Shown here: piece after piece, positions 1 through 64,000 of the stretch
Layout: every line of letters begins with the position of its first letter
Position numbering within the stretch: position 1 is the stretch's first letter
Origin: Catenuloplanes niger
GTDB lineage: Bacteria > Actinomycetota > Actinomycetes > Mycobacteriales > Micromonosporaceae
DNA: 64,000 nucleotides
NCBI RefSeq assembly: GCF_031458255.1
Contig: NZ_JAVDYC010000001.1
Coordinates: forward strand, 434,001 to 498,000
Reading direction: 5' to 3'
Notes under the pieces: model-generated
The model's database searches: none
What the model was told of the DNA's origin: nothing
Seen by the model: only the letters and a program-made list of their open reading frames with translations
Translations under genes and position numbers: made by a program

Positions 1-315
1 GATCGCGTCGCCGCGCGCGTCGCAGAGCAGCACGCTCATCTGCTCGTCGCCGAGCGCGTTCTCCGCGCCGAGCAGCACCGGGATGGTGAACCGGGCCGCG
101 GACAGCTCGTCGGTGAGCAGGCCGATCGTCCGCGTGTTGCCCGAGATGAGGCCGCGGGCCAGGATGTTCGGCGAGAACTTCAGCTCGTCCGCCGCGGCCT
201 GCACGCGCTGCCGGGTGGCCGGGGCGACCTCACCGCGCGCGTTCAGCGCCTTGGAGGCGGTGGCGACGGAGACGCCGGCCAGCCGCGCCACGTCGGTCAG
301 GGTGACGGCCTGCAT
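1..315 (-). CDS. LacI-family transcriptional regulator, N-terminal part (cut by window edge)
   Basis: About 105 residues are visible before the gene runs off the left edge. They hold the LacI-type helix-turn-helix (VTLTDVARLAGVSVATASKA at residues 4-23), the hinge helix (SPNILARGLISG) and the first strands of the periplasmic-binding-like effector domain (TRTIGLLTDELSARFTIP). LacI regulators bind palindromic operators and release them when a sugar binds. I take ATG 315 as start because GAGG lies six bases upstream; an in-frame ATG at 342 lacks a ribosome site. It is divergent from the GH127-led operon beginning at 482 and, with the two operators between them, very probably autoregulates and controls that operon. 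Effector unknown. Confidence 0.9.
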   Translation of the reverse strand, partial: MQAVTLTDVARLAGVSVATASKALNARGEVAPATRQRVQAAADELKFSPNILARGLISGNTRTIGLLTDELSAARFTIPVLLGAENALGDEQMSVLLCDARGDAI

Positions 316-342
316 CCGCTGCCTCGCCACGCGTACCCCCAT

Positions 343-463
343 GGTCGAAAAGCTTTCGGATCAGCATAGCCGCCGGGTCGATCCGGACGGTTTCGGCAAT
401 GGCGACGAAATAGACCGTTGACAGTGGAGTAACGACGGTGCCAGGATTCCGAAAAGGTTTTCG
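343..463. promoter_or_regulatory. Divergent promoter with two LacI-type operators
   Basis: Two related near-palindromes bound this intergenic region: TCGAAAAGCTTTCGGA at 345-360, next to the regulator start, and CGAAAAGGTTTTCG at 450-463, which has perfect 6-bp arms around GG. A TTGACA at 418-423 followed after 18 bp by CAGGAT (442-447) makes a plausible sigma-70 promoter for the rightward operon, and the second operator would sit at its transcription start. The arrangement fits repression of both directions by the flanking LacI protein. Seen in sequence; binding is inferred. Confidence 0.6.
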
Positions 464-481
464 ACAGCGTAGGGAGCCGGT

Positions 482-2296
482 GTGACTGCAGTCGAACGCG
501 GGCCCGTCGTGCCGTCCTCGGGCGCGTTCCGGCCGGTGTCGCCGGAGGCGGTGCGGTTGCGCGACGGCGGGTTCTGGGCGGACCGGCGTGCGGTCAACAC
601 GTCCGGCGTCCTGCCGCACGCGCACGCCTGGCTGGACCGGATGGGCTGGATCCGCAACTTCCGGGAGCCCGAGCGGCACGTCGGCCGGGAGTTCACCGAC
701 TCGGAGATCTACAAGCTGCTCGAGGCCTACTGCTGGGACGACGCGGACCACCTCGCCGAGATCGACGAGCTCACCGCGCTGGTGGCCCGGGCCCAGGAGA
801 GGGATGGCTACGTCGGTACGGCGCACGGCCGCCCCGGCCAGCCGGCCCGCTGGTCCGACCCGCACTTCGGGCACGAGCTGTACTGCCTCGGTCACCTGAT
901 CCAGGCCGGGGTGGCCGCCGCCCGTACCGGAAGATCCCCCGCTCTGGTCTCGGTCGCCCGCCGGGCGGCCGACCACGTGGCCGGCGCCGATCCCGCGATC
1001 TGCGGACATCCGGAGATCGAGACCGCGCTGGTCGAGCTGTACCGGGTGACCGGCGAGGCCCGTTACCTGGAGACCGCGGCCGCGTTCGTGAACCGGCGCG
1101 GGCACCGCACGCTGCCGGAGCACGAGTTCGGCTGGGCCTACTTCCTGGACGACACGCCGGTCCGGGAGGCGCACAGTCTGCGCGGGCACGCGGTCCGCGC
1201 GCTCTACCTGGCGGCCGGCGCGGTGGACGTGGCGGTGGAGACCGGCGACACGGAGCTGCTGGCGGCCGTCGTCCGGCAGTTCGACCACACGCTCGCGCGG
1301 CGCACCTACCTGACCGGCGGCATGGGGTCGCGGCACCAGGACGAGTCGTTCGGCGACGACTTCGTGCTGCCGCCGGACCGGGCCTACTCGGAGACCTGCG
1401 CGGGCGTCGCCACGGTGATGCTGGCGCACCGGCTGCTGCTGGCCACCGGCGACATGCGCTACGGCGACATCGTCGAGCGGGTGCTCTACAACGTGGTCGC
1501 CACCGCGATCGCGGACGACGGGCGCGCGTTCTTCTACGCGCACACGCTGCACCAGCGCACGCCGACCGAGTTCGTGCCGGCGGACCGCGCGCAGCTGCGC
1601 TTCGGTGGCGGGCCGCGCGCGCCGTTCTTCGAGGTCTCCTGCTGCCTGCCGAACGTGGCCCGGCTGCTCGCCAGCCTGCCCGGCTACCTGGTCACGTCCA
1701 CCGCGGAGGGCGTGCAGCTGCACCAGTACGCGGACATGGACGTGCGGGCCGGCGGGCTGGAGCTGGACGTGCGCACCCGATACCCGGACCACGGCGACAT
1801 CGTGATCACGGTGCGCCGCGCCGACCAGGGCGAGCGCGTGCTGAGCCTGCGCGTGCCGGGCTGGGCCGAGGGCGCCACGCTGGACGGGCGGCCGGTGGAG
1901 GCCGGGACCGCGGTCCGGATCCGGCGTGACTTCGCGGCCGGCGACACCGTCGTGCTGCGGTTGCCGCTCACGCCGCGCTGGACCTGGCCGGACCCGCGGA
2001 TCGACGCGGTGCGCGGGTGCGTGGCGGTCGAGGCCGGGCCGCTGGTCATGTGCGTGGAGTCGCTCGACGCGCAGGAGAACCTGGATCACCTCATGGTCGA
2101 CACGGCGGTGGCCCCGGAGGCCACCGCCGTGAAGGGCCGGTTCGCGCAGTCCACCGGCGCGCGCTGGCCGTACCACCGCACCGGCACCGATTCCGCGATC
2201 GGATCCCCCACCGTCGTGCCGCTCGTGCCGTACCACCGCTGGGCCCGTCGTGGTCCCGCCACGATGCGCGTCTGGCTGCCCGTCCTCACTCCCTGA
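482..2296 (+). CDS. GH127 beta-L-arabinofuranosidase-like enzyme (DUF1680)
   Basis: 604 residues, no signal peptide, so cytoplasmic. The family (type enzyme HypBA1) uses a cysteine nucleophile bound to zinc to release beta-L-arabinofuranose. The equivalent residues are recognisable: E288 in DESFG (acid/base), E304 and C306 in YSETCAG, and the C387-C388 pair in SCCLPN, with the same spacing as Glu322, Glu338, Cys340, Cys417 and Cys418 of HypBA1. The catalytic (alpha/alpha)6 barrel is followed by beta domains from about residue 410. GTG start at 482 with AGGGAG upstream. It is the first gene of an operon with a secreted glycosidase and an ABC importer, suggesting it trims an oligosaccharide after uptake. 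Substrate beyond arabinofuranosides is not certain. Confidence 0.88.
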   Translation: MTAVERGPVVPSSGAFRPVSPEAVRLRDGGFWADRRAVNTSGVLPHAHAWLDRMGWIRNFREPERHVGREFTDSEIYKLLEAYCWDDADHLAEIDELTALVARAQERDGYVGTAHGRPGQPARWSDPHFGHELYCLGHLIQAGVAAARTGRSPALVSVARRAADHVAGADPAICGHPEIETALVELYRVTGEARYLETAAAFVNRRGHRTLPEHEFGWAYFLDDTPVREAHSLRGHAVRALYLAAGAVDVAVETGDTELLAAVVRQFDHTLARRTYLTGGMGSRHQDESFGDDFVLPPDRAYSETCAGVATVMLAHRLLLATGDMRYGDIVERVLYNVVATAIADDGRAFFYAHTLHQRTPTEFVPADRAQLRFGGGPRAPFFEVSCCLPNVARLLASLPGYLVTSTAEGVQLHQYADMDVRAGGLELDVRTRYPDHGDIVITVRRADQGERVLSLRVPGWAEGATLDGRPVEAGTAVRIRRDFAAGDTVVLRLPLTPRWTWPDPRIDAVRGCVAVEAGPLVMCVESLDAQENLDHLMVDTAVAPEATAVKGRFAQSTGARWPYHRTGTDSAIGSPTVVPLVPYHRWARRGPATMRVWLPVLTP

Positions 2297-2314
2297 CCCC
2301 CCGGAGATGACGCG

Positions 2315-5113
2315 ATGCGGAAAGCGTTGAGCGCCGTACTCGTCCTCGCACTCCTCACCCTGCCGGCCCCGCCGGCCCGAGCAGCACAGACCATCGGCTA
2401 CCCGACGTTCTCCGGTGGCCCGGTCCCGGCGGCGCCGGCCGCGCTGAGCACCGGCAGCACCATGCAGGCGATCTATGACGCGGAGGCCGGCGGCACCGAC
2501 TTCTGGATGGACCGGCTGCTGTCCCGGTCCGGCAACGACCCGGCCGGCACGTGGCTGATGAGCCGCGGGCGGGCGCTGTTCATGAAGACGCACACGCCGG
2601 GAACGCTCGGCTTCGGCGGGCAGGTGGCGTACTGGGAGAGCATCAGCGACCAGCCCGCGTTCACGGTGACCGCGAGCCCGGGGACGTTCACCGAGCAGGT
2701 CGCGCAGCGCTGGCAGGCGCCGAGTCACTGGAGGTCCGTCCACACCGCCGGGACCGTGCGGATCCAGCAGACGAAGTTCATCACGCAGCAGAACGTGGCG
2801 GTGGCGAACCTGGCGATCACGAACGGCGGGACCGCTCCCGCGACGGTGAGCCTGCGCGTCACGTCGCCCTACGCGACGACCGGTTCCGGCAGCGAACTGA
2901 CCGGTCAGCGGGCCGTGCGGAACAACCTGACCACGCTCTACCCGCGGCTGTCCGCGGACGGGTTCACGGTCTCCGGCGGCGGGCTGAACCGCGGCGTCAC
3001 GGTCGCGGCCGGGGCGACGGTGACGACCAAGGTGGTGATGGGCTTCGTCACGACCGAGATCCCGGAGTCGTCGACCGAGTACCAGGCCTATCGCGGGTAC
3101 GCCCCGGAGGTGGCCTTCGGCACGCACGTGCGCGCGTACAACCGCTGGTGGGCGCAGAACATCCCGTACCTGGACGTGCCCGAGCCGGCGATCAAGAAGA
3201 ACCTGTACTACCGCTGGTGGTTGATGCGCTTCAACCACCTGGACGCGGACATCCCGGGGCAGGACTTCCAGTTCCCGGTGTCGGTGGAGGGCGCGCTCGG
3301 CTACAACAACGCGATCGTGCTCACCCAGCCCATGCACATCGACGACCTGAAGTACCTGCGCGATCCGGTCCACTCGTACGGTCCGTGGGTGTCGGTGGGC
3401 CAGGTGTCGAAGGGCGGCCGGTTCGTGGACAACCCGGGCGACCCGGAGAACTGGTCGAACTCGTACACGCAGTACATCTCCGAGGCGGCCTGGCGGGCGT
3501 ACCAGATCCACGGTGGACAGCCGGCGATCGCGGCGCAGCTGGCCCGCTACGCCGAGGGTGACGTGAAGGGGCAGCTGTCGTTCTACGACCACGACGGCAA
3601 CGGCCTGATCGAGTACGACTGGGGCGCGCTGACCGGCAACGACGCGGACGCGGTGTCGTTCCACTGGCGGGACGGGTGGCTCGACCGGGCGGAGTCCGCG
3701 TACGTCTACAGCAACGCGCTCGCGGCCGCGCAGGCCTATCGCACCGCGGGCGACACCGCGAAGGCCGCCGAGATGCAGGCGATCGCGGACCGGGTGCGGA
3801 CCGCGATCGTGAGCGTGCTGTGGAACCCGTCCCGGCAGCTGATCGAGCACCGGCACGTGGCCACGAACGCGCACGTGCCGTGGAAGGAAATCAACAACTA
3901 CTACCCGTTCGCGGTCGGCGCGATGCCGAACACCGACGCGTACAAGCAGGCCCTGCGCCTCTACGCGGACCCGGCCGAGTACCCGATCTTCCCGTTCTTC
4001 ACCGCGAACCAGCGGGACAAGGCGGCAGCGGCGGCGGCCGGGCAGCCGGGCAGCAACAACTTCTCCACGATCAACTCGACCGTGCAGTTCCGGCTCTACT
4101 CCTCGGTGCTGCGCAACTACCCGAACCAGTGGATGACGGCCGAGGACTACAAGAAGCTGCTCTACTGGAACGCCTGGGCGCAGTACATCGGCGGCAACAC
4201 GGCCTGGCCGGACGCGAACGAGTTCTGGGCGAACTGGAACGCGTCGACCCGCACGATCGACTACCGGTCCTGGATCCACCACAACATCCTCGGCAGCAGC
4301 AACTGGACGATGATCGAGGACGTGATGGGGCTGCGGCCGCGCAACGACGCGCAGGTCGAGCTGTCCCCGATCGGCATCGGCTGGTCGCACTTCGCGGCCA
4401 ACCACCTGCGCTACCGCAACGCGGACCTGTCGATCGTCTGGGACGACCCGGCCGACGGCGTGACGCGCTACGCCGGCTTCCCGGAGGGCTACTCCGTCTA
4501 CCTCAACGGCACGCGCGCGTTCACGGTGGACCGGCTGACCCGGGTGGTCTACGACCCGGCGACCGGCGCGGTGTCGCTGCCGAACGGCGGGGCGGTCACG
4601 TACCGCGCCGCGGTCCCGGGCGTGCAGGCGCCGGCGCAGGTCACCCAGGACAGCCCACGGATGGTGGACGTCTTCGCGAAGTCCGGGACGAACCTGTCCG
4701 AGGCCAACATCCTCCGCAACGCCACCACCGGCGCGTCCTACACCGCGTCCGGCACCGGCACCGGCGCCGCGGTCGACGGCTATCCGATCAACGAGCCGCT
4801 CTGGGGCACGTACGGGTCACCGAACGCCACGGACTGGCTGGAGGCCGGCCTCGGCAGCGCGCGGGCCGTCGACGAGGTGCGCGTCTACTTCCGCGACGAC
4901 CGGGCCGCCAACCGGTACCGGCCGCCGGCGTCGTACACCGTCCAGTACTGGAACGGCTCGGCGTGGGTGACCGTGGCCTCGCAGGCGTCCCCCCGGGCGA
5001 ACTACAACGTGGTCCGGTTCGGCGCGGTGACCGCGCAGCGGTTCCGGATCCAGGTGACGCACGCGCCCGGCTTCAGGACCGGAATAACGGAGTTGCAGGC
5101 TTATACCCCTTAG
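2315..5113 (+). CDS. Secreted (alpha/alpha)6-barrel glycosidase with C-terminal discoidin (F5/8C) domain
   Basis: 932 residues beginning with a clear signal peptide (MRKALSAVLVLALLTLPAPP, cleavage near ARAAQ). The central region, roughly residues 280-700, has the aromatic-rich helices and acidic loops of MGH1/GH63-like (alpha/alpha)6 glycosidases (YYRWWLMRFNHLDADIPGQ, GNDADAVSFHWRDGWLDRAE, STINSTVQFRLY). The last 140 residues look like a discoidin/CBM32 domain (TDWLEAGLGSARAVDEVRVY, TVQYWNGSAWVTV, AQRFRIQVTH) that would hold the enzyme on a glycan. ATG 2315 follows CCGGAGA at 2301. I cannot name the family number or substrate from sequence alone. It probably cuts the polymer outside the cell before import by the next three genes. 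Confidence 0.75.
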   Translation: MRKALSAVLVLALLTLPAPPARAAQTIGYPTFSGGPVPAAPAALSTGSTMQAIYDAEAGGTDFWMDRLLSRSGNDPAGTWLMSRGRALFMKTHTPGTLGFGGQVAYWESISDQPAFTVTASPGTFTEQVAQRWQAPSHWRSVHTAGTVRIQQTKFITQQNVAVANLAITNGGTAPATVSLRVTSPYATTGSGSELTGQRAVRNNLTTLYPRLSADGFTVSGGGLNRGVTVAAGATVTTKVVMGFVTTEIPESSTEYQAYRGYAPEVAFGTHVRAYNRWWAQNIPYLDVPEPAIKKNLYYRWWLMRFNHLDADIPGQDFQFPVSVEGALGYNNAIVLTQPMHIDDLKYLRDPVHSYGPWVSVGQVSKGGRFVDNPGDPENWSNSYTQYISEAAWRAYQIHGGQPAIAAQLARYAEGDVKGQLSFYDHDGNGLIEYDWGALTGNDADAVSFHWRDGWLDRAESAYVYSNALAAAQAYRTAGDTAKAAEMQAIADRVRTAIVSVLWNPSRQLIEHRHVATNAHVPWKEINNYYPFAVGAMPNTDAYKQALRLYADPAEYPIFPFFTANQRDKAAAAAAGQPGSNNFSTINSTVQFRLYSSVLRNYPNQWMTAEDYKKLLYWNAWAQYIGGNTAWPDANEFWANWNASTRTIDYRSWIHHNILGSSNWTMIEDVMGLRPRNDAQVELSPIGIGWSHFAANHLRYRNADLSIVWDDPADGVTRYAGFPEGYSVYLNGTRAFTVDRLTRVVYDPATGAVSLPNGGAVTYRAAVPGVQAPAQVTQDSPRMVDVFAKSGTNLSEANILRNATTGASYTASGTGTGAAVDGYPINEPLWGTYGSPNATDWLEAGLGSARAVDEVRVYFRDDRAANRYRPPASYTVQYWNGSAWVTVASQASPRANYNVVRFGAVTAQRFRIQVTHAPGFRTGITELQAYTP

Positions 5114-5122
5114 GAGAACTCG

Positions 5123-6370
5123 GTGATGTCGATGAGGAGATGGCTGGGCGCGGTGCTGACCGCCGGCCTGGCGGGCTGCGGCGGTGGCGCGGCGGTCGCG
5201 GACGGCCCGGTGACCGTCACGCTGTGGACGCGCGCCGCGACCGAGACCGTGTCCAAGGCGTACGCGGCCGCGTACAACGCCACGCACGAGGACACGGTCG
5301 AGGTCACCGCGTACCCGAACGAGGAGTACCCGGCGAAGCTCGCCTCCGCGGCCGGCGCGCGGGCGCTGCCCGACCTCTTCGCGGCGGACGTGGTGTTCGC
5401 ACCGCAGTACGCGGCCCAGGGTCTCTGGCTCGACATCACCGAGAAGTTCACCGCCCTCCCGGTGGCCGGCGAGGTCGCGCCCGCGCACGTCCGGAACGGC
5501 ACCTGGGAGGGCCGCAACTACGCGGTCCCGCACACGATCGACATGTCCGTGCTGCTCTACAACAAGAACCTCTACCGGCAGGCGGGCCTCGATCCGGAGA
5601 AGCCGCCGACGTCGCTGACCGAGTTCGCCGCGCACGCGCGCACGATCGACAAGCTCGGCGGCGACGTCAACGGCACCTACTTCGGCGGCAACTGCGGCGG
5701 CTGCAACGTCTTCACGCTGTGGCCGTCCGTCTGGGCCGCCGGCGGCGACATCATGAATGACGACGGTACGGCCAGCACGATCGACGACCCGGCGATGGCC
5801 GGCGTGTTCGCGCTCTACCGGCAACTGTACGAGGAGGGCGTGGCCGCGCCCGCGTCCAAGGACGAGGCCGGCCCGACCTGGCTCGGCGCGCTGCAGAGCG
5901 GCACGATCGGCATCGCGCCGGCGCCCAGCGTGTGGCTCGGCATCATCGAGGAGAAGACCGACTTCGAGCTGGGCGTGGCGCCGATCAGCGGGCTGGACGG
6001 CGGTGAGTCCACGTTCGTCGGCGGCGACGCGATCGGCATCGGCGCCACCTCGGCGAAGGCGGACGCGGCGTGGGACTTCCTGTCCTGGACGCTCGGCGAC
6101 GAGGCACAGGTCGAGGTGGTGGCGAAGGGCAAGGGCGTGCCGGTCCGCACCGACCTGGCCGCCAACCGGTACGCCGCGGCCGACCCGCGCGTGGTCACCA
6201 TCAACTCGCTGCTGGCGAACGGGCGGACGCCGTACGCGAAGAACTTCAACGCGACCTACAACGACCCGCAGAGCCCGTGGATCGCCACGTTCCGCGGCGC
6301 GTTGTTCGGCGACGCGAGCACCGCGCTGACCGACGGCGCGGCCGCCCTGACCGCGTCGCTCGCCAAGTGA
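5123..6370 (+). CDS. ABC transporter sugar-binding lipoprotein (family 1 / CUT1)
   Basis: 415 residues. A lipobox (TAGLAGC, C19) ends the signal peptide, so the mature protein is lipid-anchored outside the membrane. Typical family 1 features follow: TVTLWTRAATETVSKAYAAAYN at the N-terminus, the hinge-region YAVPHTIDMSVLLYNKNLYR and the late GGDAIGIGATSAKADAAWDF. It captures the oligosaccharide for the two permeases downstream. GTG 5123 has GGAG eight bases upstream and lies nine bases after the previous stop; an ATG at 5126 is an alternative. The gene ends overlapping the permease start as GTGA. Confidence 0.9.
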   Translation: MMSMRRWLGAVLTAGLAGCGGGAAVADGPVTVTLWTRAATETVSKAYAAAYNATHEDTVEVTAYPNEEYPAKLASAAGARALPDLFAADVVFAPQYAAQGLWLDITEKFTALPVAGEVAPAHVRNGTWEGRNYAVPHTIDMSVLLYNKNLYRQAGLDPEKPPTSLTEFAAHARTIDKLGGDVNGTYFGGNCGGCNVFTLWPSVWAAGGDIMNDDGTASTIDDPAMAGVFALYRQLYEEGVAAPASKDEAGPTWLGALQSGTIGIAPAPSVWLGIIEEKTDFELGVAPISGLDGGESTFVGGDAIGIGATSAKADAAWDFLSWTLGDEAQVEVVAKGKGVPVRTDLAANRYAAADPRVVTINSLLANGRTPYAKNFNATYNDPQSPWIATFRGALFGDASTALTDGAAALTASLAK

Positions 6371-7275
6371 CGTCGGTGCTGTCCCGCCCGGCCGCGGTGG
6401 TGCGTCCCACCGCGGCCGGGCGGCGCAATCCACGCCGCCGCCGGCACGCGCTGACCGGCATGCTGTACGCGGCGCCCACCGCGTTCATGGTCGGCGCGTT
6501 CTTCGTCGTACCGCTCGGGCTCGTCGCCTACATGTCCCTGCACCGCTGGCCGCTGCTCGGCCTGCCCACGCTCAACGCCCCGGCGAACTACACCGGCCTC
6601 GCCGACGACCGGCTGCTGCGCGACGCCGCCGGGTTCACGCTCACGTACACCGTGATCATCACGGTGCTGCTGTTCGCGTCCTCGCTGGGCATGGCGCTGC
6701 TGGTGCAGCGGCGGCGGCGCGGCACCGGCTTCCTCCGGACCGTGTTCTTCCTGCCGGCCGCGGTCGGCTTCGCCAGCGCGTCGCTGCTGTTCCTCGGCCT
6801 GCTCAGCGCGGAGATCGGCCCGTTCGGCGGCGTGATCAGCGTCAGCGACAGCGGCGGCACCGCGCTCGGCGCCGCGATCCTGCTGGTGCTGTGGCGGTTC
6901 GCCGGGTTCAACATGCTCATCCTGCTCACCGGGCTGCAGGCCGTGCCCACCGAGGTGTACGAGGCCGCGCGGCTCGACGGCGCGAACCGGTGGCAGACGT
7001 TCACCTCGATCACGCTGCCGCTGATGCGGTCGACGATCGCACTGGTCCTGACGCTGATCGTGACCGGCTCGCTGCTCGCGTTCGACCAGTTCTGGATCCT
7101 CACCCGCGGCGGGCCGGACAACTCCACCACGTCGCTGGTGATGGTCGTCTACCGCAAGGCGTTCATCGAGCTGGACCTGGGCTCGGCCGCGGCCGTCTCG
7201 GTGGCGCTGCTCGCCGTGCTCGTCGTCGTGTCGCTCGCGCAGCTGGCCGTCCTTCGCACCCGGAGTGCCCCGTGA
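6367..7275 (+). CDS. Carbohydrate ABC transporter permease (MalF/UgpA type)
   Basis: 302 residues with six predicted membrane helices, the first at about residues 35-57 (MLYAAPTAFMVGAFFVVPLG). The cytoplasmic EAA loop that contacts the ATPase is present (VYEAARLDGANRWQTFTSITLPL, about residues 197-219). GTG 6367 overlaps the stop of the binding-protein gene by four bases, indicating translational coupling; a longer reading frame upstream lies inside that gene and is spurious. Forms a heterodimer with the next gene product. No ATPase gene is nearby, which is normal for actinobacterial CUT1 systems served by a shared MsiK-like subunit. Confidence 0.92.
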   Translation: MTSVLSRPAAVVRPTAAGRRNPRRRRHALTGMLYAAPTAFMVGAFFVVPLGLVAYMSLHRWPLLGLPTLNAPANYTGLADDRLLRDAAGFTLTYTVIITVLLFASSLGMALLVQRRRRGTGFLRTVFFLPAAVGFASASLLFLGLLSAEIGPFGGVISVSDSGGTALGAAILLVLWRFAGFNMLILLTGLQAVPTEVYEAARLDGANRWQTFTSITLPLMRSTIALVLTLIVTGSLLAFDQFWILTRGGPDNSTTSLVMVVYRKAFIELDLGSAAAVSVALLAVLVVVSLAQLAVLRTRSAP

Positions 7276-8060
7276 AGCTTCTGCATCCCGTGACCGGCGG
7301 CGCGCTCGCCATCCTCTTCCTGTTCCCGCTGCTGTGGAGCGGGTACGCCTCCGTCCGTACCGCCGACGGTTTCGGGTTGGAGAACTATGCCCGGCTGTTC
7401 ACCGACGACAGCGGGATCCGGCTCTACCACGTGGTGAACAGCCTGACCGTGGCGCTGCTGACGGTCGGCGGCACGCTGCTGGTGGCCACGCTCGGCGGGT
7501 ACGCGTTCGGCCGGTTCAGCTTCCCCGGCCGGGACGCGCTGTTCCTGGTCACGCTGGCGATCCTGATGGTCCCGTACGCCACCGTCCTGATCGCGCTCTA
7601 CGTGCTGCTCGGCTGGATCGGCCTGGAGGACTCGCTGGTCGGGCTGAGCCTCGTCCTGATCATGTTCCAGCTGCCGTTCGCGATCTTCATGATGCGCAAC
7701 TCGTTCGCCGCGATCCCACCCGAACTGGAGGAGTCCGCCCAGGTCGACGGCGCGTCCAGCGTCGGCGTGCTGACCCGGGTGCTGCTGCCCGCGGTCCGGC
7801 CCGGCCTGGTCACGGTCGCGCTGTTCGCGTTCCTGTCGTCGTGGTCGGAGTTCTTCGCCCCGCTGATCCTGCTCAACTCCACCGACCGTTTCACGCTCAC
7901 GCTCGCGGTCGTCAACATGCGCACCGCCACGTTCGGCGCCATCGACTACGCCGCGCTGGAGGCCGGCGTCACCCTGATGGCGCTCCCCTGCCTGCTGCTC
8001 TTCGTCCTCCTGCAACGCAGCTACGTCCGCGGCTTCATGTCCGGCGCCCTCCGCGGCTGA
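7272..8060 (+). CDS. Carbohydrate ABC transporter permease (MalG type)
   Basis: 262 residues, six predicted helices, the first (TGGALAILFLFPLLWSGYAS) close to the N-terminus. The EAA loop reads ELEESAQVDGASSVGVLTRV, with the conserved Gly, and is followed by LLPAVRPG. GTG 7272 overlaps the preceding stop (GTGA). Partner of the upstream MalF-type permease. It is the last gene of the arabinoside-type operon that starts at 482; a strong hairpin follows at 8268. Confidence 0.92.
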   Translation: MKLLHPVTGGALAILFLFPLLWSGYASVRTADGFGLENYARLFTDDSGIRLYHVVNSLTVALLTVGGTLLVATLGGYAFGRFSFPGRDALFLVTLAILMVPYATVLIALYVLLGWIGLEDSLVGLSLVLIMFQLPFAIFMMRNSFAAIPPELEESAQVDGASSVGVLTRVLLPAVRPGLVTVALFAFLSSWSEFFAPLILLNSTDRFTLTLAVVNMRTATFGAIDYAALEAGVTLMALPCLLLFVLLQRSYVRGFMSGALRG

Positions 8061-8074
8061 CGCGGCAGGGCTGA

Positions 8075-8270
8075 CCGAGGTGCTGGAGGCCGCGGTCGGA
8101 TCGGATGACGTGCGCGCGCCGCCGTCCCGGAGAACCGCTGCCGCGCGCTGCTCGCCTCGGTGCTGCTCGGTCGCGGTGAGACGGCCGAGGCGGCCGCGTT
8201 GATCCGCCGCGTGCCGGCCACCGGTGACGACCTCGTCCGCCCGTTCGCCGAACGCCTCGCGGCGCGATGC
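8075..8270 (+). pseudogene. Decayed coding remnant between convergent genes
   Basis: This stretch translates as two protein-like pieces in different frames: LTEVLEAAVGSDDVRA, then after a shift near 8125 NRCRALLASVLLGRGETAEA continuing to FAERLAARC. Both have the Ala/Leu/Glu helix pattern and G/C third positions of real genes, but there is no start codon with a ribosome site and no single open frame. It resembles the helical tail of a regulator or repeat protein; the family is not recognisable. Read as a relic of a deleted gene at the end of the sugar operon. Confidence 0.35.
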
Positions 8271-8296
8271 CACCGGCCCGGAGCGGGCCGGTGGCA
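8268..8296. terminator. Bidirectional hairpin terminator
   Basis: A perfect 13-bp inverted repeat (TGCCACCGGCCCG, loop GAG, then its complement) lies between the convergent MalG-type permease gene and the PIG-L deacetylase gene. It has no U-run, as is usual for high-GC actinobacteria. Confidence 0.65.
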
Positions 8297-8345
8297 CCGC
8301 ACGGCCACCGGCCCGTGGTGAGGCCGGCACCGTGCGGCCACCGGC

Positions 8346-9170
8346 CTACCGCAGGCCGGCGAAGAGGTCGGTCTCCGGCAGCGGGGCGCCGGTGGAGTCC
8401 TGGACGCGGATGAACGACTCGGTGCCCATCATCTCGCCGAACGTCTCCCGGCCCAGGCCGATGAAGAACGCGCCGTCGCCCTGGCTGGCGTGGGCGGACA
8501 GCGCGTCGAACTTCTGCGCGGCGACCTCCGTCGTGTCCACCCGGGTGGTGATGTCCTCGTCCGGCACGCCCATCGGGGGCGCGTCGGCCGGGAAGTCCTC
8601 CGGCGTGAAGAGACCGGCCGCGATCATCCGCTCGGCCATGTCGTCCATGGCGGACCGGGGCGTGACGCTCCAGTAGACCTTCGTGACGTCACCGGCCAGC
8701 GCGACCGCGGCCATCGTCACCCGGTGCGCCTGGATGTGGTCCGGGTGACCGTAGCCACCGTTCTCGTCGTAGGTGACCACGACGTCCGGCCGGTACCGCC
8801 GGATCAGCTCGGCCAGCCGGGCGGCCGCCTCGTCCACCGGCGTGGACCAGAACGCGCCGGGCGCGTCGTTGCTCGGCCAGCCCATCATGCCGGAGTCGTG
8901 GTAGCCGAGCGTCTCCAGGTGGGTGACCTTGAGGATGCCGCAGCTGGCCTCCAGCTCACCGCGGCGGATCGCGACGACCTGCTCGGGGTCGTGCCCGGCC
9001 CCGCCCGGCTTGGCACCGCCGGGCCCGTCGCCGCAGCGGCCGTCGGTGCAGGTCACGACGATCGTGGTCACGCCCTCGGCCGCGTACCGGGCGAGCACAC
9101 CACCGGTGCTCGTCACCTCGTCGTCCGGGTGCGCGTGGACGGTCATCAGGGTCAGCGGGCGATTGTTCAC
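8346..9170 (-). CDS. PIG-L/LmbE-family deacetylase (MshB/Mca-like)
   Basis: 274 residues. The zinc-site motif HAHPDDE (about residues 12-18) and the second-ligand region GYGHPDHIQAHR are present, as in the LmbE/PIG-L family that removes N-acetyl groups from GlcN-inositol (MshB), cleaves mycothiol conjugates (Mca) or deacetylates pseudo-disaccharides. LGYHDSGMMGW resembles the MshB/Mca loop. It lies among unrelated genes, so neighbours do not fix the substrate. The start is taken as GTG 9170; ATG 9146, giving MTVHAHPDDE, would leave almost no N-terminal strand. Mycothiol-related amidase is one candidate, another is antibiotic or xenobiotic detoxification. Confidence 0.85.
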   Translation of the reverse strand: MNNRPLTLMTVHAHPDDEVTSTGGVLARYAAEGVTTIVVTCTDGRCGDGPGGAKPGGAGHDPEQVVAIRRGELEASCGILKVTHLETLGYHDSGMMGWPSNDAPGAFWSTPVDEAAARLAELIRRYRPDVVVTYDENGGYGHPDHIQAHRVTMAAVALAGDVTKVYWSVTPRSAMDDMAERMIAAGLFTPEDFPADAPPMGVPDEDITTRVDTTEVAAQKFDALSAHASQGDGAFFIGLGRETFGEMMGTESFIRVQDSTGAPLPETDLFAGLR

Positions 9171-9240
9171 CGGCCCAGCCTACGGCGGGGCCGCCCGGTT
9201 CGCGGCCGACGAGGCCAGGAACACAACCGCCCGGTGGAGA

Positions 9241-11394
9241 TCACTCGGCACGCACGGCGTCGATCGTGACGGTGCCGCGGCCGCCGTACCAGAAGCCCAT
9301 CGCGAGCTGCTGCGGGCGGGCTCGGTCGATGCCGTTCGCGGCCATCGGGATCCGGATGTCCCGGTACTCCGTGGTGATCTCGGGACGGCCGCCGCCGTCC
9401 AGGACGAAGTCGCCGAAGACCCGGGTGGCGCCGCCGAGGCTCAGGTGGAAGTGCGACTGCTCGCCGCCCTGCGCGCCCCTGATCCGTACCACCAGGTGGG
9501 TCTTTCCCGTCAGGTCCTGGTCGATGTCGCTGCCGAACCAGCCGCAGTTGTCGTAGCTCAGCGCGAGCGCACCGCCGGTGACCACGCCGGCGCCGCCACC
9601 GTTGCGGAAGCAGTTGCCACCGGTCCACCCGCCGAGGTCGTTCCGGGCGTCCGCGGGGTAGGCGGGTGCGCCGTCGAAGTCGTCCAGCGTCACCGCACCG
9701 GCCGGTGCGGACGGCATGCCGGGCGCCGGCGGCGCGGACGGCGGGGTCTGGGCCGGGGGCGTCGGAGCCGGGGGCGTGGTCTGGGCCGGGGGTGTGGGGG
9801 TGCCGCCGCCTCCGGTGCTCGCGCCGACGCCGAGGTCGCCGAGGCCGAGCCAGCCGTCGCCGCCCTGGGTGGCGTTGCCGAAGCGGAGCTTCTTCGCCGC
9901 CGGGCTGATCGCCTCCAGCGGGTTACGCACCCGCATGACCAGCTGATAGTCCCCGGCCGGTACGCCGCCGAGGTCGATGCCGTGCTGGAAGTACTGCGGG
10001 TGGCCGTAGTCGAGGTAGTCCGCGCCCGCGTTCCAGTCCGGGAACGCGCGGACCTTCAGCGGCATGACCGTGCGCAGGTCCCAGGACGTGTCCCAGGTCT
10101 TGACGACACCGCCGGCCGCGTTCTTCAGGCCGAGCGTGACCGTCCACGGATAGTAGAACGGTGCCACGCCGCGGTTGGAGATCGTGACACCGACCGTGGC
10201 CGTGCCGGCGGCGTCGTCCGGGAGGTACGCGTGCGTGGCCGTCAGGTCGTACCCCATCAGCCGGACCGCCGCCGCCACCTTCGGATCCGACGCGGCGTAC
10301 CCCTGGCTGCCCTGGTTGATCTTCCAGGTGGTGTGCTCCAGCTCGATGCAGGCCCGCATGTCGTCGACCTGACCGGCGCCGCCGGGCCAGGCGTCGAACG
10401 CGCTGCCCTGGATCTCCGGCCGCACCTCACCACCCATCGAACTGCTGATCCACTTGTTCTCCACACCGCGGTCCAGCGCGCGCTGCAACTGCGCGTAGTC
10501 GCTGCCGCCCATCGACCGGGGCAGCGTGACGCCCGCGGCCGGTGAACCCTCGCGGTAGCAGAACGAGTCGTCGTGGTAGCCGACGTCCCGGCCGTCCGCA
10601 GCGCCACCGGCCGACTCCGGGTAGCGGATCTCCAGCTTGGTGACGTCGAAGGCGTCGTCGAACGCGGCCACGATCCGCGCGCCGCTGGCGTCCGACGGCA
10701 TCAGGTCCGGGTGTCCGTCGGCGGTGTCCGCGTCGAACGGCCAGGTGTGCCACTCACCCCAGAGCCCGACCAGGCCCAGGTTGATGAAGCCGATCCGCGG
10801 GTCGCCGTCGTACCGGGCACCGAACGCGGCGACGAAGGCGGTGACCGCGTCCAGCAGGTACGGGCTGTCGTAGTCCGGCGAGACCGTGCCCCACCGGGTG
10901 TTGTCCCGGTAGGCGACGTGCCCGTCGAAGCAGCGCGGGATCGCGTTCGCCGGGTGGCTGCCGGTGCCGCCCGGGTACTCCATGTAGAACCGGATCGCGG
11001 CCTGGTTGCCGTACGACGCCATCTCGGTCAGCGCCCGGTCGACCACCGACCAGTCGTACGCGGCACAGTCGTTCGCGCCGGTCATCACCTCGGACAGTCC
11101 GAAGTAGCTCCACGACAGCGACCGCGGATAGCCGGTGTTCTGGTCCTCGCCGGGCACGTAGAACCGGGCGAAGCCCTTGAGCGGATTGTCCAGCGGGCTC
11201 GGCGCCGCGGTCAGCGCGTGCGCGGTCAGCGACGGATCCGGGGCGGCCGGCGCCGCGGGCCGCACCGGCACGCCGGACAGCGCCGGCTCGGCCGCGACGG
11301 TGCGGGGGAACAGCTCGGCGGCCGCGCTGTGCGCGGCGAACGACGCGGCGAGAACGACGATCGTGCAGAGCGCGATGACGCGGACGTGGCGCAT
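9241..11394 (-). CDS. Secreted DUF4832-type protein with C-terminal carbohydrate-binding-like domain
   Basis: 717 residues. A signal peptide (MRHVRVIALCTIVVLAASFA) is followed by a TIM-barrel-like DUF4874/DUF4832 region (residues ~65-510) with NPLKGFARFYVPGEDQNTGY, IRFYMEYPGGTG and the conserved FINLGLVGLWGEWHTWP. A Pro/Thr linker of about 45 residues (PTPPAQTTPPAPTPPAQTPP) leads to a 140-residue beta-sandwich (LDDFDGAPAYP... VTIDAVRAE) like CBM or CIA30-type domains. The architecture is that of a multi-modular secreted glycan-active enzyme; GEWHTWP acidic and aromatic residues could form the catalytic end of the barrel. No enzymatic activity is established for this domain to my knowledge. 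Monocistronic, ATG start. Confidence 0.75.
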   Translation of the reverse strand: MRHVRVIALCTIVVLAASFAAHSAAAELFPRTVAAEPALSGVPVRPAAPAAPDPSLTAHALTAAPSPLDNPLKGFARFYVPGEDQNTGYPRSLSWSYFGLSEVMTGANDCAAYDWSVVDRALTEMASYGNQAAIRFYMEYPGGTGSHPANAIPRCFDGHVAYRDNTRWGTVSPDYDSPYLLDAVTAFVAAFGARYDGDPRIGFINLGLVGLWGEWHTWPFDADTADGHPDLMPSDASGARIVAAFDDAFDVTKLEIRYPESAGGAADGRDVGYHDDSFCYREGSPAAGVTLPRSMGGSDYAQLQRALDRGVENKWISSSMGGEVRPEIQGSAFDAWPGGAGQVDDMRACIELEHTTWKINQGSQGYAASDPKVAAAVRLMGYDLTATHAYLPDDAAGTATVGVTISNRGVAPFYYPWTVTLGLKNAAGGVVKTWDTSWDLRTVMPLKVRAFPDWNAGADYLDYGHPQYFQHGIDLGGVPAGDYQLVMRVRNPLEAISPAAKKLRFGNATQGGDGWLGLGDLGVGASTGGGGTPTPPAQTTPPAPTPPAQTPPSAPPAPGMPSAPAGAVTLDDFDGAPAYPADARNDLGGWTGGNCFRNGGGAGVVTGGALALSYDNCGWFGSDIDQDLTGKTHLVVRIRGAQGGEQSHFHLSLGGATRVFGDFVLDGGGRPEITTEYRDIRIPMAANGIDRARPQQLAMGFWYGGRGTVTIDAVRAE

Positions 11395-11543
11395 GGATGA
11401 TCTTTAACATGACCGGCGCGCCACCGGCGCCGCCCTTCCGCACGTCACCGGGTAAACCCTCACGAACGACCACCGCACCGACGCCGGCCCGGTCGCCTGC
11501 CGTCAGCGCCGATGACGGACCTCTACGCCGGCGCCGAGACCGG
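11395..11543. other. Short intergenic region between DUF4832 gene and MFS gene
   Basis: Both neighbours are on the minus strand. The region should hold the promoter of the secreted-protein gene (its upstream side includes TGTTAAAGATCATCCATGCG read on the minus strand). No gene or clear operator seen. Confidence 0.3.
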
Positions 11544-12869
11544 TCAGCACGGTCGTGCTCCCGGTGCCGCCCGGTCCGGCTTCGGTGCGGTGCCGCCCGG
11601 CCCGGGTTCGTGGTGCCCACCCTCGGATCCCGCGGCGAGCGCGGCGCGCGGCCCGGAGACCCGCGCCGGCGGACGAATCGCGGGAACGACGATCAGGAGC
11701 AGCAGGGCGCCGACCAGCGGTACGGTGGCCAGCACCAGCCAGGGGACGACCGGGCCGGCCGAGTCCAGCAGCGCGCCGGTCACCGTGCTGCCGGCCAGCA
11801 CCGCGAGGCCGCCCGCGGCGGAGAGCACGCCGAGGTGGGCGCCGAGGCGCCGCTCGCCGGCCAGCCGGGCCGCGGTGTCCCGGGCGACCGGGGACGCCAG
11901 CATCTGACCGGCCGTGAGCAGCACCACCATGGCGAGCGCGGACCACGCGCCCGGCAGCACCGGCACCACCGCGAACGCGACCGCCATCAGCGCGAAGCCG
12001 GAGGCGAGCGCGGCACGGGGGCCGAGCAGGCGGCGGGCGTGGCGGGCCACGGTCAGCTGCCCGGCGATCATCAGTACCGAGGCGAGCGCGAACAGCCAGC
12101 CCAGCGCCCAGGCCGCGCCCTCGGCCCGCAGTTCCAGCGGCAGTGCCAGGTAGAGCTGGTGGTAGGCGAACAGTCCGGCGCTGTTCGCGGCCGCGAACGC
12201 CAGGAACCGGCGGTTGCCGGCCACCTCGCGCAGCCCGGCCGGGACCGGCTCGTCCGCGTGCGCCCCGGGTTCGGCCGGCAGCAGCCGCACGTGCACGGCC
12301 AGGATCAGCGCGAACACGGCCGCGGCGGCCAGGCAGACCGCGGGGAAGCCGGCCGGGAGCAGCAGCACGCCGAGCAGCGGGCCGGTGACCGCGCCGACCT
12401 CGCCGGCGGCGGAGAACATCGCGAACAGCTCGGTGCGCCGCAGCGTGCCGGCCGCCTCGAGGCGCGCGCCCTCGCGGGCGAGCGCGGACTCCACGGCCGG
12501 GGAGAACAGCGCGGCAGCCACACCGACCAGCACCGTGCCGGCCAGCACGGTGGCGAGGTCGTGGGCGAGCGCGAGGACGAGGAAACCCGCGATCCGGACC
12601 GTGCAGCCGGCCAGCACCACCGGGCGGGCGCCGTACCGGTCGGCGAGCACACCGCCGAGCGGGAACAGGCCCTGCTGGCTGAACGTGCGCAGGCCGAGGA
12701 CCAGTCCGACGACCGCCGCGGCCAGGCCGAGGCCGGCGCCGAGGTGGTCGGCGAGGAACGGCAGCACCAGGTAGAAGCCGACGTTGAAGGCGAGCTGGGT
12801 GAACACCAGTAGGCGCGGTACGGCCGGCAGCCGGGCGAGCTCGGTGAGGATCAGGAAGCGGTCGAGCAC
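11544..12869 (-). CDS. MFS transporter, drug efflux type
   Basis: About 441 residues with 12 predicted helices. The DHA1-type loop between helices 2 and 3 is visible (GGVLADRYGARPVVLAG), as is the helix-4 region LAGTVLVGVAAALFSPAVES. The last 35 residues are a Gly/Pro-rich cytoplasmic tail. The open frame extends to 12992 but that would overlap the divergent GNAT gene; GTG 12869 (VLDRFLILTELARLP) is the sensible start. Divergently transcribed from the acetyltransferase at 12919, a pairing common for resistance cassettes. Substrate unknown. Confidence 0.85.
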   Translation of the reverse strand: MLDRFLILTELARLPAVPRLLVFTQLAFNVGFYLVLPFLADHLGAGLGLAAAVVGLVLGLRTFSQQGLFPLGGVLADRYGARPVVLAGCTVRIAGFLVLALAHDLATVLAGTVLVGVAAALFSPAVESALAREGARLEAAGTLRRTELFAMFSAAGEVGAVTGPLLGVLLLPAGFPAVCLAAAAVFALILAVHVRLLPAEPGAHADEPVPAGLREVAGNRRFLAFAAANSAGLFAYHQLYLALPLELRAEGAAWALGWLFALASVLMIAGQLTVARHARRLLGPRAALASGFALMAVAFAVVPVLPGAWSALAMVVLLTAGQMLASPVARDTAARLAGERRLGAHLGVLSAAGGLAVLAGSTVTGALLDSAGPVVPWLVLATVPLVGALLLLIVVPAIRPPARVSGPRAALAAGSEGGHHEPGPGGTAPKPDRAAPGARPC

Positions 12870-12882
12870 GGCCTCACCCTTG

Positions 12883-12911
12883 TTGCCACAACTTTGCAAG
12901 TAGCCAAGAAT
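12883..12911 (+). promoter_or_regulatory. Promoter of a leaderless acetyltransferase gene
   Basis: TTGCCA (12883-12888), a 17-bp spacer and AAGAAT (12906-12911) place transcription start at about 12918, directly at the ATG (12919). There is no ribosome site, so a leaderless transcript is likely. The spacer start contains the small palindrome GTTGCCACAAC, a possible operator shared with the divergent transporter gene. Confidence 0.5.
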
Positions 12912-12918
12912 AGCGATC

Positions 12919-13449
12919 ATGCTCGCCACGTACACGCTGCGCACCGCGGAGACCGCGGACGTGCCCGGCGCACGCCGCGTCATGCTCGACACGCTCTACC
13001 GCGACATGCGCAGCGGTTACGTGCCGCGCTGGCACGGCGACGTCATCGACATCTCCGGCGCCTACCTGGCACCGCCGCGGCACACGCTGCTGGTGGCGAC
13101 CGCGCCGGACGGCGAGGTGGTGGCGACCGGCGGCGTCCGCTCGCACGGCCCGTCCGCACCGGACCGGCTGGCCGAGCGGTACCCGGCCGGGATCACCGCG
13201 CAGCTCTGCCGGATCTACGTCGACCCGGCCCACCGCCGCCGGGGCCTGGCCCGGGCGATGGTGGACCGGATGCTCGCGTTCATCGCGGCCGACGGCGGCT
13301 ACACCGCCGCCTACCTGCACACCGACCCGATCTCGCCGGGTGCCGAGGCGTTCTGGACCGCGCACGCCCGCCTGGTCCACGACGAGCGGCCCACGCCGCA
13401 CGGCCCCGGCACCGTCCACTTCGAACTGGAGATCCCCGCGCGGCCGTGA
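12919..13449 (+). CDS. GNAT-family N-acetyltransferase
   Basis: 176 residues forming one GNAT fold. The acetyl-CoA pyrophosphate-binding motif is clear: AQLCRIYVDPAHRRRGLARA (motif A, R-R-x-G-L/A) followed by a helix MVDRMLAFIAADGG. The beta-4 strand carries LLVATAPDGEVVATGGVR. The acceptor could be an antibiotic, polyamine or protein amine and cannot be told from sequence. The divergent MFS exporter hints at a detoxification role. ATG 12919. Confidence 0.85.
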   Translation: MLATYTLRTAETADVPGARRVMLDTLYRDMRSGYVPRWHGDVIDISGAYLAPPRHTLLVATAPDGEVVATGGVRSHGPSAPDRLAERYPAGITAQLCRIYVDPAHRRRGLARAMVDRMLAFIAADGGYTAAYLHTDPISPGAEAFWTAHARLVHDERPTPHGPGTVHFELEIPARP

Positions 13450-13483
13450 GCCACCGGCGCGGTCCGGCACCGCCTCGATCGCG

Positions 13484-13535
13484 GCGGGTGCGCGGGCCTC
13501 AGGCGACGAGCGGGTGCGCGGGGCTCAGGGGACGA
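13484..13535. repeat. 26-bp tandem duplication at a gene 3' end
   Basis: Two adjacent 26-bp copies (GCGGGTGCGCGGGCCTCAGG... with three mismatches). The inner copy contains the last codons and stop of the quinone reductase gene; the outer copy is a duplicate of that end. A replication-slippage product. Confidence 0.75.
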
Positions 13536-14493
13536 GCAGGACGCGGCCGAAGGCGGCGCGGCTCTCGATGTAGCGGTGCGCCTCGGCCGCGTCGGCGAGC
13601 GGGAACTCGCGGTCGATCACGACCGTCAGCTCGCCCGCGGCGACGCGCGCGATCAGCTTCTCGATGACCGCGCGGATCCGGGCCCGGTCGCGCTGCATGC
13701 CGCCCGCCAGGTAGACGCCGTGCAGGGACGCGTTCTTCCCCATCAGCGGCCGGATCTGCGGCGTGTGCCCGTCCCGGCCGGCCTCGCCGATCCAGGTGAT
13801 CCGCCCCCGGTACGCGAGCGCCTCGATGCTGCCCTCCAGCGTGCGCCCGCCGACCGGGTCGATCACCACGTCGACGCCGCGGCCGTCGGTGATCTCCTTG
13901 ACCCGCGCCACCACGTCCGTGTCCCGGTAGTTGATCGCGTGGTCCAGGCCGAGCTCGGTCAGCCGGGCCAGCTTCTCGTCGCTGGACGCGGTGCCGATCA
14001 CGGTGGCACCGGCGGCCTTGGCCAGCTGCACCGCCGCGACGCCGACGCCACTCGCCGCGGCCTGCACCAGCACGGTCTCCCCGGCCCGGAGCCGGCCGAA
14101 CTCGAACAGGCACTCGTCCGCGGTGGCGAACTCGACCAGGATGCCGGCCGCGACCCGCGGGTCCATGTCGTCCGGCACCGGGTAGACGTTGTAGTCCTTC
14201 ACCACGGCCAGCTCCGCGTGCGAGCCGGCGGCCATGAACGCGACCACCCGCTGCCCCTCGCGCAGCCCGGTGACGCCCTCGCCGAGCGTGGCGATCGTGC
14301 CGGCCGCCTGGTAGCCGACGATGTGCGGCGCGGCCTGCACCGGCGCGAACTGCCGGAACAGGACGTCACCGCCCTGCACGCCGACGGCCTCGACCCGCAG
14401 CAGCACCTCGCCGGCGCCGGCCACCGGATCCGGCACGTCCTCGTACCGCAGGACCTCCGGGCCGCCGTTCTGGTAGTACACCGCTGCCTTCAT
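13525..14493 (-). CDS. Zinc-independent NADPH:quinone oxidoreductase (zeta-crystallin type MDR)
   Basis: 322 residues. GroES-like N-domain with GPEVLRYEDVPDPVAGAGEV and VEAVGVQGGDVLFRQ; Rossmann domain with the nucleotide motif AASGVGVAAVQLAKAAGATV; then YRGRITWIGEAG and the family C-terminal tail ESRAAFGRVLLVP. It lacks the Cys/His zinc ligands of alcohol dehydrogenases, matching the QOR subfamily that reduces quinones or conjugated carbonyls with NADPH. ATG 14493 has GAGGAG six bases upstream; a GTG at 14499 overlaps that ribosome site and is less likely. Stand-alone gene. Confidence 0.9.
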   Translation of the reverse strand: MKAAVYYQNGGPEVLRYEDVPDPVAGAGEVLLRVEAVGVQGGDVLFRQFAPVQAAPHIVGYQAAGTIATLGEGVTGLREGQRVVAFMAAGSHAELAVVKDYNVYPVPDDMDPRVAAGILVEFATADECLFEFGRLRAGETVLVQAAASGVGVAAVQLAKAAGATVIGTASSDEKLARLTELGLDHAINYRDTDVVARVKEITDGRGVDVVIDPVGGRTLEGSIEALAYRGRITWIGEAGRDGHTPQIRPLMGKNASLHGVYLAGGMQRDRARIRAVIEKLIARVAAGELTVVIDREFPLADAAEAHRYIESRAAFGRVLLVP

Positions 14494-14678
14494 CGCCACT
14501 CCTCAGCCGATCAGTTTCAGATGCCAACTATCCGCGTACCCACCGTCCGTTGCCCGGCACTGTGGGCCGCGACACGCACCCGTTCGCCCGGCCACGCTCT
14601 CCGGGCACGCCGCAGGACGCGTGGCCGGCCGAGGGCGGCGATCGCCGTGCGGGAGCCGACGCCGTACGCTGACTCGCG

Positions 14679-15593
14679 ATGACGCTCGGAGCCGGCGAGG
14701 TGGAGCTGTTCGCGCGTCTCCGGGGGCGCCTGGAGGCGATCGCGTACCGGATGCTGGGCTCGGCCGGGGACGCCGAGGACGCGGTGCAGGACACGTTCCT
14801 GCGCTGGCAGGCGGCGGACCGGCAGCACATCGCGACGCCGGAGGCGTGGCTGACGAAGGTGCTCACGAACGTGTGCCTCAACCAGCTCACCTCGGCGCGG
14901 GCGCGGCGCGAGACCTACGTCGGGCAGTGGCTGCCGGAGCCGGTGCCGGCCGGCGACCGGATGCTCGGCCCGGCCGAGACCGCGGAGCAGCGGGAGTCCG
15001 TGTCGATCGCGGTGCTCACGCTGCTGGAACGGCTCTCGCCGAACGAACGCGCGGTCTACGTGCTGCGGGAGGCGTTCGGCTACCCGCACGCGGAGATCGC
15101 CGGGATGCTCGGGCTGACCGAGGCGAACTGCCAGCAGATCCACCACCGCGCCCGCCGGCACGTCGCCTCCGGCCCGGCCCGGATCACGGTCGACGCGGCC
15201 GCCGCCGAGCGGATCGCCGAGAACTTCCTGCGGGCCGCGGTCAGCGGCGAGATCGAGCCGCTGGTCCGGTTGCTGACCGACGACGCGGTGAACGTCGCGG
15301 ACGGCGGCGGCCACGTGCCGGCCCGCAGCACGCCGATCGTGGGTGCGCTCGCGATCGCCCGGTTCCTGCGGTCCGCGTTCCGGCCGGGGGCCGGGCGACG
15401 CCTGGTCGGCACGGAGTACGCGCTGCACCCCGCGGTCGTCCACGGTGGACCGGCGGTGGTCGCGGTGGCCGGTGACCGGGTGATCGGCGTGGCCGCGCTG
15501 GACGTGACGGTGGACGGCATCGCCGCGATCCACGTCCAGGCGAGCCCGGACAAGCTGGAGCGGTTCACCCGGTGGTGGCTCGCGCGGGAGTGA
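14679..15593 (+). CDS. ECF41-group RNA polymerase sigma factor with SnoaL-like C-terminal domain
   Basis: 304 residues. Sigma region 2 (AIAYRMLGSAGDAEDAVQDT) and region 4 (LSPNERAVYVLREAFGYPHA, then IAGMLGLTEANCQQIHHRAR) are followed by a SnoaL/NTF2-like domain (residues ~175-304). The ECF41 signatures are present: YVGQWLPEPV in the linker and SPDKLERF at the C-terminus, the region shown in this group to regulate activity without an anti-sigma factor. ECF41 genes are typically adjacent to a carboxymuconolactone decarboxylase, oxidoreductase or epimerase gene; here an FAD oxidoreductase follows at 15682. ATG 14679. Confidence 0.9.
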   Translation: MTLGAGEVELFARLRGRLEAIAYRMLGSAGDAEDAVQDTFLRWQAADRQHIATPEAWLTKVLTNVCLNQLTSARARRETYVGQWLPEPVPAGDRMLGPAETAEQRESVSIAVLTLLERLSPNERAVYVLREAFGYPHAEIAGMLGLTEANCQQIHHRARRHVASGPARITVDAAAAERIAENFLRAAVSGEIEPLVRLLTDDAVNVADGGGHVPARSTPIVGALAIARFLRSAFRPGAGRRLVGTEYALHPAVVHGGPAVVAVAGDRVIGVAALDVTVDGIAAIHVQASPDKLERFTRWWLARE

Positions 15594-15613
15594 GCGGGGC
15601 CACAGCCGGTTCC

Positions 15614-15635
15614 TGTCAGGGATCGGGTGGCCGTC
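15614..15635 (+). promoter_or_regulatory. Weak ECF41-like promoter candidate
   Basis: TGTCAGG (15614-15620) and CGTC (15632-15635) resemble the TGTCACA and CGTC elements described for ECF41 promoters and lie just upstream of the oxidoreductase. The spacer of 11 bp is shorter than expected for an ECF promoter, so this is only a candidate. Confidence 0.25.
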
Positions 15636-15681
15636 CGGTTCAGGAGGCGAGCGCACACCACCTCCAGACGGGAGCCGCATC

Positions 15682-16854
15682 ATGAAACACCGCATCGTGG
15701 TCCTCGGTGCCGGATACGCCGGCGTCCACGCCGCCGGCCGTCTCGCCCGCCGCCTGCACCCGGACGACCTCTCCATCACGCTGGTCAACGACGCGGAGGA
15801 CTTCGTCGAGCGGGTCCGCCTGCACCAGCTCGCGGCCGGTCAGCGGCTGCGCGGCCGGCCGCTGCGGGACGTCCTCGCGGGCACGCGTGTGACGCCGGTG
15901 ACCGCGCGGGTCACCGCGATCGACCCGGACGCCGGCACCGTGACCCTCGCCGGGCACCACGACCTGCGCTTCGACACGCTGGTGTACGCGCTGGGCAGCA
16001 CCGGCGGCGACGGCGGCGTGCCGGGCGTGGCCGAGCACGCGTTCGGGGTCGCCGGCCGGCCCGCCGCGCTCCGGCTGCGGGACCGGCTGCGCACGCTCGG
16101 CCCGGGGGCGGCCGTGCTGGTCGTCGGCGGCGGCCTGACCGGCATCGAGGCGGTCACCGAGATCGCCGAGTCCTGGCCGGACCTGCGGGTCGCGCTCGTG
16201 GCGCGCGGCCGGGCCGGCGACCGGCTCGGCGACCGCGCGCGGGCCCACCTGCACCGCGCGCTCGCCCGGCTCGGCGTGACCGTGCACGAGCACACCGCGG
16301 TGACCCGGGTCGGCGCGGACGGTGTGCACACCGGTGCCGGCCACCTGCCGGCCGCGGTGACGGTGTGGACGGCCGGTTTCGCGGCGCACCCGATCGCGGC
16401 CGCGTCCACACTGGAGGTCACCGACGGCCGGATCGTCGTGGACGGCACCATGCGGTCGGTCTCGCACCCGGCCGTCTACGCGGTCGGTGACGCCGCGATC
16501 GCGGGCGGCGCGGACGGCGTACCGCTGCGGATGGCGTGCGCCGCCGGCATCCCGATGGCCTGGCAGGCCGCGGACGCGATCGCGGCGCGACTGACCGGCA
16601 CCCGGGTGGTGCAGCGCCCGATCCGGTTCTACGCGCAGTGCATCAGCCTGGGCCGCCGTGACGGCATCATCCAGTTCGTCGACGCGCACGACCGGGCCAC
16701 CCCGACGGTGCTGCTCGGCGCCCCGGCCGCACGCGTGAAGGAGTTCGTCTGCGCGGGCGCGGCCTGGAGCGTCGCCCACCCCACCCTGCCGGCGCCGGTC
16801 CGCCGCCGCCACGTCACCACGGAGCCGGCCGCCCCGGCGCCCGCCACCCGATAG
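15682..16854 (+). CDS. NAD(P)/FAD-dependent oxidoreductase (type II NADH dehydrogenase-like)
   Basis: 390 residues with two Rossmann folds: IVVLGAGYAGVHAAGRLARR at residues 5-24 for FAD and AVLVVGGGLTGIEAVTEIAE near 150 for NAD(P)H, then AVYAVGDAAIAGGADGVPLR near residue 272 for the flavin. No C-terminal membrane anchor is evident, so cytosolic or loosely attached. It oxidises a nicotinamide cofactor and passes electrons to a quinone or unknown acceptor. Ribosome site GGGAGC just before ATG 15682. As the oxidoreductase next to an ECF41 sigma gene it is the expected regulon target. Confidence 0.88.
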   Translation: MKHRIVVLGAGYAGVHAAGRLARRLHPDDLSITLVNDAEDFVERVRLHQLAAGQRLRGRPLRDVLAGTRVTPVTARVTAIDPDAGTVTLAGHHDLRFDTLVYALGSTGGDGGVPGVAEHAFGVAGRPAALRLRDRLRTLGPGAAVLVVGGGLTGIEAVTEIAESWPDLRVALVARGRAGDRLGDRARAHLHRALARLGVTVHEHTAVTRVGADGVHTGAGHLPAAVTVWTAGFAAHPIAAASTLEVTDGRIVVDGTMRSVSHPAVYAVGDAAIAGGADGVPLRMACAAGIPMAWQAADAIAARLTGTRVVQRPIRFYAQCISLGRRDGIIQFVDAHDRATPTVLLGAPAARVKEFVCAGAAWSVAHPTLPAPVRRRHVTTEPAAPAPATR

Positions 16855-16987
16855 CGGGACCACCGTCCGGGGACGGCTTATTGCACACCTTTTGCATTTG
16901 CTGCATGATGACCTCAGGCGTGAGCCACGGGAGAGGCGAGCGCGCGGAGGGGGTGGCCCGGCAGCCGCGATGATCCAGCGTGCCGGG

Positions 16988-17015
16988 TCATGCCCCCGAT
17001 CGTGCCGGGGCATGA
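16988..17015. promoter_or_regulatory. Dyad directly upstream of BtuF-like gene
   Basis: TCATGCCCC (16988-16996) and its exact complement GGGGCATGA (17007-17015) are separated by 10 bp and end seven bases before ATG 17023, covering the position of the ribosome site. Arms one to two helical turns apart suggest a repressor site or an mRNA hairpin that hides the start. Farther upstream, TTGCAC...TTGCAT...CTGCAT (16881-16906) may belong to the promoter. Confidence 0.45.
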
Positions 17016-17022
17016 TGGGGCG

Positions 17023-17907
17023 ATGCGAATCGTGTCGCTGCTGCCCTCGGCCACCGAGATCGTCTACGCGCTCGGGCTGGGTGACGCGCTGGTGGGCGTC
17101 ACGTTCGAGTGTGACGAGCCGCCGGCCGCACGGGCCGAGAAGACCGTGGTGGTGGGCGGCCGGGACACCCGGGGCATGACGCCCGCCGAGATCGACCGGT
17201 ACGTCAAGGGCCGGATCGCCGCCGGCGACGACCTCTACACGCTGCATGCGGACGCGCTGGCCGGGCTGGCCCCGGATCTGATCCTCACGCAGGACCTGTG
17301 CCGGGTGTGCGCGCTGCCCTCCGGGCACGTCGAGGACGCGCTGGATCACCTGGGCTGCCGGGCCGACGTGCTGTCGCTGGATCCGTACACGCTGGACGAG
17401 GTGCTGGAGACGTTCCTGGCCGTGGGTGCGCGGGCGGGCGTGCCCGAGCGGGCGGCGGCGCTGGTGGCGGCGTGCGAGCGGCGGCTGGCCGCGGTGGCGG
17501 CGCGCACCGCCGGGCGGCCACGACCGCGTGTGACGGTCGTCGAGTGGGTGGATCCGCCGTTCGGTGCGGGGCACTGGGTGCCGGACCTGATCCGGGCGGC
17601 CGGCGGCGAGCCGGTCGCGGCCCGGGGCGGCGAACGGTCGGTGCAGACCTCGTGGGCGGAGCTGGCCGCGCCCGGCCCGGAGGTCGTGCTGGTCACGCCG
17701 TGCGGTTTCCACCTGCACGGCGCGGCGGAGCAGGCCGCCCGGGTGGCGCCGCACTTCCCGGACGCGCGGGTGTGGGCGATCGACGGCGACGGCCTGGTGG
17801 TGCGGCCCGGACCGCGGCTGGTCGACGGCGTGGAGGCGATCGCGGCGATCCTGCACCCGGACGCGGTGCCGCGCCCGGGTGCCGGCTCGATCAGGCGGGT
17901 GGTGTGA
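17023..17907 (+). CDS. BtuF-like cobalamin-binding protein (cytosolic periplasmic-binding fold)
   Basis: 294 residues. Opens with RIVSLLPSATEIVYALGLGD, the hallmark of the BtuF/FecB-like class III binding fold, with the two lobes joined by a long helix (about residues 130-165). DLILTQDLCRVCALPSGHV is typical of the cobalamin-binding subgroup found in genomes without a nearby btuCD. There is no signal peptide or lipobox, so it acts in the cytoplasm or is not a transport component. ATG 17023 is chosen; an upstream in-frame ATG at 16990 falls inside the dyad. Its 3' end overlaps the convergent membrane-protein gene by 17 bp. Confidence 0.8.
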   Translation: MRIVSLLPSATEIVYALGLGDALVGVTFECDEPPAARAEKTVVVGGRDTRGMTPAEIDRYVKGRIAAGDDLYTLHADALAGLAPDLILTQDLCRVCALPSGHVEDALDHLGCRADVLSLDPYTLDEVLETFLAVGARAGVPERAAALVAACERRLAAVAARTAGRPRPRVTVVEWVDPPFGAGHWVPDLIRAAGGEPVAARGGERSVQTSWAELAAPGPEVVLVTPCGFHLHGAAEQAARVAPHFPDARVWAIDGDGLVVRPGPRLVDGVEAIAAILHPDAVPRPGAGSIRRVV

Positions 17908-18898
17908 CCGCGAGCGGCCGGTCCCGCCGGGCCGCGGCCGTGATCACGGCCGTGACCAGCAGGAAAGCGGCGGCGATCACCAGCTGGAACCCGTCGAACG
18001 GGTCGAACGTGCCCCACAGCGGGCGCGGCTCGTGCAGCAGTACCGGGTCCGGGAGCGCGAACCGGACGCCGTCGACCCAGACCGTGGCCGCGGGGAGCGC
18101 CGTCGCGACCAGGGTCGTGGTGGCGCACAGCGTGCCGGCCACCCGCCAGGCGGGATCGGCGCGGCGCAACCGGTAGCCCGTCCAGGCGGCGAACAGCCAG
18201 ACCGCGACGGCCGCGAGCAGGGCACCGGCCGCGCCGCCGGCGTGCACGGTCCACGGCCAGGCGGGCCGGATCGACACCCCGGCGTACGGGATTCCGGACT
18301 CGTCCGGCCGGTCCACGGCGTAGTGCAGCAGCACGCCGTCGCGTTCCGCGACGAACGCGGTCCGGTGCGTGTCGCGGCCGGGGCCGTACCGTCCGGTCCG
18401 GATCGGGCCGACGTCCCAGCCCTCGGCCGCGACCCGGGTGGCGGCGGCCCGCGCGTCCACCGAGATCAGTGCCCGGGTGGCCTCGTCGACGATCGGGTAG
18501 GACTCCCGCACGCCGCGGTAGTCGCCGTTCGACACGCTCGTCCCGGCCGGGAGTGCCGTGCCGAACGCGCGACCGGCGAGCCGCAGGACCTCCGCGTCGT
18601 CCGGCGTCGTGGGCCGGCCGGCCTGCCAGCCGGCCCACGCACCGCCGGCCGCACCGATCCCGCCGGCGAGGAGCGCGGCCACGACCGCGACCGCCAGCAT
18701 CGCGCGGCCGGCCGGCAGCCGGAAGCGCTGCCGCAGTCCGCCGCGGACGAGGTCGAGCACCTCCGCGCGGTCCGGGCGCTCCTGGCCCGGCCGGGCCGCG
18801 TCCATCAACGTCGTGATGAGTTCCAGGCCGTGGCGACGGCGGTAGTCCCGCGGGTACGCCCGGAGCAGTGCCCGGTAGCGGGTCTCGAGTGCGGTCAT
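17891..18898 (-). CDS. Membrane protein coupled to a PadR regulator
   Basis: 335 residues starting MTALETRYRALLRAYPRDYR, a conserved N-terminal motif of actinobacterial proteins encoded beside PadR genes. A helix at about residues 60-85 (AMLAVAVVAALLAGGIGAAG), an extracytoplasmic domain of about 110 residues, then three further helices (GAAGALLAAVAVWLFAAWTG, AGTLCATTTLVATALPAATV, LVIAAAFLLVTAVITAA). Its ATG overlaps the PadR stop as ATGA, so the two are translated together. No enzymatic motif; probably an envelope stress or permease-like accessory protein. Confidence 0.75.
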   Translation of the reverse strand: MTALETRYRALLRAYPRDYRRRHGLELITTLMDAARPGQERPDRAEVLDLVRGGLRQRFRLPAGRAMLAVAVVAALLAGGIGAAGGAWAGWQAGRPTTPDDAEVLRLAGRAFGTALPAGTSVSNGDYRGVRESYPIVDEATRALISVDARAAATRVAAEGWDVGPIRTGRYGPGRDTHRTAFVAERDGVLLHYAVDRPDESGIPYAGVSIRPAWPWTVHAGGAAGALLAAVAVWLFAAWTGYRLRRADPAWRVAGTLCATTTLVATALPAATVWVDGVRFALPDPVLLHEPRPLWGTFDPFDGFQLVIAAAFLLVTAVITAAARRDRPLAVTPPA

Positions 18899-19221
18899 GC
18901 GACGGCCGGCCGGGTGCCGAGCCTGGTGACGGCGGCGTCCGCGTGCCGCCGGAGCCGGGCCGCCTCGGTGGCGAGCGCGGACGCGCCCGGGGCCGCCAGC
19001 CGGTAGTAGCGGCGCAGCCGGCCGTCGACCGCCTCCTCCCGGTCGACCTCGATCAGCCCCTGCTCGGTGAGCCGGTCGAGTGCGCCGTAGAGCGTGCCGG
19101 TCCGTAGCGTGACGCTGCCCTGGGAGAGCGTGCTGACCTCCTGCATCACGCCGTAGCCGTGCAACGGCCCGGACGCGAGCGCGGTGAGGATCAGGAACGT
19201 GGGTTCCTGCATGGATGCCAT
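18895..19221 (-). CDS. PadR-family transcriptional regulator
   Basis: 108 residues with a winged helix: EPTFLILTALASGPLHGYGV, then the wing GTLYGALDRLTEQGLIEVD and the conserved RRYYRLAAPG. The C-terminal helix for dimerisation is short (subfamily 1). PadR proteins usually repress their own operon and a neighbouring transporter, responding to small hydrophobic compounds. It precedes and overlaps the membrane-protein gene, and a 12-bp palindrome sits in its promoter. ATG 19221, with ATG 19212 as alternative. Confidence 0.9.
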   Translation of the reverse strand: MASMQEPTFLILTALASGPLHGYGVMQEVSTLSQGSVTLRTGTLYGALDRLTEQGLIEVDREEAVDGRLRRYYRLAAPGASALATEAARLRRHADAAVTRLGTRPAVA

Positions 19222-19227
19222 GCCGGG

Positions 19228-19256
19228 ACACTACCGTCACCGGCATATGCCGTCAA
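19228..19256 (-). promoter_or_regulatory. padR promoter with palindrome between -35 and -10
   Basis: On the minus strand TTGACG (19256-19251), 17-bp spacer, TAGTGT (19233-19228). The perfect palindrome CGGCATATGCCG (19241-19252) lies inside the spacer, so a bound dimer would block RNA polymerase. Autorepression by PadR is inferred. Confidence 0.6.
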
Positions 19257-19261
19257 ACGTA

Positions 19262-19918
19262 CTATCGTGGTCCCGGGGGCACCAGGCGCCGTTCCCACGC
19301 CCACGCCGCGATCTCCACCCGGTTGCGTGCGCCGAGCTTCGCCTGCACGCTGCTCAGGTGCGTCTTGACCGTGCCGATCGAGATGAACAGCTCGGCCGCG
19401 ATCTCCGCGTTCGTGCGGCCCTGCGCGGTCAGCCGCACCACGTCCAGCTCGCGCGGTGACAGGTCGCCCAGGTCCTGGCGGGCCGGCGCGGGCGGCGTCA
19501 GGTGCTCCAGCAGCCGGACCGTGATCGACGGGCTGATCAGCGCGTCGCCGGACGCGGCCGCGCGCACCGCCTCGACCAGCAGCGCCGGACCGGAGTCCTT
19601 GAGCAGGAAGCCGCAGGCGCCGTTGCGCAGCGCCGCGTGCACGTACTCGTCCAGGTCGAACGTGGTCACCACGACCACGTTCACCGGGTCCGCGACGCCC
19701 GGCCCGGCCAGCCGGCGCAGCGCCTCCAGGCCGTCCATCTTCGGCATGCGGATGTCCATCAGCGCCACGTCCGGCCGCAGCCGCGTCGCCAGCTCGACCG
19801 CCTGGAGACCGTCCGCGGCCTCGCCGACCAGCTCCATGTCCGGCTGCGCGCCGATGATCATGCCGAATCCGGTACGGACCATCGCCTGATCGTCCGCGAC
19901 CAGCACCCTGATCGTCAC
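19262..19918 (-). CDS. LuxR/NarL-type response regulator
   Basis: 218 residues. Receiver domain with the acidic pair D9-D10 (LVADDQ), phospho-acceptor D55 (LMDIRMPKMDG) and conserved Lys in FLLKDSG; C-terminal LuxR helix-turn-helix (LSPRELDVVRLTAQGRTNAE to IGTVKTHLSSVQAKL). GTG 19918 overlaps the kinase stop by four bases. Together they form a two-component system that most likely controls the divergent MacB-like exporter. Confidence 0.95.
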   Translation of the reverse strand: MTIRVLVADDQAMVRTGFGMIIGAQPDMELVGEAADGLQAVELATRLRPDVALMDIRMPKMDGLEALRRLAGPGVADPVNVVVVTTFDLDEYVHAALRNGACGFLLKDSGPALLVEAVRAAASGDALISPSITVRLLEHLTPPAPARQDLGDLSPRELDVVRLTAQGRTNAEIAAELFISIGTVKTHLSSVQAKLGARNRVEIAAWAWERRLVPPGPR

Positions 19919-21102
19919 TGTCGCTCCTCACCCGCCGCGATCGGAAGTGCCGCGTCGACCACCCATCCTCCGTTGATCCCCGGCCCGGCGCGCAACCACC
20001 CGCCGACGGACGCGACCCGCTCCCCCAGACCGTCCAGGCCGTAGCCCCGGCGGTCGGTCGCGCGCGGCGCCGCGGTGCCGTCGTTGGTCACCCGGACGAA
20101 CAACCAGTCGGGGGTACGCCGCAGCCGCACATCGGCCCGGGTCGGCGCGATCGCGTGCCGGCGGACGTTGGTCAGCGCCTCCATCACCACCCGGTACGCG
20201 GACGTGCTCACGTCCACCGGCAACCCGTCCAGCGGACCCTCGACGTAGAGCCGGGCCTGCGCGCCGCCGGCCGCGGAGAACTGCTCCAGCAGCGGATGCA
20301 GGTCCCCGACGCCGGCCAGCGGGGCGAGCGGGGCGGCCGCGTCCGCGCCGCGCAGCACGCCGACCATCCGCCGCATCGCGGACATCGTCTCCGCGCCGGC
20401 CTTCTCGATCTGGTCCAGCGCGGTGATCACCCGCTGCGGGTCCTGCTCCGCGATGAACCGCGCGCCCTGCGCCTGCACCACGATGCCGGTCACGTGATGG
20501 GCGATGAAGTCGTGCAGGTCCCGGGCGAACTCGGCGCGCTGCTCCGCCCGTACCGTCGCGATCTGCCGTTCCCGTTGCCCGGCGGTGAACCGGGTCCAGA
20601 CGCCGACCGCGGCCACGCCGCCACCGATCATCACCAGCAGCATGCCGAAGACGACCATCTCGATGCCGAAGCCGATCCGCTGCGGCTCCAACAGCAGCGC
20701 GAACAGCACCGCCATGCCCGCGGGCCAGGCGACCACCGGGCGGCCGTAGCGCGCCACCACGTAGAGCACCAGCAGCAGCGACACGGACTCGGCGAGTCCC
20801 CACGTGCCGCTGGTGTCGCCACCACCGACCAGGGCCAGCGTGCCGATCGTCGCCACCACCGACGCAATCGACAGGCCGATCGCGAGCACCGGCACCAGCT
20901 GACCGCCCTGGCGGTAGCGCCGGCCCCAGATCAGCCCGCCGGCGCCGGCCACCACCAGCGACGGCAGCAGTATCACCAGATAGGTGCCGTCCGCCTGGGC
21001 CGTGGCGATGAACAGGTCGAGCAGGACCGTCAGCCCGAAACCCGCGAGCAGTACGCCGCGCCGGTAGCCCAGGCGCCCACGCTTCCGTCCAGAGATCATC
21101 AT
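19915..21102 (-). CDS. Sensor histidine kinase (HPK7/NarX-like)
   Basis: About 395 residues. Five to six membrane helices occupy residues 15-165 with very short loops, so sensing is probably within the membrane. The HisKA_3 phosphorylation site reads ARDLHDFIAHHVTGIVVQAQ, and the ATPase domain ends with RRGYGLDGLGERVASVGGWL. A much longer open frame upstream is an artefact overlapping the divergent ABC gene; the sequence context of ATG 21102/21099 (GGGAGACG upstream) fits a true start. Partner of the downstream response regulator. Kinases of this architecture often sense membrane-active antibiotics. Confidence 0.92.
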   Translation of the reverse strand: MMISGRKRGRLGYRRGVLLAGFGLTVLLDLFIATAQADGTYLVILLPSLVVAGAGGLIWGRRYRQGGQLVPVLAIGLSIASVVATIGTLALVGGGDTSGTWGLAESVSLLLVLYVVARYGRPVVAWPAGMAVLFALLLEPQRIGFGIEMVVFGMLLVMIGGGVAAVGVWTRFTAGQRERQIATVRAEQRAEFARDLHDFIAHHVTGIVVQAQGARFIAEQDPQRVITALDQIEKAGAETMSAMRRMVGVLRGADAAAPLAPLAGVGDLHPLLEQFSAAGGAQARLYVEGPLDGLPVDVSTSAYRVVMEALTNVRRHAIAPTRADVRLRRTPDWLFVRVTNDGTAAPRATDRRGYGLDGLGERVASVGGWLRAGPGINGGWVVDAALPIAAGEERQ

Positions 21103-21279
21103 CGTCTCCCCAGCGTAGTCGCGGTGCGGTGCGGCCCGGTTCTGCCGAACGACGGGGCCGGCCATCTGACTTTCGGCGGAGGCACGCCGGTTGATCTCCG
21201 GTCGGCGGGTGGATGTGACCGGCCGGGCGGTCCCGGCAGTCTGTGTCAGCTCTCGTTTCCGACCGAAGGGACTTCGACG

Positions 21280-22011
21280 ATGATGCTCGCCTGCGAGGCA
21301 CGTGACCTGGTGAAGGTCTACGGCCGCGGCGACACCGCGGTGCGTGCGCTGGACGGGGTGACGGTGGGGTTCCCCCGCGCCGAGTTCACCGCGATCATGG
21401 GCCCGTCCGGTTCCGGGAAGTCGACGCTGATGCACTGCCTGGCCGGCCTCGACCGGGCCACCAGCGGCGCCGTGATGCTCGGCGACGTGGACCTCACCCG
21501 CCAACCCGACAAGATCCTCACCAAGGTACGCCGGGAACGGATCGGATTCGTCTTCCAAGCCTTCAACCTGCTCCCCCAACTCACCGCCGCCCAGAACATC
21601 ACCCTCCCCCTCGACCTGTCCGGCACCACACCCGACCCGGCACTGTTCGGCCGCCTCGTCGACGTCCTCGGCCTCCGCGACCGCCTCCGCCACCGCCCCA
21701 GCGAACTCTCCGGCGGCCAGCAACAACGCGTCGCACTCGCCCGCGCCCTCGTCTCCCGCCCCGAAGCCGTCTTCGCCGACGAACCCACCGGCAACCTCGA
21801 CTCCCGCACCGGCACCGAAGTCCTCTCCTTCCTCCGCAACGCCGTCCGCGAATACGGCCAAACCGTCGTCATGGTCACCCACGACCCCATCGCCGCCTCC
21901 TACGCCGACCGCGTCGTCATGCTCGCCGACGGCCGCATCTCCGGCGAGATCCTGCACCCCACCCGCGAATCCGTCACCGACGCCCTCCACCACCTGGCCG
22001 GCGCCCGATGA
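21280..22011 (+). CDS. ABC transporter ATP-binding protein (MacB/LolD type)
   Basis: 243 residues with Walker A GPSGSGKST, Q-loop FVFQAFNLLPQ, signature LSGGQQQRVALARAL, Walker B AVFADEPTGNLDS and the switch His in VMVTHD. It powers the FtsX/MacB-type permease that follows with an ATGA overlap. ATG 21280 (MMLACEARDLVKVYGRGDTA) preceded by GAAGGGA. From about 21480 the third-codon base changes from mixed C/G to mostly C and CAA replaces CAG, unlike the start of the gene. Divergent from the LuxR-type two-component system. Confidence 0.95.
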   Translation: MMLACEARDLVKVYGRGDTAVRALDGVTVGFPRAEFTAIMGPSGSGKSTLMHCLAGLDRATSGAVMLGDVDLTRQPDKILTKVRRERIGFVFQAFNLLPQLTAAQNITLPLDLSGTTPDPALFGRLVDVLGLRDRLRHRPSELSGGQQQRVALARALVSRPEAVFADEPTGNLDSRTGTEVLSFLRNAVREYGQTVVMVTHDPIAASYADRVVMLADGRISGEILHPTRESVTDALHHLAGAR

Positions 22012-24575
22012 CCGTCCTGCGCACCCAACTCGCCGGCCTCACCCGCCGCCCCGCCCGCCTCCTCCTCACCGGCCTCGCACTGATCGTCGCCGCCACCGTC
22101 GTCTTCGGCACCGTCCTAGCCCAACGCATCACCCACCACACCATCCTGGACACCTTCAGCGGCACGTCCGCCGCCGCGGACCTGGTCGTCGGCAACGACG
22201 CCTCGGCCACCTCGGAGGCACTGGCGATCGTCCGGCGGACCGCGGGCGTCGAATCGGCGACCGCCCGCAACAGCGCCTACTACACCGTTCCGTCGGTGCC
22301 CGGCGGCTACCTGGTGGTCACCGGCGACCCGGGGACCGGGCCGCTGTCCGAGGTGACGCTGACGTCCGGGACGTACCCGTCGGCGGAGAACCAGATCGCG
22401 GTCACCACGCGCACCGCCGAGCGGATGGGTCTCACGGTCGGCCGGACCGTGATCGTCCGGCTCGGCCCGGACGAGCCGGAGCGCACGCTCACCGTCACCG
22501 GTCTCGTGTCACCGCTGCGCGGTGAGGGCTTCTCCGGCACCGCGTTCACCACCGACACTCTGGTCAGCGCGATGAGCACGGCCGACGCGCCGACCTACGA
22601 GGAGTCCGGCATCGGCCGCATCGAGGTGCACCTCGCGGCCGGCGCCACCCCGGAGGCGGTCACCCAGGACCTGACCCGCACGCTGCCGGAGGTCGTCGAC
22701 CCGCGGGGGGACGGCGTCGCCAAGAGGCCGCTCGACGTCCGGAACGGCGCCGCGCTGCGCGAGGAGGAGGCGCTCGCCGCGGCCTCCTCGATGAACGAGC
22801 TGTTCTTCCTGGTCGGCATCTTCGTCGCGATCGCCGCCGCCGCGGCCGCGCTGGTCGCCACGTCCACGTTCCGGATCGTGTTCGCGCAGCGGATGAAGCA
22901 GCTCGCACTGCTCCGCGCGGTCGGTGCCGGACGCGGGGCGCTGACCCGGGCGCTGATCGTCGAGGGCGCGCTCACCGGCGCGGTCGCGGGCGTCACCGGC
23001 GTCCTCGTCGCGTACGCGCTCGGCCTCGCCGCCGGCCCGGCCGCCCGCGTCTTCCTGGACACCCCGCTCGCCGCGCCGGGCCTGCCGATCGTGCCCGCGC
23101 TCCTGGTCGTCGCCGGCACCACGGTCGTCGCGATCATCGCGGTCCTCTCCCCCGCGGTCACCGCGGCGCGCGTCTCGCCGCTGGAGGCGCTGCGCTCCGC
23201 GGCCGTCACCGGCGCCAGCGCACGGCTCGGCGTCGTCCGCTGGATCTTCGGACTGCTGCTCACCGCCGCGTCGCTCGCGCTGGTCGGGCTCGCCGTGTCC
23301 AGCCTCCCCGAGCCGAACATGCCGAACGAGTCCGGCGAGACCGTCATGCTCGCCACCGTCGCCGGCGGCACGCTCGGCTTCTTCGCGCTGATCGTGCTCG
23401 GGCCGGCGATCCTCCGCCCGGTGCTGTGGCTGGTCGGCCAGCCACTGCGCGCGCTCGGCCCGACCGGCCGGCTCGCGATCGGCGGCGTCGGCGGCGCACC
23501 CAAGCGGGCCGCCGCGGTCAGCGTGGTCGTGGCGCTCGCGGTCACGATGATCGCCGGTGCGCTGGTCGCGCTCTCCACCGCCCGCGCCGCCATGGACCAG
23601 GAACTGGCCCTGATGGCCCCGGCCGACCTGCAGATCTCCGCGGAGGCCGGCCAGGCGATGCCGCCCGGCGCGGTGGAGGCGGCGCGCGCCCACCCGGAAC
23701 TGCGCAACGTCGTCCCGTACCGGCTCACCGAGGCCGACATCCCGGTCGAGGGCGAGGACCGGGACGACCCGACCGCGCGCCACCCGGTGCTCGACCTGTC
23801 CCTGACCGCGCTGCGCACCAGCGAGGACATCCGGGTCACCGAGGGTACGCTGGACGCGATCGGCCCCGGCAAGATCATCGCGCTGGACTACCTCGGGGAC
23901 TTCACCGCGCTCGGCATCGGCGAGACCGCCACGATCACCCGCGAGGGCAAGAGTGTCACCGGCACCGTCGTCGCCACCGTGGCCGGACTCCCGATGGACG
24001 CGTGGGCGGTGCTCGACCCGGCCGACATGACCACGCTCGGCCTCGCACCGGCACCGACCGGCCTGCTGGCCGACGCGGCCGACGACCGGACCGCGGCATA
24101 CCAGGCCGCCCAGACGCTCGTCCCCGGCGGCGGCGTGGGCGTGCTCGCCGACCAGCGCGACGACTACGAGGAACAGCTGCTGGTGATCACCGCCGCGGCA
24201 CTCGGCCTGGTCGGCATGACCGTCTCGGTCGCGGTCGTCGGCGTCGGCACCACCACCGCGCTGTCCGTGGTGGAACGGCTCCGCGAGGCCGGCCTGCTCC
24301 GCGCCGTGGGCATGTCCCGCGGCCGGCTGCGCGCCACCCTGCTGATCGAGGCATCGCTGTACGGCGTGGTCGGCTCGCTGCTCGGCCTGGCGCTGGCCGT
24401 ACCGTTCGCGTCGCTGATGCTCGGCGGCATCGGACTGGACGGACCGGTCGCGCTGCCCTGGGGCCAGCTGGCGCTGGTCGTCCTGGTCCTGGGCGTGCTG
24501 ACCGCGGCCTCCGGCGTCCTCCCGGCCCGCCGCGCCTCCCGCGTCGCACCGACCGCGGCGCTGGCGATGGACTGA
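22008..24575 (+). CDS. FtsX/MacB-type ABC transporter permease
   Basis: 855 residues: N-terminal helix (GLALIVAATVVFGTVLAQRI), a 200-residue extracytoplasmic MacB-like domain, three helices (FFLVGIFVAIAAAAAALVAT and following), a second helix block and large outer domain around residues 540-720, and three C-terminal helices. The FtsX cores repeat the motif LLRAVGAGRGALTRALIVEG / LLRAVGMSRGRLRATLLIEA. It does not pump substrate through a channel but transmits mechanical force, exporting peptides or lipids or conferring antimicrobial-peptide resistance. Coupled to the ATPase gene by ATGA. Its first ~60 codons share the C-biased codon use seen in the upstream gene; the rest reverts. Confidence 0.92.
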   Translation: MTVLRTQLAGLTRRPARLLLTGLALIVAATVVFGTVLAQRITHHTILDTFSGTSAAADLVVGNDASATSEALAIVRRTAGVESATARNSAYYTVPSVPGGYLVVTGDPGTGPLSEVTLTSGTYPSAENQIAVTTRTAERMGLTVGRTVIVRLGPDEPERTLTVTGLVSPLRGEGFSGTAFTTDTLVSAMSTADAPTYEESGIGRIEVHLAAGATPEAVTQDLTRTLPEVVDPRGDGVAKRPLDVRNGAALREEEALAAASSMNELFFLVGIFVAIAAAAAALVATSTFRIVFAQRMKQLALLRAVGAGRGALTRALIVEGALTGAVAGVTGVLVAYALGLAAGPAARVFLDTPLAAPGLPIVPALLVVAGTTVVAIIAVLSPAVTAARVSPLEALRSAAVTGASARLGVVRWIFGLLLTAASLALVGLAVSSLPEPNMPNESGETVMLATVAGGTLGFFALIVLGPAILRPVLWLVGQPLRALGPTGRLAIGGVGGAPKRAAAVSVVVALAVTMIAGALVALSTARAAMDQELALMAPADLQISAEAGQAMPPGAVEAARAHPELRNVVPYRLTEADIPVEGEDRDDPTARHPVLDLSLTALRTSEDIRVTEGTLDAIGPGKIIALDYLGDFTALGIGETATITREGKSVTGTVVATVAGLPMDAWAVLDPADMTTLGLAPAPTGLLADAADDRTAAYQAAQTLVPGGGVGVLADQRDDYEEQLLVITAAALGLVGMTVSVAVVGVGTTTALSVVERLREAGLLRAVGMSRGRLRATLLIEASLYGVVGSLLGLALAVPFASLMLGGIGLDGPVALPWGQLALVVLVLGVLTAASGVLPARRASRVAPTAALAMD

Positions 24576-24596
24576 GATCCCCTCCGCGGGGACCGT

Positions 24597-24700
24597 CGGA
24601 TCGGTTCTCTACCGCTCCCGCGGATCGGTTCGCTACCGCTCCCGCGGATCGGTTCTCTACCGCGTAGCGGTCTCCCGCGGATCGGGTTCTCTGCGAGGCC
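24597..24700. repeat. 24-bp direct repeats downstream of ABC permease
   Basis: Four copies of CGGATCGGTTCTCTACCGCT (plus CCCG) start at 24597, 24621, 24645 and 24678; the last spacing is 33 bp because of a short insertion. Non-coding, between the permease stop and the terminator. Confidence 0.8.
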
Positions 24701-24720
24701 CGGCGGTTCGGTTCTGCTCT

Positions 24721-24759
24721 CCTGCGAAGGGCCCGGCGGTTCGCCGGGCCCTTCGCAGG
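24721..24759. terminator. Strong bidirectional terminator
   Basis: A perfect 18-bp inverted repeat (CCTGCGAAGGGCCCGGCG, loop GTT, complement) separates the rightward ABC permease from the leftward membrane-protein gene whose stop is the next codon (24761-24763). Confidence 0.8.
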
Positions 24760-24760
24760 G

Positions 24761-25321
24761 TCAGCGTGGCGGCCGCATCCGCGTCATCGGGACGCCGGCC
24801 GCCCGGCAGGCGTTCTCCGCACCCGTCAGCAGGACCGCGCCGCGCATCCCGTCGATCGGCCGCGCCGGATCCTCCTTCCGGTAGCCGAGCTGGAACACCT
24901 CGCCGATCCGGGCGAGGCTCTCGTGGCCGGAGGCGGCCAGCTGGTCCGCCAGTTCCCGCGCCTCGGCCTCGGAGACCTCGGGCCGGCCGCCGGCCACGAA
25001 CTCCGTGATGAACTCGTCGATCCGGTGACAGGCCAGCACGCCGGGATCCTCGCGGGTGGCGACGTACCCGGCGGTGCCGGCGGCGGCCAGGACCGCCACG
25101 GTCACGGCCACCACCGCCGCGACGACGACGGGCCGCCGTCGCCGGGACGCGGCCGGTTCGGCGACGGTCGGGACAGGTTCGCTGGGTGTGGTGATGACCG
25201 CGCTCCTCAGTTCGATGTCGTCATGTCGACGCCCGCCACCAGGCACGCCGGACGGCGGGCGGTGCGGGCTCGGGGGTGGGCGGGTCAACCGGGGGCATGC
25301 GTCTCTCCTCGGTCGACGCAT
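24761..25321 (-). CDS. Small single-pass membrane protein with extracytoplasmic domain; start uncertain
   Basis: Up to 186 residues. A positively charged stretch (SRRRRP) precedes one membrane helix (VVVAAVVAVTVAVLAAAGTA), followed by a 95-residue outer domain with two cysteines (LACHRIDEF and ENACRAAG). The organisation matches the next gene, with which it shares its promoter. The start is a puzzle: ATG 25321 overlaps the probable -10 box, while the well-placed ribosome site GAGGAGA serves ATG 25298, whose frame stops after 25 Pro-rich codons. Either the 5' part carries a frameshift or translation restarts downstream. Function unknown. Confidence 0.5.
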   Translation of the reverse strand: MRRPRRDACPRLTRPPPSPHRPPSGVPGGGRRHDDIELRSAVITTPSEPVPTVAEPAASRRRRPVVVAAVVAVTVAVLAAAGTAGYVATREDPGVLACHRIDEFITEFVAGGRPEVSEAEARELADQLAASGHESLARIGEVFQLGYRKEDPARPIDGMRGAVLLTGAENACRAAGVPMTRMRPPR

Positions 25322-25354
25322 TATTCAGTGATCTTGGAGCGGTCGTACAGCGTG
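25319..25354 (-). promoter_or_regulatory. Promoter copy 1 of a duplicated element
   Basis: Read on the minus strand: GCTGTAC, six variable bases, then TCCAAGATCACTGAATAATG. AATAAT looks like a -10 box; CTGTAC lies at the -35 distance. The same arrangement is found upstream of the neighbouring gene near 26671-26706. Confidence 0.6.
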
Positions 25355-25400
25355 TTTTGATCTCCATCACCGCGGGCCGCTCGCCGGTCCTCCCGTCCCT

Positions 25401-26666
25401 CTACCGAGGAGGGTCGAACGAAACCCAGACCCAGGTGTCGCCGCAGGCCCGGTACGTCGCCTCGATGAGCGCCCGAGCCGCGGCCGGCCCCTGGACCTGA
25501 GCCGCGGCGTCGGCGTCGACCGGCCCCGTCACGATGCTGAGCGGGTCCGTCCCGCCGTAGGCGACCTCGACCGCGACCAGATAGTCCCGCCCGACGGCGG
25601 CGAGGACGGCGTTGTTCGCGGCGGCCAGATCCTCCGCGATGATCACCGTACGGAGCGGGGTGAGATTCGGCCGCCCGGACTCGGCGATCTCCTTGACCTC
25701 CACACAGCCGTCCGCGGCCTTCTCGTCCGCGAAGAGCACGAACACGCCCGCCGCGACATTGATCACGAGACCCACCGCCACGGCGACGACCACCCACGGA
25801 TTCCGCCACGGACTGGGCCTCGGCTGACCGGGATTGGTCGGCACGAAATAGCCCCGCGGCACCTCCGGCGGCGCCATCGGCCCACCCGGCGCCCCGAACG
25901 CGGGCGCTCCCGGCGGCGGCACATACGGCGCAACCCCGGACGACGGCGCATGCGGGGCCACGCCAGACGGCGGCGTGTGCGGCACCACGCCGGACGACGG
26001 CGCATGCGCGGCCGCACCAGACGGCGGCATGTCCGACACCACACCGGACGACGTATCCGACGCGGCACCGGCCGACGGCGCATGGGAGGCCACGCCAGGC
26101 GGCGCCGGGTGCGGGGCAACGCCAGGCGGCGCCGTGTCCGGCGCGACACCGGACCGCAGCGCCTCCCCGGACGACGGCGTATGCGGCACCGGACCGGCCA
26201 AGGCGGCATCCGACGCCGCGCCGGGCTGCGATCCGGGCGACGCGGGACTCGACGGCACACCGCCGGAGGGCGCAACGGCAGCGTCGCCGGTCGCCGGGGG
26301 CGGCGGCGTGACGGGTCGAGCCCAGACGGACCGCGGCGTCTCCACCACGGCCGGCGGGATATCGCTTTCGCCCCCGACCACATCGGCCGGAGCCGTCGCG
26401 GCGATACCAGGCGGGGCCGTCGGAGCGGGAGCGGCTGCAGAAGCTTCGGCAGCGACCGACGAGGCCGGTGCATCCGCCGACATCGGCGGCACGGTCGCGG
26501 GACCTGCCGGCACCATCACCGGGCCGCTGCGAGGGGCATCCCGTGCCACAACCGGCGGCGTGGTGGCGCCGGCCGGGACAGGCGCCTCGGTATTGCGGTC
26601 CCCGGGTGCGGAGACGGCCTCCGCTGACGGTTCGAACGGTGCGGGTGAGGGCCCAGGCGCGGTCAT
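25401..26666 (-). CDS. Pro/Ala-rich single-pass membrane protein with short outer domain
   Basis: 421 residues. Residues 1-290 are disordered and Pro/Ala/Ser/Gly-rich; about residues 185-280 carry 9-11-residue repeats of the type HAPSSGVAP, PHTPPSGVA. One membrane helix follows (WVVVAVAVGLVINVAAGVFV) and then a 110-residue extracytoplasmic domain with two cysteines (DGCVEVKE, YRACGDTW). The gene appears leaderless: AATAAT ends six bases before ATG 26666. Same topology and promoter as the neighbour at 24761, so the two are probably co-regulated. No known family recognised; the long repeat tail could contact cytoplasmic partners or regulate anchoring. Confidence 0.7.
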   Translation of the reverse strand: MTAPGPSPAPFEPSAEAVSAPGDRNTEAPVPAGATTPPVVARDAPRSGPVMVPAGPATVPPMSADAPASSVAAEASAAAPAPTAPPGIAATAPADVVGGESDIPPAVVETPRSVWARPVTPPPPATGDAAVAPSGGVPSSPASPGSQPGAASDAALAGPVPHTPSSGEALRSGVAPDTAPPGVAPHPAPPGVASHAPSAGAASDTSSGVVSDMPPSGAAAHAPSSGVVPHTPPSGVAPHAPSSGVAPYVPPPGAPAFGAPGGPMAPPEVPRGYFVPTNPGQPRPSPWRNPWVVVAVAVGLVINVAAGVFVLFADEKAADGCVEVKEIAESGRPNLTPLRTVIIAEDLAAANNAVLAAVGRDYLVAVEVAYGGTDPLSIVTGPVDADAAAQVQGPAAARALIEATYRACGDTWVWVSFDPPR

Positions 26667-26668
26667 GG

Positions 26669-26706
26669 CGGCATTATTCAGTGATCTTGGATGTCGAGTA
26701 CAGCGG
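26669..26706 (-). promoter_or_regulatory. Promoter copy 2 of a duplicated element
   Basis: Minus strand: GCTGTAC, six bases, TCCAAGATCACTGAATAATG, identical in all constant positions to the copy at 25319-25354. Here the -10-like AATAAT is six bases from ATG 26666, giving a leaderless transcript. Confidence 0.65.
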
Positions 26707-27123
26707 CTTTCACCAAGACCACATCGGACCACACTCGCTCGCACACAACGCGCGGCCGGGTGGGGATGCCGACCATCGAGATGGGCCGCCACCTCGCCGC
26801 AATGCGTTGCGGTCCGTGGAGCTGACAGTGTCCTGTCCGGCGCCCACGGTGCGACCGACGCCGGCGGCTCTCGCTCAGCTGATCTCGGCGGACGGCCGAA
26901 GGCCGGCGCGGCAGCCCGAGTCCATCGGTCATCGAGATCTGCCCAAACCACCGCGAAAAAGCAGTCGGGCCGGTACGCCCCGAGCAGGAACTCGCCGAGC
27001 CGGAAAACGATCTGCGCGGGACAACGACCGGGACGGAACACCGGCCAGGGCGCAACAAGCCAAGAGGCGACAACCGACCAGCGCGCGCAACGATCGGCCA
27101 AGAGACAACAATCGGCCGGGCGC
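26707..27123. other. Intergenic DNA without recognisable gene
   Basis: Several overlapping frames are open, but none has protein-like composition, a ribosome site or a recognisable family; the predicted products are Arg/Pro/Ser-rich in all frames. GC content drops slightly (CCACCGCGAAAAAGCAG near 26950). Nothing else seen. Confidence 0.4.
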
Positions 27124-27280
27124 AGCAACCACTCGGGAGCGCAACAACCGGCCGAGGCGGCCAGCAACCGCCCGGGAGCGCAACAACCGGCCGCGGCCTA
27201 GCAACCGCCCGGGAGCGCAACAACCGGCCGGGGCCCAGCAACCGCCCGGGAACACAACAACCGGCCGAGGCGGCCAGTCC
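27124..27280. repeat. Tandem repeat array, 37-39-bp unit, four copies
   Basis: Copies start with AGCAACC at 27124, 27163, 27200 and 27237 and contain GGGAGCGCAACAACCGGCC. Unit lengths are 39, 37 and 37 bp. A shorter-motif precursor (CAACCGGCC-like) extends upstream to about 27060. Not a multiple of three, so not a repeat protein. No unique spacers, so not CRISPR. Confidence 0.8.
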
Positions 27281-27513
27281 TCAGAAACTGGTGGCAACGA
27301 GGTAGCGGCACGCCCACCCGCGCCCGCGCCACACCGACCGACTTGCGGATCAAGCGCCTATGGGCTGCCCGTGTCGCGGTGGTGCTGCTGACTTTGCCGC
27401 AGGGGGAGACGCTGCAAATCGAACCGGGAACCCGCGGTACCGGCCCGCGGCGAGCTGTCGATGCCGGCCCGGTGGCGCAGTAGCGGCGGCAGGTGGACCG
27501 CATCCACCCGCGG
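27281..27513. other. Gap between two repeat arrays
   Basis: No gene recognised. Open frames on either strand give low-complexity Arg/Ala/Pro translations. Contains the small inverted repeat CCCGCGGTACCGGCCCGCGG near 27430. Confidence 0.3.
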
Positions 27514-27670
27514 GAGGGATCTGGGCGAGGTCCGTATCCGCCACCTACGAGAGCGAGCTGGGCGGGCGTCCGCATCCCCGCTTACGGGAGCGAGCTGGGC
27601 GGGCGTCCGCATCCCCGCTTACGGGAGCGAGCTGGGCGGGCGTCCGCATCCCCCGCCTGCGGGAGCGAGG
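27514..27670. repeat. Tandem repeat array, 37-bp unit, about four copies
   Basis: Nearly identical copies beginning GAGCGAGCTGGGCGGGCGTC start at 27551, 27588 and 27625, with a degenerate copy 37 bp earlier (27514, GATCTGGGCGAGGTCCGT) and a partial one at 27663. The period of 37 bp makes each copy shift frame, so any translation cycles through all three frames; a coding role is unlikely. The same period as the unrelated array 400 bp upstream is notable. Confidence 0.85.
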
Positions 27671-27945
27671 GTGGTGGGGTTTGGGTGGCCGAGGCAACAA
27701 ACGTGGGGTGGTTTGCGGCGGATCCGGGCGGGGAAAGGGGGCGTGATTCCGGGCTCGGACTCCCGGATCGTGGGGCGCGCAGAGGATGTTGATCACGTTA
27801 TGAGCTCGACTTGATCACTTTGCGTGAGTTCACCTGCGCGGTTTCGTACCGTTATATCTTGATTTTTGGGGTTTTAGCGGGTGGAGCGAAGGGCTATAGC
27901 ACACGCCGACTACCGAATTGTTACAAGCGGCGATCGTGCGGGATC
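27671..27945. other. AT-richer upstream region of the mms/chv operon
   Basis: No gene. The stretch includes T/G-rich tracts and the motif GTTGATCACGTTATGAGCTC with a nearby second TTGATCAC (27790 and 27812), a possible pair of regulator sites. Base composition is clearly lower in GC than the surroundings, as expected for a promoter region. Confidence 0.35.
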
Positions 27946-27973
27946 TTGCGAAACGTGTTCGCCGTGAAATAAG
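27946..27973 (+). promoter_or_regulatory. Candidate promoter of the mmsA-mmsB-chvE operon
   Basis: TTGCGA (27946-27951), 16-bp spacer, AATAAG (27968-27973), about 50 bp before the leader start codon. The spacer includes AACGTGTTCGCCGT, a possible repressor half-site pair. Inferred from motif match only. Confidence 0.4.
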
Positions 27974-28026
27974 TTCCTCCCCGCAACAAATGCACATCAG
28001 CTGATGAAGACCTCCCGGAGGCAACC

Positions 28027-28043
28027 ATGACGGTCGTGAGGCC

Positions 28044-28047
<4 letters not shown>
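28027..28047 (+). CDS. Six-codon leader peptide overlapping mmsA start
   Basis: ATG 28027 is preceded by the good ribosome site CCCGGAGG (ending 28020) and encodes MTVVRP; its TGA (28045-28047) overlaps the mmsA ATG (28044). The operon's best ribosome site therefore serves the leader, and mmsA would be translated by reinitiation. Seen directly; regulatory meaning is inferred. Confidence 0.55.
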
Positions 28048-29587
<1,540 letters not shown>

Positions 29588-29591
<4 letters not shown>

Positions 29592-30880
29592 GCCGAATCA
29601 AGGACCTTCAAAAGAACCTCTTCGGGGGTACGACCAGCAACTCGCGCCAGTTCGGCATGATCTTCGCCCTGGTCGCGATCGTGCTGTTCTTCCAGATCTG
29701 GACGAACGGCCTGACGCTCAGCTCCGGCAACATGATCGCGCTCGTCAGCCAGTACTCGTACATCCTGATCCTGGCCATCGGCATGCTGATGGTGATCGTG
29801 GCCGGCCACATCGACCTCTCGGTCGGCTCGGTCGCCGCGTTCGTCGGCATCGTGGTCGCGAAGCTGATGGCGGACCAGGAGATCCACTGGTTCCTGGCCC
29901 TGCTGATCGGTCTCGGCGTCGGTGCGCTGATCGGTGCCTGGCAGGGCTTCTGGGTCGCCTACGTCGGCGTGCCCGCGTTCATCGTCACGCTGGCCGGCAT
30001 GCTGATCTTCCGCGGCGCCAACCAGTACGTCGGAGAGTCGCAGACCGTCTCGGTGCCGGAGGGCTTCCAGACCATCGGCGGCGGCTACCTGCCCGAGGTC
30101 GGGCCGGCCACCAACTACAACAACCTGACGCTGCTGCTCGGCGCCGCGCTCTGCGCCGCCGTGATCTACCGCGAGTGGCAGCTGCGCCGCACCCGCCACG
30201 AGATGCAGGCCGACGTCGGCCCGATCTGGGTCTCCTTCGTGCGCGTCGCGGTGCTGGTGGCCGTCATCATCTTCGCCACGCTGCGGTTCGCGGGCGGCCG
30301 GGTCGGCACCAGCTTCCCGGTCTCCGGCATCATCCTCGGCGTGCTGATCCTGGTGTACTCGTTCTACACCCGGAACACCGCGGCCGGCCGGCACATCTAC
30401 GCGGTCGGCGGCAACTCCCGCGCCGCGGAGCTGTCCGGCGTGAAGCTCCAGCGCGTCAACTTCTTCGTCATGATGAACATGGGCGTGCTGGCCGCGCTGG
30501 CCGGCATGATCTTCGTGGCCCGTTCCCGCGCCTCCGGCCCGCAGGACGGCCTCAGCTGGGAGCTCGACGCGATCGCCGCCGTGTTCATCGGTGGTGCCGC
30601 GGTCTCCGGTGGTCTCGGCACGGTCTCCGGCTCGATCGTCGGTGGTCTGGTGATGGCCGTCCTCAACAACGGCCTGATCCTCAAGGGCATCGGCGCGGAC
30701 AGCGTTCAGATGATCAAGGGTCTGGTGCTGCTGCTCGCGGTCGCGCTGGACGTCTACAACAAGCGACAGGGCCGGTTCTCCATCATCGGCTCGATCACCA
30801 AGGGGTTCCGCGGAGGCGGTTCCTCGACGCCGTCGGACACCACGCCGGCGCAGAAGGTCAAGACCTCGGTGGCCGGCTGA
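29588..30880 (+). CDS. mmsB: Multiple-monosaccharide ABC transporter permease
   Basis: 430 residues with about ten helices. The CUT2 permease signatures are visible: [40 protein letters not shown] and the late [20 protein letters not shown] cytoplasmic insertion around residues 195-220 ([19 protein letters not shown]) is typical of the MmsB/GguB group. ATG 29588 overlaps the end of mmsA. Forms the membrane pore with itself. Confidence 0.92.
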
Positions 30881-30954
30881 CGCCGACCGCCCGTACGCGG
30901 GGCGGGCAGCTCCGTCCGCCCCGTACCAACCATTGCAGAAGGGCACCTTCCACC

Positions 30955-32064
30955 ATGCGTAAGTACCTCGCCAGAAGCGTCGCGATCAGCGCGGCCGCTG
31001 TGCTGGCCCTGTCCGCCTGTGCCTCCGAGCGTGAGGGCGGCGAGACGCCGGCCGGCGGCGCCAGCGGCGGCACCGGCGGCTTCGCGGCCAACTCGCTGAT
31101 CGGCGTGGCGCTGCCGGCGAAGACCTCGGAGAACTGGGTTCTCGCCGGCGACCTGTTCACCAACGGCCTGAAGGAGGCCGGCTTCGAGGCGAACGTGCAG
31201 TACGCCGGCGCGTCCACCACCGTGGCCGACCAGCAGAACCAGATCTCGTCCATGATCACCACGGGCGCGAAGGTCATCATCATCGGCGCCACCGACGCCG
31301 CGCAGCTGTCCGCGCAGGTCGACCAGGCGCACGACGCGGGCATCAAGGTCATCGCGTACGACCGCCTGATCAAGGGCACCGCGAACGTCGACTACTACGT
31401 CGCGTTCGACAACTTCAAGGTCGGTGAGCTCCAGGGCCAGGCGCTGCTGGAGGGCATGAAGAAGAAGAAGCCGAACGGCCCGTACACCATCGAGCTGTTC
31501 TCCGGCTCCCCGGACGACAACAACGCCGGCGTGTTCTTCGACGGCGCGATGAGCGTGCTCCAGCCGGAGATCGACAAGGGCACCGTGGTCGTCGGCTCCG
31601 GCCAGACCCAGGTCACCCAGACCGCGACCGAGGGCTGGAAGGCCGAGAACGCGCAGCGCCGCATGGACGCGCTGCTCACCTCGACCTACGGCAGCAAGAC
31701 GCTGGACGGCGTGCTCTCCCCGAACGACACCCTCGCGCGGGCGATCATCACGTCCGTCAAGGGCGCGGGCAAGCCGATCCCGGTCGTGACCGGCCAGGAC
31801 TCCGAGGTCGAGTCGGTCAAGTCCATCATGGCGGGCGAGCAGTACTCCACCATCAACAAGGACACCCGTAACCTGGTCAAGGCCTCGATCGACATGGTCA
31901 AGGCGCTCCAGTCCGGTGCGGCCCCGCAGGTCAACGACACCACCTCGTACAACAACGGTGCCAAGGTCGTCCCGGCCTACCTGCTCCCGCCGATCATCGT
32001 CACCAAGGACAACGCGGCCGAGGCGTACGCCAACGACCCGACGCTGTCCGCGCTGACCAAGTAA
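30955..32064 (+). CDS. chvE: ChvE-like multiple-monosaccharide binding lipoprotein
   Basis: 369 residues. Lipobox LALSACAS (cysteine near 24) makes it a lipoprotein, where the proteobacterial ChvE is periplasmic. The body is strikingly ChvE-like: VIAYDRLIKGTANVDYYVAF, IELFSGSPDDNNAGVFFDGA, SVLQPEIDKG, VTGQDSEVESVKSIMAGEQY and VVPAYLLPPIIV. ChvE binds arabinose, xylose, glucose, galactose and fucose; the sugar contacts lie in these motifs. It is 75 bp after mmsB and ends the operon before a strong hairpin. Confidence 0.93.
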   Translation: MRKYLARSVAISAAAVLALSACASEREGGETPAGGASGGTGGFAANSLIGVALPAKTSENWVLAGDLFTNGLKEAGFEANVQYAGASTTVADQQNQISSMITTGAKVIIIGATDAAQLSAQVDQAHDAGIKVIAYDRLIKGTANVDYYVAFDNFKVGELQGQALLEGMKKKKPNGPYTIELFSGSPDDNNAGVFFDGAMSVLQPEIDKGTVVVGSGQTQVTQTATEGWKAENAQRRMDALLTSTYGSKTLDGVLSPNDTLARAIITSVKGAGKPIPVVTGQDSEVESVKSIMAGEQYSTINKDTRNLVKASIDMVKALQSGAAPQVNDTTSYNNGAKVVPAYLLPPIIVTKDNAAEAYANDPTLSALTK

Positions 32065-32083
32065 GTCCGCTCTCCCCCGACGG

Positions 32084-32110
32084 GCCCCTGGGATCCTCGA
32101 TCCCAGGGGC
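32084..32110. terminator. Terminator after chvE
   Basis: GCCCCTGGGATC, loop CTC, and its exact complement form a 12-bp stem followed by TCTTC. It separates chvE from the convergent monooxygenase gene and can act in both directions. Confidence 0.75.
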
Positions 32111-32127
32111 TCTTCGCTGCCCGCGGG

Positions 32128-33123
32128 TCAGCGAGCGGCCTTCGCGGCCAGCTCGTAGCAGCGGGCGCGCTTCTCCGCGTCGTAGACCAGGACGCCCAGC
32201 ATCAGCTCGTCCGCGCCGGTCTGCGCGACGAGCTCGGCGAATCGCTCCCGCACGGACTCGACCGTGCCGCGGGCCTGTGCCGCGCCGCTGGCCCGCACCG
32301 CGTCCCGGACCTCCGCCGGGACCGCCCGGGTGGCCGCGACCTCCGGCGGCAGCAGCGCGGTCTCGCCGAGCCCCTGGAACATCCGGGCGCGCATCAGGTC
32401 GATCGGGTGCGCGAGGAACGCGGCCTCCTCCTCGGTCTCGGCCACGATCGTCTCGACCGCCACCATCACGTACGGCCGGTCGGCCCAGCGGGACGGCGTG
32501 AACAGCTCCCGGTAGCGCCGCGCGGCCGCCACCGTGTTCTCCGGGCGGATCTGGTGCGCGAGCGCGATCGGGACGCCCAGCCGCGCGGCCAGCTCCGCAC
32601 CGGCGGTGCTGGACGACAGCAGGAACGGCGCGACACCGTTCTCGTCCGGCGACCAGCCACCGATCAGCCGCACGCCGCCGTCACCGGCCAGGTAGCGCAG
32701 CAGCGCGGTCACGTCCTCCTGGTACTCCGCGTCCGTGGTCGGCTCCGCGCCGCGCCGCAGGGCCCGCACGATCGTCCGGTCGAACGTCCCCGGTCCGCGG
32801 CCCACGCCCATGTCGATCCGGCCCGGGTACAGCGTGGCCAGCGTCGCGAACTGTTCCGCCAGCGCCAGCGGCGCGTGGTTCGGTGCCAGGACACCGCCGG
32901 AGCCGAGCCGGATCCGGCTGGTCCGTGCCGCGAAGTGGGCGATCAGGACGGCCGGGACCACGCTGGCCGCGAACGGCGAACCGTGGTGCTCGGCGAACCA
33001 GACGCGCCGGTAACCGAGTTCCTCGACGCGCTGCACCGCGTACGCCGCGGTCTCCAGCGCGTGGGCGCCGGACCGCCCCTCTTCGGCGGTCGCGAGTTCC
33101 AGAGCGGACAGTGCTATAGCCAT
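32128..33123 (-). CDS. LLM-class flavin-dependent oxidoreductase (luciferase-like)
   Basis: 331 residues with a TIM-barrel bacterial luciferase-like fold: VQRVEELGYRRVWFAEHHGS, SRIRLGSGGVLAPNHAPLAL, LYPGRIDMGVGRGPGTFDRT. Members use FMNH2 or F420 to oxidise small substrates; LLM proteins of the MsnO8 type, 330 residues long, are the closest in length and motifs. Cofactor and substrate cannot be assigned. Convergent with chvE, on the same strand as the amidase gene 50 bp upstream. Confidence 0.87.
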   Translation of the reverse strand: MAIALSALELATAEEGRSGAHALETAAYAVQRVEELGYRRVWFAEHHGSPFAASVVPAVLIAHFAARTSRIRLGSGGVLAPNHAPLALAEQFATLATLYPGRIDMGVGRGPGTFDRTIVRALRRGAEPTTDAEYQEDVTALLRYLAGDGGVRLIGGWSPDENGVAPFLLSSSTAGAELAARLGVPIALAHQIRPENTVAAARRYRELFTPSRWADRPYVMVAVETIVAETEEEAAFLAHPIDLMRARMFQGLGETALLPPEVAATRAVPAEVRDAVRASGAAQARGTVESVRERFAELVAQTGADELMLGVLVYDAEKRARCYELAAKAAR

Positions 33124-33174
33124 GGATGGAGCGTAGGCCGCACCGGATTTCGTCTCGAACCCGGCATTTTCCGG

Positions 33175-34395
33175 CTACTTCAGTGCCTTTCGGACCAGCT
33201 CCGCGGCCTGCCGGCGGACCTCCGGGATCTGCCGGTAGAGCGCGTTGCCCGGGCACTCGGTCAGCACGCCGTCGCGGTGGGCCGAGACCCGGTGGAAGAT
33301 GACCTGGTTGCCGACCCGGTAGCGGTTGTCGGCGCGGGACTCCAGCAGCACCTGCGCGCCGGTGTCGGCCGCCTCCGCGCCGAGCTTCCAGGCCGCCAGG
33401 TGGGCCAGTGAGCGCAGCGCGGCGGCGGACGCGGCCCTCGTGGAGTACGTGCCGAGGACCACCACGCCGAACGAGTCGGTGTTGAAGCCGTACGTGTGCG
33501 CGCCCAGCACGCTCAGCTCGGCACCGCCGCGCCGTCCCTCGAAGACGGTGCCGCACTTGTCGACCACGAAGTTGTAGCCGATGTCGCCCCACTTGCGGCT
33601 CTTCACGTGATAGGCGTGGATGGCCCGGACCAGCGCGGGCGACTGCGCGCACGTGTAGTCGTTCGTCCCGGCCGTGTGGTGCACGAACATCACCTGCGGC
33701 GGCCCGGTGTAGAGGATCGCGCCCCGGTTGATCCTCTCGTCGGCCTTCCAGGCGGCCCGGTCGACCATCGCGGGCGCCCCGACCAGTGGCACCGGCACCG
33801 TGGCGACCGCCGCCGCGGCCCGCGGTGCACCCGCCGGACGCTGCGGTGCGGCTGCGGGCGGCGTGGGTCCGGGCGGCGTGGGTCCGGGCGGCGTGGCCAT
33901 CCTCGGACCGGCACCGTCGCTCGCCGGCCCGGATCCGGTGGCCGGGCCGGGGTTCACCAGCTCCAGGCGCAGGCCCGCCGGGAGCGGTGCGCGGCCCAGC
34001 GCGCGGATGCGCAGCTCGACGCCGTCCGCCTCGCCGACCCACAGCGGGTCGGTGCCGCCGCGTACCCCCTCGGCCTCGGGTTGGTCCGCGTCCGCGCCGA
34101 AGTGCTGGTCCACGTCGAGCGCCCGCCAGCCGCTCCACGTGCTCCGGGTGCGGGTGCGCACCTCGGCGGTGCCGGCGATCGACTGCGCCGGGTCCGGCCA
34201 GGTCACCCCGACCAGGCTGAACGGCCGCACGGTACGCGGCGGCAGCGTCACCGTCCCGCCGTCGCGCGCGACGGCCAGCTCCAGTTGCTGCACCGCCGGA
34301 TCGGTCGGCCCGGCCGCCACCCCGACGCCGCCGGCGCCGAGCGCCACCGCGGTCAGGGCGGGCAGCATCCATCCACGAACCGGCACCTTCGACAC
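33175..34395 (-). CDS. Secreted PGRP-type N-acetylmuramoyl-L-alanine amidase
   Basis: 406 residues. A signal peptide (MLPALTAVALGAGGVGVAAG) precedes a 130-residue beta domain and a low-complexity linker with the repeat GPTPPGPTPPAAAP. The C-terminal amidase_2/PGRP domain (residues ~205-400) keeps the zinc and catalytic residues: FVHHTAGTND, the Tyr in GDIGYNFVVDKCGTVFEGR, HRVSAHRDG and TECPGN. It cleaves the peptide-glycan amide bond in peptidoglycan outside the cell, for turnover or defence. GTG 34395; a GTG four codons later is possible. Confidence 0.9.
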   Translation of the reverse strand: MSKVPVRGWMLPALTAVALGAGGVGVAAGPTDPAVQQLELAVARDGGTVTLPPRTVRPFSLVGVTWPDPAQSIAGTAEVRTRTRSTWSGWRALDVDQHFGADADQPEAEGVRGGTDPLWVGEADGVELRIRALGRAPLPAGLRLELVNPGPATGSGPASDGAGPRMATPPGPTPPGPTPPAAAPQRPAGAPRAAAAVATVPVPLVGAPAMVDRAAWKADERINRGAILYTGPPQVMFVHHTAGTNDYTCAQSPALVRAIHAYHVKSRKWGDIGYNFVVDKCGTVFEGRRGGAELSVLGAHTYGFNTDSFGVVVLGTYSTRAASAAALRSLAHLAAWKLGAEAADTGAQVLLESRADNRYRVGNQVIFHRVSAHRDGVLTECPGNALYRQIPEVRRQAAELVRKALK

Positions 34396-34510
34396 CCCCG
34401 TGATCGACCGTTCCTCCCCGCGAGGCTAACCCCCACAAGGTCCGCAGATCGGCCGAAAATGGTTAACGGCAGCTGACATCCGGTCGCGGTGGTACGCGGC
34501 GGCGATCCCG

Positions 34511-35506
34511 CTACGCGCTGCCGCGGATCACGAGTTCCACCGGGAGTACGGCGCGGCCGGCGGGCTCGCCGGCGAGGAGCCGGGCGGCCTCGGCGACGGC
34601 GATGGCGCCCATCCGGCGCTTGTCCAGCGCGACGCTGCTCAGCGGGGGGTCGATCAGTTCGCCGAGCGGGAGGCCGTCGAAGCCGATCACGGCGCAGTCG
34701 TCCGGGATCCGGACGTCGAGGCGGCGGGCGGCGCGGTAGACGCCGAGCGCCAGCATGTCGTTGAAGGTGAACACCGCGGTGACGTCCGGGCGGGTCGTAC
34801 GCAGGTGGGTGAACGCGGCCGCGCCGCCCTCGACGGTGAGCTCGGCCTCGGCGATCAGGTCGTCGGTGACGGTCAGGTCGTGGGCGGCCATCGCGGCGAC
34901 GAACGCCGGGCGGCGGTCCGGCTGGCCGTCGTCGCCACAGTCGATCATGCCGATCGCGCGGTGGCCGCGGGCGACCAGGTACGCGACGGCGGCGCGCACG
35001 CCGGCGTCCGTGTCGACCTCCACCGCGCCGAACGCGGGCTCCCCCACCGCACGGCCCATCACCACCAGCGGCAGGCCGCCGGCCGCGGCGGCGAGCGTGT
35101 CGTCGGGTGCGCTGAGGTAGCCGATCACCACGTCGGCCTGGGCGGCCAGCGTGCGGATCACGTCGGGCTCGCGGCCGGAGTGGTTCTGCGTGCTGCTGAT
35201 CAGCACCTGCCAGCCGCGTTCCTCCGCGGCCTCGATCACGCCGGCGATCAACTCCGGGAAGAACGGGTTCTCCACGTCCGAGACGACCAGGCCGAGCGTG
35301 GTGGCGCCCGGGCTGACCAGGCCGCGGGCGAACCGGGACGGCCGGTAGTTGAGCTGGCGGGCCGCCTCCAGCACACGGCGCCGGGTCTCCGGGTCGATCT
35401 CGCCCTTGTCGTTGATCGCTCGGGACACGGTCTGGTGGGAGACGCCGGCCCGTTTGGCCACGTCCTTCAGGGTGACGCGCCGGGGCGGCCGCTGTTGTTC
35501 GCTCAC
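34511..35506 (-). CDS. LacI-family transcriptional regulator
   Basis: 331 residues, full length. Helix-turn-helix VTLKDVAKRAGVSHQTVSRA (residues 11-30), hinge YRPSRFARGLVSPGATTLGL and effector domain with VVSDVENPFFPELIAGVIEA, FTFNDMLALGVYRAARRLDV and the final VIGFDGLPLGELIDPPLSSV. Divergent from a 42-codon gene, with two TTAACGTTAA-type palindromes between them, typical LacI operators. Effector unknown. The real downstream regulon may lie elsewhere since the divergent frame is tiny. Confidence 0.93.
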   Translation of the reverse strand: MSEQQRPPRRVTLKDVAKRAGVSHQTVSRAINDKGEIDPETRRRVLEAARQLNYRPSRFARGLVSPGATTLGLVVSDVENPFFPELIAGVIEAAEERGWQVLISSTQNHSGREPDVIRTLAAQADVVIGYLSAPDDTLAAAAGGLPLVVMGRAVGEPAFGAVEVDTDAGVRAAVAYLVARGHRAIGMIDCGDDGQPDRRPAFVAAMAAHDLTVTDDLIAEAELTVEGGAAAFTHLRTTRPDVTAVFTFNDMLALGVYRAARRLDVRIPDDCAVIGFDGLPLGELIDPPLSSVALDKRRMGAIAVAEAARLLAGEPAGRAVLPVELVIRGSA

Positions 35507-35565
35507 GATCGTCGCATCGTATCCGCCCGGTCGCGCCCGCTCACTGGACCATCGCGCCGCGTCCC

Positions 35566-35603
35566 GTTAACGTTAACGTGATCGCTCACGGGAACGTTAA
35601 CGG
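35566..35603. promoter_or_regulatory. Pair of LacI-type operators (AACGTT cores 24 bp apart)
   Basis: GTTAACGTTAAC at 35566-35577 is a perfect 12-bp palindrome; GGAACGTTAACGG at 35591-35603 shares the AACGTTAAC core. Cores (35569 and 35593) are 24 bp apart. The second site abuts the ribosome site GGAGGAG of the small gene at 35615. Confidence 0.75.
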
Positions 35604-35614
35604 AGGAGTTCGTG

Positions 35615-35743
35615 ATGGATCTTGCTGCCCTGATACTGAGCGTGGAAGCGACAAAGCGGGCCTCGCGGTCGGCGCTGCCGACCGCACCACGACGCCCGGA
35701 CGACCACAGGCGCCGCTGGTGGTGGCCGTTCCGGAAGGGCTAG
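35615..35743 (+). CDS. 42-residue basic Trp-rich small protein under LacI control
   Basis: ATG 35615 follows GGAGGAG by six bases. The 42-codon frame starts with a short hydrophobic helix (MDLAALILSVEATKRA) and ends in an Arg/Trp-rich tail (HRRRWWWPFRKG). It is too short to match a known family by eye. Strong ribosome site plus two operators argue for real expression. It could be a regulatory peptide or the shortened remains of the first gene of a lost sugar operon. Confidence 0.55.
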   Translation: MDLAALILSVEATKRASRSALPTAPRRPDDHRRRWWWPFRKG

Positions 35744-35791
35744 GCGGCCGGGCACGCCGGCAGGTCCCACCGGCCCGCGCGGCCCATCTGC

Positions 35792-35868
35792 CAGATCTCG
35801 CAGCCGGCCTGCGGTGCGGCACGCCGGCAGATTTCGCAGCCGGCCCATGGTGCGGCACGCCGGCAGAT
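35792..35868. repeat. 36-bp direct repeats
   Basis: CAGATYTCGCAGCCGGCC at 35792 and 35828 and GTGCGGCACGCCGGCAGAT at 35814 and 35850 show a 36-bp tandem unit, about two full copies, in the gap between the small gene and the convergent LysR gene. Confidence 0.6.
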
Positions 35869-35922
35869 CGCGCCGGCTCGCGGCGAGGCGCGGGACTGCT
35901 TCCTGCGGGGATGCCGGAGGCG

Positions 35923-36825
35923 CTAGAGCGAACCCCACTGTGCCGCGTGCTCGAGGAGGTGGGCGTGCACGCGTTCGGCCGACGGGGTGGTGGAGCCGAG
36001 TTTCGTGACCAGGTAGATCGTGTTCAGCGGCTCGATCATGGATCGGTGCAGCTGGATCACCGAGCCGGACGCCATCGCCGGCTCGGCCAGGTAGCGGGGC
36101 AGGACGGACGCGCCCACCCCCGCGACCACGGCCGCGAGCACGGCGCGCAGATCCGGCACGGTGAGCGCGACCGGGTTCGGCGGCCGGCGGCCGAACTCGG
36201 AGCGCCAGTAGCGCCGGATGATCGGCAGTTCCTCCGCGTACGCCACCAGCGGCAGGTGCGCGAACGCGGTCACCGGGTCGATGGTGATCAGCGCCGCCTC
36301 CACGGTCCGGGCCAGCGCGGGCGTCGCGACCAGCACGAACTGCTCGTCGATCAGCGGCGTGGCGCGCAGCGAGCGGGCGGTCGGGCGGACCGCGGAGACC
36401 ACCAGGTCGTACGCGTCCCGCACCAGCGCGGTGAGCAGGTCCTCGGCCAGGCCGAACGAGGCCCGCACCGTGAGCCCGGCCGCGATCAGCGGGCCGAGCG
36501 CGGGCAGCACCCGCAGGCTCAGCAGTTCGGCCGGGCCGGCCAGGCGCACCGTGCCGAGTGGTTCCGGTGCCGCCGGGCCGCCGGCCTGCACCGCGCCGCG
36601 CAACGCGTCCAGGTGTGGTGCGACGCGGCGGGCCAGGTCGTCCGCGCGGGCGGTCGGGGTCACGCCGCGCGGCGTACGGTCGAAGAGCGGCTCGCCGACC
36701 CGCGCCTCCAGCCGGGCCAGCCGCCCGGACACGGCGGGCTGGCTCACGCCGCCGGCGGTCGCGGCGGCGGAGAGCGATCCGGTGCGGTACACGTCCAGGA
36801 ACGTGCCGAGCAGGTCAAGGTCCAC
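35923..36825 (-). CDS. LysR-family transcriptional regulator
   Basis: 300 residues. N-terminal winged helix LGTFLDVYRTGSLSAAATAG, GVSQPAVSGRLARLEARVGE and the typical PLFDRTPRGVTPTARAD. The remainder is the periplasmic-binding-like effector domain. GTG 36825. Divergent from the PfpI-like gene at 36904, the classical LysR layout in which the regulator activates its neighbour. The palindrome TATAAG-GAAT-CTTATA lies three bases upstream of its start codon. Confidence 0.92.
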   Translation of the reverse strand: MDLDLLGTFLDVYRTGSLSAAATAGGVSQPAVSGRLARLEARVGEPLFDRTPRGVTPTARADDLARRVAPHLDALRGAVQAGGPAAPEPLGTVRLAGPAELLSLRVLPALGPLIAAGLTVRASFGLAEDLLTALVRDAYDLVVSAVRPTARSLRATPLIDEQFVLVATPALARTVEAALITIDPVTAFAHLPLVAYAEELPIIRRYWRSEFGRRPPNPVALTVPDLRAVLAAVVAGVGASVLPRYLAEPAMASGSVIQLHRSMIEPLNTIYLVTKLGSTTPSAERVHAHLLEHAAQWGSL

Positions 36826-36827
36826 GG

Positions 36828-36843
36828 TATAAGGAATCTTATA
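36828..36843. promoter_or_regulatory. LysR-type operator
   Basis: TATAAGGAATCTTATA is an inverted repeat with 6-bp arms and a T-N11-A-like core, between the divergent LysR and PfpI-type genes. It overlaps the lysR ribosome-site position, so binding would also repress the regulator. Confidence 0.6.
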
Positions 36844-36903
36844 AGTGCCGTCGCGACGAGCGATAGGTTTGCTTTGAACGTCCCCGTTGAATGGAGATCA
36901 GTC

Positions 36904-37611
36904 ATGCCCTCGGTGCTCATGGTCGTCACGGCCGCCGACACGCTCACGCTCGCGGACGGCAGCGCCCACCGGACCGGCTTCTGGGCCGAGGAGGTCGCCG
37001 CGTCCCACCGCATCCTCCGCGAGGGCGGCGTCGACATGCGCATCGCCACCCCCGGCGGCCGTCCCGCCCCGGTCGACCCGGTCAGCCTCGACTCCCGCGG
37101 CGGCGTCGGCGAGGCCGAGGCCGCGGAGTTCCGCGCCTACCTGGACACGATCGCGGACGAGCTGAGCGCGCCGCTGCCGCTGGCCGACGCGTCGGCCGGC
37201 GACTACGACGCGATCTTCCTGCCCGGCGGCCACGGCCCGATGACCGACCTCGCCACCGACCCGGACCTGGCCCGCCTGCTGGCCGAGGCGGACGCGCGCA
37301 GCCTGACGATCGCCGCGCTCTGCCACGGCCCGGCCGGGCTGGTCTCCGCCACCGCGCCGGACGGCACCTTCCTCTTCGCCGGCCGCCGTCTCACCGTCTT
37401 CACCGACGAGGAGGAGCGCCAGGGCGGCACCGGCGACGGCACCCCGTGGTGGGTCGAGTCCCGCCTGCGTGACCTCGGCGCGGTCATCGCCGCCGGGCCG
37501 GCGTGGTCCAGCACCGTCGTCACGGACGGCAACCTGATCACCGGCCAGAACCCGCAGTCCAGCGCGGACACCGCCCGCGCGGTCCTGGCCACCCTCACCA
37601 AGGGCGAATAA
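36904..37611 (+). CDS. DJ-1/PfpI-type protein (Hsp31/glyoxalase III-like)
   Basis: 235 residues. The nucleophile elbow ALCHGPAGLV contains C140, followed by the expected His; DYDAIFLPGGHGPMTDL and TVVTDGNLITGQNPQSSADT are characteristic of the Hsp31-like branch (type 1 glutamine amidotransferase-like). These proteins remove methylglyoxal or repair glycated molecules. ATG 36904 follows GGAGA. Under probable control of the divergent LysR regulator. Confidence 0.88.
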   Translation: MPSVLMVVTAADTLTLADGSAHRTGFWAEEVAASHRILREGGVDMRIATPGGRPAPVDPVSLDSRGGVGEAEAAEFRAYLDTIADELSAPLPLADASAGDYDAIFLPGGHGPMTDLATDPDLARLLAEADARSLTIAALCHGPAGLVSATAPDGTFLFAGRRLTVFTDEEERQGGTGDGTPWWVESRLRDLGAVIAAGPAWSSTVVTDGNLITGQNPQSSADTARAVLATLTKGE

Positions 37612-37637
37612 CACCGACGCGAGCCCAAGGACGGAAA

Positions 37638-37785
37638 ACGCCGGCACGGGACCGAGGCGCTCAACGCCGGCGCGAGACCGAGAACGCTCAACGCCGGCGC
37701 GGAACCAAAGGCGCTCAACGCCCGCTCGGGATTAAAGGCGCTCAACGCCGGCGCGAGAACCAAGCGCAGATACGCCGGCGCGGGA
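37638..37785. repeat. 27-bp tandem repeats
   Basis: GCGCTCAACGCCGGCGCG-type units occur at 37657, 37684, 37711 and 37738 (exact 27-bp period) with diverged flanking copies at 37638 and 37770. The length is a multiple of three, but on neither strand is there a ribosome site or convincing start, so I regard the array as non-coding 3' DNA of the PfpI-like gene. Confidence 0.8.
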
Positions 37786-37895
37786 CCGCTCCCGGCGTGG
37801 CGGGCTCCCCCGCCGTGGCACCGGCCGGGTGCCGGCGGGCGATCACCACGGGCCGTGCCGGCGTGGCGGCCGGGAGCGCGGGGTTCTTTTCGGGA

Positions 37896-37984
37896 CCGCC
37901 CGCGGATCGTGCAGGGAGGAGCGCCAGCGACGACCGGTGCCCGCGGGAGCATGCGGAAGGCGACCACGCCGGAAGCGGGAAGAG
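37896..37984. repeat. Dispersed 89-bp element, copy A
   Basis: About 86% identical over 89 bp, without gaps, to 55890-55978. Conserved blocks are CGTGCAGGGAGGAGC, GCGACGACCG, TGCCCGCGGGAGCA and CGCCGGAAGCGGG. Both copies lie between convergent genes. Possibly a small mobile or transcribed intergenic repeat. Confidence 0.75.
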
Positions 37985-38025
37985 GGATCTCCGGATCTTG
38001 ATCTTCCCGCTCCGGCGACGGGCCG

Positions 38026-38889
38026 TCAGGCCTTGGAGAGCGCCTCGAAGTCCTCGTCGGAGAGGGTGATCTGGGCGGCGGCCACGTTCTGCTCGAGGTG
38101 GCCGACGGAGGACGTGCCCGGGATCGGCAGCATCACCGGGGAGCGGCGCAGCAGCCAGGCCAGCGCGAGCTGGGACGGGGTGACGCCGAGGCGCCGGGAC
38201 GGCTCGTCGAGCGGGCCGCCGGGCTGGGCGAGGCGGCCGGTGGCCAGCGGGTGCCACGGGATGAACGCGATGTCGTTGGCCTCGGCGTACTCGAGGACGT
38301 CCTCGGACGCGCGGTCGGCCACGTTGTAGCGGTTCTGCACGGCGACGATCGACGTGATCGCGCGGGCCGCCTCGAGCTGGGCGACGGACACCTCGGACAG
38401 ACCGATGTGCTGGACCTTGCCCTCCTTGCGGAGCGCGTCCAGCTCGCCGATCTGGTCCTCGAGCGGCACCGCCGGGTCGACGCGGTGCAGCTGCAGCAGC
38501 GGGATGCGCTCCAGGCCGAGGTGGCGCAGGTTCAGTTCGGTCTGCTGGCGCAGGTACTCCGGGCGGCCGAGCGGCGTCCAGATGTTCGGCCCCTGGCGGG
38601 TGTGGCCGACCTTGGTCGCGATGACCAGGTCCTTCCGGTACGGGTGCAGCGCCTTCTTGAGCAGCAGGTCCGCGGTGTACGGCCCGTAGGCGTCGGCGGT
38701 GTCGATGAGCGTGATGCCCAGGTCGGCGGTGCGGCGCAGCACGCGCAGCGCCTCCTCCGGGTCGGCCGGGTCACCCCAGACGCCGGGGCCGGTCAGCTGC
38801 ATCGTTCCGTAGCCGAGCCGGACGACCGGCAGGTCGCCGCCGATCGCGTAGGTGCCGGACGGCTTCGCGGAGAGCAGGGTCTCGGACAT
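38026..38889 (-). CDS. Aldo/keto reductase
   Basis: 287 residues with the AKR TIM barrel: LGYGTMQLTGPGVWG, the catalytic Asp-Tyr region TLIDTADAYGPYTADLLLKK, the Lys strand LVIATKVGHT, and the His strand LLQLHRVDP. NADPH binds at the C-terminal LPIPGTSSVGHLEQNVAAA. The protein reduces aldehydes or ketones; the substrate is not predictable. ATG 38889. Stands alone, divergent from an MFS gene. Confidence 0.92.
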   Translation of the reverse strand: MSETLLSAKPSGTYAIGGDLPVVRLGYGTMQLTGPGVWGDPADPEEALRVLRRTADLGITLIDTADAYGPYTADLLLKKALHPYRKDLVIATKVGHTRQGPNIWTPLGRPEYLRQQTELNLRHLGLERIPLLQLHRVDPAVPLEDQIGELDALRKEGKVQHIGLSEVSVAQLEAARAITSIVAVQNRYNVADRASEDVLEYAEANDIAFIPWHPLATGRLAQPGGPLDEPSRRLGVTPSQLALAWLLRRSPVMLPIPGTSSVGHLEQNVAAAQITLSDEDFEALSKA

Positions 38890-39007
38890 GCGACCTCTTT
38901 CGTTAGTCGGTGTTCAGGTCAACCATCGGTTCCCCGGCACGCCTTCCCCCTGGCGGGTGTGCGAAAACTCATCCCATGTTTCCGGCGTGTGTGGGTAGCG
39001 TGTCCGG

Positions 39008-40237
39008 GTGCTCGGACCCTATAGAGACCTCCTGCGCGACCCGCGCGTCCTGACCCCGTTCGTCCTCGCCACGGTGGCGCGGCTCCCGTTCGCGATGGTG
39101 CCGCTCGGGATCGTGGTGCTGATCGAGGAGATCCGCGGGCAGTACGCCAGCGCCGGCCTGGTCACCGGCGCGTTCGCGCTGGCCACCGCCGCGGGCACGC
39201 CGGTGTGGGCGATGCTGCTGGACCGCGCCGGCCAGCCGCGCGTGGTCGCCCCGACCGCGCTGGCCTCGTCCGCGTTCCTGGTGCTGCTCACGCTGCTGGC
39301 CGTCAACGGCGCGCCGGACGCGGTGCTGGTCGTGATGGCCGCGCTGGTCGGCCTCACGTTCCCGCCGATGAACCCGGCGATGCGGGTGGCCTGGTCGGCC
39401 GTGGTCCCGGACCGGGCGCGGCGCGAGTCGGCCTGGGCGATGGACGCCGCGGCGGTCGAGACGATCTTCGTGGCCGGCCCGCTCGCGCTGACCGCGTTGC
39501 TGACCGGGCCGCCCGCGCTTCCGCTGCTGGTCACGGCCGGCCTGATGTCGCTCGGCGCGATCGGCTACGCGCGCACCTACGCGGCGCGGACGTGGCGGGC
39601 CGCGCCGGTGGGCACGGCCACGCGCGGCCGGTCGCCGCTGCGCTCCCCCGGCGTGGTGCTGGCCGTGGTGACCGGCGCCGGGGTGTCGATCGGGTTCGGG
39701 CACTTCGACGTGGGCCTGACCGCGACCGCGGAACGGATCTTCGAGTCGACCGGCATGCTCGGCGTGCTGTTCGCGTTCGTCGCCGGTGGCAGCGCGGCCG
39801 GCGGCCTGGTCTACGGCGCGCGGACCTGGGCCGGTGAGGCGCGCCGCCGGCTGCCGCTGACCATCGCGGCGTACGGTGCCGGCACCGGCCTGATCGCGCT
39901 GCTGATCGCGGCGACCGGGCAGCCGCCGCTGCTGGTGCTGCTGCCGCTGCTCACGCTGACCGGCCTGACCATCGCGCCGAGCCTGATCATCCAGCAGGCG
40001 CTGGTCGACTCGAACACGCCGGAGGACCGCCGCAGCGAGGCGCAGGGCTGGCTGTCCACCGGCATCACGGCCGGCAACGCTGTCGGCATGGCGATCGCCG
40101 GGCCGCTGATCGACGGCAGCGGCCCGGCGGCCGCGTTCGCCGGCGGGTCGGTGGCGCTGCTGCTGGCCGCGCTGATCGCGGTGGCCGGGCAGCGCTGGTG
40201 GCGACGGGCGCCCGCGATGGTGCCGCACGCGGGCTGA
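39008..40237 (+). CDS. MFS transporter
   Basis: 409 residues, 12 predicted helices. The helix 2-3 loop reads AMLLDRAGQPRVVAPTALAS, a weak form of the MFS G-x-L-a-D-R motif. Third-position and length are normal. GTG 39008 (VLGPYRDLLRDPRVLTP), a start typical of the actinobacterial single-domain MFS group. Likely a small-molecule exporter; the substrate is unknown. Divergent from the aldo/keto reductase gene. Confidence 0.83.
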   Translation: MLGPYRDLLRDPRVLTPFVLATVARLPFAMVPLGIVVLIEEIRGQYASAGLVTGAFALATAAGTPVWAMLLDRAGQPRVVAPTALASSAFLVLLTLLAVNGAPDAVLVVMAALVGLTFPPMNPAMRVAWSAVVPDRARRESAWAMDAAAVETIFVAGPLALTALLTGPPALPLLVTAGLMSLGAIGYARTYAARTWRAAPVGTATRGRSPLRSPGVVLAVVTGAGVSIGFGHFDVGLTATAERIFESTGMLGVLFAFVAGGSAAGGLVYGARTWAGEARRRLPLTIAAYGAGTGLIALLIAATGQPPLLVLLPLLTLTGLTIAPSLIIQQALVDSNTPEDRRSEAQGWLSTGITAGNAVGMAIAGPLIDGSGPAAAFAGGSVALLLAALIAVAGQRWWRRAPAMVPHAG

Positions 40238-40238
40238 G

Positions 40239-40274
40239 GGGCCGTCCCGCGCCGGGCTCGGCGCGGGACGGCCC
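40239..40274. terminator. Bidirectional terminator
   Basis: Perfect 16-bp inverted repeat GGGCCGTCCCGCGCCG, loop GGCT, complement, between the convergent MFS gene and the unknown gene at 40281. Confidence 0.8.
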
Positions 40275-40280
40275 GCGGGG

Positions 40281-40964
40281 TCAGCTGACCTCTTCGACCT
40301 TGACGGTGGGACCGTCCGGCTGGATCGTCACGGTGTCGTAGCCCGCGTCGGTCCGCTCCCGGTAGACGACCTCGACCTCGGTGACCACCTGGATGACCGG
40401 CCCGGACGGCGGCGTGACCGTCAGGTCGAGCAGCAGGTCACGCGGGTTGATGCCCTGCGGGTCGGTTTTGGTGAGCGCGACCTTGTAGCCGGGCGTCGGC
40501 ATCTGCAGCCGCCCGGTGACGGTCAGCGTGAACGGCCCGGGCGGCTGACGGTTGACGTACGCCGTCCACTCACCCTCGGCCGGACCGGTGCCTGCGACCA
40601 CGTCGATCCGCTCCCGTTTCGTGGCGCCGACCACCTCGACGCCCTTCGTCCCGAGCGTACCGGTCACGTTGAGCGACACCTCGTACGGCGCCTCGACCGG
40701 CAGGCCGGTCCCGGAGAGCGTGCCGACGACCTCGACACCCCAGTACTCCGGCCGGCGCACGTAGACCAGCGGTACCAGGTCGACCCTCATGTTCGACCAC
40801 GGCTTGACGCCGTTGACCCGCAGGACGAACTGCGGCGGGTCGGTCTTGAGCATGATGACGGACGCGCCGTCGAAGTCGATCAGCCGGCTGGTGCTCGGCG
40901 CCGGCGCGTCGTGGAACTCACGCAGCTGGGCCTCGTCCGGCCCCTCGTAGGTCTCGGTGGTCAT
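40281..40964 (-). CDS. Uncharacterised beta-rich protein
   Basis: 227 residues, no signal peptide or membrane helix. After a polar N-terminus (MTTETYEGPDEAQLREFHDA) the sequence is a series of beta strands alternating with Pro/Gly turns (FVLRVNGVKPWSNMRVDLVP, PYEVSLNVTGTLGTKGVEVV, GPFTLTVTGRLQMPTPGYKV), suggesting two or three beta-sandwich modules. ATG 40964 is set by AAGGAAGGAG upstream. No family recognised. Single gene. Confidence 0.7.
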   Translation of the reverse strand: MTTETYEGPDEAQLREFHDAPAPSTSRLIDFDGASVIMLKTDPPQFVLRVNGVKPWSNMRVDLVPLVYVRRPEYWGVEVVGTLSGTGLPVEAPYEVSLNVTGTLGTKGVEVVGATKRERIDVVAGTGPAEGEWTAYVNRQPPGPFTLTVTGRLQMPTPGYKVALTKTDPQGINPRDLLLDLTVTPPSGPVIQVVTEVEVVYRERTDAGYDTVTIQPDGPTVKVEEVS

Positions 40965-41086
40965 GAATGCTCCTTCCTTTCCTGGAGGAGCCGCGCGATC
41001 ACGCCGCCGATACTGTCGGGTTCCGTCGGGCGCGGTCCCGGGCCGGGGTACCGCACGCCGTCGTCCCGCGTGACAGCATGGGCCGC

Positions 41087-41542
41087 ATGACGGCGTGGCG
41101 GGACGTGGAGCGGGCGGAACCGGAGTTCGCGGCGCGGGTGCGGGCGCTGTTCGACGCGCACAAGCACAAGACGATCGCCACGCTCCGGGCCGACGGGGCA
41201 CCGCGGATCTCCGGCATCGAGGCCGTGTTCGCGGACGGGGAGCTCACGTTCGGGTCGATGGCGGGCGCCCGCAAGGGAGCGGATCTGCACCGCGACCCGC
41301 GTTTCGCGCTGCACAGCGCCACGGTCGATCCGGTCGAGGGCGCGGAGGCGACGTGGCCGGGCGAAGCCAAGATCTCCGGCCGGGCCGTGGCCGTGGGGCC
41401 ACCCACCGAGGGGCCGGGGGGTGAGGCGTTCCGCGCGGAGATCGAGTCCGTCACGCACACGCATCTCGACGAGAAGGCGACGATGCTGGTCGTCGAGTGG
41501 TGGACCGAGGCCGGGGGCCTTCGGCGCGCCGAACGCGAATAG
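41087..41542 (+). CDS. Pyridoxamine 5'-phosphate oxidase-family (split barrel) protein
   Basis: 151 residues forming a flavin or F420-binding split barrel: FDAHKHKTIATLRADGAPRI, ISGIEAVFADGELTFGSMAG, ARKGADLHRDPRFALHSATV. Such proteins bind FMN or F420 and reduce small molecules or act in haem or cofactor handling. ATG 41087 is chosen (MTAWRDVERAEPEFAARVRA), ATG 41078 is possible; no ribosome site is seen, so probably leaderless. The last ten residues are basic and variable. Confidence 0.8.
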   Translation: MTAWRDVERAEPEFAARVRALFDAHKHKTIATLRADGAPRISGIEAVFADGELTFGSMAGARKGADLHRDPRFALHSATVDPVEGAEATWPGEAKISGRAVAVGPPTEGPGGEAFRAEIESVTHTHLDEKATMLVVEWWTEAGGLRRAERE

Positions 41543-41991
41543 AATTCCATTCCGCTGCAATTCCCATAACCGGGATAATTGCGCGAGGAATGAACGTGAA
41601 TCACCCCGGACGGCGGATATCTGTCACGTTCGAGTAGCGATGAACATAGATATCATCAGTCGGCGGGGTTGGCCACCCCGCGACCCGTGGCCCACGGCGC
41701 CGTGCGGTCACCCCCACGCCGTACGCGGAAATATCCGCTCTTGACGGGTTTTGGTGATTGTCATGAATCGCGCAACCACCGGCCGCCCGCTCCGGCGGCT
41801 CACCGCCCCGCCGACCACGAAGATCACCTGGTCGGGACCGGCCGGCTCGCCCGCGCGGGTGATCTTCGCGGTGTCTGCGCCGAATGTCCGTAGGCGCACG
41901 CCGGCAGCCTATAGCGTGCTGGCGATGACATTGATCCGCGCCATCCGGCACGGCGTATCGCCCGGCCGCTTCCATATAGGACAGTGACGAC
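41543..41991. other. AT-richer intergenic region with possible small gene and dyad
   Basis: The region has lower GC than the flanks. It includes the inverted repeat GATATCT (41616-41622) and AGATATC (41648-41654), a promoter-like CATATAGG (near 41975) just before the lipoprotein gene, and one small reading frame on the minus strand (41708-41899) listed separately. Nothing else is recognised. Confidence 0.35.
41708..41899 (-). CDS. Possible 63-residue small protein
   Basis: GTG 41899 opens a frame MRLRTFGADTAKITRAGEPA with a hydrophobic strand QVIFVVGGAV and a basic tail. The complementary strand is open too, so coding is unproven. No ribosome site; CTATAG about 10 bp upstream could make it leaderless. 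No family. Confidence 0.25.
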   Translation of the reverse strand: MRLRTFGADTAKITRAGEPAGPDQVIFVVGGAVSRRSGRPVVARFMTITKTRQERIFPRTAWG

Positions 41992-42999
41992 ATGGGTCGA
42001 TCGCCGCTCACCGCCCTGATACCGCTGCTCGTCCTGACCACCTCCGCCTGCGGGGTGCTGGACCGGGACCCGGCCACCGCGCTGCCCGCCGGCACCGTGC
42101 GGGTGCTCCACTCCGCCTCGCTCGCCCACCTCCCCGCCGGCCGGGAAGCCGGCGCGGCCGGCCTGGTCGGCGGCCACGCGCTGCTGCACGTCCAGGAGAC
42201 CGGCGTCGTGACGCACCTGGACGAGCCCACCGCACGCCGCTGGGGCCTGCCCGAACCGGTCCGCGCGGACGACGGCGACGAACTGGTCTGGGCGTCGCTC
42301 TCGCTCGGCGGCCGCTCCTGGCGCAACAGCGACCGGGACGTGGAGTGGGCCCGGGTCGCGGTGCTCGCCGGCGGCGTGCGCACCACGATCACCGTGCCGC
42401 TGACCGCCTCCGCCGACCCCGCCGCCTACGCGGACGCGGTCCTGGTCAGCGTGCCGGCCGGCGCACCGGTGCTGCTCCAGCTGACCGACGACGGCGTCAC
42501 CCAGAGCATCGACGTCCGCTCCGGCCGCCGGGTCGACGACGCCCGCGGGCTCTACCCCCGCCCGGTGCAGGAGGACGGCTTCCGCTACGCCGGCAACGGC
42601 ACGATCGACGGCACCCCGGTCCGCTTCCAGGCCTTCGCGGACGGCTTCGCGCTGGAACCGTGGGCGCCCGGCCTCGGCTGGGCCCGCGACGGCCACGCCT
42701 GGCTCGCCGTCACCCGCTTCCGGATGTCCGGCGGCACCCCCGCCGCGGAGCTCACGCTCGACCCCGCGCTGGCCGTCTCGATCCTCACCCCGGACGGCAC
42801 CACGCTCCCGGCCGACACCGACCGCATCCCGGTCTCGCCCGGCAGCGGCATCACCCCGCACGGCCTCTACGTCGAGGTCCCGGCCACCTTCCGGTACGGC
42901 GTGCTGCGGCTCGCGCCCGCGGCCCTCAAACACGGCCTGACGCCGGTCACCTGGCAGCGGCCACCCGCACCGGCGGACTTCCCGATCGGCCTGACCTGA
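41992..42999 (+). CDS. Putative lipoprotein of unknown function
   Basis: 335 residues. Signal peptide with lipobox LTTSACG (cysteine 20). The mature part is beta-rich, with WARVAVLAGGVRTTITVPLT, GTPVRFQAFADGFALEPWAP and a C-terminal YGVLRLAPAALKHGLTP. It resembles actinobacterial surface lipoproteins with no assigned role. ATG 41992. Possibly leaderless: -10-like TATAGG lies about 15 bp upstream. Confidence 0.7.
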   Translation: MGRSPLTALIPLLVLTTSACGVLDRDPATALPAGTVRVLHSASLAHLPAGREAGAAGLVGGHALLHVQETGVVTHLDEPTARRWGLPEPVRADDGDELVWASLSLGGRSWRNSDRDVEWARVAVLAGGVRTTITVPLTASADPAAYADAVLVSVPAGAPVLLQLTDDGVTQSIDVRSGRRVDDARGLYPRPVQEDGFRYAGNGTIDGTPVRFQAFADGFALEPWAPGLGWARDGHAWLAVTRFRMSGGTPAAELTLDPALAVSILTPDGTTLPADTDRIPVSPGSGITPHGLYVEVPATFRYGVLRLAPAALKHGLTPVTWQRPPAPADFPIGLT

Positions 43000-43054
43000 C
43001 CCGGACCGCACCGCTACGGCTAAAGCGGGCGATACGGCCGCCGATGGGTGATGT

Positions 43055-45310
43055 GTGGGGGCTGCCCGGGTCGAGGGGCGGGGCGCACGTGACTGGGGGT
43101 CGGTGGTCACGAACGCCTCGATCGTGCTGCTGGGGGCCTACCTGGTCTGGTATGCGGCCGGCTGGGGGGACGCGTGGACCCGGACCGTGGTCACCGACGT
43201 CGTCTACGTGCCGCTGTCGCTGAGCTTCACGGCGCTGGCGGTCCGGGCCGCGTGCTACCGGCGGCTGGACGCCGCGGTACGGCGCGCCTGGTGGGTCATC
43301 TCCGCCGGGTTCGGCTGCCAGCTGGTCGCGCACACGCTGTGGCTGATCGACGAGGTGGTGCTGCACCGGCACGTCTACCCGTCCTGGGCCGACTACTGGT
43401 TCCTCGCGTTCGTGCCCGTGATGTTCGCCGGGTTGCTGCTGCTGCCGGGCGCGAACCGGCGGTACCGCGACCGGATCCGGCTGGCGCTGGACGTGCTCAC
43501 GGTCGGCGCGAGCGCGTTCATGGTCTTCTGGTACCTGGTGCTCGGCCCGATCTTCGCGACCCAGCGGTCGGACCTGATCACCAAGCTGCTCACGGTGGCG
43601 TTGCCGGTCGGCGACCTGGTGCTGGTGCTGGCGGTGAGCACGGTGGTGCTGCGCCGCACCACTCGCGCGGTGCAGGGACCGGCCTCGGTGCTGGCGGCCG
43701 CGATCTGCGCGTTCGTCGTCGCGGACGTCAGCTACATCTACATCCAGCTGCGCGGCGGTTTCACCGGCGGCGCGTGGCCGGACCTGTTCTGGCTGGCCGG
43801 GTGCCTGCTGCTGGTGCTGGCCGCGGACCGGCAGTACCGCTGGGCGGAGCACCGGGAGGTCCGCGTCGAACGCCGGGTGGCCGGTGCGGCCTGGCTGCCG
43901 TACGGCGCGATCGTCATCGCCTACGGGCTGCTCGGCGTGGTCGCGGGCGCGGAGGGCGCGTACCCGTTCGGCGGCATGGTGGTCGGCTCGATCGCGCTGA
44001 CCGCGCTGGTGCTGCTGCGGCAGGTCTACGCGCTCAAGGCGAACGAGGAACTGGCCGTCACCGATCCGCTCACCGGGCTGGCCAACCGCGCGCTGGTCAA
44101 CGAGCGGCTCGCCACGGTCACGTCGCAGCCGATCCGCGCGCACAAGCGCACCGCCGTGCTGCTCATCGACCTCGACCGCTTCAAGCCGGTCAACGACGCG
44201 TACGGGCACGAGGCCGGCGACGCGATCCTGGTCGCGGTCGGCAGCGCGCTGCTGTCCAGCGTGCGCCGCAAGGACACGGTCGGCCGGCTCGGCGGCGACG
44301 AGTTCGCGGTCATCCTCGAGGACCTGCCCGACCAGGAGGCGGCCGAGGCCACCGCGCAACGCATCCTGGACGCGCTCCGGCTGCCGGTCGTCTTCGGCGA
44401 CCACCTGCTCAGCGTGGAGGCCAGCGTCGGCCTCGCGTTCCGGAACACCACGAAGGTGGACGGCGACGGACTGCTGCACCAGGCGGACGTGGCCATGTAC
44501 AGCGCGAAGCGCGCCGGGCGCGGCCGGTACGCGGTCTACGCGCCGGAACTGGACGGCAGCGCGCGCGACGCCGGCCTGCGCCGCGCGATCGAGACCGGCC
44601 GGATGGTGCTGCACTACCAGCCGGAGTTCACGCTCACGGACGGGCGGATGACCGCGATCGAGGCGCTGGTCCGCTGGGACCACCCCACGCACGGGCTGCT
44701 GATGCCGGAGGACTTCATCGACCTCGCGGACGAGACCGGCGCGATCGCCCAGCTCGGCGAGTGGGTGCTGCGGACCGCGTGCCAGGAGGCGCTGCACTTC
44801 CCGTGCCGGGTCGCGGTCAACGTCTCCGCCCGCCAGCTCGCCCAGCCCGACCTGGTCGCGTCCGTCGCCCGGGTGCTCAACCAGACCGGCCTGCCCGGCT
44901 CCCGCCTCACGCTCGAACTCGCCGAGGCCGCGCTGCTCCCCGCCGACCAGCACCTGCGCACCCGGCTGGACGGCCTGCGGGCACTCGGCATCACGCTCGC
45001 GGTCGACGACTTCGGCGTCGGGCACGCCGCGCTCAACGTGCTGCGCCACATGCCGGTCAGCACGGTCAAGCTGCACGGCTCGCTCACCGCCGGCGTACAC
45101 ACCGATCCGGCCGCGCACGACCTGACCGCCGCGCTCGTCGCCGCCGGCCACGCGATCGGCCTGACCGTGGTCGCGGAGGCCGCCGAGCACGAGGAGCAGG
45201 TGGCCACGCTGCGCGCGATGGGCTGCGACCGGGCGCAGGGCTTCGCGCTGTGCCCACCGCTCGCGCACGACGAGCTCAAGGAAAGACTGGCGGCGACCGC
45301 GAAGACCTGA
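43055..45310 (+). CDS. Membrane GGDEF-EAL protein (cyclic-di-GMP synthase/phosphodiesterase)
   Basis: 751 residues. Eight to nine membrane helices fill residues 15-320 (a MASE-like sensor), then GGDEF (residues ~325-490) with DPLTGLANRALVNERL, LLIDLDRFKPVNDAYGHEAG and an intact RLGGDEF, then EAL (~500-750). EAL residues needed for hydrolysis are all recognisable: EALVRWDH, NVSARQL, LELAEA, DDFGVGHAAL, STVKLH, VVAEAAE and GCDRAQGF. It may make or break c-di-GMP depending on signal. GTG 43055 is the longest start; GTG 43103, just before the first helix, is also plausible. Confidence 0.93.
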   Translation: MGAARVEGRGARDWGSVVTNASIVLLGAYLVWYAAGWGDAWTRTVVTDVVYVPLSLSFTALAVRAACYRRLDAAVRRAWWVISAGFGCQLVAHTLWLIDEVVLHRHVYPSWADYWFLAFVPVMFAGLLLLPGANRRYRDRIRLALDVLTVGASAFMVFWYLVLGPIFATQRSDLITKLLTVALPVGDLVLVLAVSTVVLRRTTRAVQGPASVLAAAICAFVVADVSYIYIQLRGGFTGGAWPDLFWLAGCLLLVLAADRQYRWAEHREVRVERRVAGAAWLPYGAIVIAYGLLGVVAGAEGAYPFGGMVVGSIALTALVLLRQVYALKANEELAVTDPLTGLANRALVNERLATVTSQPIRAHKRTAVLLIDLDRFKPVNDAYGHEAGDAILVAVGSALLSSVRRKDTVGRLGGDEFAVILEDLPDQEAAEATAQRILDALRLPVVFGDHLLSVEASVGLAFRNTTKVDGDGLLHQADVAMYSAKRAGRGRYAVYAPELDGSARDAGLRRAIETGRMVLHYQPEFTLTDGRMTAIEALVRWDHPTHGLLMPEDFIDLADETGAIAQLGEWVLRTACQEALHFPCRVAVNVSARQLAQPDLVASVARVLNQTGLPGSRLTLELAEAALLPADQHLRTRLDGLRALGITLAVDDFGVGHAALNVLRHMPVSTVKLHGSLTAGVHTDPAAHDLTAALVAAGHAIGLTVVAEAAEHEEQVATLRAMGCDRAQGFALCPPLAHDELKERLAATAKT

Positions 45311-45544
45311 AAGCTTTCCTTGACCCCATGACCCATGACCCATGACCCGGTCAGCGTCACATCACCGTCCGCCGCTCCCGCCGGAGACCGGTCGGCCGCG
45401 GGCGGCCTCCCTGCCAGTCCCGGCGGGCCAGGGCGAAGAACCACCGGGCTGACGCGAGCGCGGGCTGACGCGAGCGTGGGTTCGGCCGGTTCACGTGACC
45501 GGCAGGGCAGGCGGGCGGCGCGTCCGGCGGCTACGCTGCCCGAT
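45311..45544. other. Intergenic region with short direct repeats
   Basis: Contains three copies of CATGACC (45328-45348) and two copies of GGGCTGACGCGAGCG (about 45448 and 45463). No gene. The following gene starts at ATG 45545 without a ribosome site. Confidence 0.4.
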
Positions 45545-46657
45545 ATGCCGCTGCCCGCCGATCTGCAGGCCCGCCTGAGCGATCCGGTTTTCTGGCGTGC
45601 CTACTTCTTCGACGCCGACGCCCTTGAGGATGACGACGATCCAGGGGACGACGATCCAGGGGACGACGGCGAGGCCGTGCTGACGGCCGAGGACGGCGAC
45701 GACGTGATGGGCGTCGAGTTCCCGGTCGGCGGTGGCTTCGCGCTGGTGCTGGACATCGACGTCGAGCTGCGCATGGTCACCCTGGAGATGCGGTCGCCGG
45801 CGCAGGCCGACACGCTGCAGCTCGGTTGGGACGACGACGCACACTGGCATCCGCACGCGCTCCGCTGGGACGAGCTGGACCTGATCGCCCGCGCCGCCGC
45901 CGTGCACGACCACACGGTGCGGCACCCCGGCCCGGTCGTCGCGCTCGCGTCCCGCTTCGTGGTGCTCGACCACCGCGACGACCTCGGCCGGATCACGCCG
46001 CTGGTCGACGCCGCCTTCGGCCCTCCCCCGCCCGGCGCGCAGCGGTGGCCGGGCGCCCGCGACTGGCTGCACCGCGTGGACGGCCGCCGGGACGGCGTCA
46101 CCTGGCAGCGGGACGACGCCGGTGACTGGATGGTCACCCAGGACGGCGACGGCACCGACTTCACGCTCTACAGCGCGCGGCAGCCCGGTGGCGCCTTCCC
46201 GTCCGCCGAGTGGCGCGCGCTGCTCACCGCCGCCGAGTCCACGCTGCGCGACGGCACCCCGCCCGCACCGCGGACGCCCGTCGAGGAGGCCTGGACCGAG
46301 GAGACCCGCACCGGCGCGCCGCGCGGCTCACTGATCGCCGCCCGCTTCGGCCCCAGCCCGCTCCACGGCTCGCGCCGGTTCCTGCTCGGCGTGCGGCTGC
46401 CCGTCGAGGGCCGCCGTCGCTCCTGGTCCGTCGCGCTCCGCGAGGACCTCGACCGCACGCTCCGCGACGCCGGCCGCGGCTGGGCCGAACCCGCCGGCTC
46501 CACCACGACCCCCGGCCGCGGCACGACCGAGGAAACGCTCGAGATCGGCGTCCTCGACGACCTGGACGCCGGCGTCGCCCTGATCCGCGAGGTCCTGCAC
46601 CGCCACGACGCCGACCCGACCACCCGGATCACCCGGGCCTACAAGCCACTGGACTGA
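45545..46657 (+). CDS. Conserved-looking hypothetical protein
   Basis: 370 residues, soluble. Starts PLPADLQARLSDPVFWRAYF, followed by an acidic stretch made by a duplicated 15-bp unit (DDPGDDDPGDDGEAV), an alpha/beta middle part (GGGFALVLDIDVELRMVTLE), and a C-terminal repeat-like region (GRRRSWSVALREDLDRTLRD). No catalytic motif or family recognised. The upstream frame is open to 45335 but lacks protein-like composition, so ATG 45545 is preferred. Probably a leaderless transcript. Confidence 0.7.
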   Translation: MPLPADLQARLSDPVFWRAYFFDADALEDDDDPGDDDPGDDGEAVLTAEDGDDVMGVEFPVGGGFALVLDIDVELRMVTLEMRSPAQADTLQLGWDDDAHWHPHALRWDELDLIARAAAVHDHTVRHPGPVVALASRFVVLDHRDDLGRITPLVDAAFGPPPPGAQRWPGARDWLHRVDGRRDGVTWQRDDAGDWMVTQDGDGTDFTLYSARQPGGAFPSAEWRALLTAAESTLRDGTPPAPRTPVEEAWTEETRTGAPRGSLIAARFGPSPLHGSRRFLLGVRLPVEGRRRSWSVALREDLDRTLRDAGRGWAEPAGSTTTPGRGTTEETLEIGVLDDLDAGVALIREVLHRHDADPTTRITRAYKPLD

Positions 46658-46815
46658 CCGATCACCACGCGCCGGTCACCCGCGCCACCGGCACGCTGTC
46701 CCGCCACGCAACCCGTCCCGACAGGACACGACACGGACCTGCACGACACGGCCCCGGCACGACCGCGGCGCGGCACGACCGCGGCGCGGCACGAACCAGC
46801 GCGGCAAGCAGCAAC

Positions 46816-46980
46816 CGGCGCGGCCGAACGCCACAACAACACGAGGGACTGTGCCGGCAAGACTGAGACCGGCGCGGCCGAACGCCACACGACGCACTGA
46901 GCCGGCAAGACTGAGAGCGGCGCGGCCGAACGCCACACGACGCGCTGAGCCGGCAGGACTGAGTGCGGCGCGGCGGCGCG
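46816..46980. repeat. 48/54-bp tandem repeats
   Basis: CGGCGCGGCCGAACGCCAC begins copies at 46816, 46870 and 46918 with a partial copy at 46965 (spacings 54, 48, 47 bp); each contains GAGCCGGCAAGACTGAG. Upstream (46730-46800) a shorter GCGGCGCGGCACGACC repeat occurs. The array fills the gap before the winged-helix gene. A minus-strand frame reading 16-residue repeats (RSAAPLSVLPAQCVVW) exists, but it lacks start signals. Confidence 0.75.
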
Positions 46981-47094
46981 GCGATGATCAGTGCGGAGCG
47001 GGGCGACGCCCGCGATCGGCGCGGCGCGTGGCAAGGGCGGCATCGTGTGCGCTGGGTGGCCGGTGTGGGGCGGACGACCCCGGCTCGACCTTTC

Positions 47095-47113
47095 TGAAAA
47101 TCGTTGTCATTAT
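47095..47113 (+). promoter_or_regulatory. Zur/Fur-family-like operator over the promoter
   Basis: TGAAAATCGTTGTCA (47095-47109) matches the 7-1-7 dyad pattern of actinobacterial Zur boxes (TGAAAAT-n-rTTTTCA type), with five of seven arm positions symmetric. The CATTAT at 47108-47113 can be a -10 box placing transcription start at ATG 47120. Zinc control is inferred; no other zinc gene is in the window. Confidence 0.45.
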
Positions 47114-47119
47114 GGTGGG

Positions 47120-47575
47120 ATGAAGACGATGGACGTGGCGGTCGAGCCGGGTGCGGCCGGGGCGTCGGAGCTGGTGGTGTCGGTGCGGGTGCGGCTGGGC
47201 GACGCGGGGCTGACGCCGGAGGCGGAGCGGGTGATCCGGCTGTTGCAGAGTATTGCGGCGCATGACGTACCCGCCGGTGGTGACGGGGTTCTGGTTCTTG
47301 ATCCGATGGCACGGCTGGCGATGCGGGACGGGCGGGAGCTGCCGTTGACCCGGCTGGAATTCGAGTTGCTGCACTTCCTCGCCCGCCATCCGAAGCGGGC
47401 GTTCAGCCGGCGTGAGTTGCTGGAGAACCTCTGGCCGGGCGAGCAGATCGGCGGCCGGACCGTGGACGTGCACGTGCGCCGGCTCCGGCTGAAGGCCGGC
47501 AACGCGCCGCTGGTCTCGACGCTGCGCGGCTTCGGGTACCGCCTGCATCCGGCCGCGAAGGTCGCGCTCGCGTAA
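47120..47575 (+). CDS. Small winged-helix (OmpR/PhoB-type) DNA-binding protein
   Basis: 151 residues without a receiver domain. The C-terminal half is a Trans_reg_C winged helix: LPLTRLEFELLHFLARHPKR, AFSRRELLENLWPGEQIGGR, TVDVHVRRLRLKAGNAPLVS, TLRGFGYRLHP. The first 60 residues (ASELVVSVRVRLGDAGLTPE) are a small alpha/beta domain seen in other actinobacterial stand-alone regulators. ATG 47120 is likely leaderless. A Zur-like site overlaps the promoter. Target genes unknown. Confidence 0.85.
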   Translation: MKTMDVAVEPGAAGASELVVSVRVRLGDAGLTPEAERVIRLLQSIAAHDVPAGGDGVLVLDPMARLAMRDGRELPLTRLEFELLHFLARHPKRAFSRRELLENLWPGEQIGGRTVDVHVRRLRLKAGNAPLVSTLRGFGYRLHPAAKVALA

Positions 47576-47769
47576 GGCCACCGACCGGCGCGCTCATCCG
47601 AGACCACCGACGGACGCTCGCCGAAGGTCACCAGCGGCCGGCGATCGTGCGGGCGCACGGGCGCGGCACCACGCCGGCGCCGGAACCGTTCCCGCACGCC
47701 GCGATCCGCACCGCGGCGGTCACCCGCGCCACGAACCGGCCCCACGGCCGGGCGGGCGGGCGGTGAGGG

Positions 47770-48594
47770 CTACTTGAGGCCGGTGGTGGCGATGCCCTTG
47801 ACCAGATACTTCTGGCCGGCGATGAAGAAGCCGATCACCGGGGCCAGGGAGACGAACGACATCGCGAACATCTGGCCCCAGGCGCTCTGGCCCTCGGAGT
47901 CGACGAACTGGCGCAGCGCGAGCGGCACGGTGTAGAGCTCGGAGTCGGTCAGGTAGAGCAGCGGGCCGAAGAACTCGTTCCAGACCGAGATGAACGTGAA
48001 GATCGCGGTGGTGGCGAACGCGGGCAGGCTGAGCGGCATGATGATCTTCCAGAACGTGCGGAACGGGCCGCAGCCGTCGATGCGCGCGGCGTCGTCGAGT
48101 TCGGTGGGGAGCGCGCGCATGAACTGGACCATCAGGAAGATGTAGAACGCGTTGGTGGCCAGGAAGTTCGGGACCAGCAGCGGATAGTACGTGTTGAGCC
48201 AGCCCAGCTTCGCGAACACCACGTACTGCGGGACGAGCAGCACGTGGCCGGGGAGCATCATGGTGCCCAGCATCAGCGTGAAGAACAGCCGACGCCCGGT
48301 GAACCGCAGCCGCGCGAAGCCGTACGCGGCCAGCGAGCAGGAGATCAGGTTGCCGACGATGCTGAGCACCACGATCACCAGCGAGTTCGCCAGGTACAGC
48401 GAGAACGGGTGTTCCAGGGCGACCCAGCCGGCGGGATAGTTCGTGAGGTCCCAGGACTCCGGCCACAGTCCCGGCTGGGTGAAGACGGTCGCGCCGGGCT
48501 TGACCGAGCTGGACAGCAGCCACAGCAGCGGGTACATCATGAGCGCCCCGACCAGGCAGAGCACGACGTGCCGGGCCCACGGCCTAGTCGTCAT
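47770..48594 (-). CDS. Carbohydrate ABC transporter permease (MalG type)
   Basis: 274 residues, six helices; first helix VVLCLVGALMMYPLLWLLSS. EAA loop: LPTELDDAARIDGCGPFRTF followed by WKIIMPLSLP. Last gene of a three-gene CUT1 operon (49507-50799 binding protein, 48584-49510 permease). Its ATG overlaps the end of the MalF-type gene by 11 bp. Like the transporter at 5123-8060 it lacks its own ATPase. Confidence 0.93.
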   Translation of the reverse strand: MTTRPWARHVVLCLVGALMMYPLLWLLSSSVKPGATVFTQPGLWPESWDLTNYPAGWVALEHPFSLYLANSLVIVVLSIVGNLISCSLAAYGFARLRFTGRRLFFTLMLGTMMLPGHVLLVPQYVVFAKLGWLNTYYPLLVPNFLATNAFYIFLMVQFMRALPTELDDAARIDGCGPFRTFWKIIMPLSLPAFATTAIFTFISVWNEFFGPLLYLTDSELYTVPLALRQFVDSEGQSAWGQMFAMSFVSLAPVIGFFIAGQKYLVKGIATTGLK

Positions 48595-49510
48595 AGAACA
48601 CCCACCAGCGCGCCGCGAGGAAGTTGACCGCGGTCAGCAGCGCGATCAGGACGAACAGCACCCACGCCATCGCGGACGCGTAGCCCATGTCGAACTGCGT
48701 GAAGCCGCGCAGGTAGAGGTACAGGTTGTAGAACAGCGTCGAGTCGGCCGGCCCGCCGGTGCCGCCGCTCATCACGAATCCCTGGGTGAACGTCTGCAGC
48801 GACGCGATCAGCGACTGTACGAGGTTGAAGAAGATGATCGGGCTGAGCAGCGGCAGCGTGACCGAGCGGAACCGCCGCCACGGTCCGGCCCCGTCCACGG
48901 CCGCGGCCTCGTAGTACGCGGCCGGGATCTGCCGCAGCCCGGCCAGGAAGATCACCATGGGTGAACCGAACGTCCAGACGTGCAGGATGATCAGCGTGGT
49001 GAGCGCGTGCGACGGGTCCGTGGTCCAGGCCGGTCCGGTGATCCCGAACCACGCCAGCCCTTTGTTGATCACACCGTCCACGCCGAACAGGTACCGCCAG
49101 AGGATCACCACGGCCACGCTGGAGCCGAGCAGCGACGGCAGGTAGAAGATCGCCCGGTAGACCGGGAGCCCGCGGATGCCCTGCTGGAGCACCATGGCGA
49201 CGCCGAGCGCGGCGGCCAGCGAGAGCGGCACCGAGACCACCGTGTAGATCACCGTCACCCGCAGCGACCGCATCAGCCGCTCGTCGGCCAGCATCTCCCG
49301 GAAGTTCGCCAGGCCGATCCACTCCGGCGGGTTGAGCAGGTTGTAGTCCGTGAAGGCCAGGTACAGCGACGCGAAGAACGGAATGATCGTGAACAGCATG
49401 CCGGCGAACCACGGCAGCAGGAAGAGGTATCCGGAGCGGTCCTGCCGCCGGTAGCGTTTCCGCGGCGCGGGGGCCGGCACGGCAACAGGGGTCTGCTGCA
49501 GCACGCTCAC
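48584..49510 (-). CDS. Carbohydrate ABC transporter permease (MalF type)
   Basis: 308 residues with six helices after a short basic N-terminus (APRKRYRRQDRSGYLFLLPW). EAA loop: AAYYEAAAVDGAGPWRRFRS. GTG 49510 overlaps the stop of the binding-protein gene by four bases; the longer open frame upstream is antisense noise inside that gene. Heterodimer partner of the downstream MalG-type protein. Confidence 0.93.
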   Translation of the reverse strand: MSVLQQTPVAVPAPAPRKRYRRQDRSGYLFLLPWFAGMLFTIIPFFASLYLAFTDYNLLNPPEWIGLANFREMLADERLMRSLRVTVIYTVVSVPLSLAAALGVAMVLQQGIRGLPVYRAIFYLPSLLGSSVAVVILWRYLFGVDGVINKGLAWFGITGPAWTTDPSHALTTLIILHVWTFGSPMVIFLAGLRQIPAAYYEAAAVDGAGPWRRFRSVTLPLLSPIIFFNLVQSLIASLQTFTQGFVMSGGTGGPADSTLFYNLYLYLRGFTQFDMGYASAMAWVLFVLIALLTAVNFLAARWWVFYDD

Positions 49511-50799
49511 GTCCGCAGCGCCTTCGTCGCCTCCGCGATGAACGCGGCCGCGCCGTCCGCCGGGGTCTGACGCTTGAACTCGACCTCGGTCGCGATCGTC
49601 TCCAGGCTCGCCGCGATGCTGCTGCCGCCCGGCGGGTACGTGAACGAGCGCGGCAGCGTCTCGCCCTGCAGGCCGATCAGGTAGTCCGTGGCGACCTGGT
49701 CGTCCTTCGCCAGGCCCGGCCTGATCGCGGCCGCGACCCGCTGGTTCGGCGGTACGCCGCGGGTGGTGCCGGTCGCCTGCGACGCCTCCGGGTCGTTGAT
49801 CAGGAAGTCGAGCAGCGCCAGCGCCTCGCGCGGGTGCTTCGACCGGGCCGCGATCGACCACAGCGCGGGCGTGTCGATGGACTGCCCGCGGCGTACCCCC
49901 TGGGTCTCGCCCGGCATGCGCAGCAGCGCCAGGTTGCCGCCGGCGGCCTCGTTGTAGGACAGGAAGTTGTTGGTCGGGATGATCTGCGAGGCGAGCTTGC
50001 CGGACGCGATGTAGGACTGGGCCGCGGACGACCCGGCCTCGTCCATGAACCCGGCCGGTGGCAGCGCGCGCTCGTCCCGCATCCGCTGCGCCATCTCGAA
50101 CCAGGCCTGCACGGTCCCGGCCGTGATGCCGAGCGTGCCCCGCTCGGTGAAGAAGTCCTCGCCGCGCTGCCGGGTGAAGACGAACAGGTTCGCGAGCGTG
50201 AACAGGTCGAACCCGGTGCCGTAGACCGTGCCGTCGCCGGCCTCGGTCACCGCGCGGGCGAACGTGCCGAGGTCGTCCCAGCCCCACGTGTCACCGTCCG
50301 GGATCCGCACCCCGAACCGGTCGGTGAGCGTGCGGTTGACGACGAACCCGATGCTGTTCAGCCCGGACGGTACGCCGTACGTCCGGTCGCCCACGGCCGC
50401 GAGCGTGCGGGCGCTCTCGCCGAGCCCGGACAGGTCCAGCCCGGCCAGTTCCAGCAGCGCGCCGCGGTCCGCGTACTCCCGGAGGCTGTCCATCCGCATC
50501 GCCATCAGGTCCGGCGGGTCGCCGGCCGCGAACCGGGTGGCGAGCTTGTCCTTGTAGGGCGCGCTGTCCTGGTATTCGGTGCGGACCGTGATGCCGGGGT
50601 TCTTGCGCTGGAAGACGTCCAGCGCGGCCTGTGTCTTCCGGGCCCGCGTGTTGTCGCCCCACCAGACCATGGTGAGCACCACGGCACCGTCCGGCGTGTC
50701 GTCCCCGCCGCCGCCGAACCCGCGGCCGCAGGCGGACAGCGCACCCAGGCCGGCCGCCGTCAGGGCCGCGGCCCGCAGCGCAGCACGACGATCCATCAT
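49507..50799 (-). CDS. ABC transporter sugar-binding lipoprotein (family 1)
   Basis: 430 residues. A twin-arginine-like start (MMDRRAALRAAALTAAGLGA) and lipobox LSACG mark a lipoprotein. The family 1 fold is seen in VLTMVWWGDNTRARKTQAAL, YGVPSGLNSIGFVVNRTLTD and SIDTPALWSIAARSKHPREA. ATG 50799 is preferred because GGAGG lies eight bases upstream; GTG 50808 would overlap that site. First gene of the CUT1 operon, divergent from the GH43/DUF6807/ROK operon, so it should import the same glycoside. Confidence 0.92.
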   Translation of the reverse strand: MMDRRAALRAAALTAAGLGALSACGRGFGGGGDDTPDGAVVLTMVWWGDNTRARKTQAALDVFQRKNPGITVRTEYQDSAPYKDKLATRFAAGDPPDLMAMRMDSLREYADRGALLELAGLDLSGLGESARTLAAVGDRTYGVPSGLNSIGFVVNRTLTDRFGVRIPDGDTWGWDDLGTFARAVTEAGDGTVYGTGFDLFTLANLFVFTRQRGEDFFTERGTLGITAGTVQAWFEMAQRMRDERALPPAGFMDEAGSSAAQSYIASGKLASQIIPTNNFLSYNEAAGGNLALLRMPGETQGVRRGQSIDTPALWSIAARSKHPREALALLDFLINDPEASQATGTTRGVPPNQRVAAAIRPGLAKDDQVATDYLIGLQGETLPRSFTYPPGGSSIAASLETIATEVEFKRQTPADGAAAFIAEATKALRT

Positions 50800-50839
50800 C
50801 CCGCCCACCTCCGTGTGAACGTCGGCATTGATCGATGGG

Positions 50840-50869
50840 ACCCTAGGTTTCGTGCGGAAACTTTGTCAA
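50840..50869 (-). promoter_or_regulatory. Promoter of the CUT1 operon with internal operator
   Basis: Minus strand TTGACA (50869-50864), 18-bp spacer, TAGGGT (50845-50840). The dyad GTTTC-GTGCG-GAAAC (50847-50861) lies exactly within the spacer and is the best candidate binding site for the ROK or another regulator of this divergon. The rightward GH43 promoter may use TTGACT at 50900-50905. Confidence 0.6.
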
Positions 50870-50927
50870 TACTCCAGCCTAAGTGGTTAGTTGCATGGGT
50901 TGACTTAATGATAAATGTCGATTTAGC

Positions 50928-52406
50928 GTGGCAGGCGTGAGCGCATCCGTCTACCGCAACCCAATCCTCGACGCCGACTGGTCCGATCCCGACGTGATCC
51001 GGGTCGGCGACGACTTCTGGATGACCGCGTCCAGCTTCCACCGCGTGCCCGGGCTGCCGGTCCTGCACTCCCGCGACCTGGTCGGCTGGACCGTCGCCGG
51101 CCACGCGCTGGACCGGATGCCGCACCCCGTCCCGCTCGGCGGCGGCGTCTGGGCACCGGCGATCCGGCACCACGACGGCCTCTTCCGGATCGTCTACCCC
51201 GACCCGGACCACGGCATCTTCGTGGTCACCGCGGAGGACCCGCGCGGGCCGTGGAGCGAGCCGTTCTGCCTCAAGCCCGGCCGCGGCCTGATCGACCCGT
51301 GTCCACTGTGGGCGGCCGACGGCAGCGCGTACCTGGTGCACGCGTGGGCGAAGAGCCGGTCCGGCGTCAACAACCGGCTCACCGGGCACCGCATGCGGCC
51401 GGACGCGCGCGAGCTGCTCGACGACGGCACGGTCGTCGTCGACGGCGACACGGTGGACGGCTGCTACGGCCTGGAGGGGCCGAAGATCTACCAGCGGGAC
51501 GGCGAGTTCTGGATCCTGGCGCCGGCCGGTGGCGTGCCGGCCGGCTGGCAGATGGCGTTCCGCGCCAAGGACTTCTTCGGGCCGTACGAGTCGCGCACCG
51601 TGCTGGCACAGGGTCGCACGGACGTGAACGGGCCGCACCAGGGAGCGTGGGTCACGGCACCGGACGCGAGCGACTGGTTCGTGCACTTCCAGGACCGCGG
51701 CGCGCGCGGGCGGGTGGTGCACCTGCAGCCGATGCGGTGGGGCGACGACGGCTGGCCGGTGCTGGGCGCGGACGGCGAACCGGTGCGCACGCACGCCGTA
51801 CCGGTGCCGGGCCTCCCGCACCGGGCACCCGCGACCAGCGACGCGTTCGACGGCGACCGCTTCGGGCCGCAGTGGACCTGGCAGGGCAACCCGGAGCCGA
51901 GCTGGCACGAGATGCTGCGTCCGGGACTGCGGCTGTTCCTGCACGAGGACCCGGGCGATCTCCGGCGACTGCCCGCGATCCTCGGGCAGCGGCTGATCGC
52001 CCCGTCCGTCGTCACCACCGAGCTGCGGCTCAGCGAGGACGGGTCGGCCCGGGCCGGCATCACGATCCTGGGCCGGGGGTACGCGTGGCTGGGGCTGGAA
52101 CGGACGGCGGAGGGCTCCTGGCTGGTCTGCCGCGGCACCGAGGCGGACGCGGCCGGTGGCGTCGGCGGCTTCGACGCGTCCGCGCCACCGGTGCCCGAAC
52201 GCGACCTGGCCCCGCCGGTCCGGTGGCATTCCGACCGGGTCACGCTGACCGTCCGGATCGGACCGGACACGGTCTGCCGGTTCGGCGACGCGGAGATCCC
52301 GTACCCGCCGGTGCCCGGGTTCTGGACCGGTGCGACCGTCGGGCTGTTCGCCGCCGGTGCGGGCGGGCACGCGGACTTCGGACCGGTGCGGGTGGAGTCG
52401 CCGTGA
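50928..52406 (+). CDS. GH43-family glycoside hydrolase with C-terminal beta-sandwich
   Basis: 492 residues, no signal peptide. Five-bladed propeller residues are present: NPILDADWSDPDVIRVGDDF (catalytic base D20 in DPD), GLIDPCPLWAADGSAYLV (pKa-modulating Asp) and GCYGLEGPKIYQRDGEFWIL (proton-donor Glu). From about residue 305 a concanavalin-like C-terminal domain follows (RFGPQWTWQGNPEPSW), as in the GH43 beta-xylosidase subgroup. It probably cleaves xylosides or arabinosides inside the cell. GTG 50928 with no obvious ribosome site; GTG 50937 is possible. First gene of the operon. Confidence 0.88.
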   Translation: MAGVSASVYRNPILDADWSDPDVIRVGDDFWMTASSFHRVPGLPVLHSRDLVGWTVAGHALDRMPHPVPLGGGVWAPAIRHHDGLFRIVYPDPDHGIFVVTAEDPRGPWSEPFCLKPGRGLIDPCPLWAADGSAYLVHAWAKSRSGVNNRLTGHRMRPDARELLDDGTVVVDGDTVDGCYGLEGPKIYQRDGEFWILAPAGGVPAGWQMAFRAKDFFGPYESRTVLAQGRTDVNGPHQGAWVTAPDASDWFVHFQDRGARGRVVHLQPMRWGDDGWPVLGADGEPVRTHAVPVPGLPHRAPATSDAFDGDRFGPQWTWQGNPEPSWHEMLRPGLRLFLHEDPGDLRRLPAILGQRLIAPSVVTTELRLSEDGSARAGITILGRGYAWLGLERTAEGSWLVCRGTEADAAGGVGGFDASAPPVPERDLAPPVRWHSDRVTLTVRIGPDTVCRFGDAEIPYPPVPGFWTGATVGLFAAGAGGHADFGPVRVESP

Positions 52407-53308
52407 CCGCTTCGGTGCGGCTGGCCAGCGGGGACACCGACGTGGCCGAGTACGTGTGGGATCCGGCGGAGCTGCCCCGCACCGTGTCGCCACGCCCGTT
52501 CCTGCACCCGGTCCGCACGCTGTCCGGCGTGCGGGTGACCGACGTGATGCCGGGCGATCACCTGCACCACCTCGGGGTCAGCATCGCGGTGCCGGACCTG
52601 GCCGGCCACAACTTCTGGGGCGGGCGCACGTTCGTCCGCACGGCCGGGCCGCGACCGCTGGACAACCACGGCGTGCAGCGGCACGACCGGTGGGACGCAC
52701 GAACGGCGGACGCGGTCGAGGCGCGGCTCGTCTGGCACGGCGCGGACGGCGGGTCGCTGGTGCGGGAACGGCGGCGGATCGCGGTGCTGCCACTGCCCGC
52801 CTGGGGCTGCTGGGCGCTGGACGTCGCGTTCACGCTGGAGAACGTGACCGCGGAGCCGCTGTCGTTCGCCAGCCCGGCCGTCAACGGGCGGCCGGGTGCC
52901 GGCTACGGCGGGTTCTTCTGGCGGGCGCCGTCCATCAACACCGGCACCGGCACCGGCACCGGCACCGGCACCACGGTGGCCAGCGCGTTCGGGCCGGACC
53001 GGCGGGGTGTGCGGTGGCTGCACGGCCGGACCGCGGACTGGCTCGCGCTCTGCGGGCACGGCGCCGGGCGTACCCGCTGGTCACTGCTGTTCGTGCCGGC
53101 CGACGAACGCACCCGGGCGGACCCGTGGTTCGTGCGCACCGGCGACTACGCGGGCGTCGGCTCCTGCCTGGCCTGGGAACGGCCGCTGGTCGTACCCGCC
53201 GGAGAGACGCTGTCCCGTCGTATCATCACGGTCGTCGCCGACGGCACGCTCGGCGTGGCCGAGGCGGCGGAGCTCTCGACGGCCGCGCTGCAGATCTCGG
53301 CGAGGTGA
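52403..53308 (+). CDS. DUF6807 (PmoA-like) protein, paralog 1
   Basis: 301 residues, cytoplasmic. Begins VWDPAELPRTVSPRPFLHPV, then DHLHHLGVSIAVPDLAGHNF, WGGRTFVRTAGPRPLDNHGV, the hallmarks of DUF6807, a beta-barrel family encoded with sugar catabolic genes. A microsatellite of (GGCACC)n codes for a run of Gly-Thr near residue 180. Overlaps the GH43 gene as GTGA. Its exact reaction is unknown; the conserved His/Asn cluster suggests an enzyme or ligand-binding site. About half identical to the next gene product in the motif regions. Confidence 0.8.
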   Translation: MTASVRLASGDTDVAEYVWDPAELPRTVSPRPFLHPVRTLSGVRVTDVMPGDHLHHLGVSIAVPDLAGHNFWGGRTFVRTAGPRPLDNHGVQRHDRWDARTADAVEARLVWHGADGGSLVRERRRIAVLPLPAWGCWALDVAFTLENVTAEPLSFASPAVNGRPGAGYGGFFWRAPSINTGTGTGTGTGTTVASAFGPDRRGVRWLHGRTADWLALCGHGAGRTRWSLLFVPADERTRADPWFVRTGDYAGVGSCLAWERPLVVPAGETLSRRIITVVADGTLGVAEAAELSTAALQISAR

Positions 53309-53318
53309 AGAGGTGGTC

Positions 53319-54164
53319 GTGGTGCAGGCGATTCCGTCCGTCGACGCGTCACTCACGATCGAGCGCGGCGCCCCGCCGGTCGCGGAGTACCACGTGGGCA
53401 CGTCGCTGCCGGCCGGCGTGGCGCCCCGGCCCTACCTGCACCCGGTCCGCACGCGCGGCGGCACCGTGGTCACCGAGCTGATGCCGCCCTCGCACCGGCA
53501 CCACCTCGGCGCCGGGATCGCGGTGCCGGAGGTGGACGGCGCGAACTTCTGGGGTGGCCGCACGTTCGTCCCCGGTCACGGCCCGGTGTGGCTGGACAAC
53601 CACGGCACCCAGCTGCACACGGACTGGCTCGCGGTGGAGCCGGACGCGTTCGCCCACTCGCTCAGCTGGGTCGGTACGGACGGAACCGCGCTGCTGACCG
53701 AGCGGCGGCGGATCGCCGCGCGCCCGCTGACCGCCTCGGCGTGGGCGCTGGACGTGGCGTTCGCACTGACCAACGCGGCCGGCCGGACCGTGACGCTGCG
53801 CAGCCCGGCGGTGCTCGGGCGCGACGGCGCCGGTTACGGTGGGCTGTTCTGGCGCGCGCCGGCCCCGGCCCGGGCGTTCGGGCCGGCCGGTGACCGGATC
53901 ACGGAACTGCACGGCACCCCGGCGCCGTGGCTGGCGCTCGCCGGTCCGGCGTGGACACTCGTGTTCGCCGGCGCGGACGCGGTCACCCGGGCCGACCCGT
54001 GGTTCGTGCGGGTGCGGGACTACGCGGGCGTCGGGTCCGCGCTGGCCTGGCGGGCACCGCTGACGCTCGCCCCGGCTGCGACGGCGGCCCGGCGGTTCAC
54101 GGTGGTGGTCGCGGACGGTGAACTGTCACCCGGCGAGGCGGCCACGCTGTCCGGAGCCGCATGA
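53319..54164 (+). CDS. DUF6807 (PmoA-like) protein, paralog 2
   Basis: 281 residues. Same order of motifs as the preceding protein: APRPYLHPVRTRGGTVVTEL, SHRHHLGAGIAVPEVDGANF, WGGRTFVPGHGPVWLDNHGT and RADPWFVRVRDYAGVGSALA. Several GTG codons are in frame; 53319 is taken since GAAGAGG lies five bases upstream (53322 and 53313 are alternatives). A tandem duplicate of its neighbour, diverged enough to have a different role. Followed by the ROK gene with an ATGA overlap. Confidence 0.78.
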   Translation: MVQAIPSVDASLTIERGAPPVAEYHVGTSLPAGVAPRPYLHPVRTRGGTVVTELMPPSHRHHLGAGIAVPEVDGANFWGGRTFVPGHGPVWLDNHGTQLHTDWLAVEPDAFAHSLSWVGTDGTALLTERRRIAARPLTASAWALDVAFALTNAAGRTVTLRSPAVLGRDGAGYGGLFWRAPAPARAFGPAGDRITELHGTPAPWLALAGPAWTLVFAGADAVTRADPWFVRVRDYAGVGSALAWRAPLTLAPAATAARRFTVVVADGELSPGEAATLSGAA

Positions 54165-55804
54165 CACGGCCGGCCCGAAACGATTGCCCGCCGGAGCACC
54201 CCGACGGGCCGGGACCCGATCGCGGGGACGGTGGCACCGGGTCACCCACCCACGATCCGGCGGGACAGCCCGGTGGGCCGGCACAGACCGAATCGACGGT
54301 ACGGTCCGAGCCCGCACCGCAGCCCGGGTCCGCGACGGAGACCGAGCCGGTAACGCAGGCCGGAACCACAGCGGAAACCGAGCCGGTAGCGCACGCCGGA
54401 CCCACCGCGCCCGGACCCGCGGCAGCCGGTGATCTGACGGCGCAGGCCGCGTTGCGCGTCGAGGCCGGTGCGGGATGGAACACGTTCCGCGGGCCCGTGC
54501 CGTCCGATGACCTCGGCACGGCCGGGATGCCGGACGACGCCCGCGGAGGCCGGCTCGCGGCGGCCATGCCGTCCGCCGACGCGCCGGCGCGACAGCGCAG
54601 TCTGCGGGCGCACAACCTGGCGCTGGCGTTCCGGCACATCATGTCCGCGGAGCGGCCGATCTCCCGCGTCGAACTGGCCGACCGGACCGGGCTGACCCGG
54701 CCGACGATCACCCGGATCGTGGAGGAACTGCTGGCCGGACAGTTGATCACCGAGTCGGGGCCGGCCCGGTCGCAGAGCGCGGGACGGCCCCGGGTCGGGC
54801 TGACGCTCTCCGCCCGCGGGCCCGCGGGCCTCGGGCTGGACATCCGCGCGGACCGCCTCGCCGCCTGCCTGGTCGACCTGACCGGAACCGTGCGGCACCT
54901 GGTGTTCCGGCCGGTGCCGCGGGTGGACGGGCCCGCCCCGGAGCTGCTCCGCGCGCTCGGCGGCCTGGCGGCCGAGGTCATGACGCAGGCCGGTACGTCC
55001 GGGCTGGAGGTCGTCCGGGCGACGCTGGCGGTGCCGGGCGCGGTCTCGGCGGGCACACTGGTGCGCTTCGCGCCCCCGCTGGGCTGGCGGGACGTCGACG
55101 CGGGCACGCTGCTGCGGGCACAACTCGCGGCAGCCACCGCCCGGCCGACGACCGCGGACCCGGCCGCTGATCCGGTCGGCGGGTACCGGGGAGCGGCGGC
55201 CGGGGTGCCGGCCGGGGTGGAGAACGAGGCGAACCTCGCGGCGCTGGCGGAGCTGTACTCGGGGGAGAGCGCGGACTTCGTCTACGTCTCCGGCGCGCTC
55301 GACCTCGGCGCCGGCATCGTGCTCGGCGGGCGCCTGCTGCGTGGTGCCCGCGGGTGGAGCGGCGAGCTCGGCCACGTCACCGTCGATCCGGACGGCCGGG
55401 AGTGCGCCTGCGGTGCGCGCGGCTGCCTGCAGACCTGTGCCGGGCTCGAGGTGCTGCGCGCCGCGGCCGGGCACCGCGACCTGCTGACCGCCGCGGACGC
55501 CGGCACACCGGAGATGACCGCGGCGCTGGAGACCGCCGGCACCGCGCTCGGCATCGCGCTGGCCGGCCTGGTCAACCTGGTCGACGTGGGCACGGTCCTG
55601 CTCGGCGGCTCCTACGCGGTGCTCGCGTCCTGGCTGACCGCGCCGATCGAGACGGAGCTGCGCCGGCGCGCGCTGAGCAGCCGGTGGGCGCCGATCGAGG
55701 TCCGCCCGGCCCAGCTCGGCCCGGACGCCGCCGTGATCGGTGCCGCGCTCACCTCGGTGGAGGACGTGCGGCGTGACCCCGCGTCCTGGCTGAACCGGAC
55801 CTGA
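54161..55804 (+). CDS. ROK-family regulator/kinase with unusual N-terminal extension
   Basis: 547 residues, where ROK repressors are normally about 400. Residues 1-140 are a low-complexity Pro/Thr/Gly region with imperfect repeats (ATETEPVTQAGTTAETEPVA). Then a winged helix (SRVELADRTGLTRPTITRIV), the ROK sugar-kinase-like domain with DLGAGIVLGGRLLRGARGWS, and the zinc motif CACGARGCLQTCAG near residue 415. ROK regulators bind a sugar or sugar phosphate and control adjacent operons. ATG 54161 overlaps DUF6807-2 by four bases. A later start (M at about 135) would give the usual length, so the extension could be mis-assigned. Confidence 0.85.
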   Translation: MTRPARNDCPPEHPDGPGPDRGDGGTGSPTHDPAGQPGGPAQTESTVRSEPAPQPGSATETEPVTQAGTTAETEPVAHAGPTAPGPAAAGDLTAQAALRVEAGAGWNTFRGPVPSDDLGTAGMPDDARGGRLAAAMPSADAPARQRSLRAHNLALAFRHIMSAERPISRVELADRTGLTRPTITRIVEELLAGQLITESGPARSQSAGRPRVGLTLSARGPAGLGLDIRADRLAACLVDLTGTVRHLVFRPVPRVDGPAPELLRALGGLAAEVMTQAGTSGLEVVRATLAVPGAVSAGTLVRFAPPLGWRDVDAGTLLRAQLAAATARPTTADPAADPVGGYRGAAAGVPAGVENEANLAALAELYSGESADFVYVSGALDLGAGIVLGGRLLRGARGWSGELGHVTVDPDGRECACGARGCLQTCAGLEVLRAAAGHRDLLTAADAGTPEMTAALETAGTALGIALAGLVNLVDVGTVLLGGSYAVLASWLTAPIETELRRRALSSRWAPIEVRPAQLGPDAAVIGAALTSVEDVRRDPASWLNRT

Positions 55805-55834
55805 CCGGGCATCCAAGCGCCGGCGCGCATCGGT

Positions 55835-55860
55835 CGGCCCGGCACCGTGGTGCCGGGCCG
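55835..55860. terminator. Terminator after the ROK gene
   Basis: CGGCCCGGCACC-GT-GGTGCCGGGCCG is a near-perfect hairpin 31 bp after the ROK stop, between convergent genes. Confidence 0.65.
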
Positions 55861-55889
55861 GGGCGGTGAGTGCCCGCGGTCTTTCCCGG

Positions 55890-55978
55890 CCGACCGCGGA
55901 ACGTGCAGGGAGGAGCCCTGGCGACGACCGTTGCCCGCGGGAGCACCGGGAAGGTGACCGCGCCGGAAGCGGGCAGAG
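55890..55978. repeat. Dispersed 89-bp element, copy B
   Basis: Second copy of the element at 37896-37984 (about 12 mismatches in 89 bp), again in a convergent intergenic gap, here between the ROK gene and the membrane-protein gene at 56007. Confidence 0.75.
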
Positions 55979-56006
55979 AAAGCCTGTGCGCTCTGCCGCC
56001 CGGTCC

Positions 56007-56543
56007 TCAGTGGACGGACTGGGTGACGCGGTGGTCGTCGGCCGCGGTGGTGGCGGGTTCGGGTTCGGCGGGGGCGGCCAGGCCGACGGTCCACGCGGTC
56101 TGGGCGCCGAGGAGGACCAGGACGGCGAGCATGACGCCCTCGATCTGCAGCGGGGTGAGCGGCAGGCCCTCGAACGGCAGCAGCGCGACGACCGCGATCA
56201 GCAGATACACCGGGAGGCTGAGGAAGCGCAGCAGGCGGGCGCCGCGGCGGGTCATCTCGTTCTCGCGGGCGACGGCCGGGGAGAGCATCAGCACGGAGAC
56301 GGCGCCGAGGAGGCCGGCCAGCGCGAACGCGGTGCGCCAGAAGGCCGGCACGTTCGGTGCGACCTGGGCGAGCAGCGACAGCGCGCCGGGGATGAGGAAC
56401 TGCAGCGAGACCGTGTAGGCCATCCGGCGCACGCGCGGGCCGCCCTCGCGGAGCTGGCGGCGTTCGGTGACCGCCACCCACCAGAGGCCGAGGAGCGTGA
56501 AGTTGATGCCGGCGACCGCGGCGTAGAACTGACCGACGTCCAT
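56007..56543 (-). CDS. Small integral membrane protein
   Basis: 178 residues with about five helices: FYAAVAGINFTLLGLWWVAV, TVSLQFLIPGALSLLAQVAP, TAFALAGLLGAVSVLMLSPA, LPVYLLIAVVALLPFEGLPL and GVMLAVLVLLGAQTAWTVGL. Charged loops contain ERRQLREGGPRVRR. No transporter or enzyme motif. ATG 56543 (MDVGQFYAAVAGINF). The stop lies 28 bp after the dispersed element. Function unknown. Confidence 0.72.
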   Translation of the reverse strand: MDVGQFYAAVAGINFTLLGLWWVAVTERRQLREGGPRVRRMAYTVSLQFLIPGALSLLAQVAPNVPAFWRTAFALAGLLGAVSVLMLSPAVARENEMTRRGARLLRFLSLPVYLLIAVVALLPFEGLPLTPLQIEGVMLAVLVLLGAQTAWTVGLAAPAEPEPATTAADDHRVTQSVH

Positions 56544-56624
56544 GGGGCCGGAGGATAACGTGGGCGGTCCCCGGGACTGTTCTCCGGGGACCGCCGGACG
56601 ATCTCATGTGGCGACGGGAACCGG

Positions 56625-58187
56625 TCAATGCACCATGATCGGTGCGGCCGTGGGCTGGTCGTCGCCGAGGTGCGAGACCTCGCGTCGGCGCGGCAGGAAC
56701 AGTGCCGGCACCAGCGTGAACACGACCAGCGCGAACGCGACCCAGAACGTGCTGGCGAACGCGTCCGCCGCGAAGTCCAGTCCACGCTGGATCAGCGCGG
56801 GGTCGGTGCCCTGCGCGGACGCGGGGTTCAGCTGCGCGCCAATCGCGATCTGCGCCTCGGTGACCGTGCCGCCGTCCGGCAGCGGCACCGGTGTGGAGTC
56901 GTTGAGGTGACTGGTCAGCAGCACCGACATGATCGCGGTGCCGACCGAGCCGCCGATCTGCTGCAGGATGTTGACCAGCGTGGAGCCGCGTGCGACCTCG
57001 TGGCTGGTCAGCGTCTTCAGCGCGGACGTCATGATCGGCATCATGGTGCCGCCCATGCCTAGGCCCATCACGAACAGCGAGCCGCAGAGCAGCCAGTACG
57101 ACGTGTCCGCGTCCAGCTGGGTGAACGTGAACAGCCCGAGTGCGATGAACAGCAGCGCGAACGGGACGGTACGGCCGACCGGCACCCGGTCCGCGAGCGT
57201 GCCGGCGATCGGCATGGTCACCATCGCGCCGAGGCCCTGCGGCGCCATCAGCAGACCCGCGTGCAGCGTCGACTCACCACGGATCTGGAGGAAGTAGCTC
57301 GGGAAGAGCAGGCCGGCGCCCATGAACGCGACGATGAAGACGGTGATCGTGATGGAGGCGACCGCCAGGTTGCGGTTGCGGAACAGGCGCAGGTCGAGCA
57401 GCGGGTGCGCCGGCCGGAACGAGTAGAGCACGAACCCGATCACCAGCAGCCCGCCGGCGACCATCGGCGCCCACACCCGGGTCGCGGTGATGCTGCCCTC
57501 CTCGGGCAGCGACGACAGGCCGAACAGCAGCGCGGCCAGGCCCGGCGACAGCATCAGCATGCCGACGAAGTCGAACGACTCGGACGGCTCCGGCGCGTCC
57601 CTGGGCAGCACGAGGTAGGCGTAGACCAGCGCGATGATGCCGATCGGCAGGTTGATCAGGAAGATCCAGTGCCAGGTGGCCACGTCGATCAGCCAGCCGC
57701 CGAGGATCGGGCCCATGATCGGGCCGAGCAGCATCGGGATGCCGAGCACGGCCATCAGCCGGCCGATCCGCTCCGGGCCGGCCGCCCGCGTCATGATCGT
57801 CATACCGAGCGGCATCAGCATGCCGCCGCCCAGGCCCTGCAGCACCCGGAACGCGATCAGCATGGTGATCGAGTCGGCCATCGCGCAGAGCACGGACCCG
57901 ATCGTGAAGAGCGCGACCGCGGCCATGTAGAGCCGTTTGGTGCCGAACCGGTCCGCGGCCCAGCCGGTCAGCGGGATGACGGTGGCGAGCGCCAGCGTGT
58001 ATCCCGTCATGGTCCAGGCGACGCGCGCGTAGGTGGCGCCGAACTCCTCCTGGAACGTCGGCAGCGCCACGCTGACCACGGTCACGTCCAGGATCGACAT
58101 GATGGCGCCGAGCACGACGACGCCGGCGACCTTCAGGACCGCACCGTCGAGTTTCTGCGATGTCACTGGCGCTGATTGACTGTTCAT
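56625..58187 (-). CDS. DHA2-family MFS drug exporter (EmrB/QacA type)
   Basis: 520 residues, 14 predicted helices. DHA2 motifs include ILDVTVVSVALPTFQEEFGA, WTMTGYTLALATVIPLTGWA (motif D1), AADRFGTKRLYMAAVALFTI (motif A) and RVLQGLGGGMLMPLGMTIM (motif B/C region). It exports hydrophobic cations or antibiotics using the proton gradient. ATG 58187 with GGGGGAG upstream. Two AAACCATTC direct repeats (58258-58275) in front of it may be a regulator site; no TetR or MarR gene is adjacent. Confidence 0.93.
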   Translation of the reverse strand: MNSQSAPVTSQKLDGAVLKVAGVVVLGAIMSILDVTVVSVALPTFQEEFGATYARVAWTMTGYTLALATVIPLTGWAADRFGTKRLYMAAVALFTIGSVLCAMADSITMLIAFRVLQGLGGGMLMPLGMTIMTRAAGPERIGRLMAVLGIPMLLGPIMGPILGGWLIDVATWHWIFLINLPIGIIALVYAYLVLPRDAPEPSESFDFVGMLMLSPGLAALLFGLSSLPEEGSITATRVWAPMVAGGLLVIGFVLYSFRPAHPLLDLRLFRNRNLAVASITITVFIVAFMGAGLLFPSYFLQIRGESTLHAGLLMAPQGLGAMVTMPIAGTLADRVPVGRTVPFALLFIALGLFTFTQLDADTSYWLLCGSLFVMGLGMGGTMMPIMTSALKTLTSHEVARGSTLVNILQQIGGSVGTAIMSVLLTSHLNDSTPVPLPDGGTVTEAQIAIGAQLNPASAQGTDPALIQRGLDFAADAFASTFWVAFALVVFTLVPALFLPRRREVSHLGDDQPTAAPIMVH

Positions 58188-58791
58188 CGACTCCCCCGGG
58201 TAACCGAAAATTCGGGCCCAAGCCTAATCATCGCGCACCGCCGCCGGGGGCGGACGAAAACCATTCAAACCATTCGTTGGTACGGTCGTGAGCTGCGCGG
58301 AGCTTTGTTTCGAGCCGGTTTTGGCCGCTGGTCACGGCGGTTTTGCAGTGACGCCTGGGGCCGGTGTTCCCGCTGTTTTCACCACATCGGACGACGCCGG
58401 GAGGAGAGCATTGTCACTCGCGGAATAGATTCGGCGGAAAGCGAAGGTTACCGGCACGTTGCATTCATGGCCGGCGGACCACCGGCCGGGCCGAGCCGTG
58501 CCGACGGTCGGCGCGCCACGGCGTCCCCCATGGCGTCCCCACCGCGGCTCGCCGGCCGGCCGCAGGCAAGCCGCGGACACCACGATCGTCGGCGTCGTAC
58601 GGTCAGGACGAGCCCGAGGGGGTACTTGCCGCCGTGTCCACCCACTGGGCGAGTGCCGTCCGCGCGCGGCGCGCCGGGATCGCGCGGGTCGCGGGGCCAC
58701 GTGAGCCTCGACGTCGCGCCCGGTTTCGCCGTCCGGCGCACCGGCGGCCCGGTCCCGCGGAGGCCGGGTCACCGGCCACATTGGAGGAATC
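58188..58791. other. 600-bp intergenic region, no gene recognised
   Basis: Holds the divergent promoters of the exporter and the flavohaemoprotein gene. Visible items: direct repeat AAACCATTC at 58258 and 58267; a ribosome-like GGGAGGAGA (near 58400) followed by TTG and five codons to a stop. The downstream half is open in frames with Arg/Pro-rich, non-protein-like translations. Confidence 0.4.
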
Positions 58792-59959
58792 ATGCTGTCC
58801 GAGGCGAACCTGCCCGTCATCCGGGCCACGCTGCCCGTGGTCGGTGCGCACCTGGAGGCGATCACCGGCACGTTCTACGCCACCATGCTGGCCGAGCATC
58901 CGGAGCTGCGGAACACGTTCAACCGCAGCGCGCAGGCGACCGGCGAGCAGCGGTCCGCGCTGGCGGCCGCGGTCGCGGCGTACGGCGCGCACCTGGCCGG
59001 GCTCGGCGATCCGCCGGACGGGGGCGGTGGACGCGGTCGTGGAGCGGATCGCGGTGCGGCACGCCGCGCTCGGCATCCGGCCGGAGCAGTACACGCTGAT
59101 CGGCAGGTACCTGCTCGGCGCCGTCGGCACGGTGCTCGGCGACGCGGTCACGCCCGCGGTCGCGGCCGCCTGGGACGAGGTCTACTGGCTCTTCGCGGTC
59201 CGGCTGATCGGCCGGGAGGCCCGCCTCTACCAGGGCGCCGGTGTCACCGACCGGGAGCCGTTCCGGCCGGTGACCGTGCTGGCCCGGGAGCGGGCCGCGA
59301 CGGACACGGTGTCGTTCACGCTCGCCGGCGACGTCCCGTTCCGGGCCGGGCAGTACATCAGCGTGGTCGCGGACCTGCCGGACGGCACCCGCCAGATCCG
59401 GCAGTACTCGCTGTCCGGCGCGCCCGGCGAGCCGCTGTGCATCACGGTCCGGCGGGTGCCGGGCGGCGCGGTCTCCGGCTGGCTGCACGCGACCGTGCGG
59501 GCGGGCGACACGCTGACCGTCAGCCCGCCGTACGGCAGTTTCACGCTGCGGCCGGGCGACCACCCGCTGCTGCTGGCCAGCGCGGGCGTCGGGATCACGC
59601 CGATGGCCTCGATCGTGGCGCAGGTGGCGGCCGGGCAGCCGGACCGCCCGGTCACGCTCGCGCACGCGGAGCGCACGCCGGACCGGCACGCGCTGCGCGA
59701 CCGGGTGGACGCGCACGGCGCGCGGCTCACGAACTTCGATCACCTGGTCTGGTACGCCACCGAGCACGGCGCGCTGGACCCGGCGCGGTTGCCGGTCGCG
59801 CCGGACACCGAGGCGTACCTGTGCGGGCCGGTCCTGTTCATGCGCGTGGTCCGCGCCGCGCTGCTGGCCCGCGGGGTGCCGGCCGAGCGCATCCGCTGCG
59901 AGGTGTTCGGCTCCGACCGGTTCGCGGGGGTCGCCGCTGCCGCCCCGGCCCTGCCGTGA
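58792..59959 (+). pseudogene. hmp: Flavohaemoprotein (nitric oxide dioxygenase) interrupted by +1 frameshift
   Basis: The gene would encode about 389 residues. Globin domain in the first frame: MLSEANLPVIRATLPVVGAH, FYATMLAEHPELRNTFNRSA, QATGEQRSALAAAVAAYGAH, ending at LGDPPDG. After a five-G run at 59020-59024 the frame moves by one base and continues with VDAVVERIAVRHAALGI (proximal His), the FAD motif RQIRQYSLSGAPGEPL, and the NAD part SAGVGITPMASIVAQ and YLCGPVLFMRVV. Removing one G restores the whole protein (DPPDGAVDAVVERI). All catalytic residues survive, so the break is recent, a sequencing error, or phase-variable. Hmp converts NO to nitrate using NAD(P)H and oxygen. ATG 58792 after GGAGG. 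Confidence 0.9.
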
Positions 59960-59992
59960 CCGGGCCGCCGGAGCACCGCGGCGGGCACCCGG

Positions 59993-61144
59993 TCAGGCGG
60001 CCGCCTTCATCACCGGGGACGAGTAGACCGAGGAGACGCGGAAACCACCGAGCCAGTCGGTCAGGCGCGCGGCCTCCGCACGCAACAACTCGTCCTCCAC
60101 GGTGGACACCGGCTCGACCGGGCACACCCGCACCACACCGGCCCGGTCCTGCACCCAGGCGCCGACGACCCGCCCGTTCACCCACGCGGTCGTGCCGGCG
60201 TTGCCGCGCGTGTCGAAGATCAGCTCCTTGTGCGGGCCGAGGTAGAAGTCGCGGCCCTGCCAGCCCATCACGGTCGGGTCGAGCACCGGCAGCAGCGCGG
60301 CCCACGGACCCGGATCGGCCACCTCGCCGAGATCGTCCGGCAGCAGCCAACCGGTGCGGCCGCCGTCCATCGACACCTGGACCGCGCCGACCGCGGCGAG
60401 CGCGGCCCGGACCGCCGACTTCGTCGCGCCGAGCCACCAGACCAGATCGTCCTCCGTGCCCGGGCCGAACGACCACAGCCAGCGGCGCACGATCTCGCGG
60501 TAACCCTCGGCCGCGCCCGGCCACTCCGGTGTCTCGCCGAGCCAGTCCCGCATCAGCGTCCACCGGGGGCGGGACACGTGCCAGCCGCCGGTGTTCGTCC
60601 CGCGGACGATGTCGCCGGTCAGGCCGAGGTGGTTGAGCACCCGGGACGAGGCGGCGAGCCCGCCGGCCCGGACGTCGATCGTCGGCACGGCGAGCCGGAT
60701 CTCCTGCGCGGTGCGCCCCTCCGGCGCGGTGGCGAGCACGGCCAGCACCTCGGCCCGCGCCCGGTCCAGCCACTCGCCGCCGTCGGCCGTGAGCCCGTCG
60801 GCGGCCAGATCCTTCACCAGCCGGCCGCGCTCGGCCGTGGCGACCCGCGCGGACGCGGACGCCCACGCCGCGGGCAGCAGGTCACGCGGGAAGACGAAGA
60901 GCGTGCGCCGCATCGCCAGCTGTTTGACCAAGCTGCGCTCGGTGTGCAGGGCCGCGGCGAGATCGGCGGGCCGGAACCCGTCGACCCGCGCCCAGCAGGA
61001 CAGGTAGACCGTGGGCGGCTCGGTCGCGTGCAGCACGGTCACCGCACGGGTCGCGTCGGCCACGGTCGCGGCCCGGGAGCCGGGGGCCAGCGCATGCCGC
61101 ACGGCCAGGCGGGCACGGCGTTCACCGTCGGTCACGTGGCGCAT
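59993..61144 (-). CDS. Winged-helix DNA-binding domain protein (AlkZ/YcaQ-like, HTH_42)
   Basis: 383 residues. HTH_42 superfamily signatures: YLSCWARVDGFRPADLAAAL, KQLAMRRTLFVFPRDLLPAA, VLNHLGLTGDIVRGTNTGGW and the C-terminal VLDPTVMGWQGRDFYLG. The family includes the DNA glycosylases AlkZ and YcaQ that remove bulky or cross-linked bases, some self-resistance factors in antibiotic clusters. The catalytic Q-x-Q/D motif of AlkZ is not clearly present (WQGRD may correspond), so activity is uncertain. ATG 61144. Single gene. Confidence 0.83.
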   Translation of the reverse strand: MRHVTDGERRARLAVRHALAPGSRAATVADATRAVTVLHATEPPTVYLSCWARVDGFRPADLAAALHTERSLVKQLAMRRTLFVFPRDLLPAAWASASARVATAERGRLVKDLAADGLTADGGEWLDRARAEVLAVLATAPEGRTAQEIRLAVPTIDVRAGGLAASSRVLNHLGLTGDIVRGTNTGGWHVSRPRWTLMRDWLGETPEWPGAAEGYREIVRRWLWSFGPGTEDDLVWWLGATKSAVRAALAAVGAVQVSMDGGRTGWLLPDDLGEVADPGPWAALLPVLDPTVMGWQGRDFYLGPHKELIFDTRGNAGTTAWVNGRVVGAWVQDRAGVVRVCPVEPVSTVEDELLRAEAARLTDWLGGFRVSSVYSSPVMKAAA

Positions 61145-61175
61145 CGCGTCATCGTGGCACAGGGGTCCGACAATC

Positions 61176-61877
61176 TCAGCCGTTGATCAGCTTGGACAGG
61201 TTCGTGTAGCTGGTGACCAGCGCGGTCGTGTACTCCAGGATGCGGCCGGCCCACTTCGCCACCGCGGCCACGATCTGCACCGCGATCACCGGGATGGTGA
61301 CCACGAAGATCGCCTCGACGGCCCAGACGATCACGCGCGCGACCAGGTCCGCGATCAGGTCCCGGACGACCTCGCGGACGAACCGCACCAGGTTGCCCGC
61401 GGCCGTGGTGGCGGACGCCATCGCGACCGACACGCCGCCGAGCCCGGCGATCGCGGCCACGTTGTGCCCCATCAGCGACTGGTACGCCTCCGCCGCGTGC
61501 CCGGCCCAGTCCGGCACGTCACCGGCCAGGTGCGACTGCAGGTCGACCGACATCTGGGTGAGCGCGGCGGCCATGTTGTCCCAGGTCGCCGCGTGTGCGG
61601 TGATCACGTCGGGCATGCCGGTGAGCGCGTCCAGCATCTCGCGCAGCGGCTCGAAGTACTCCATCGCCCAGCTGACGCCGCTGGCCAGCAGCGCGCTGAA
61701 CGGGTCAAGCACGGTGGAGACCGCGTCCAGCCCGAACGCGGCGCCGGCCAGCAGGTCGTCGACCCAGCCCTCGCTGCGGATCGCGGCGTCCAGGTCGGCG
61801 AAGCCCTCGGCCAGGGAGATCCCGGTGTAGCCGGTGCGGCTGGACTCGACCGGGGCGACCAGGGAGTCGTCGCTCAT
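61176..61877 (-). CDS. WXG100-like type VII secretion substrate-type protein
   Basis: 233 residues. After MSDDSLVAPVESSRTGYTGI the sequence is a helical bundle: AMEYFEPLREMLDALTGMPD, VITAHAATWDNMAAALTQMS, VDLQSHLAGDVPDWAGHAAE with the W-x-G turn (DWAG). A hydrophobic central part (VIVWAVEAIFVVTIPVIAVQ) suggests membrane insertion after export. WXG100 proteins are secreted as dimers by ESX systems. ATG 61877 overlaps the EspC-like gene stop. No ESX ATPase or EccD gene is in the window. Confidence 0.82.
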   Translation of the reverse strand: MSDDSLVAPVESSRTGYTGISLAEGFADLDAAIRSEGWVDDLLAGAAFGLDAVSTVLDPFSALLASGVSWAMEYFEPLREMLDALTGMPDVITAHAATWDNMAAALTQMSVDLQSHLAGDVPDWAGHAAEAYQSLMGHNVAAIAGLGGVSVAMASATTAAGNLVRFVREVVRDLIADLVARVIVWAVEAIFVVTIPVIAVQIVAAVAKWAGRILEYTTALVTSYTNLSKLING

Positions 61878-62200
61878 CGGGTGAGCCTGCCCTCGAGCCC
61901 CCGCATCGAGGACTCGGCGTCGGCCTCCGCGGCCTCGTACGCGTCCGCGGTGCGGCGCAGCAGGTCGGCCGCGATCCGCAGGTTCTCCTCGACGTACGCG
62001 ACGATCTCGTCCTGCCGGACGTGCCGCGCCTCGAGGATGCCGGAGATCCAGCCGCAGAGCAGCCCGTACGCCGCGTCGTTCTGTGCGATGTTCGCGCTGG
62101 CGCCGTTGACCGGGCCGAAGCCCTCGCGAACCTTGTCGATGCTGCCGGCGTGCGCGCGGATCTGGTCCGCGTCCGCCACCCAGCCCTGACCGGATGCCAT
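61874..62200 (-). CDS. EspC-like ESX-secretion-associated protein
   Basis: 108 residues, helical. WVADADQIRAHAGSIDKVRE, YGLLCGWISGILEARHVRQD and ENLRIAADLLRRTADAYEAA are typical of the EspC/T7SS_ESX family, with the C-terminal secretion-signal region Y-A-E-A-A-E-A-D-A-E (Y-x-x-x-D/E-like). Overlaps the WXG100-like gene by ATGA and sits three bases after the YbaB-like gene, so they form one operon. Confidence 0.83.
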   Translation of the reverse strand: MASGQGWVADADQIRAHAGSIDKVREGFGPVNGASANIAQNDAAYGLLCGWISGILEARHVRQDEIVAYVEENLRIAADLLRRTADAYEAAEADAESSMRGLEGRLTR

Positions 62201-62203
62201 CCG

Positions 62204-62656
62204 TTACCCCCGCCAGCCGTGACCGTCGTATCCGGCGCCCGGCCCCCACTCGTCCGGGTCCGGCTCCGGGCGCAGCTTGCGGTCGACGCGTTCGGCGATC
62301 GCGCGCGCGGCCGCGGACTCGGTGCCGACCGTCTCCGCGATGATCTCCTGGGAGCGGTCCGCGACCTGGCCCTTCGCGGTCCGGATCGTCTCCATGATCG
62401 TGCGGGCGACCACGTCCGGCGCGACCCGCTGGATGCCGCGGTGCAGCGTCAGGTCCAGCAGCGCACCGGTGTTGTCCACCGTGACCTCGCACAGGTTGTG
62501 CTCGTCGGCGACCGTCACCCGGAGCGCGTCGAGCCGCTCGCTCATCACCCTGGTGTCCGCCGCGAGCTTGTCGATCCGGCCCTTCCAGGCACGCATCCGA
62601 TCCATGGCGCCCTCGGGATCCAGAATCCCGCCCCCGCCCAGAGCTCCGGTCTCCAT
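62204..62656 (-). CDS. YbaB/EbfC-family nucleoid-associated-like protein
   Basis: 150 residues. MRAWKGRIDKLAADTRVMSE, LRVTVADEHNLCEVTVDNTG and ALLDLTLHRGIQRVAPDVVA match the YbaB fold in the version found in actinobacterial type VII secretion clusters. ATG 62656 is preceded by GAGGGGAGG. First gene of the three-gene cluster with the EspC-like and WXG100-like genes. The role with secretion is unknown; it may be a chaperone-like partner rather than a DNA binder. Confidence 0.85.
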   Translation of the reverse strand: METGALGGGGILDPEGAMDRMRAWKGRIDKLAADTRVMSERLDALRVTVADEHNLCEVTVDNTGALLDLTLHRGIQRVAPDVVARTIMETIRTAKGQVADRSQEIIAETVGTESAAARAIAERVDRKLRPEPDPDEWGPGAGYDGHGWRG

Positions 62657-62908
62657 GCGCCTCCCCTCACCGGTCCGCGTTTCGCCGCGGACATCGTAAG
62701 TGCCCGCCGCCACCGCCCCGGCGGCCGTCCCGCCGCGGCCGGCATCCGCGCGGCCGGCGCACCGTGCCGGTTGTCGGAATGCGGGTTCCGCTCCGCAAGA
62801 ATTCGACGAGATGACGACAATTTTGCGCAGGCGCCTTGCGACGGCATCGGTGAGCTTCGTAGCGTCACCGCGTCCATCGACACGGAGGACTCTCGTCGCG
62901 TCCCTGCT

Positions 62909-63226
62909 GTGCCGCGCCGGACGGGCGATCGTGACCGCCTCGCGCGGCTCCTCGACGACCCGGAGCCCGCCGTGCGCCGGGCCGCCGCGGCCGGCCCGGC
63001 CCCGCCGGTGGACCGGATCATCGCGCCGCTCGACGACCCGGATGCCGGTGTGGCCGCGTCCGCCGCCGCGAATCCCGCCCTGCCCGTACCGGTGATGTGG
63101 TCGCTCCTGGGTGTCCGGGCCCCACCGGCACGGACACCCGGGAGCCCTGACCGGCCGGGCGGTCAGGGCTCCGGGATGAACGCGGCCGCGAGCTCGGTGG
63201 CGACGGTCCAGCCGAGGCTGCGGTAG
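62909..63226 (+). pseudogene. HEAT-repeat-like fragment
   Basis: The frame reads DRDRLARLLDDPEPAVRRAA, VDRIIAPLDDPDAGVAASAA, NPALPVPVMWSLL: two to three HEAT-like helices of the actinobacterial VRRAAAANPALP type. It is only 105 residues, starts at a GTG far from the ribosome-like ACGGAGG (62881) and runs into the convergent GNAT gene. A promoter-like TTGCGA...TAGCGT (62840-62870) lies upstream. I take it as a truncated remnant; a real small gene is possible. Confidence 0.4.
63141..63172. terminator. Terminator overlapping GNAT 3' end
   Basis: GGAGCCCTGACCG, six-base loop, and its complement form a 13-bp stem; the right arm includes the GNAT stop codon at 63163-63165. Confidence 0.6.
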
Positions 63227-63801
63227 AGGGCGTGGCCGTCCGCGGTGGCGGCGAGCACGCCGGTCCGGATGCCGCGGCGGGCCGCGTGGTCGCTCAGCGC
63301 GCGGATGACGACGGTGCCGAGGCCACGGCGGCGGTACTCGGGGACGGTCTCGACCTGGTCGATGACGCCCCAGCCGCCGCCGGGGGCGAGCCGGCCGGAG
63401 GCGGCCAGGTCGCCGGTCCGGTCGTGGCGGACCTCGGCGGTGAGCACGCCCGCGTGATCGGCCTGGACCGTGACCTCGAACGGCCGTGGCGCCCGGACCG
63501 CGCCGGTGGTCAGCGACGCGGTCATCAGCGGGTTCGACTCGAACATCTCCCAGTGCGCCGGCAGCGCCGCGCGCAGGTCGTGCGCGCTGCCGTCCAGCTT
63601 GATCCAGGCACCGGGCGTGGTGACCTCCTCGCCGAGTTCGCGAAGGTAGGCGGGGTCCCAGGTGTGCAGCAGGTAGCGCAGGCGGTGGCCGGGCCGGCCG
63701 ACGTCGAAGAGCAGGCCGCCCGGGATGGTGACCACGGCCGGGATCCGCCGCGACCGCGCCCAGCCCCGGCCCCACCCGACCACCAGGTCCTCCCGGCTCA
63801 C
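63163..63801 (-). CDS. GNAT-family N-acetyltransferase
   Basis: 212 residues. The N-terminal half resembles the substrate domain of paired GNAT proteins (WGRGWARSRRIPAVVTIPGG). The C-terminal half has the acetyl-CoA site: VIDQVETVPEYRRRGLGTVV, IRALSDHAARRGIRTGVLAA, TADGHALYRSLGWTVATELA. GTG 63801 overlaps, as GTGA, the stop of a possible leftward gene entering from the right edge. Acceptor unknown. Confidence 0.88.
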   Translation of the reverse strand: MSREDLVVGWGRGWARSRRIPAVVTIPGGLLFDVGRPGHRLRYLLHTWDPAYLRELGEEVTTPGAWIKLDGSAHDLRAALPAHWEMFESNPLMTASLTTGAVRAPRPFEVTVQADHAGVLTAEVRHDRTGDLAASGRLAPGGGWGVIDQVETVPEYRRRGLGTVVIRALSDHAARRGIRTGVLAATADGHALYRSLGWTVATELAAAFIPEP

Positions 63802-64000
63802 CGCGGGCCCCGGCCGGCAGCCGCCGCGACAGCACGGGAGGCCGGCGCCACGCGGGAGGCCGGCGCCACGCGGGAGGCCGGCGCCGCGCGGGAGGCCGGC
63901 GCCACGCGGGAGGCCGGCGCCACGCGGGAGGCCGGCGCCACGCGGGAGGCCGGCGCCACGCGGGAGTGGGAGGTGCGGGTCAGCGGCGGCGCGGGGCGTG
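63798..64000 (-). CDS. Possible C-terminus of a gene entering from the right edge (repeat-encoded)
   Basis: The minus-strand frame is open from the window end to TGA 63800-63798 and reads LTRTSHS, seven RVAPAS repeats, then AVAAAAGRGPR. Its stop overlaps the GNAT GTG as GTGA, a spacing used repeatedly in this window, which supports co-transcription. The plus-strand frame is also open (AGATRE repeats into WEVRVSGGAGR), so coding direction is unresolved. Confidence 0.35.
   Translation of the reverse strand, partial: RPAPPLTRTSHSRVAPASRVAPASRVAPASRVAPASRAAPASRVAPASRVAPASRAVAAAAGRGPR
63837..63966. repeat. 18-bp tandem repeats, seven copies
   Basis: GCCGGCGCCACGCGGGAG is repeated at 63841, 63859, 63877, 63895, 63913, 63931 and 63949, nearly without change (one A/G difference). 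The length is six codons, so it could code for AGATRE (plus) or RVAPAS (minus) repeats. Confidence 0.9.

Follow-up and report, generated by a model that had tools for sequence, protein, structure and literature searches.

Tandem arrays of lineage-specific paralogues that undergo repeated deletion are a familiar kind of locus, and primary-sigma promoters carrying an operator in the spacer are a general kind of control region. In PMC3160421, the leaderless promoters of Actinobacteria are described as having a TANNNT box about 12 bases ahead of the start codon. The locus analysed below lies in a window of 64,000 nucleotides from Catenuloplanes niger (genome G000) and shares features with each of these three; it carries two copies of a promoter-like element beside related genes for small membrane proteins.

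The paired element and its distribution

An earlier note on this DNA had pointed to an identical 27-position promoter element ahead of two membrane-protein genes. When the window was searched with the pattern GCTGTAC-N6-TCCAAGATCACTGAATAATG, two copies without mismatch were found (Table 1), and all 27 positions agree between them. Allowing up to three mismatches, we obtained the same two matches in the window, as against none in 100 shuffles, and no others in the whole genome of 9,742,698 bases. The small regulon that had been suggested is not borne out by this search, since both matches lie at one locus and no unlinked target was found at up to three mismatches, a threshold at which weaker sites could be missed. 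A mobile repeat was also considered, and was rejected because the genome has just two copies. With the shorter GATCACTGNATNAT at up to one mismatch, seven places were found in G000, namely the two known copies and five further sites with one mismatch, one of which, GATCACTGAAAAAT, recurs in G003 (loci L110 and L116). At that other locus, around position 1500 on the minus strand, GATCACTGAAAAATGCTTCGCCGAGCGTGGC is common to the two Catenuloplanes genomes and is similar to the core of the element. The longer element pattern had no exact match in genome_contigs, a collection that may omit the source genome and those near to it, its 18-mer had no match in viral_contigs, and a full-text literature search for AAGATCACTGAATAAT found no paper.

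Five Catenuloplanes genomes were compared, the window genome and four relatives (G001 to G004). Exactly two copies of the element are present in each of three of them (G000, G003 and G004), and in G003 and G004 the pair sits at the same locus as in the window. Among 61 genomes (G000 and 60 relatives) the element was found at up to three mismatches in three, all of them Catenuloplanes, and its 18-mer, at up to one mismatch, picked out the same three among 300 genomes of the family. Each of the other two Catenuloplanes genomes has a single diverged copy. That of G001, CAAGATCACTGCATGATG, differs at 2 of 18 positions, keeps CAAGATCACTG and lacks the GTAC box, so that a fixed −35 is not established. 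That of G002 reads GCTGTAC-N11-GATCGCTGATAATG; GCTGTAC-N11-GATC alone occurs at 20 places in the source genome and at 19 in G002, which makes it too common as a search pattern, and the assignment of this copy depends for that reason on position as well as on letters. In both genomes the diverged copy lies next to a family gene, and the left neighbour is the same. The association of the element with these genes in related genomes, on which the earlier note had staked its proposal, is thus found in all four relatives. The element was not seen in the upstream DNA of 10 of 11 loci outside the genus (the other, L080, gave no sequence).

Conservation within the element is uneven. GTAC-N8-CAAGATCACTGAATAATG is invariant across the six paired copies of G000, G003 and G004, and the footprint of the element stands out against poorly aligning upstream DNA. 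Between GTAC and CAAGATCACTG lie eight bases that differ on average at 2.7 positions when the same copy is compared across species (six comparisons: 3, 5, 2, 1, 3 and 2), as against 5.9 when copy 1 is compared with copy 2 (nine comparisons, range 4 to 7). Since these bases vary while the core is identical, the core is under selection and was not freshly copied. Since they are closer between species than between copies, the two copies were already separate before the three species split.

Table 1. Features of the locus, with positions given in the window
Feature	Position	Strand	Remarks
Inverted repeat, 18 bp, perfect	24721..24759	.	just after the gene 1 stop; −46 kcal/mol, z −7.98
Gene 1 (last gene)	24761..25195	-	144 aa; one predicted membrane helix, outer domain with C56 and C130; probable start
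Shine-Dalgarno-like GAGGAG	25203..25208	-	7 bases ahead of ATC 25195
Remnant of gene A (middle gene)	25207..25298	-	from alignment with relatives
Element 2	25319..25351	-	promoter-like; formerly gene A's, now ahead of gene 1
Element 2, −10-like AATAAT	25325-25320	-	
Element 2, spacer motif CAAGATCACTG	25336-25326	-	
Gene 2	25401..26666	-	421 aa; tail, a single predicted membrane helix, C321 and C408 in the outer domain
Element 1	26672..26704	-	promoter-like, ahead of long-tailed gene 2
Element 1, −10-like AATAAT	26678-26673	-	ATG follows after 6 bases, a leaderless layout
Element 1, spacer motif CAAGATCACTG	26689-26679	-	
Element 1, GTAC box	26701-26698	-	

The proteins, their genes and the locus in five species

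The architecture attributed earlier to both window proteins, a tail, one membrane helix and an outer domain with a Cys pair, agrees with their hydrophobicity, charge and Cys positions. In each there is a single segment of strong hydrophobicity, preceded by net positive and followed by negative charge, and there are exactly two Cys, both beyond that segment. Given this distribution of charge, the Cys-bearing domain should face outside. The N-terminal tail of gene 2 runs to about 290 residues, is rich in Pro and Ala and contains 9-aa repeats, which are visible in the DNA at 25869-26259 as a step of 27 bases (9 residues). The whole gene 2 protein has 421, 332 or 300 aa across three species. A structural model of the gene 1 protein predicts the membrane helix followed by four helices of the outer domain (mean pLDDT 81.7).

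The two genes had been described simply as different, but they prove to be remote paralogues. Alignment with hhalign of a profile of genes 1 and A against the outer domain of gene 2 gave a probability of 95.3% and an E-value of 2.2e-8 over 62 columns, at about 26% identity; these columns reach from the end of the helix halfway through the outer domain. Profile searches matched in both directions, always in the helix and the N-terminal half of the outer domain: the profile of genes 1 and A retrieved gene 2 in three genomes (E 2.8e-7, 5.8e-7 and 6.1e-6), and the reverse profile, built on the outer domain of gene 2, retrieved the family of genes 1 and A (E 1.8e-5 to 0.0046). Both Cys are invariant in an alignment of 17 members (17/17). 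On the strength of these profiles and of the shared Cys pair, genes 1, A and 2 are distant paralogues belonging to one family of predicted single-helix membrane proteins. Further paralogues are present away from the cluster in G000, G003 and G004 (p1), in G002, G003 and G004 (p2) and on contig 12 of G002, and outside Catenuloplanes matches at E ≤1e-4, some of partial length, were obtained in 15 of 116 other genomes of the family (20 of 121 with the five included). Against Pfam, the window genes and one gene A all stayed below the cut-offs, and no score exceeding them was noted among the 17 members, one of which matched a single DUF at E 0.0057; the best NCBIfam match scored 20 bits where 100 are required. 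The dN/dS ratio was 0.37-0.54 for gene 1 (three pairs) and 0.74 for gene A (one pair); for gene 2 (three pairs) it was 0.38-0.51 when the outer domain alone was taken and 0.44-0.67 over the full gene. All three genes appear to be under loose selection, gene A under the loosest, which fits the loss of gene A in G000.

The DNA flanking the cluster aligns at 90-94% among G000, G003 and G004. G001 aligns to the window on both sides of the cluster (22146-24575 at 83% and 28040-30370 at 94%), and on contig 21 of G002 the left flank aligns to it and the right-hand neighbour is inverted. Within this syntenic setting, profile searches and alignments find 3, 3, 2 plus a remnant (the window), 1 and 1 family genes in the five species. 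G003 and G004 carry gene 2, gene A and gene 1 in tandem. The single gene of G001 matches gene 2 in the DNA of its start and element (54 bases, 81%) and gene 1 in that of its outer domain (208 columns, 72%), and because its two ends align to different genes in this way a deletion has probably fused the two. At the G002 locus, one relative of gene 2 was found. In G003, gene 2 and element 2 have a strong hairpin between them (−44.6 kcal/mol, z −5.36), which would separate two transcripts; it is not common to the window, where the corresponding stretch folds no better than shuffles (z 0.57). In G004, the end of gene 2 and element 2 are 377 bases apart.

Gene A is intact in G003 and G004 (141 and 138 aa). 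The window keeps its start region and its last codons, the interior having been deleted, and the two ends are out of frame with each other. The order following element 2 is a Shine-Dalgarno-like GAGGAG, the remnant reading frame from 25298 and gene 1 from about 25195. The gene had previously been placed at 24761-25321, a start that we reject as an artefact, given that the ATG at 25321 belongs to element 2 and that the frame opened there crosses the gene A remnant in another frame. The equal spacing of element and gene claimed for the two copies was not confirmed: gene 2 starts at ATG 26666, five bases beyond element 1, whose own ATG opens a frame of three codons only, and the ATG of element 2 is not a gene start.

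Where gene 1 begins was judged from the three genomes that have it together with the element pair. In all three, the box and the gap of GAGGAG-N7-ATCACCACACC are identical, and no in-frame ATG, GTG or TTG occurs in any copy from 16 codons before the ATC at 25195 to 11 after it. In relatives whose proteins begin Met-Thr-x-Pro, the Met aligns with this ATC. The simplest reading is that gene 1 probably begins at the conserved ATC, that is with an AUC start; conserved AUC starts are rare. A CTG stands five codons ahead of the ATC in all three copies and is a possible alternative start, the ATC being preferred because the CTG overlaps the GAGGAG box. A ribosomal frameshift from gene A into gene 1 is another possible alternative; no slippery heptamer was seen by eye.

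Several other repeats were observed around the cluster. The inverted repeat behind gene 1 is likely to be a terminator between convergent genes. Three tandem copies of a 24-base unit (CGGATCGGTTCTCTACCGCTCCCG, 79-100% alike) lie at 24597-24668, behind gene 22008-24575, and two direct-repeat arrays with a step of 37-39 bases lie at 27118-27277 and 27539-27678, in the interval that separates gene 2 from the genes starting at 28044, which we take from their translation to resemble a sugar ABC transporter. Further away, a dispersed repeat of about 85 bases has copies at 37897-37981 and 55894-55973. The first of these has at least 43 matches in the genome at E ≤1e-4 (40 of 411 candidates scored), among which are three inverted pairs 45-86 bases apart, and the repeat resembles a family of REP/REPIN type.

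Promoter layout and competing explanations

In G000, G003 and G004, element 1 has the form AATAAT-N6-ATG, with the first base of the box 12 bases ahead of the ATG. In order to judge this layout, we used as a control 464 kb of the source genome, comprising 357 called genes and 840 candidate starts. At 6, 7 and 8 bases before candidate starts, TAnnnT occurred 25, 21 and 12 times, compared with a mean of 3.48 at control distances. For [ACG]AT[AG]AT the counts were 4, 2 and 0 compared with 1.00, a weak enrichment at 6 and 7 bases together, and this form constitutes a minor class, with 6 sites against 58 of TAnnnT at spacings of 5-8. Element 1 therefore has its −10-like box within the 6-8 bases before the start codon that the leaderless layout calls for, and departs from the TANNNT consensus in having A at position 1 of AATAAT. 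Element 2 has the same core, followed by the leader with GAGGAG. When the 45 bases before the box were searched in 70 other leaderless-type promoters with TAnnnT (464 kb), none contained CAAGATCACTG within three mismatches. The 11-base motif ahead of the −10-like box does not, on this comparison, seem to be a general one, which would suit either a shared operator or a promoter class of a special kind. As none of the 70 approaches it, the spacer block needs another reason, most likely a shared operator. No dyad was seen in the motif.

The explanation that we favour, and consider reasonably probable, is a cluster of tandem paralogues in which two old promoter copies have been held nearly fixed around a spacer operator while the middle gene was lost. 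Both elements are putative promoters, each of which would be primary-sigma-like, with TGTAC as a −35-like box, a spacer of about 18 bases and AATAAT as the −10. Copy 1 would give rise to a leaderless mRNA from the ATG of gene 2, and copy 2 to an mRNA for gene A and gene 1 that has a short leader. As a candidate operator, the invariant CAAGATCACTG would most likely be bound by a single regulator common to the two promoters, through which the paralogues would be expressed in coordination. In G000, an internal deletion would have removed the middle gene, leaving its promoter ahead of gene 1. As the genes are paralogous, the promoters share descent, and duplication and selection both account for the identity of the elements.

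If that identity were instead a leftover of duplication, either too recent to have changed or maintained by gene conversion, no special regulation would be called for. Common descent of the promoters is indeed what tandem paralogues lead one to expect, but the proteins are by now about 26% identical over 62 columns, and bases within the element are closer to the same copy in other species than to the other copy in the same genome. Because they group by copy, the copies are older than the three species and have not been made uniform by conversion, and we regard this account as improbable. The two-part membrane machine of gene 2 and gene 1 products proposed in the earlier note fares worse still. 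Purifying selection acts moderately on gene 1 and on the outer domain of gene 2, and the two genes may share expression; however, gene number at the locus varies as given above, and the genes are paralogues and not two different parts. With one to three genes according to species, an obligate two-part system is unsupported, and we think such a machine very improbable. A complex of related subunits is possible.

The −10 boxes bear on the proposal that an alternative sigma factor reads the element, whose promoter would consist of a CTGTAC box, the spacer motif and a −10 that follows [ACG]AT[AG]AT. This form, a minority one genome-wide, is found 6-8 bases before the start in all 15 of the upstream regions of family genes that were aligned by eye (before the leader in the case of the three element 2 copies). 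In the distant paralogues, however, only the −10 form is common; the CTGTAC box is absent, and of the spacer motif CACTG alone appears, in p1 of two genomes. Furthermore, the paralogues are related, so that their promoters are not independent, p1 has another possible −10 (TAATCT at 5 bases), and the same minor form precedes other called genes of the genome. An alternative sigma factor is unlikely on this evidence. We also entertain, as an unlikely extension, a genus-specific transcription or sigma factor dedicated to this one locus through CAAGATCACTG, which would coordinate fast-changing paralogous envelope proteins through loss and fusion, combined with the conserved AUC start of the last gene.

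Significance and comparison with described systems

Under the favoured reading of two old putative promoters around a shared operator, the locus would be a clean case of promoters outliving genes, with two fixed copies and served proteins that have diverged, fused or been deleted. It also illustrates how an ATG within a promoter can mislead a gene model, and it points to a family of small membrane proteins that has no Pfam name and occurs in part of the Micromonosporaceae. The element pair offers testable promoters with which a regulator might be found in Catenuloplanes.

In relation to the leaderless actinobacterial promoters described in PMC3160421, element 1 is similar in placing AATAAT at 12 bases, a distance that is common in the genome, and dissimilar in having a −10 that begins with A and in carrying an invariant spacer motif. 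The element resembles primary-sigma promoters with a spacer operator in having its conserved block between the −35-like and −10-like boxes, and differs from them in being without a visible dyad. The three related genes, of which one to three are kept per species, are like other tandem arrays of lineage-specific paralogues with repeated deletion; unlike those arrays, the cluster has promoter copies that are far more alike than the proteins.
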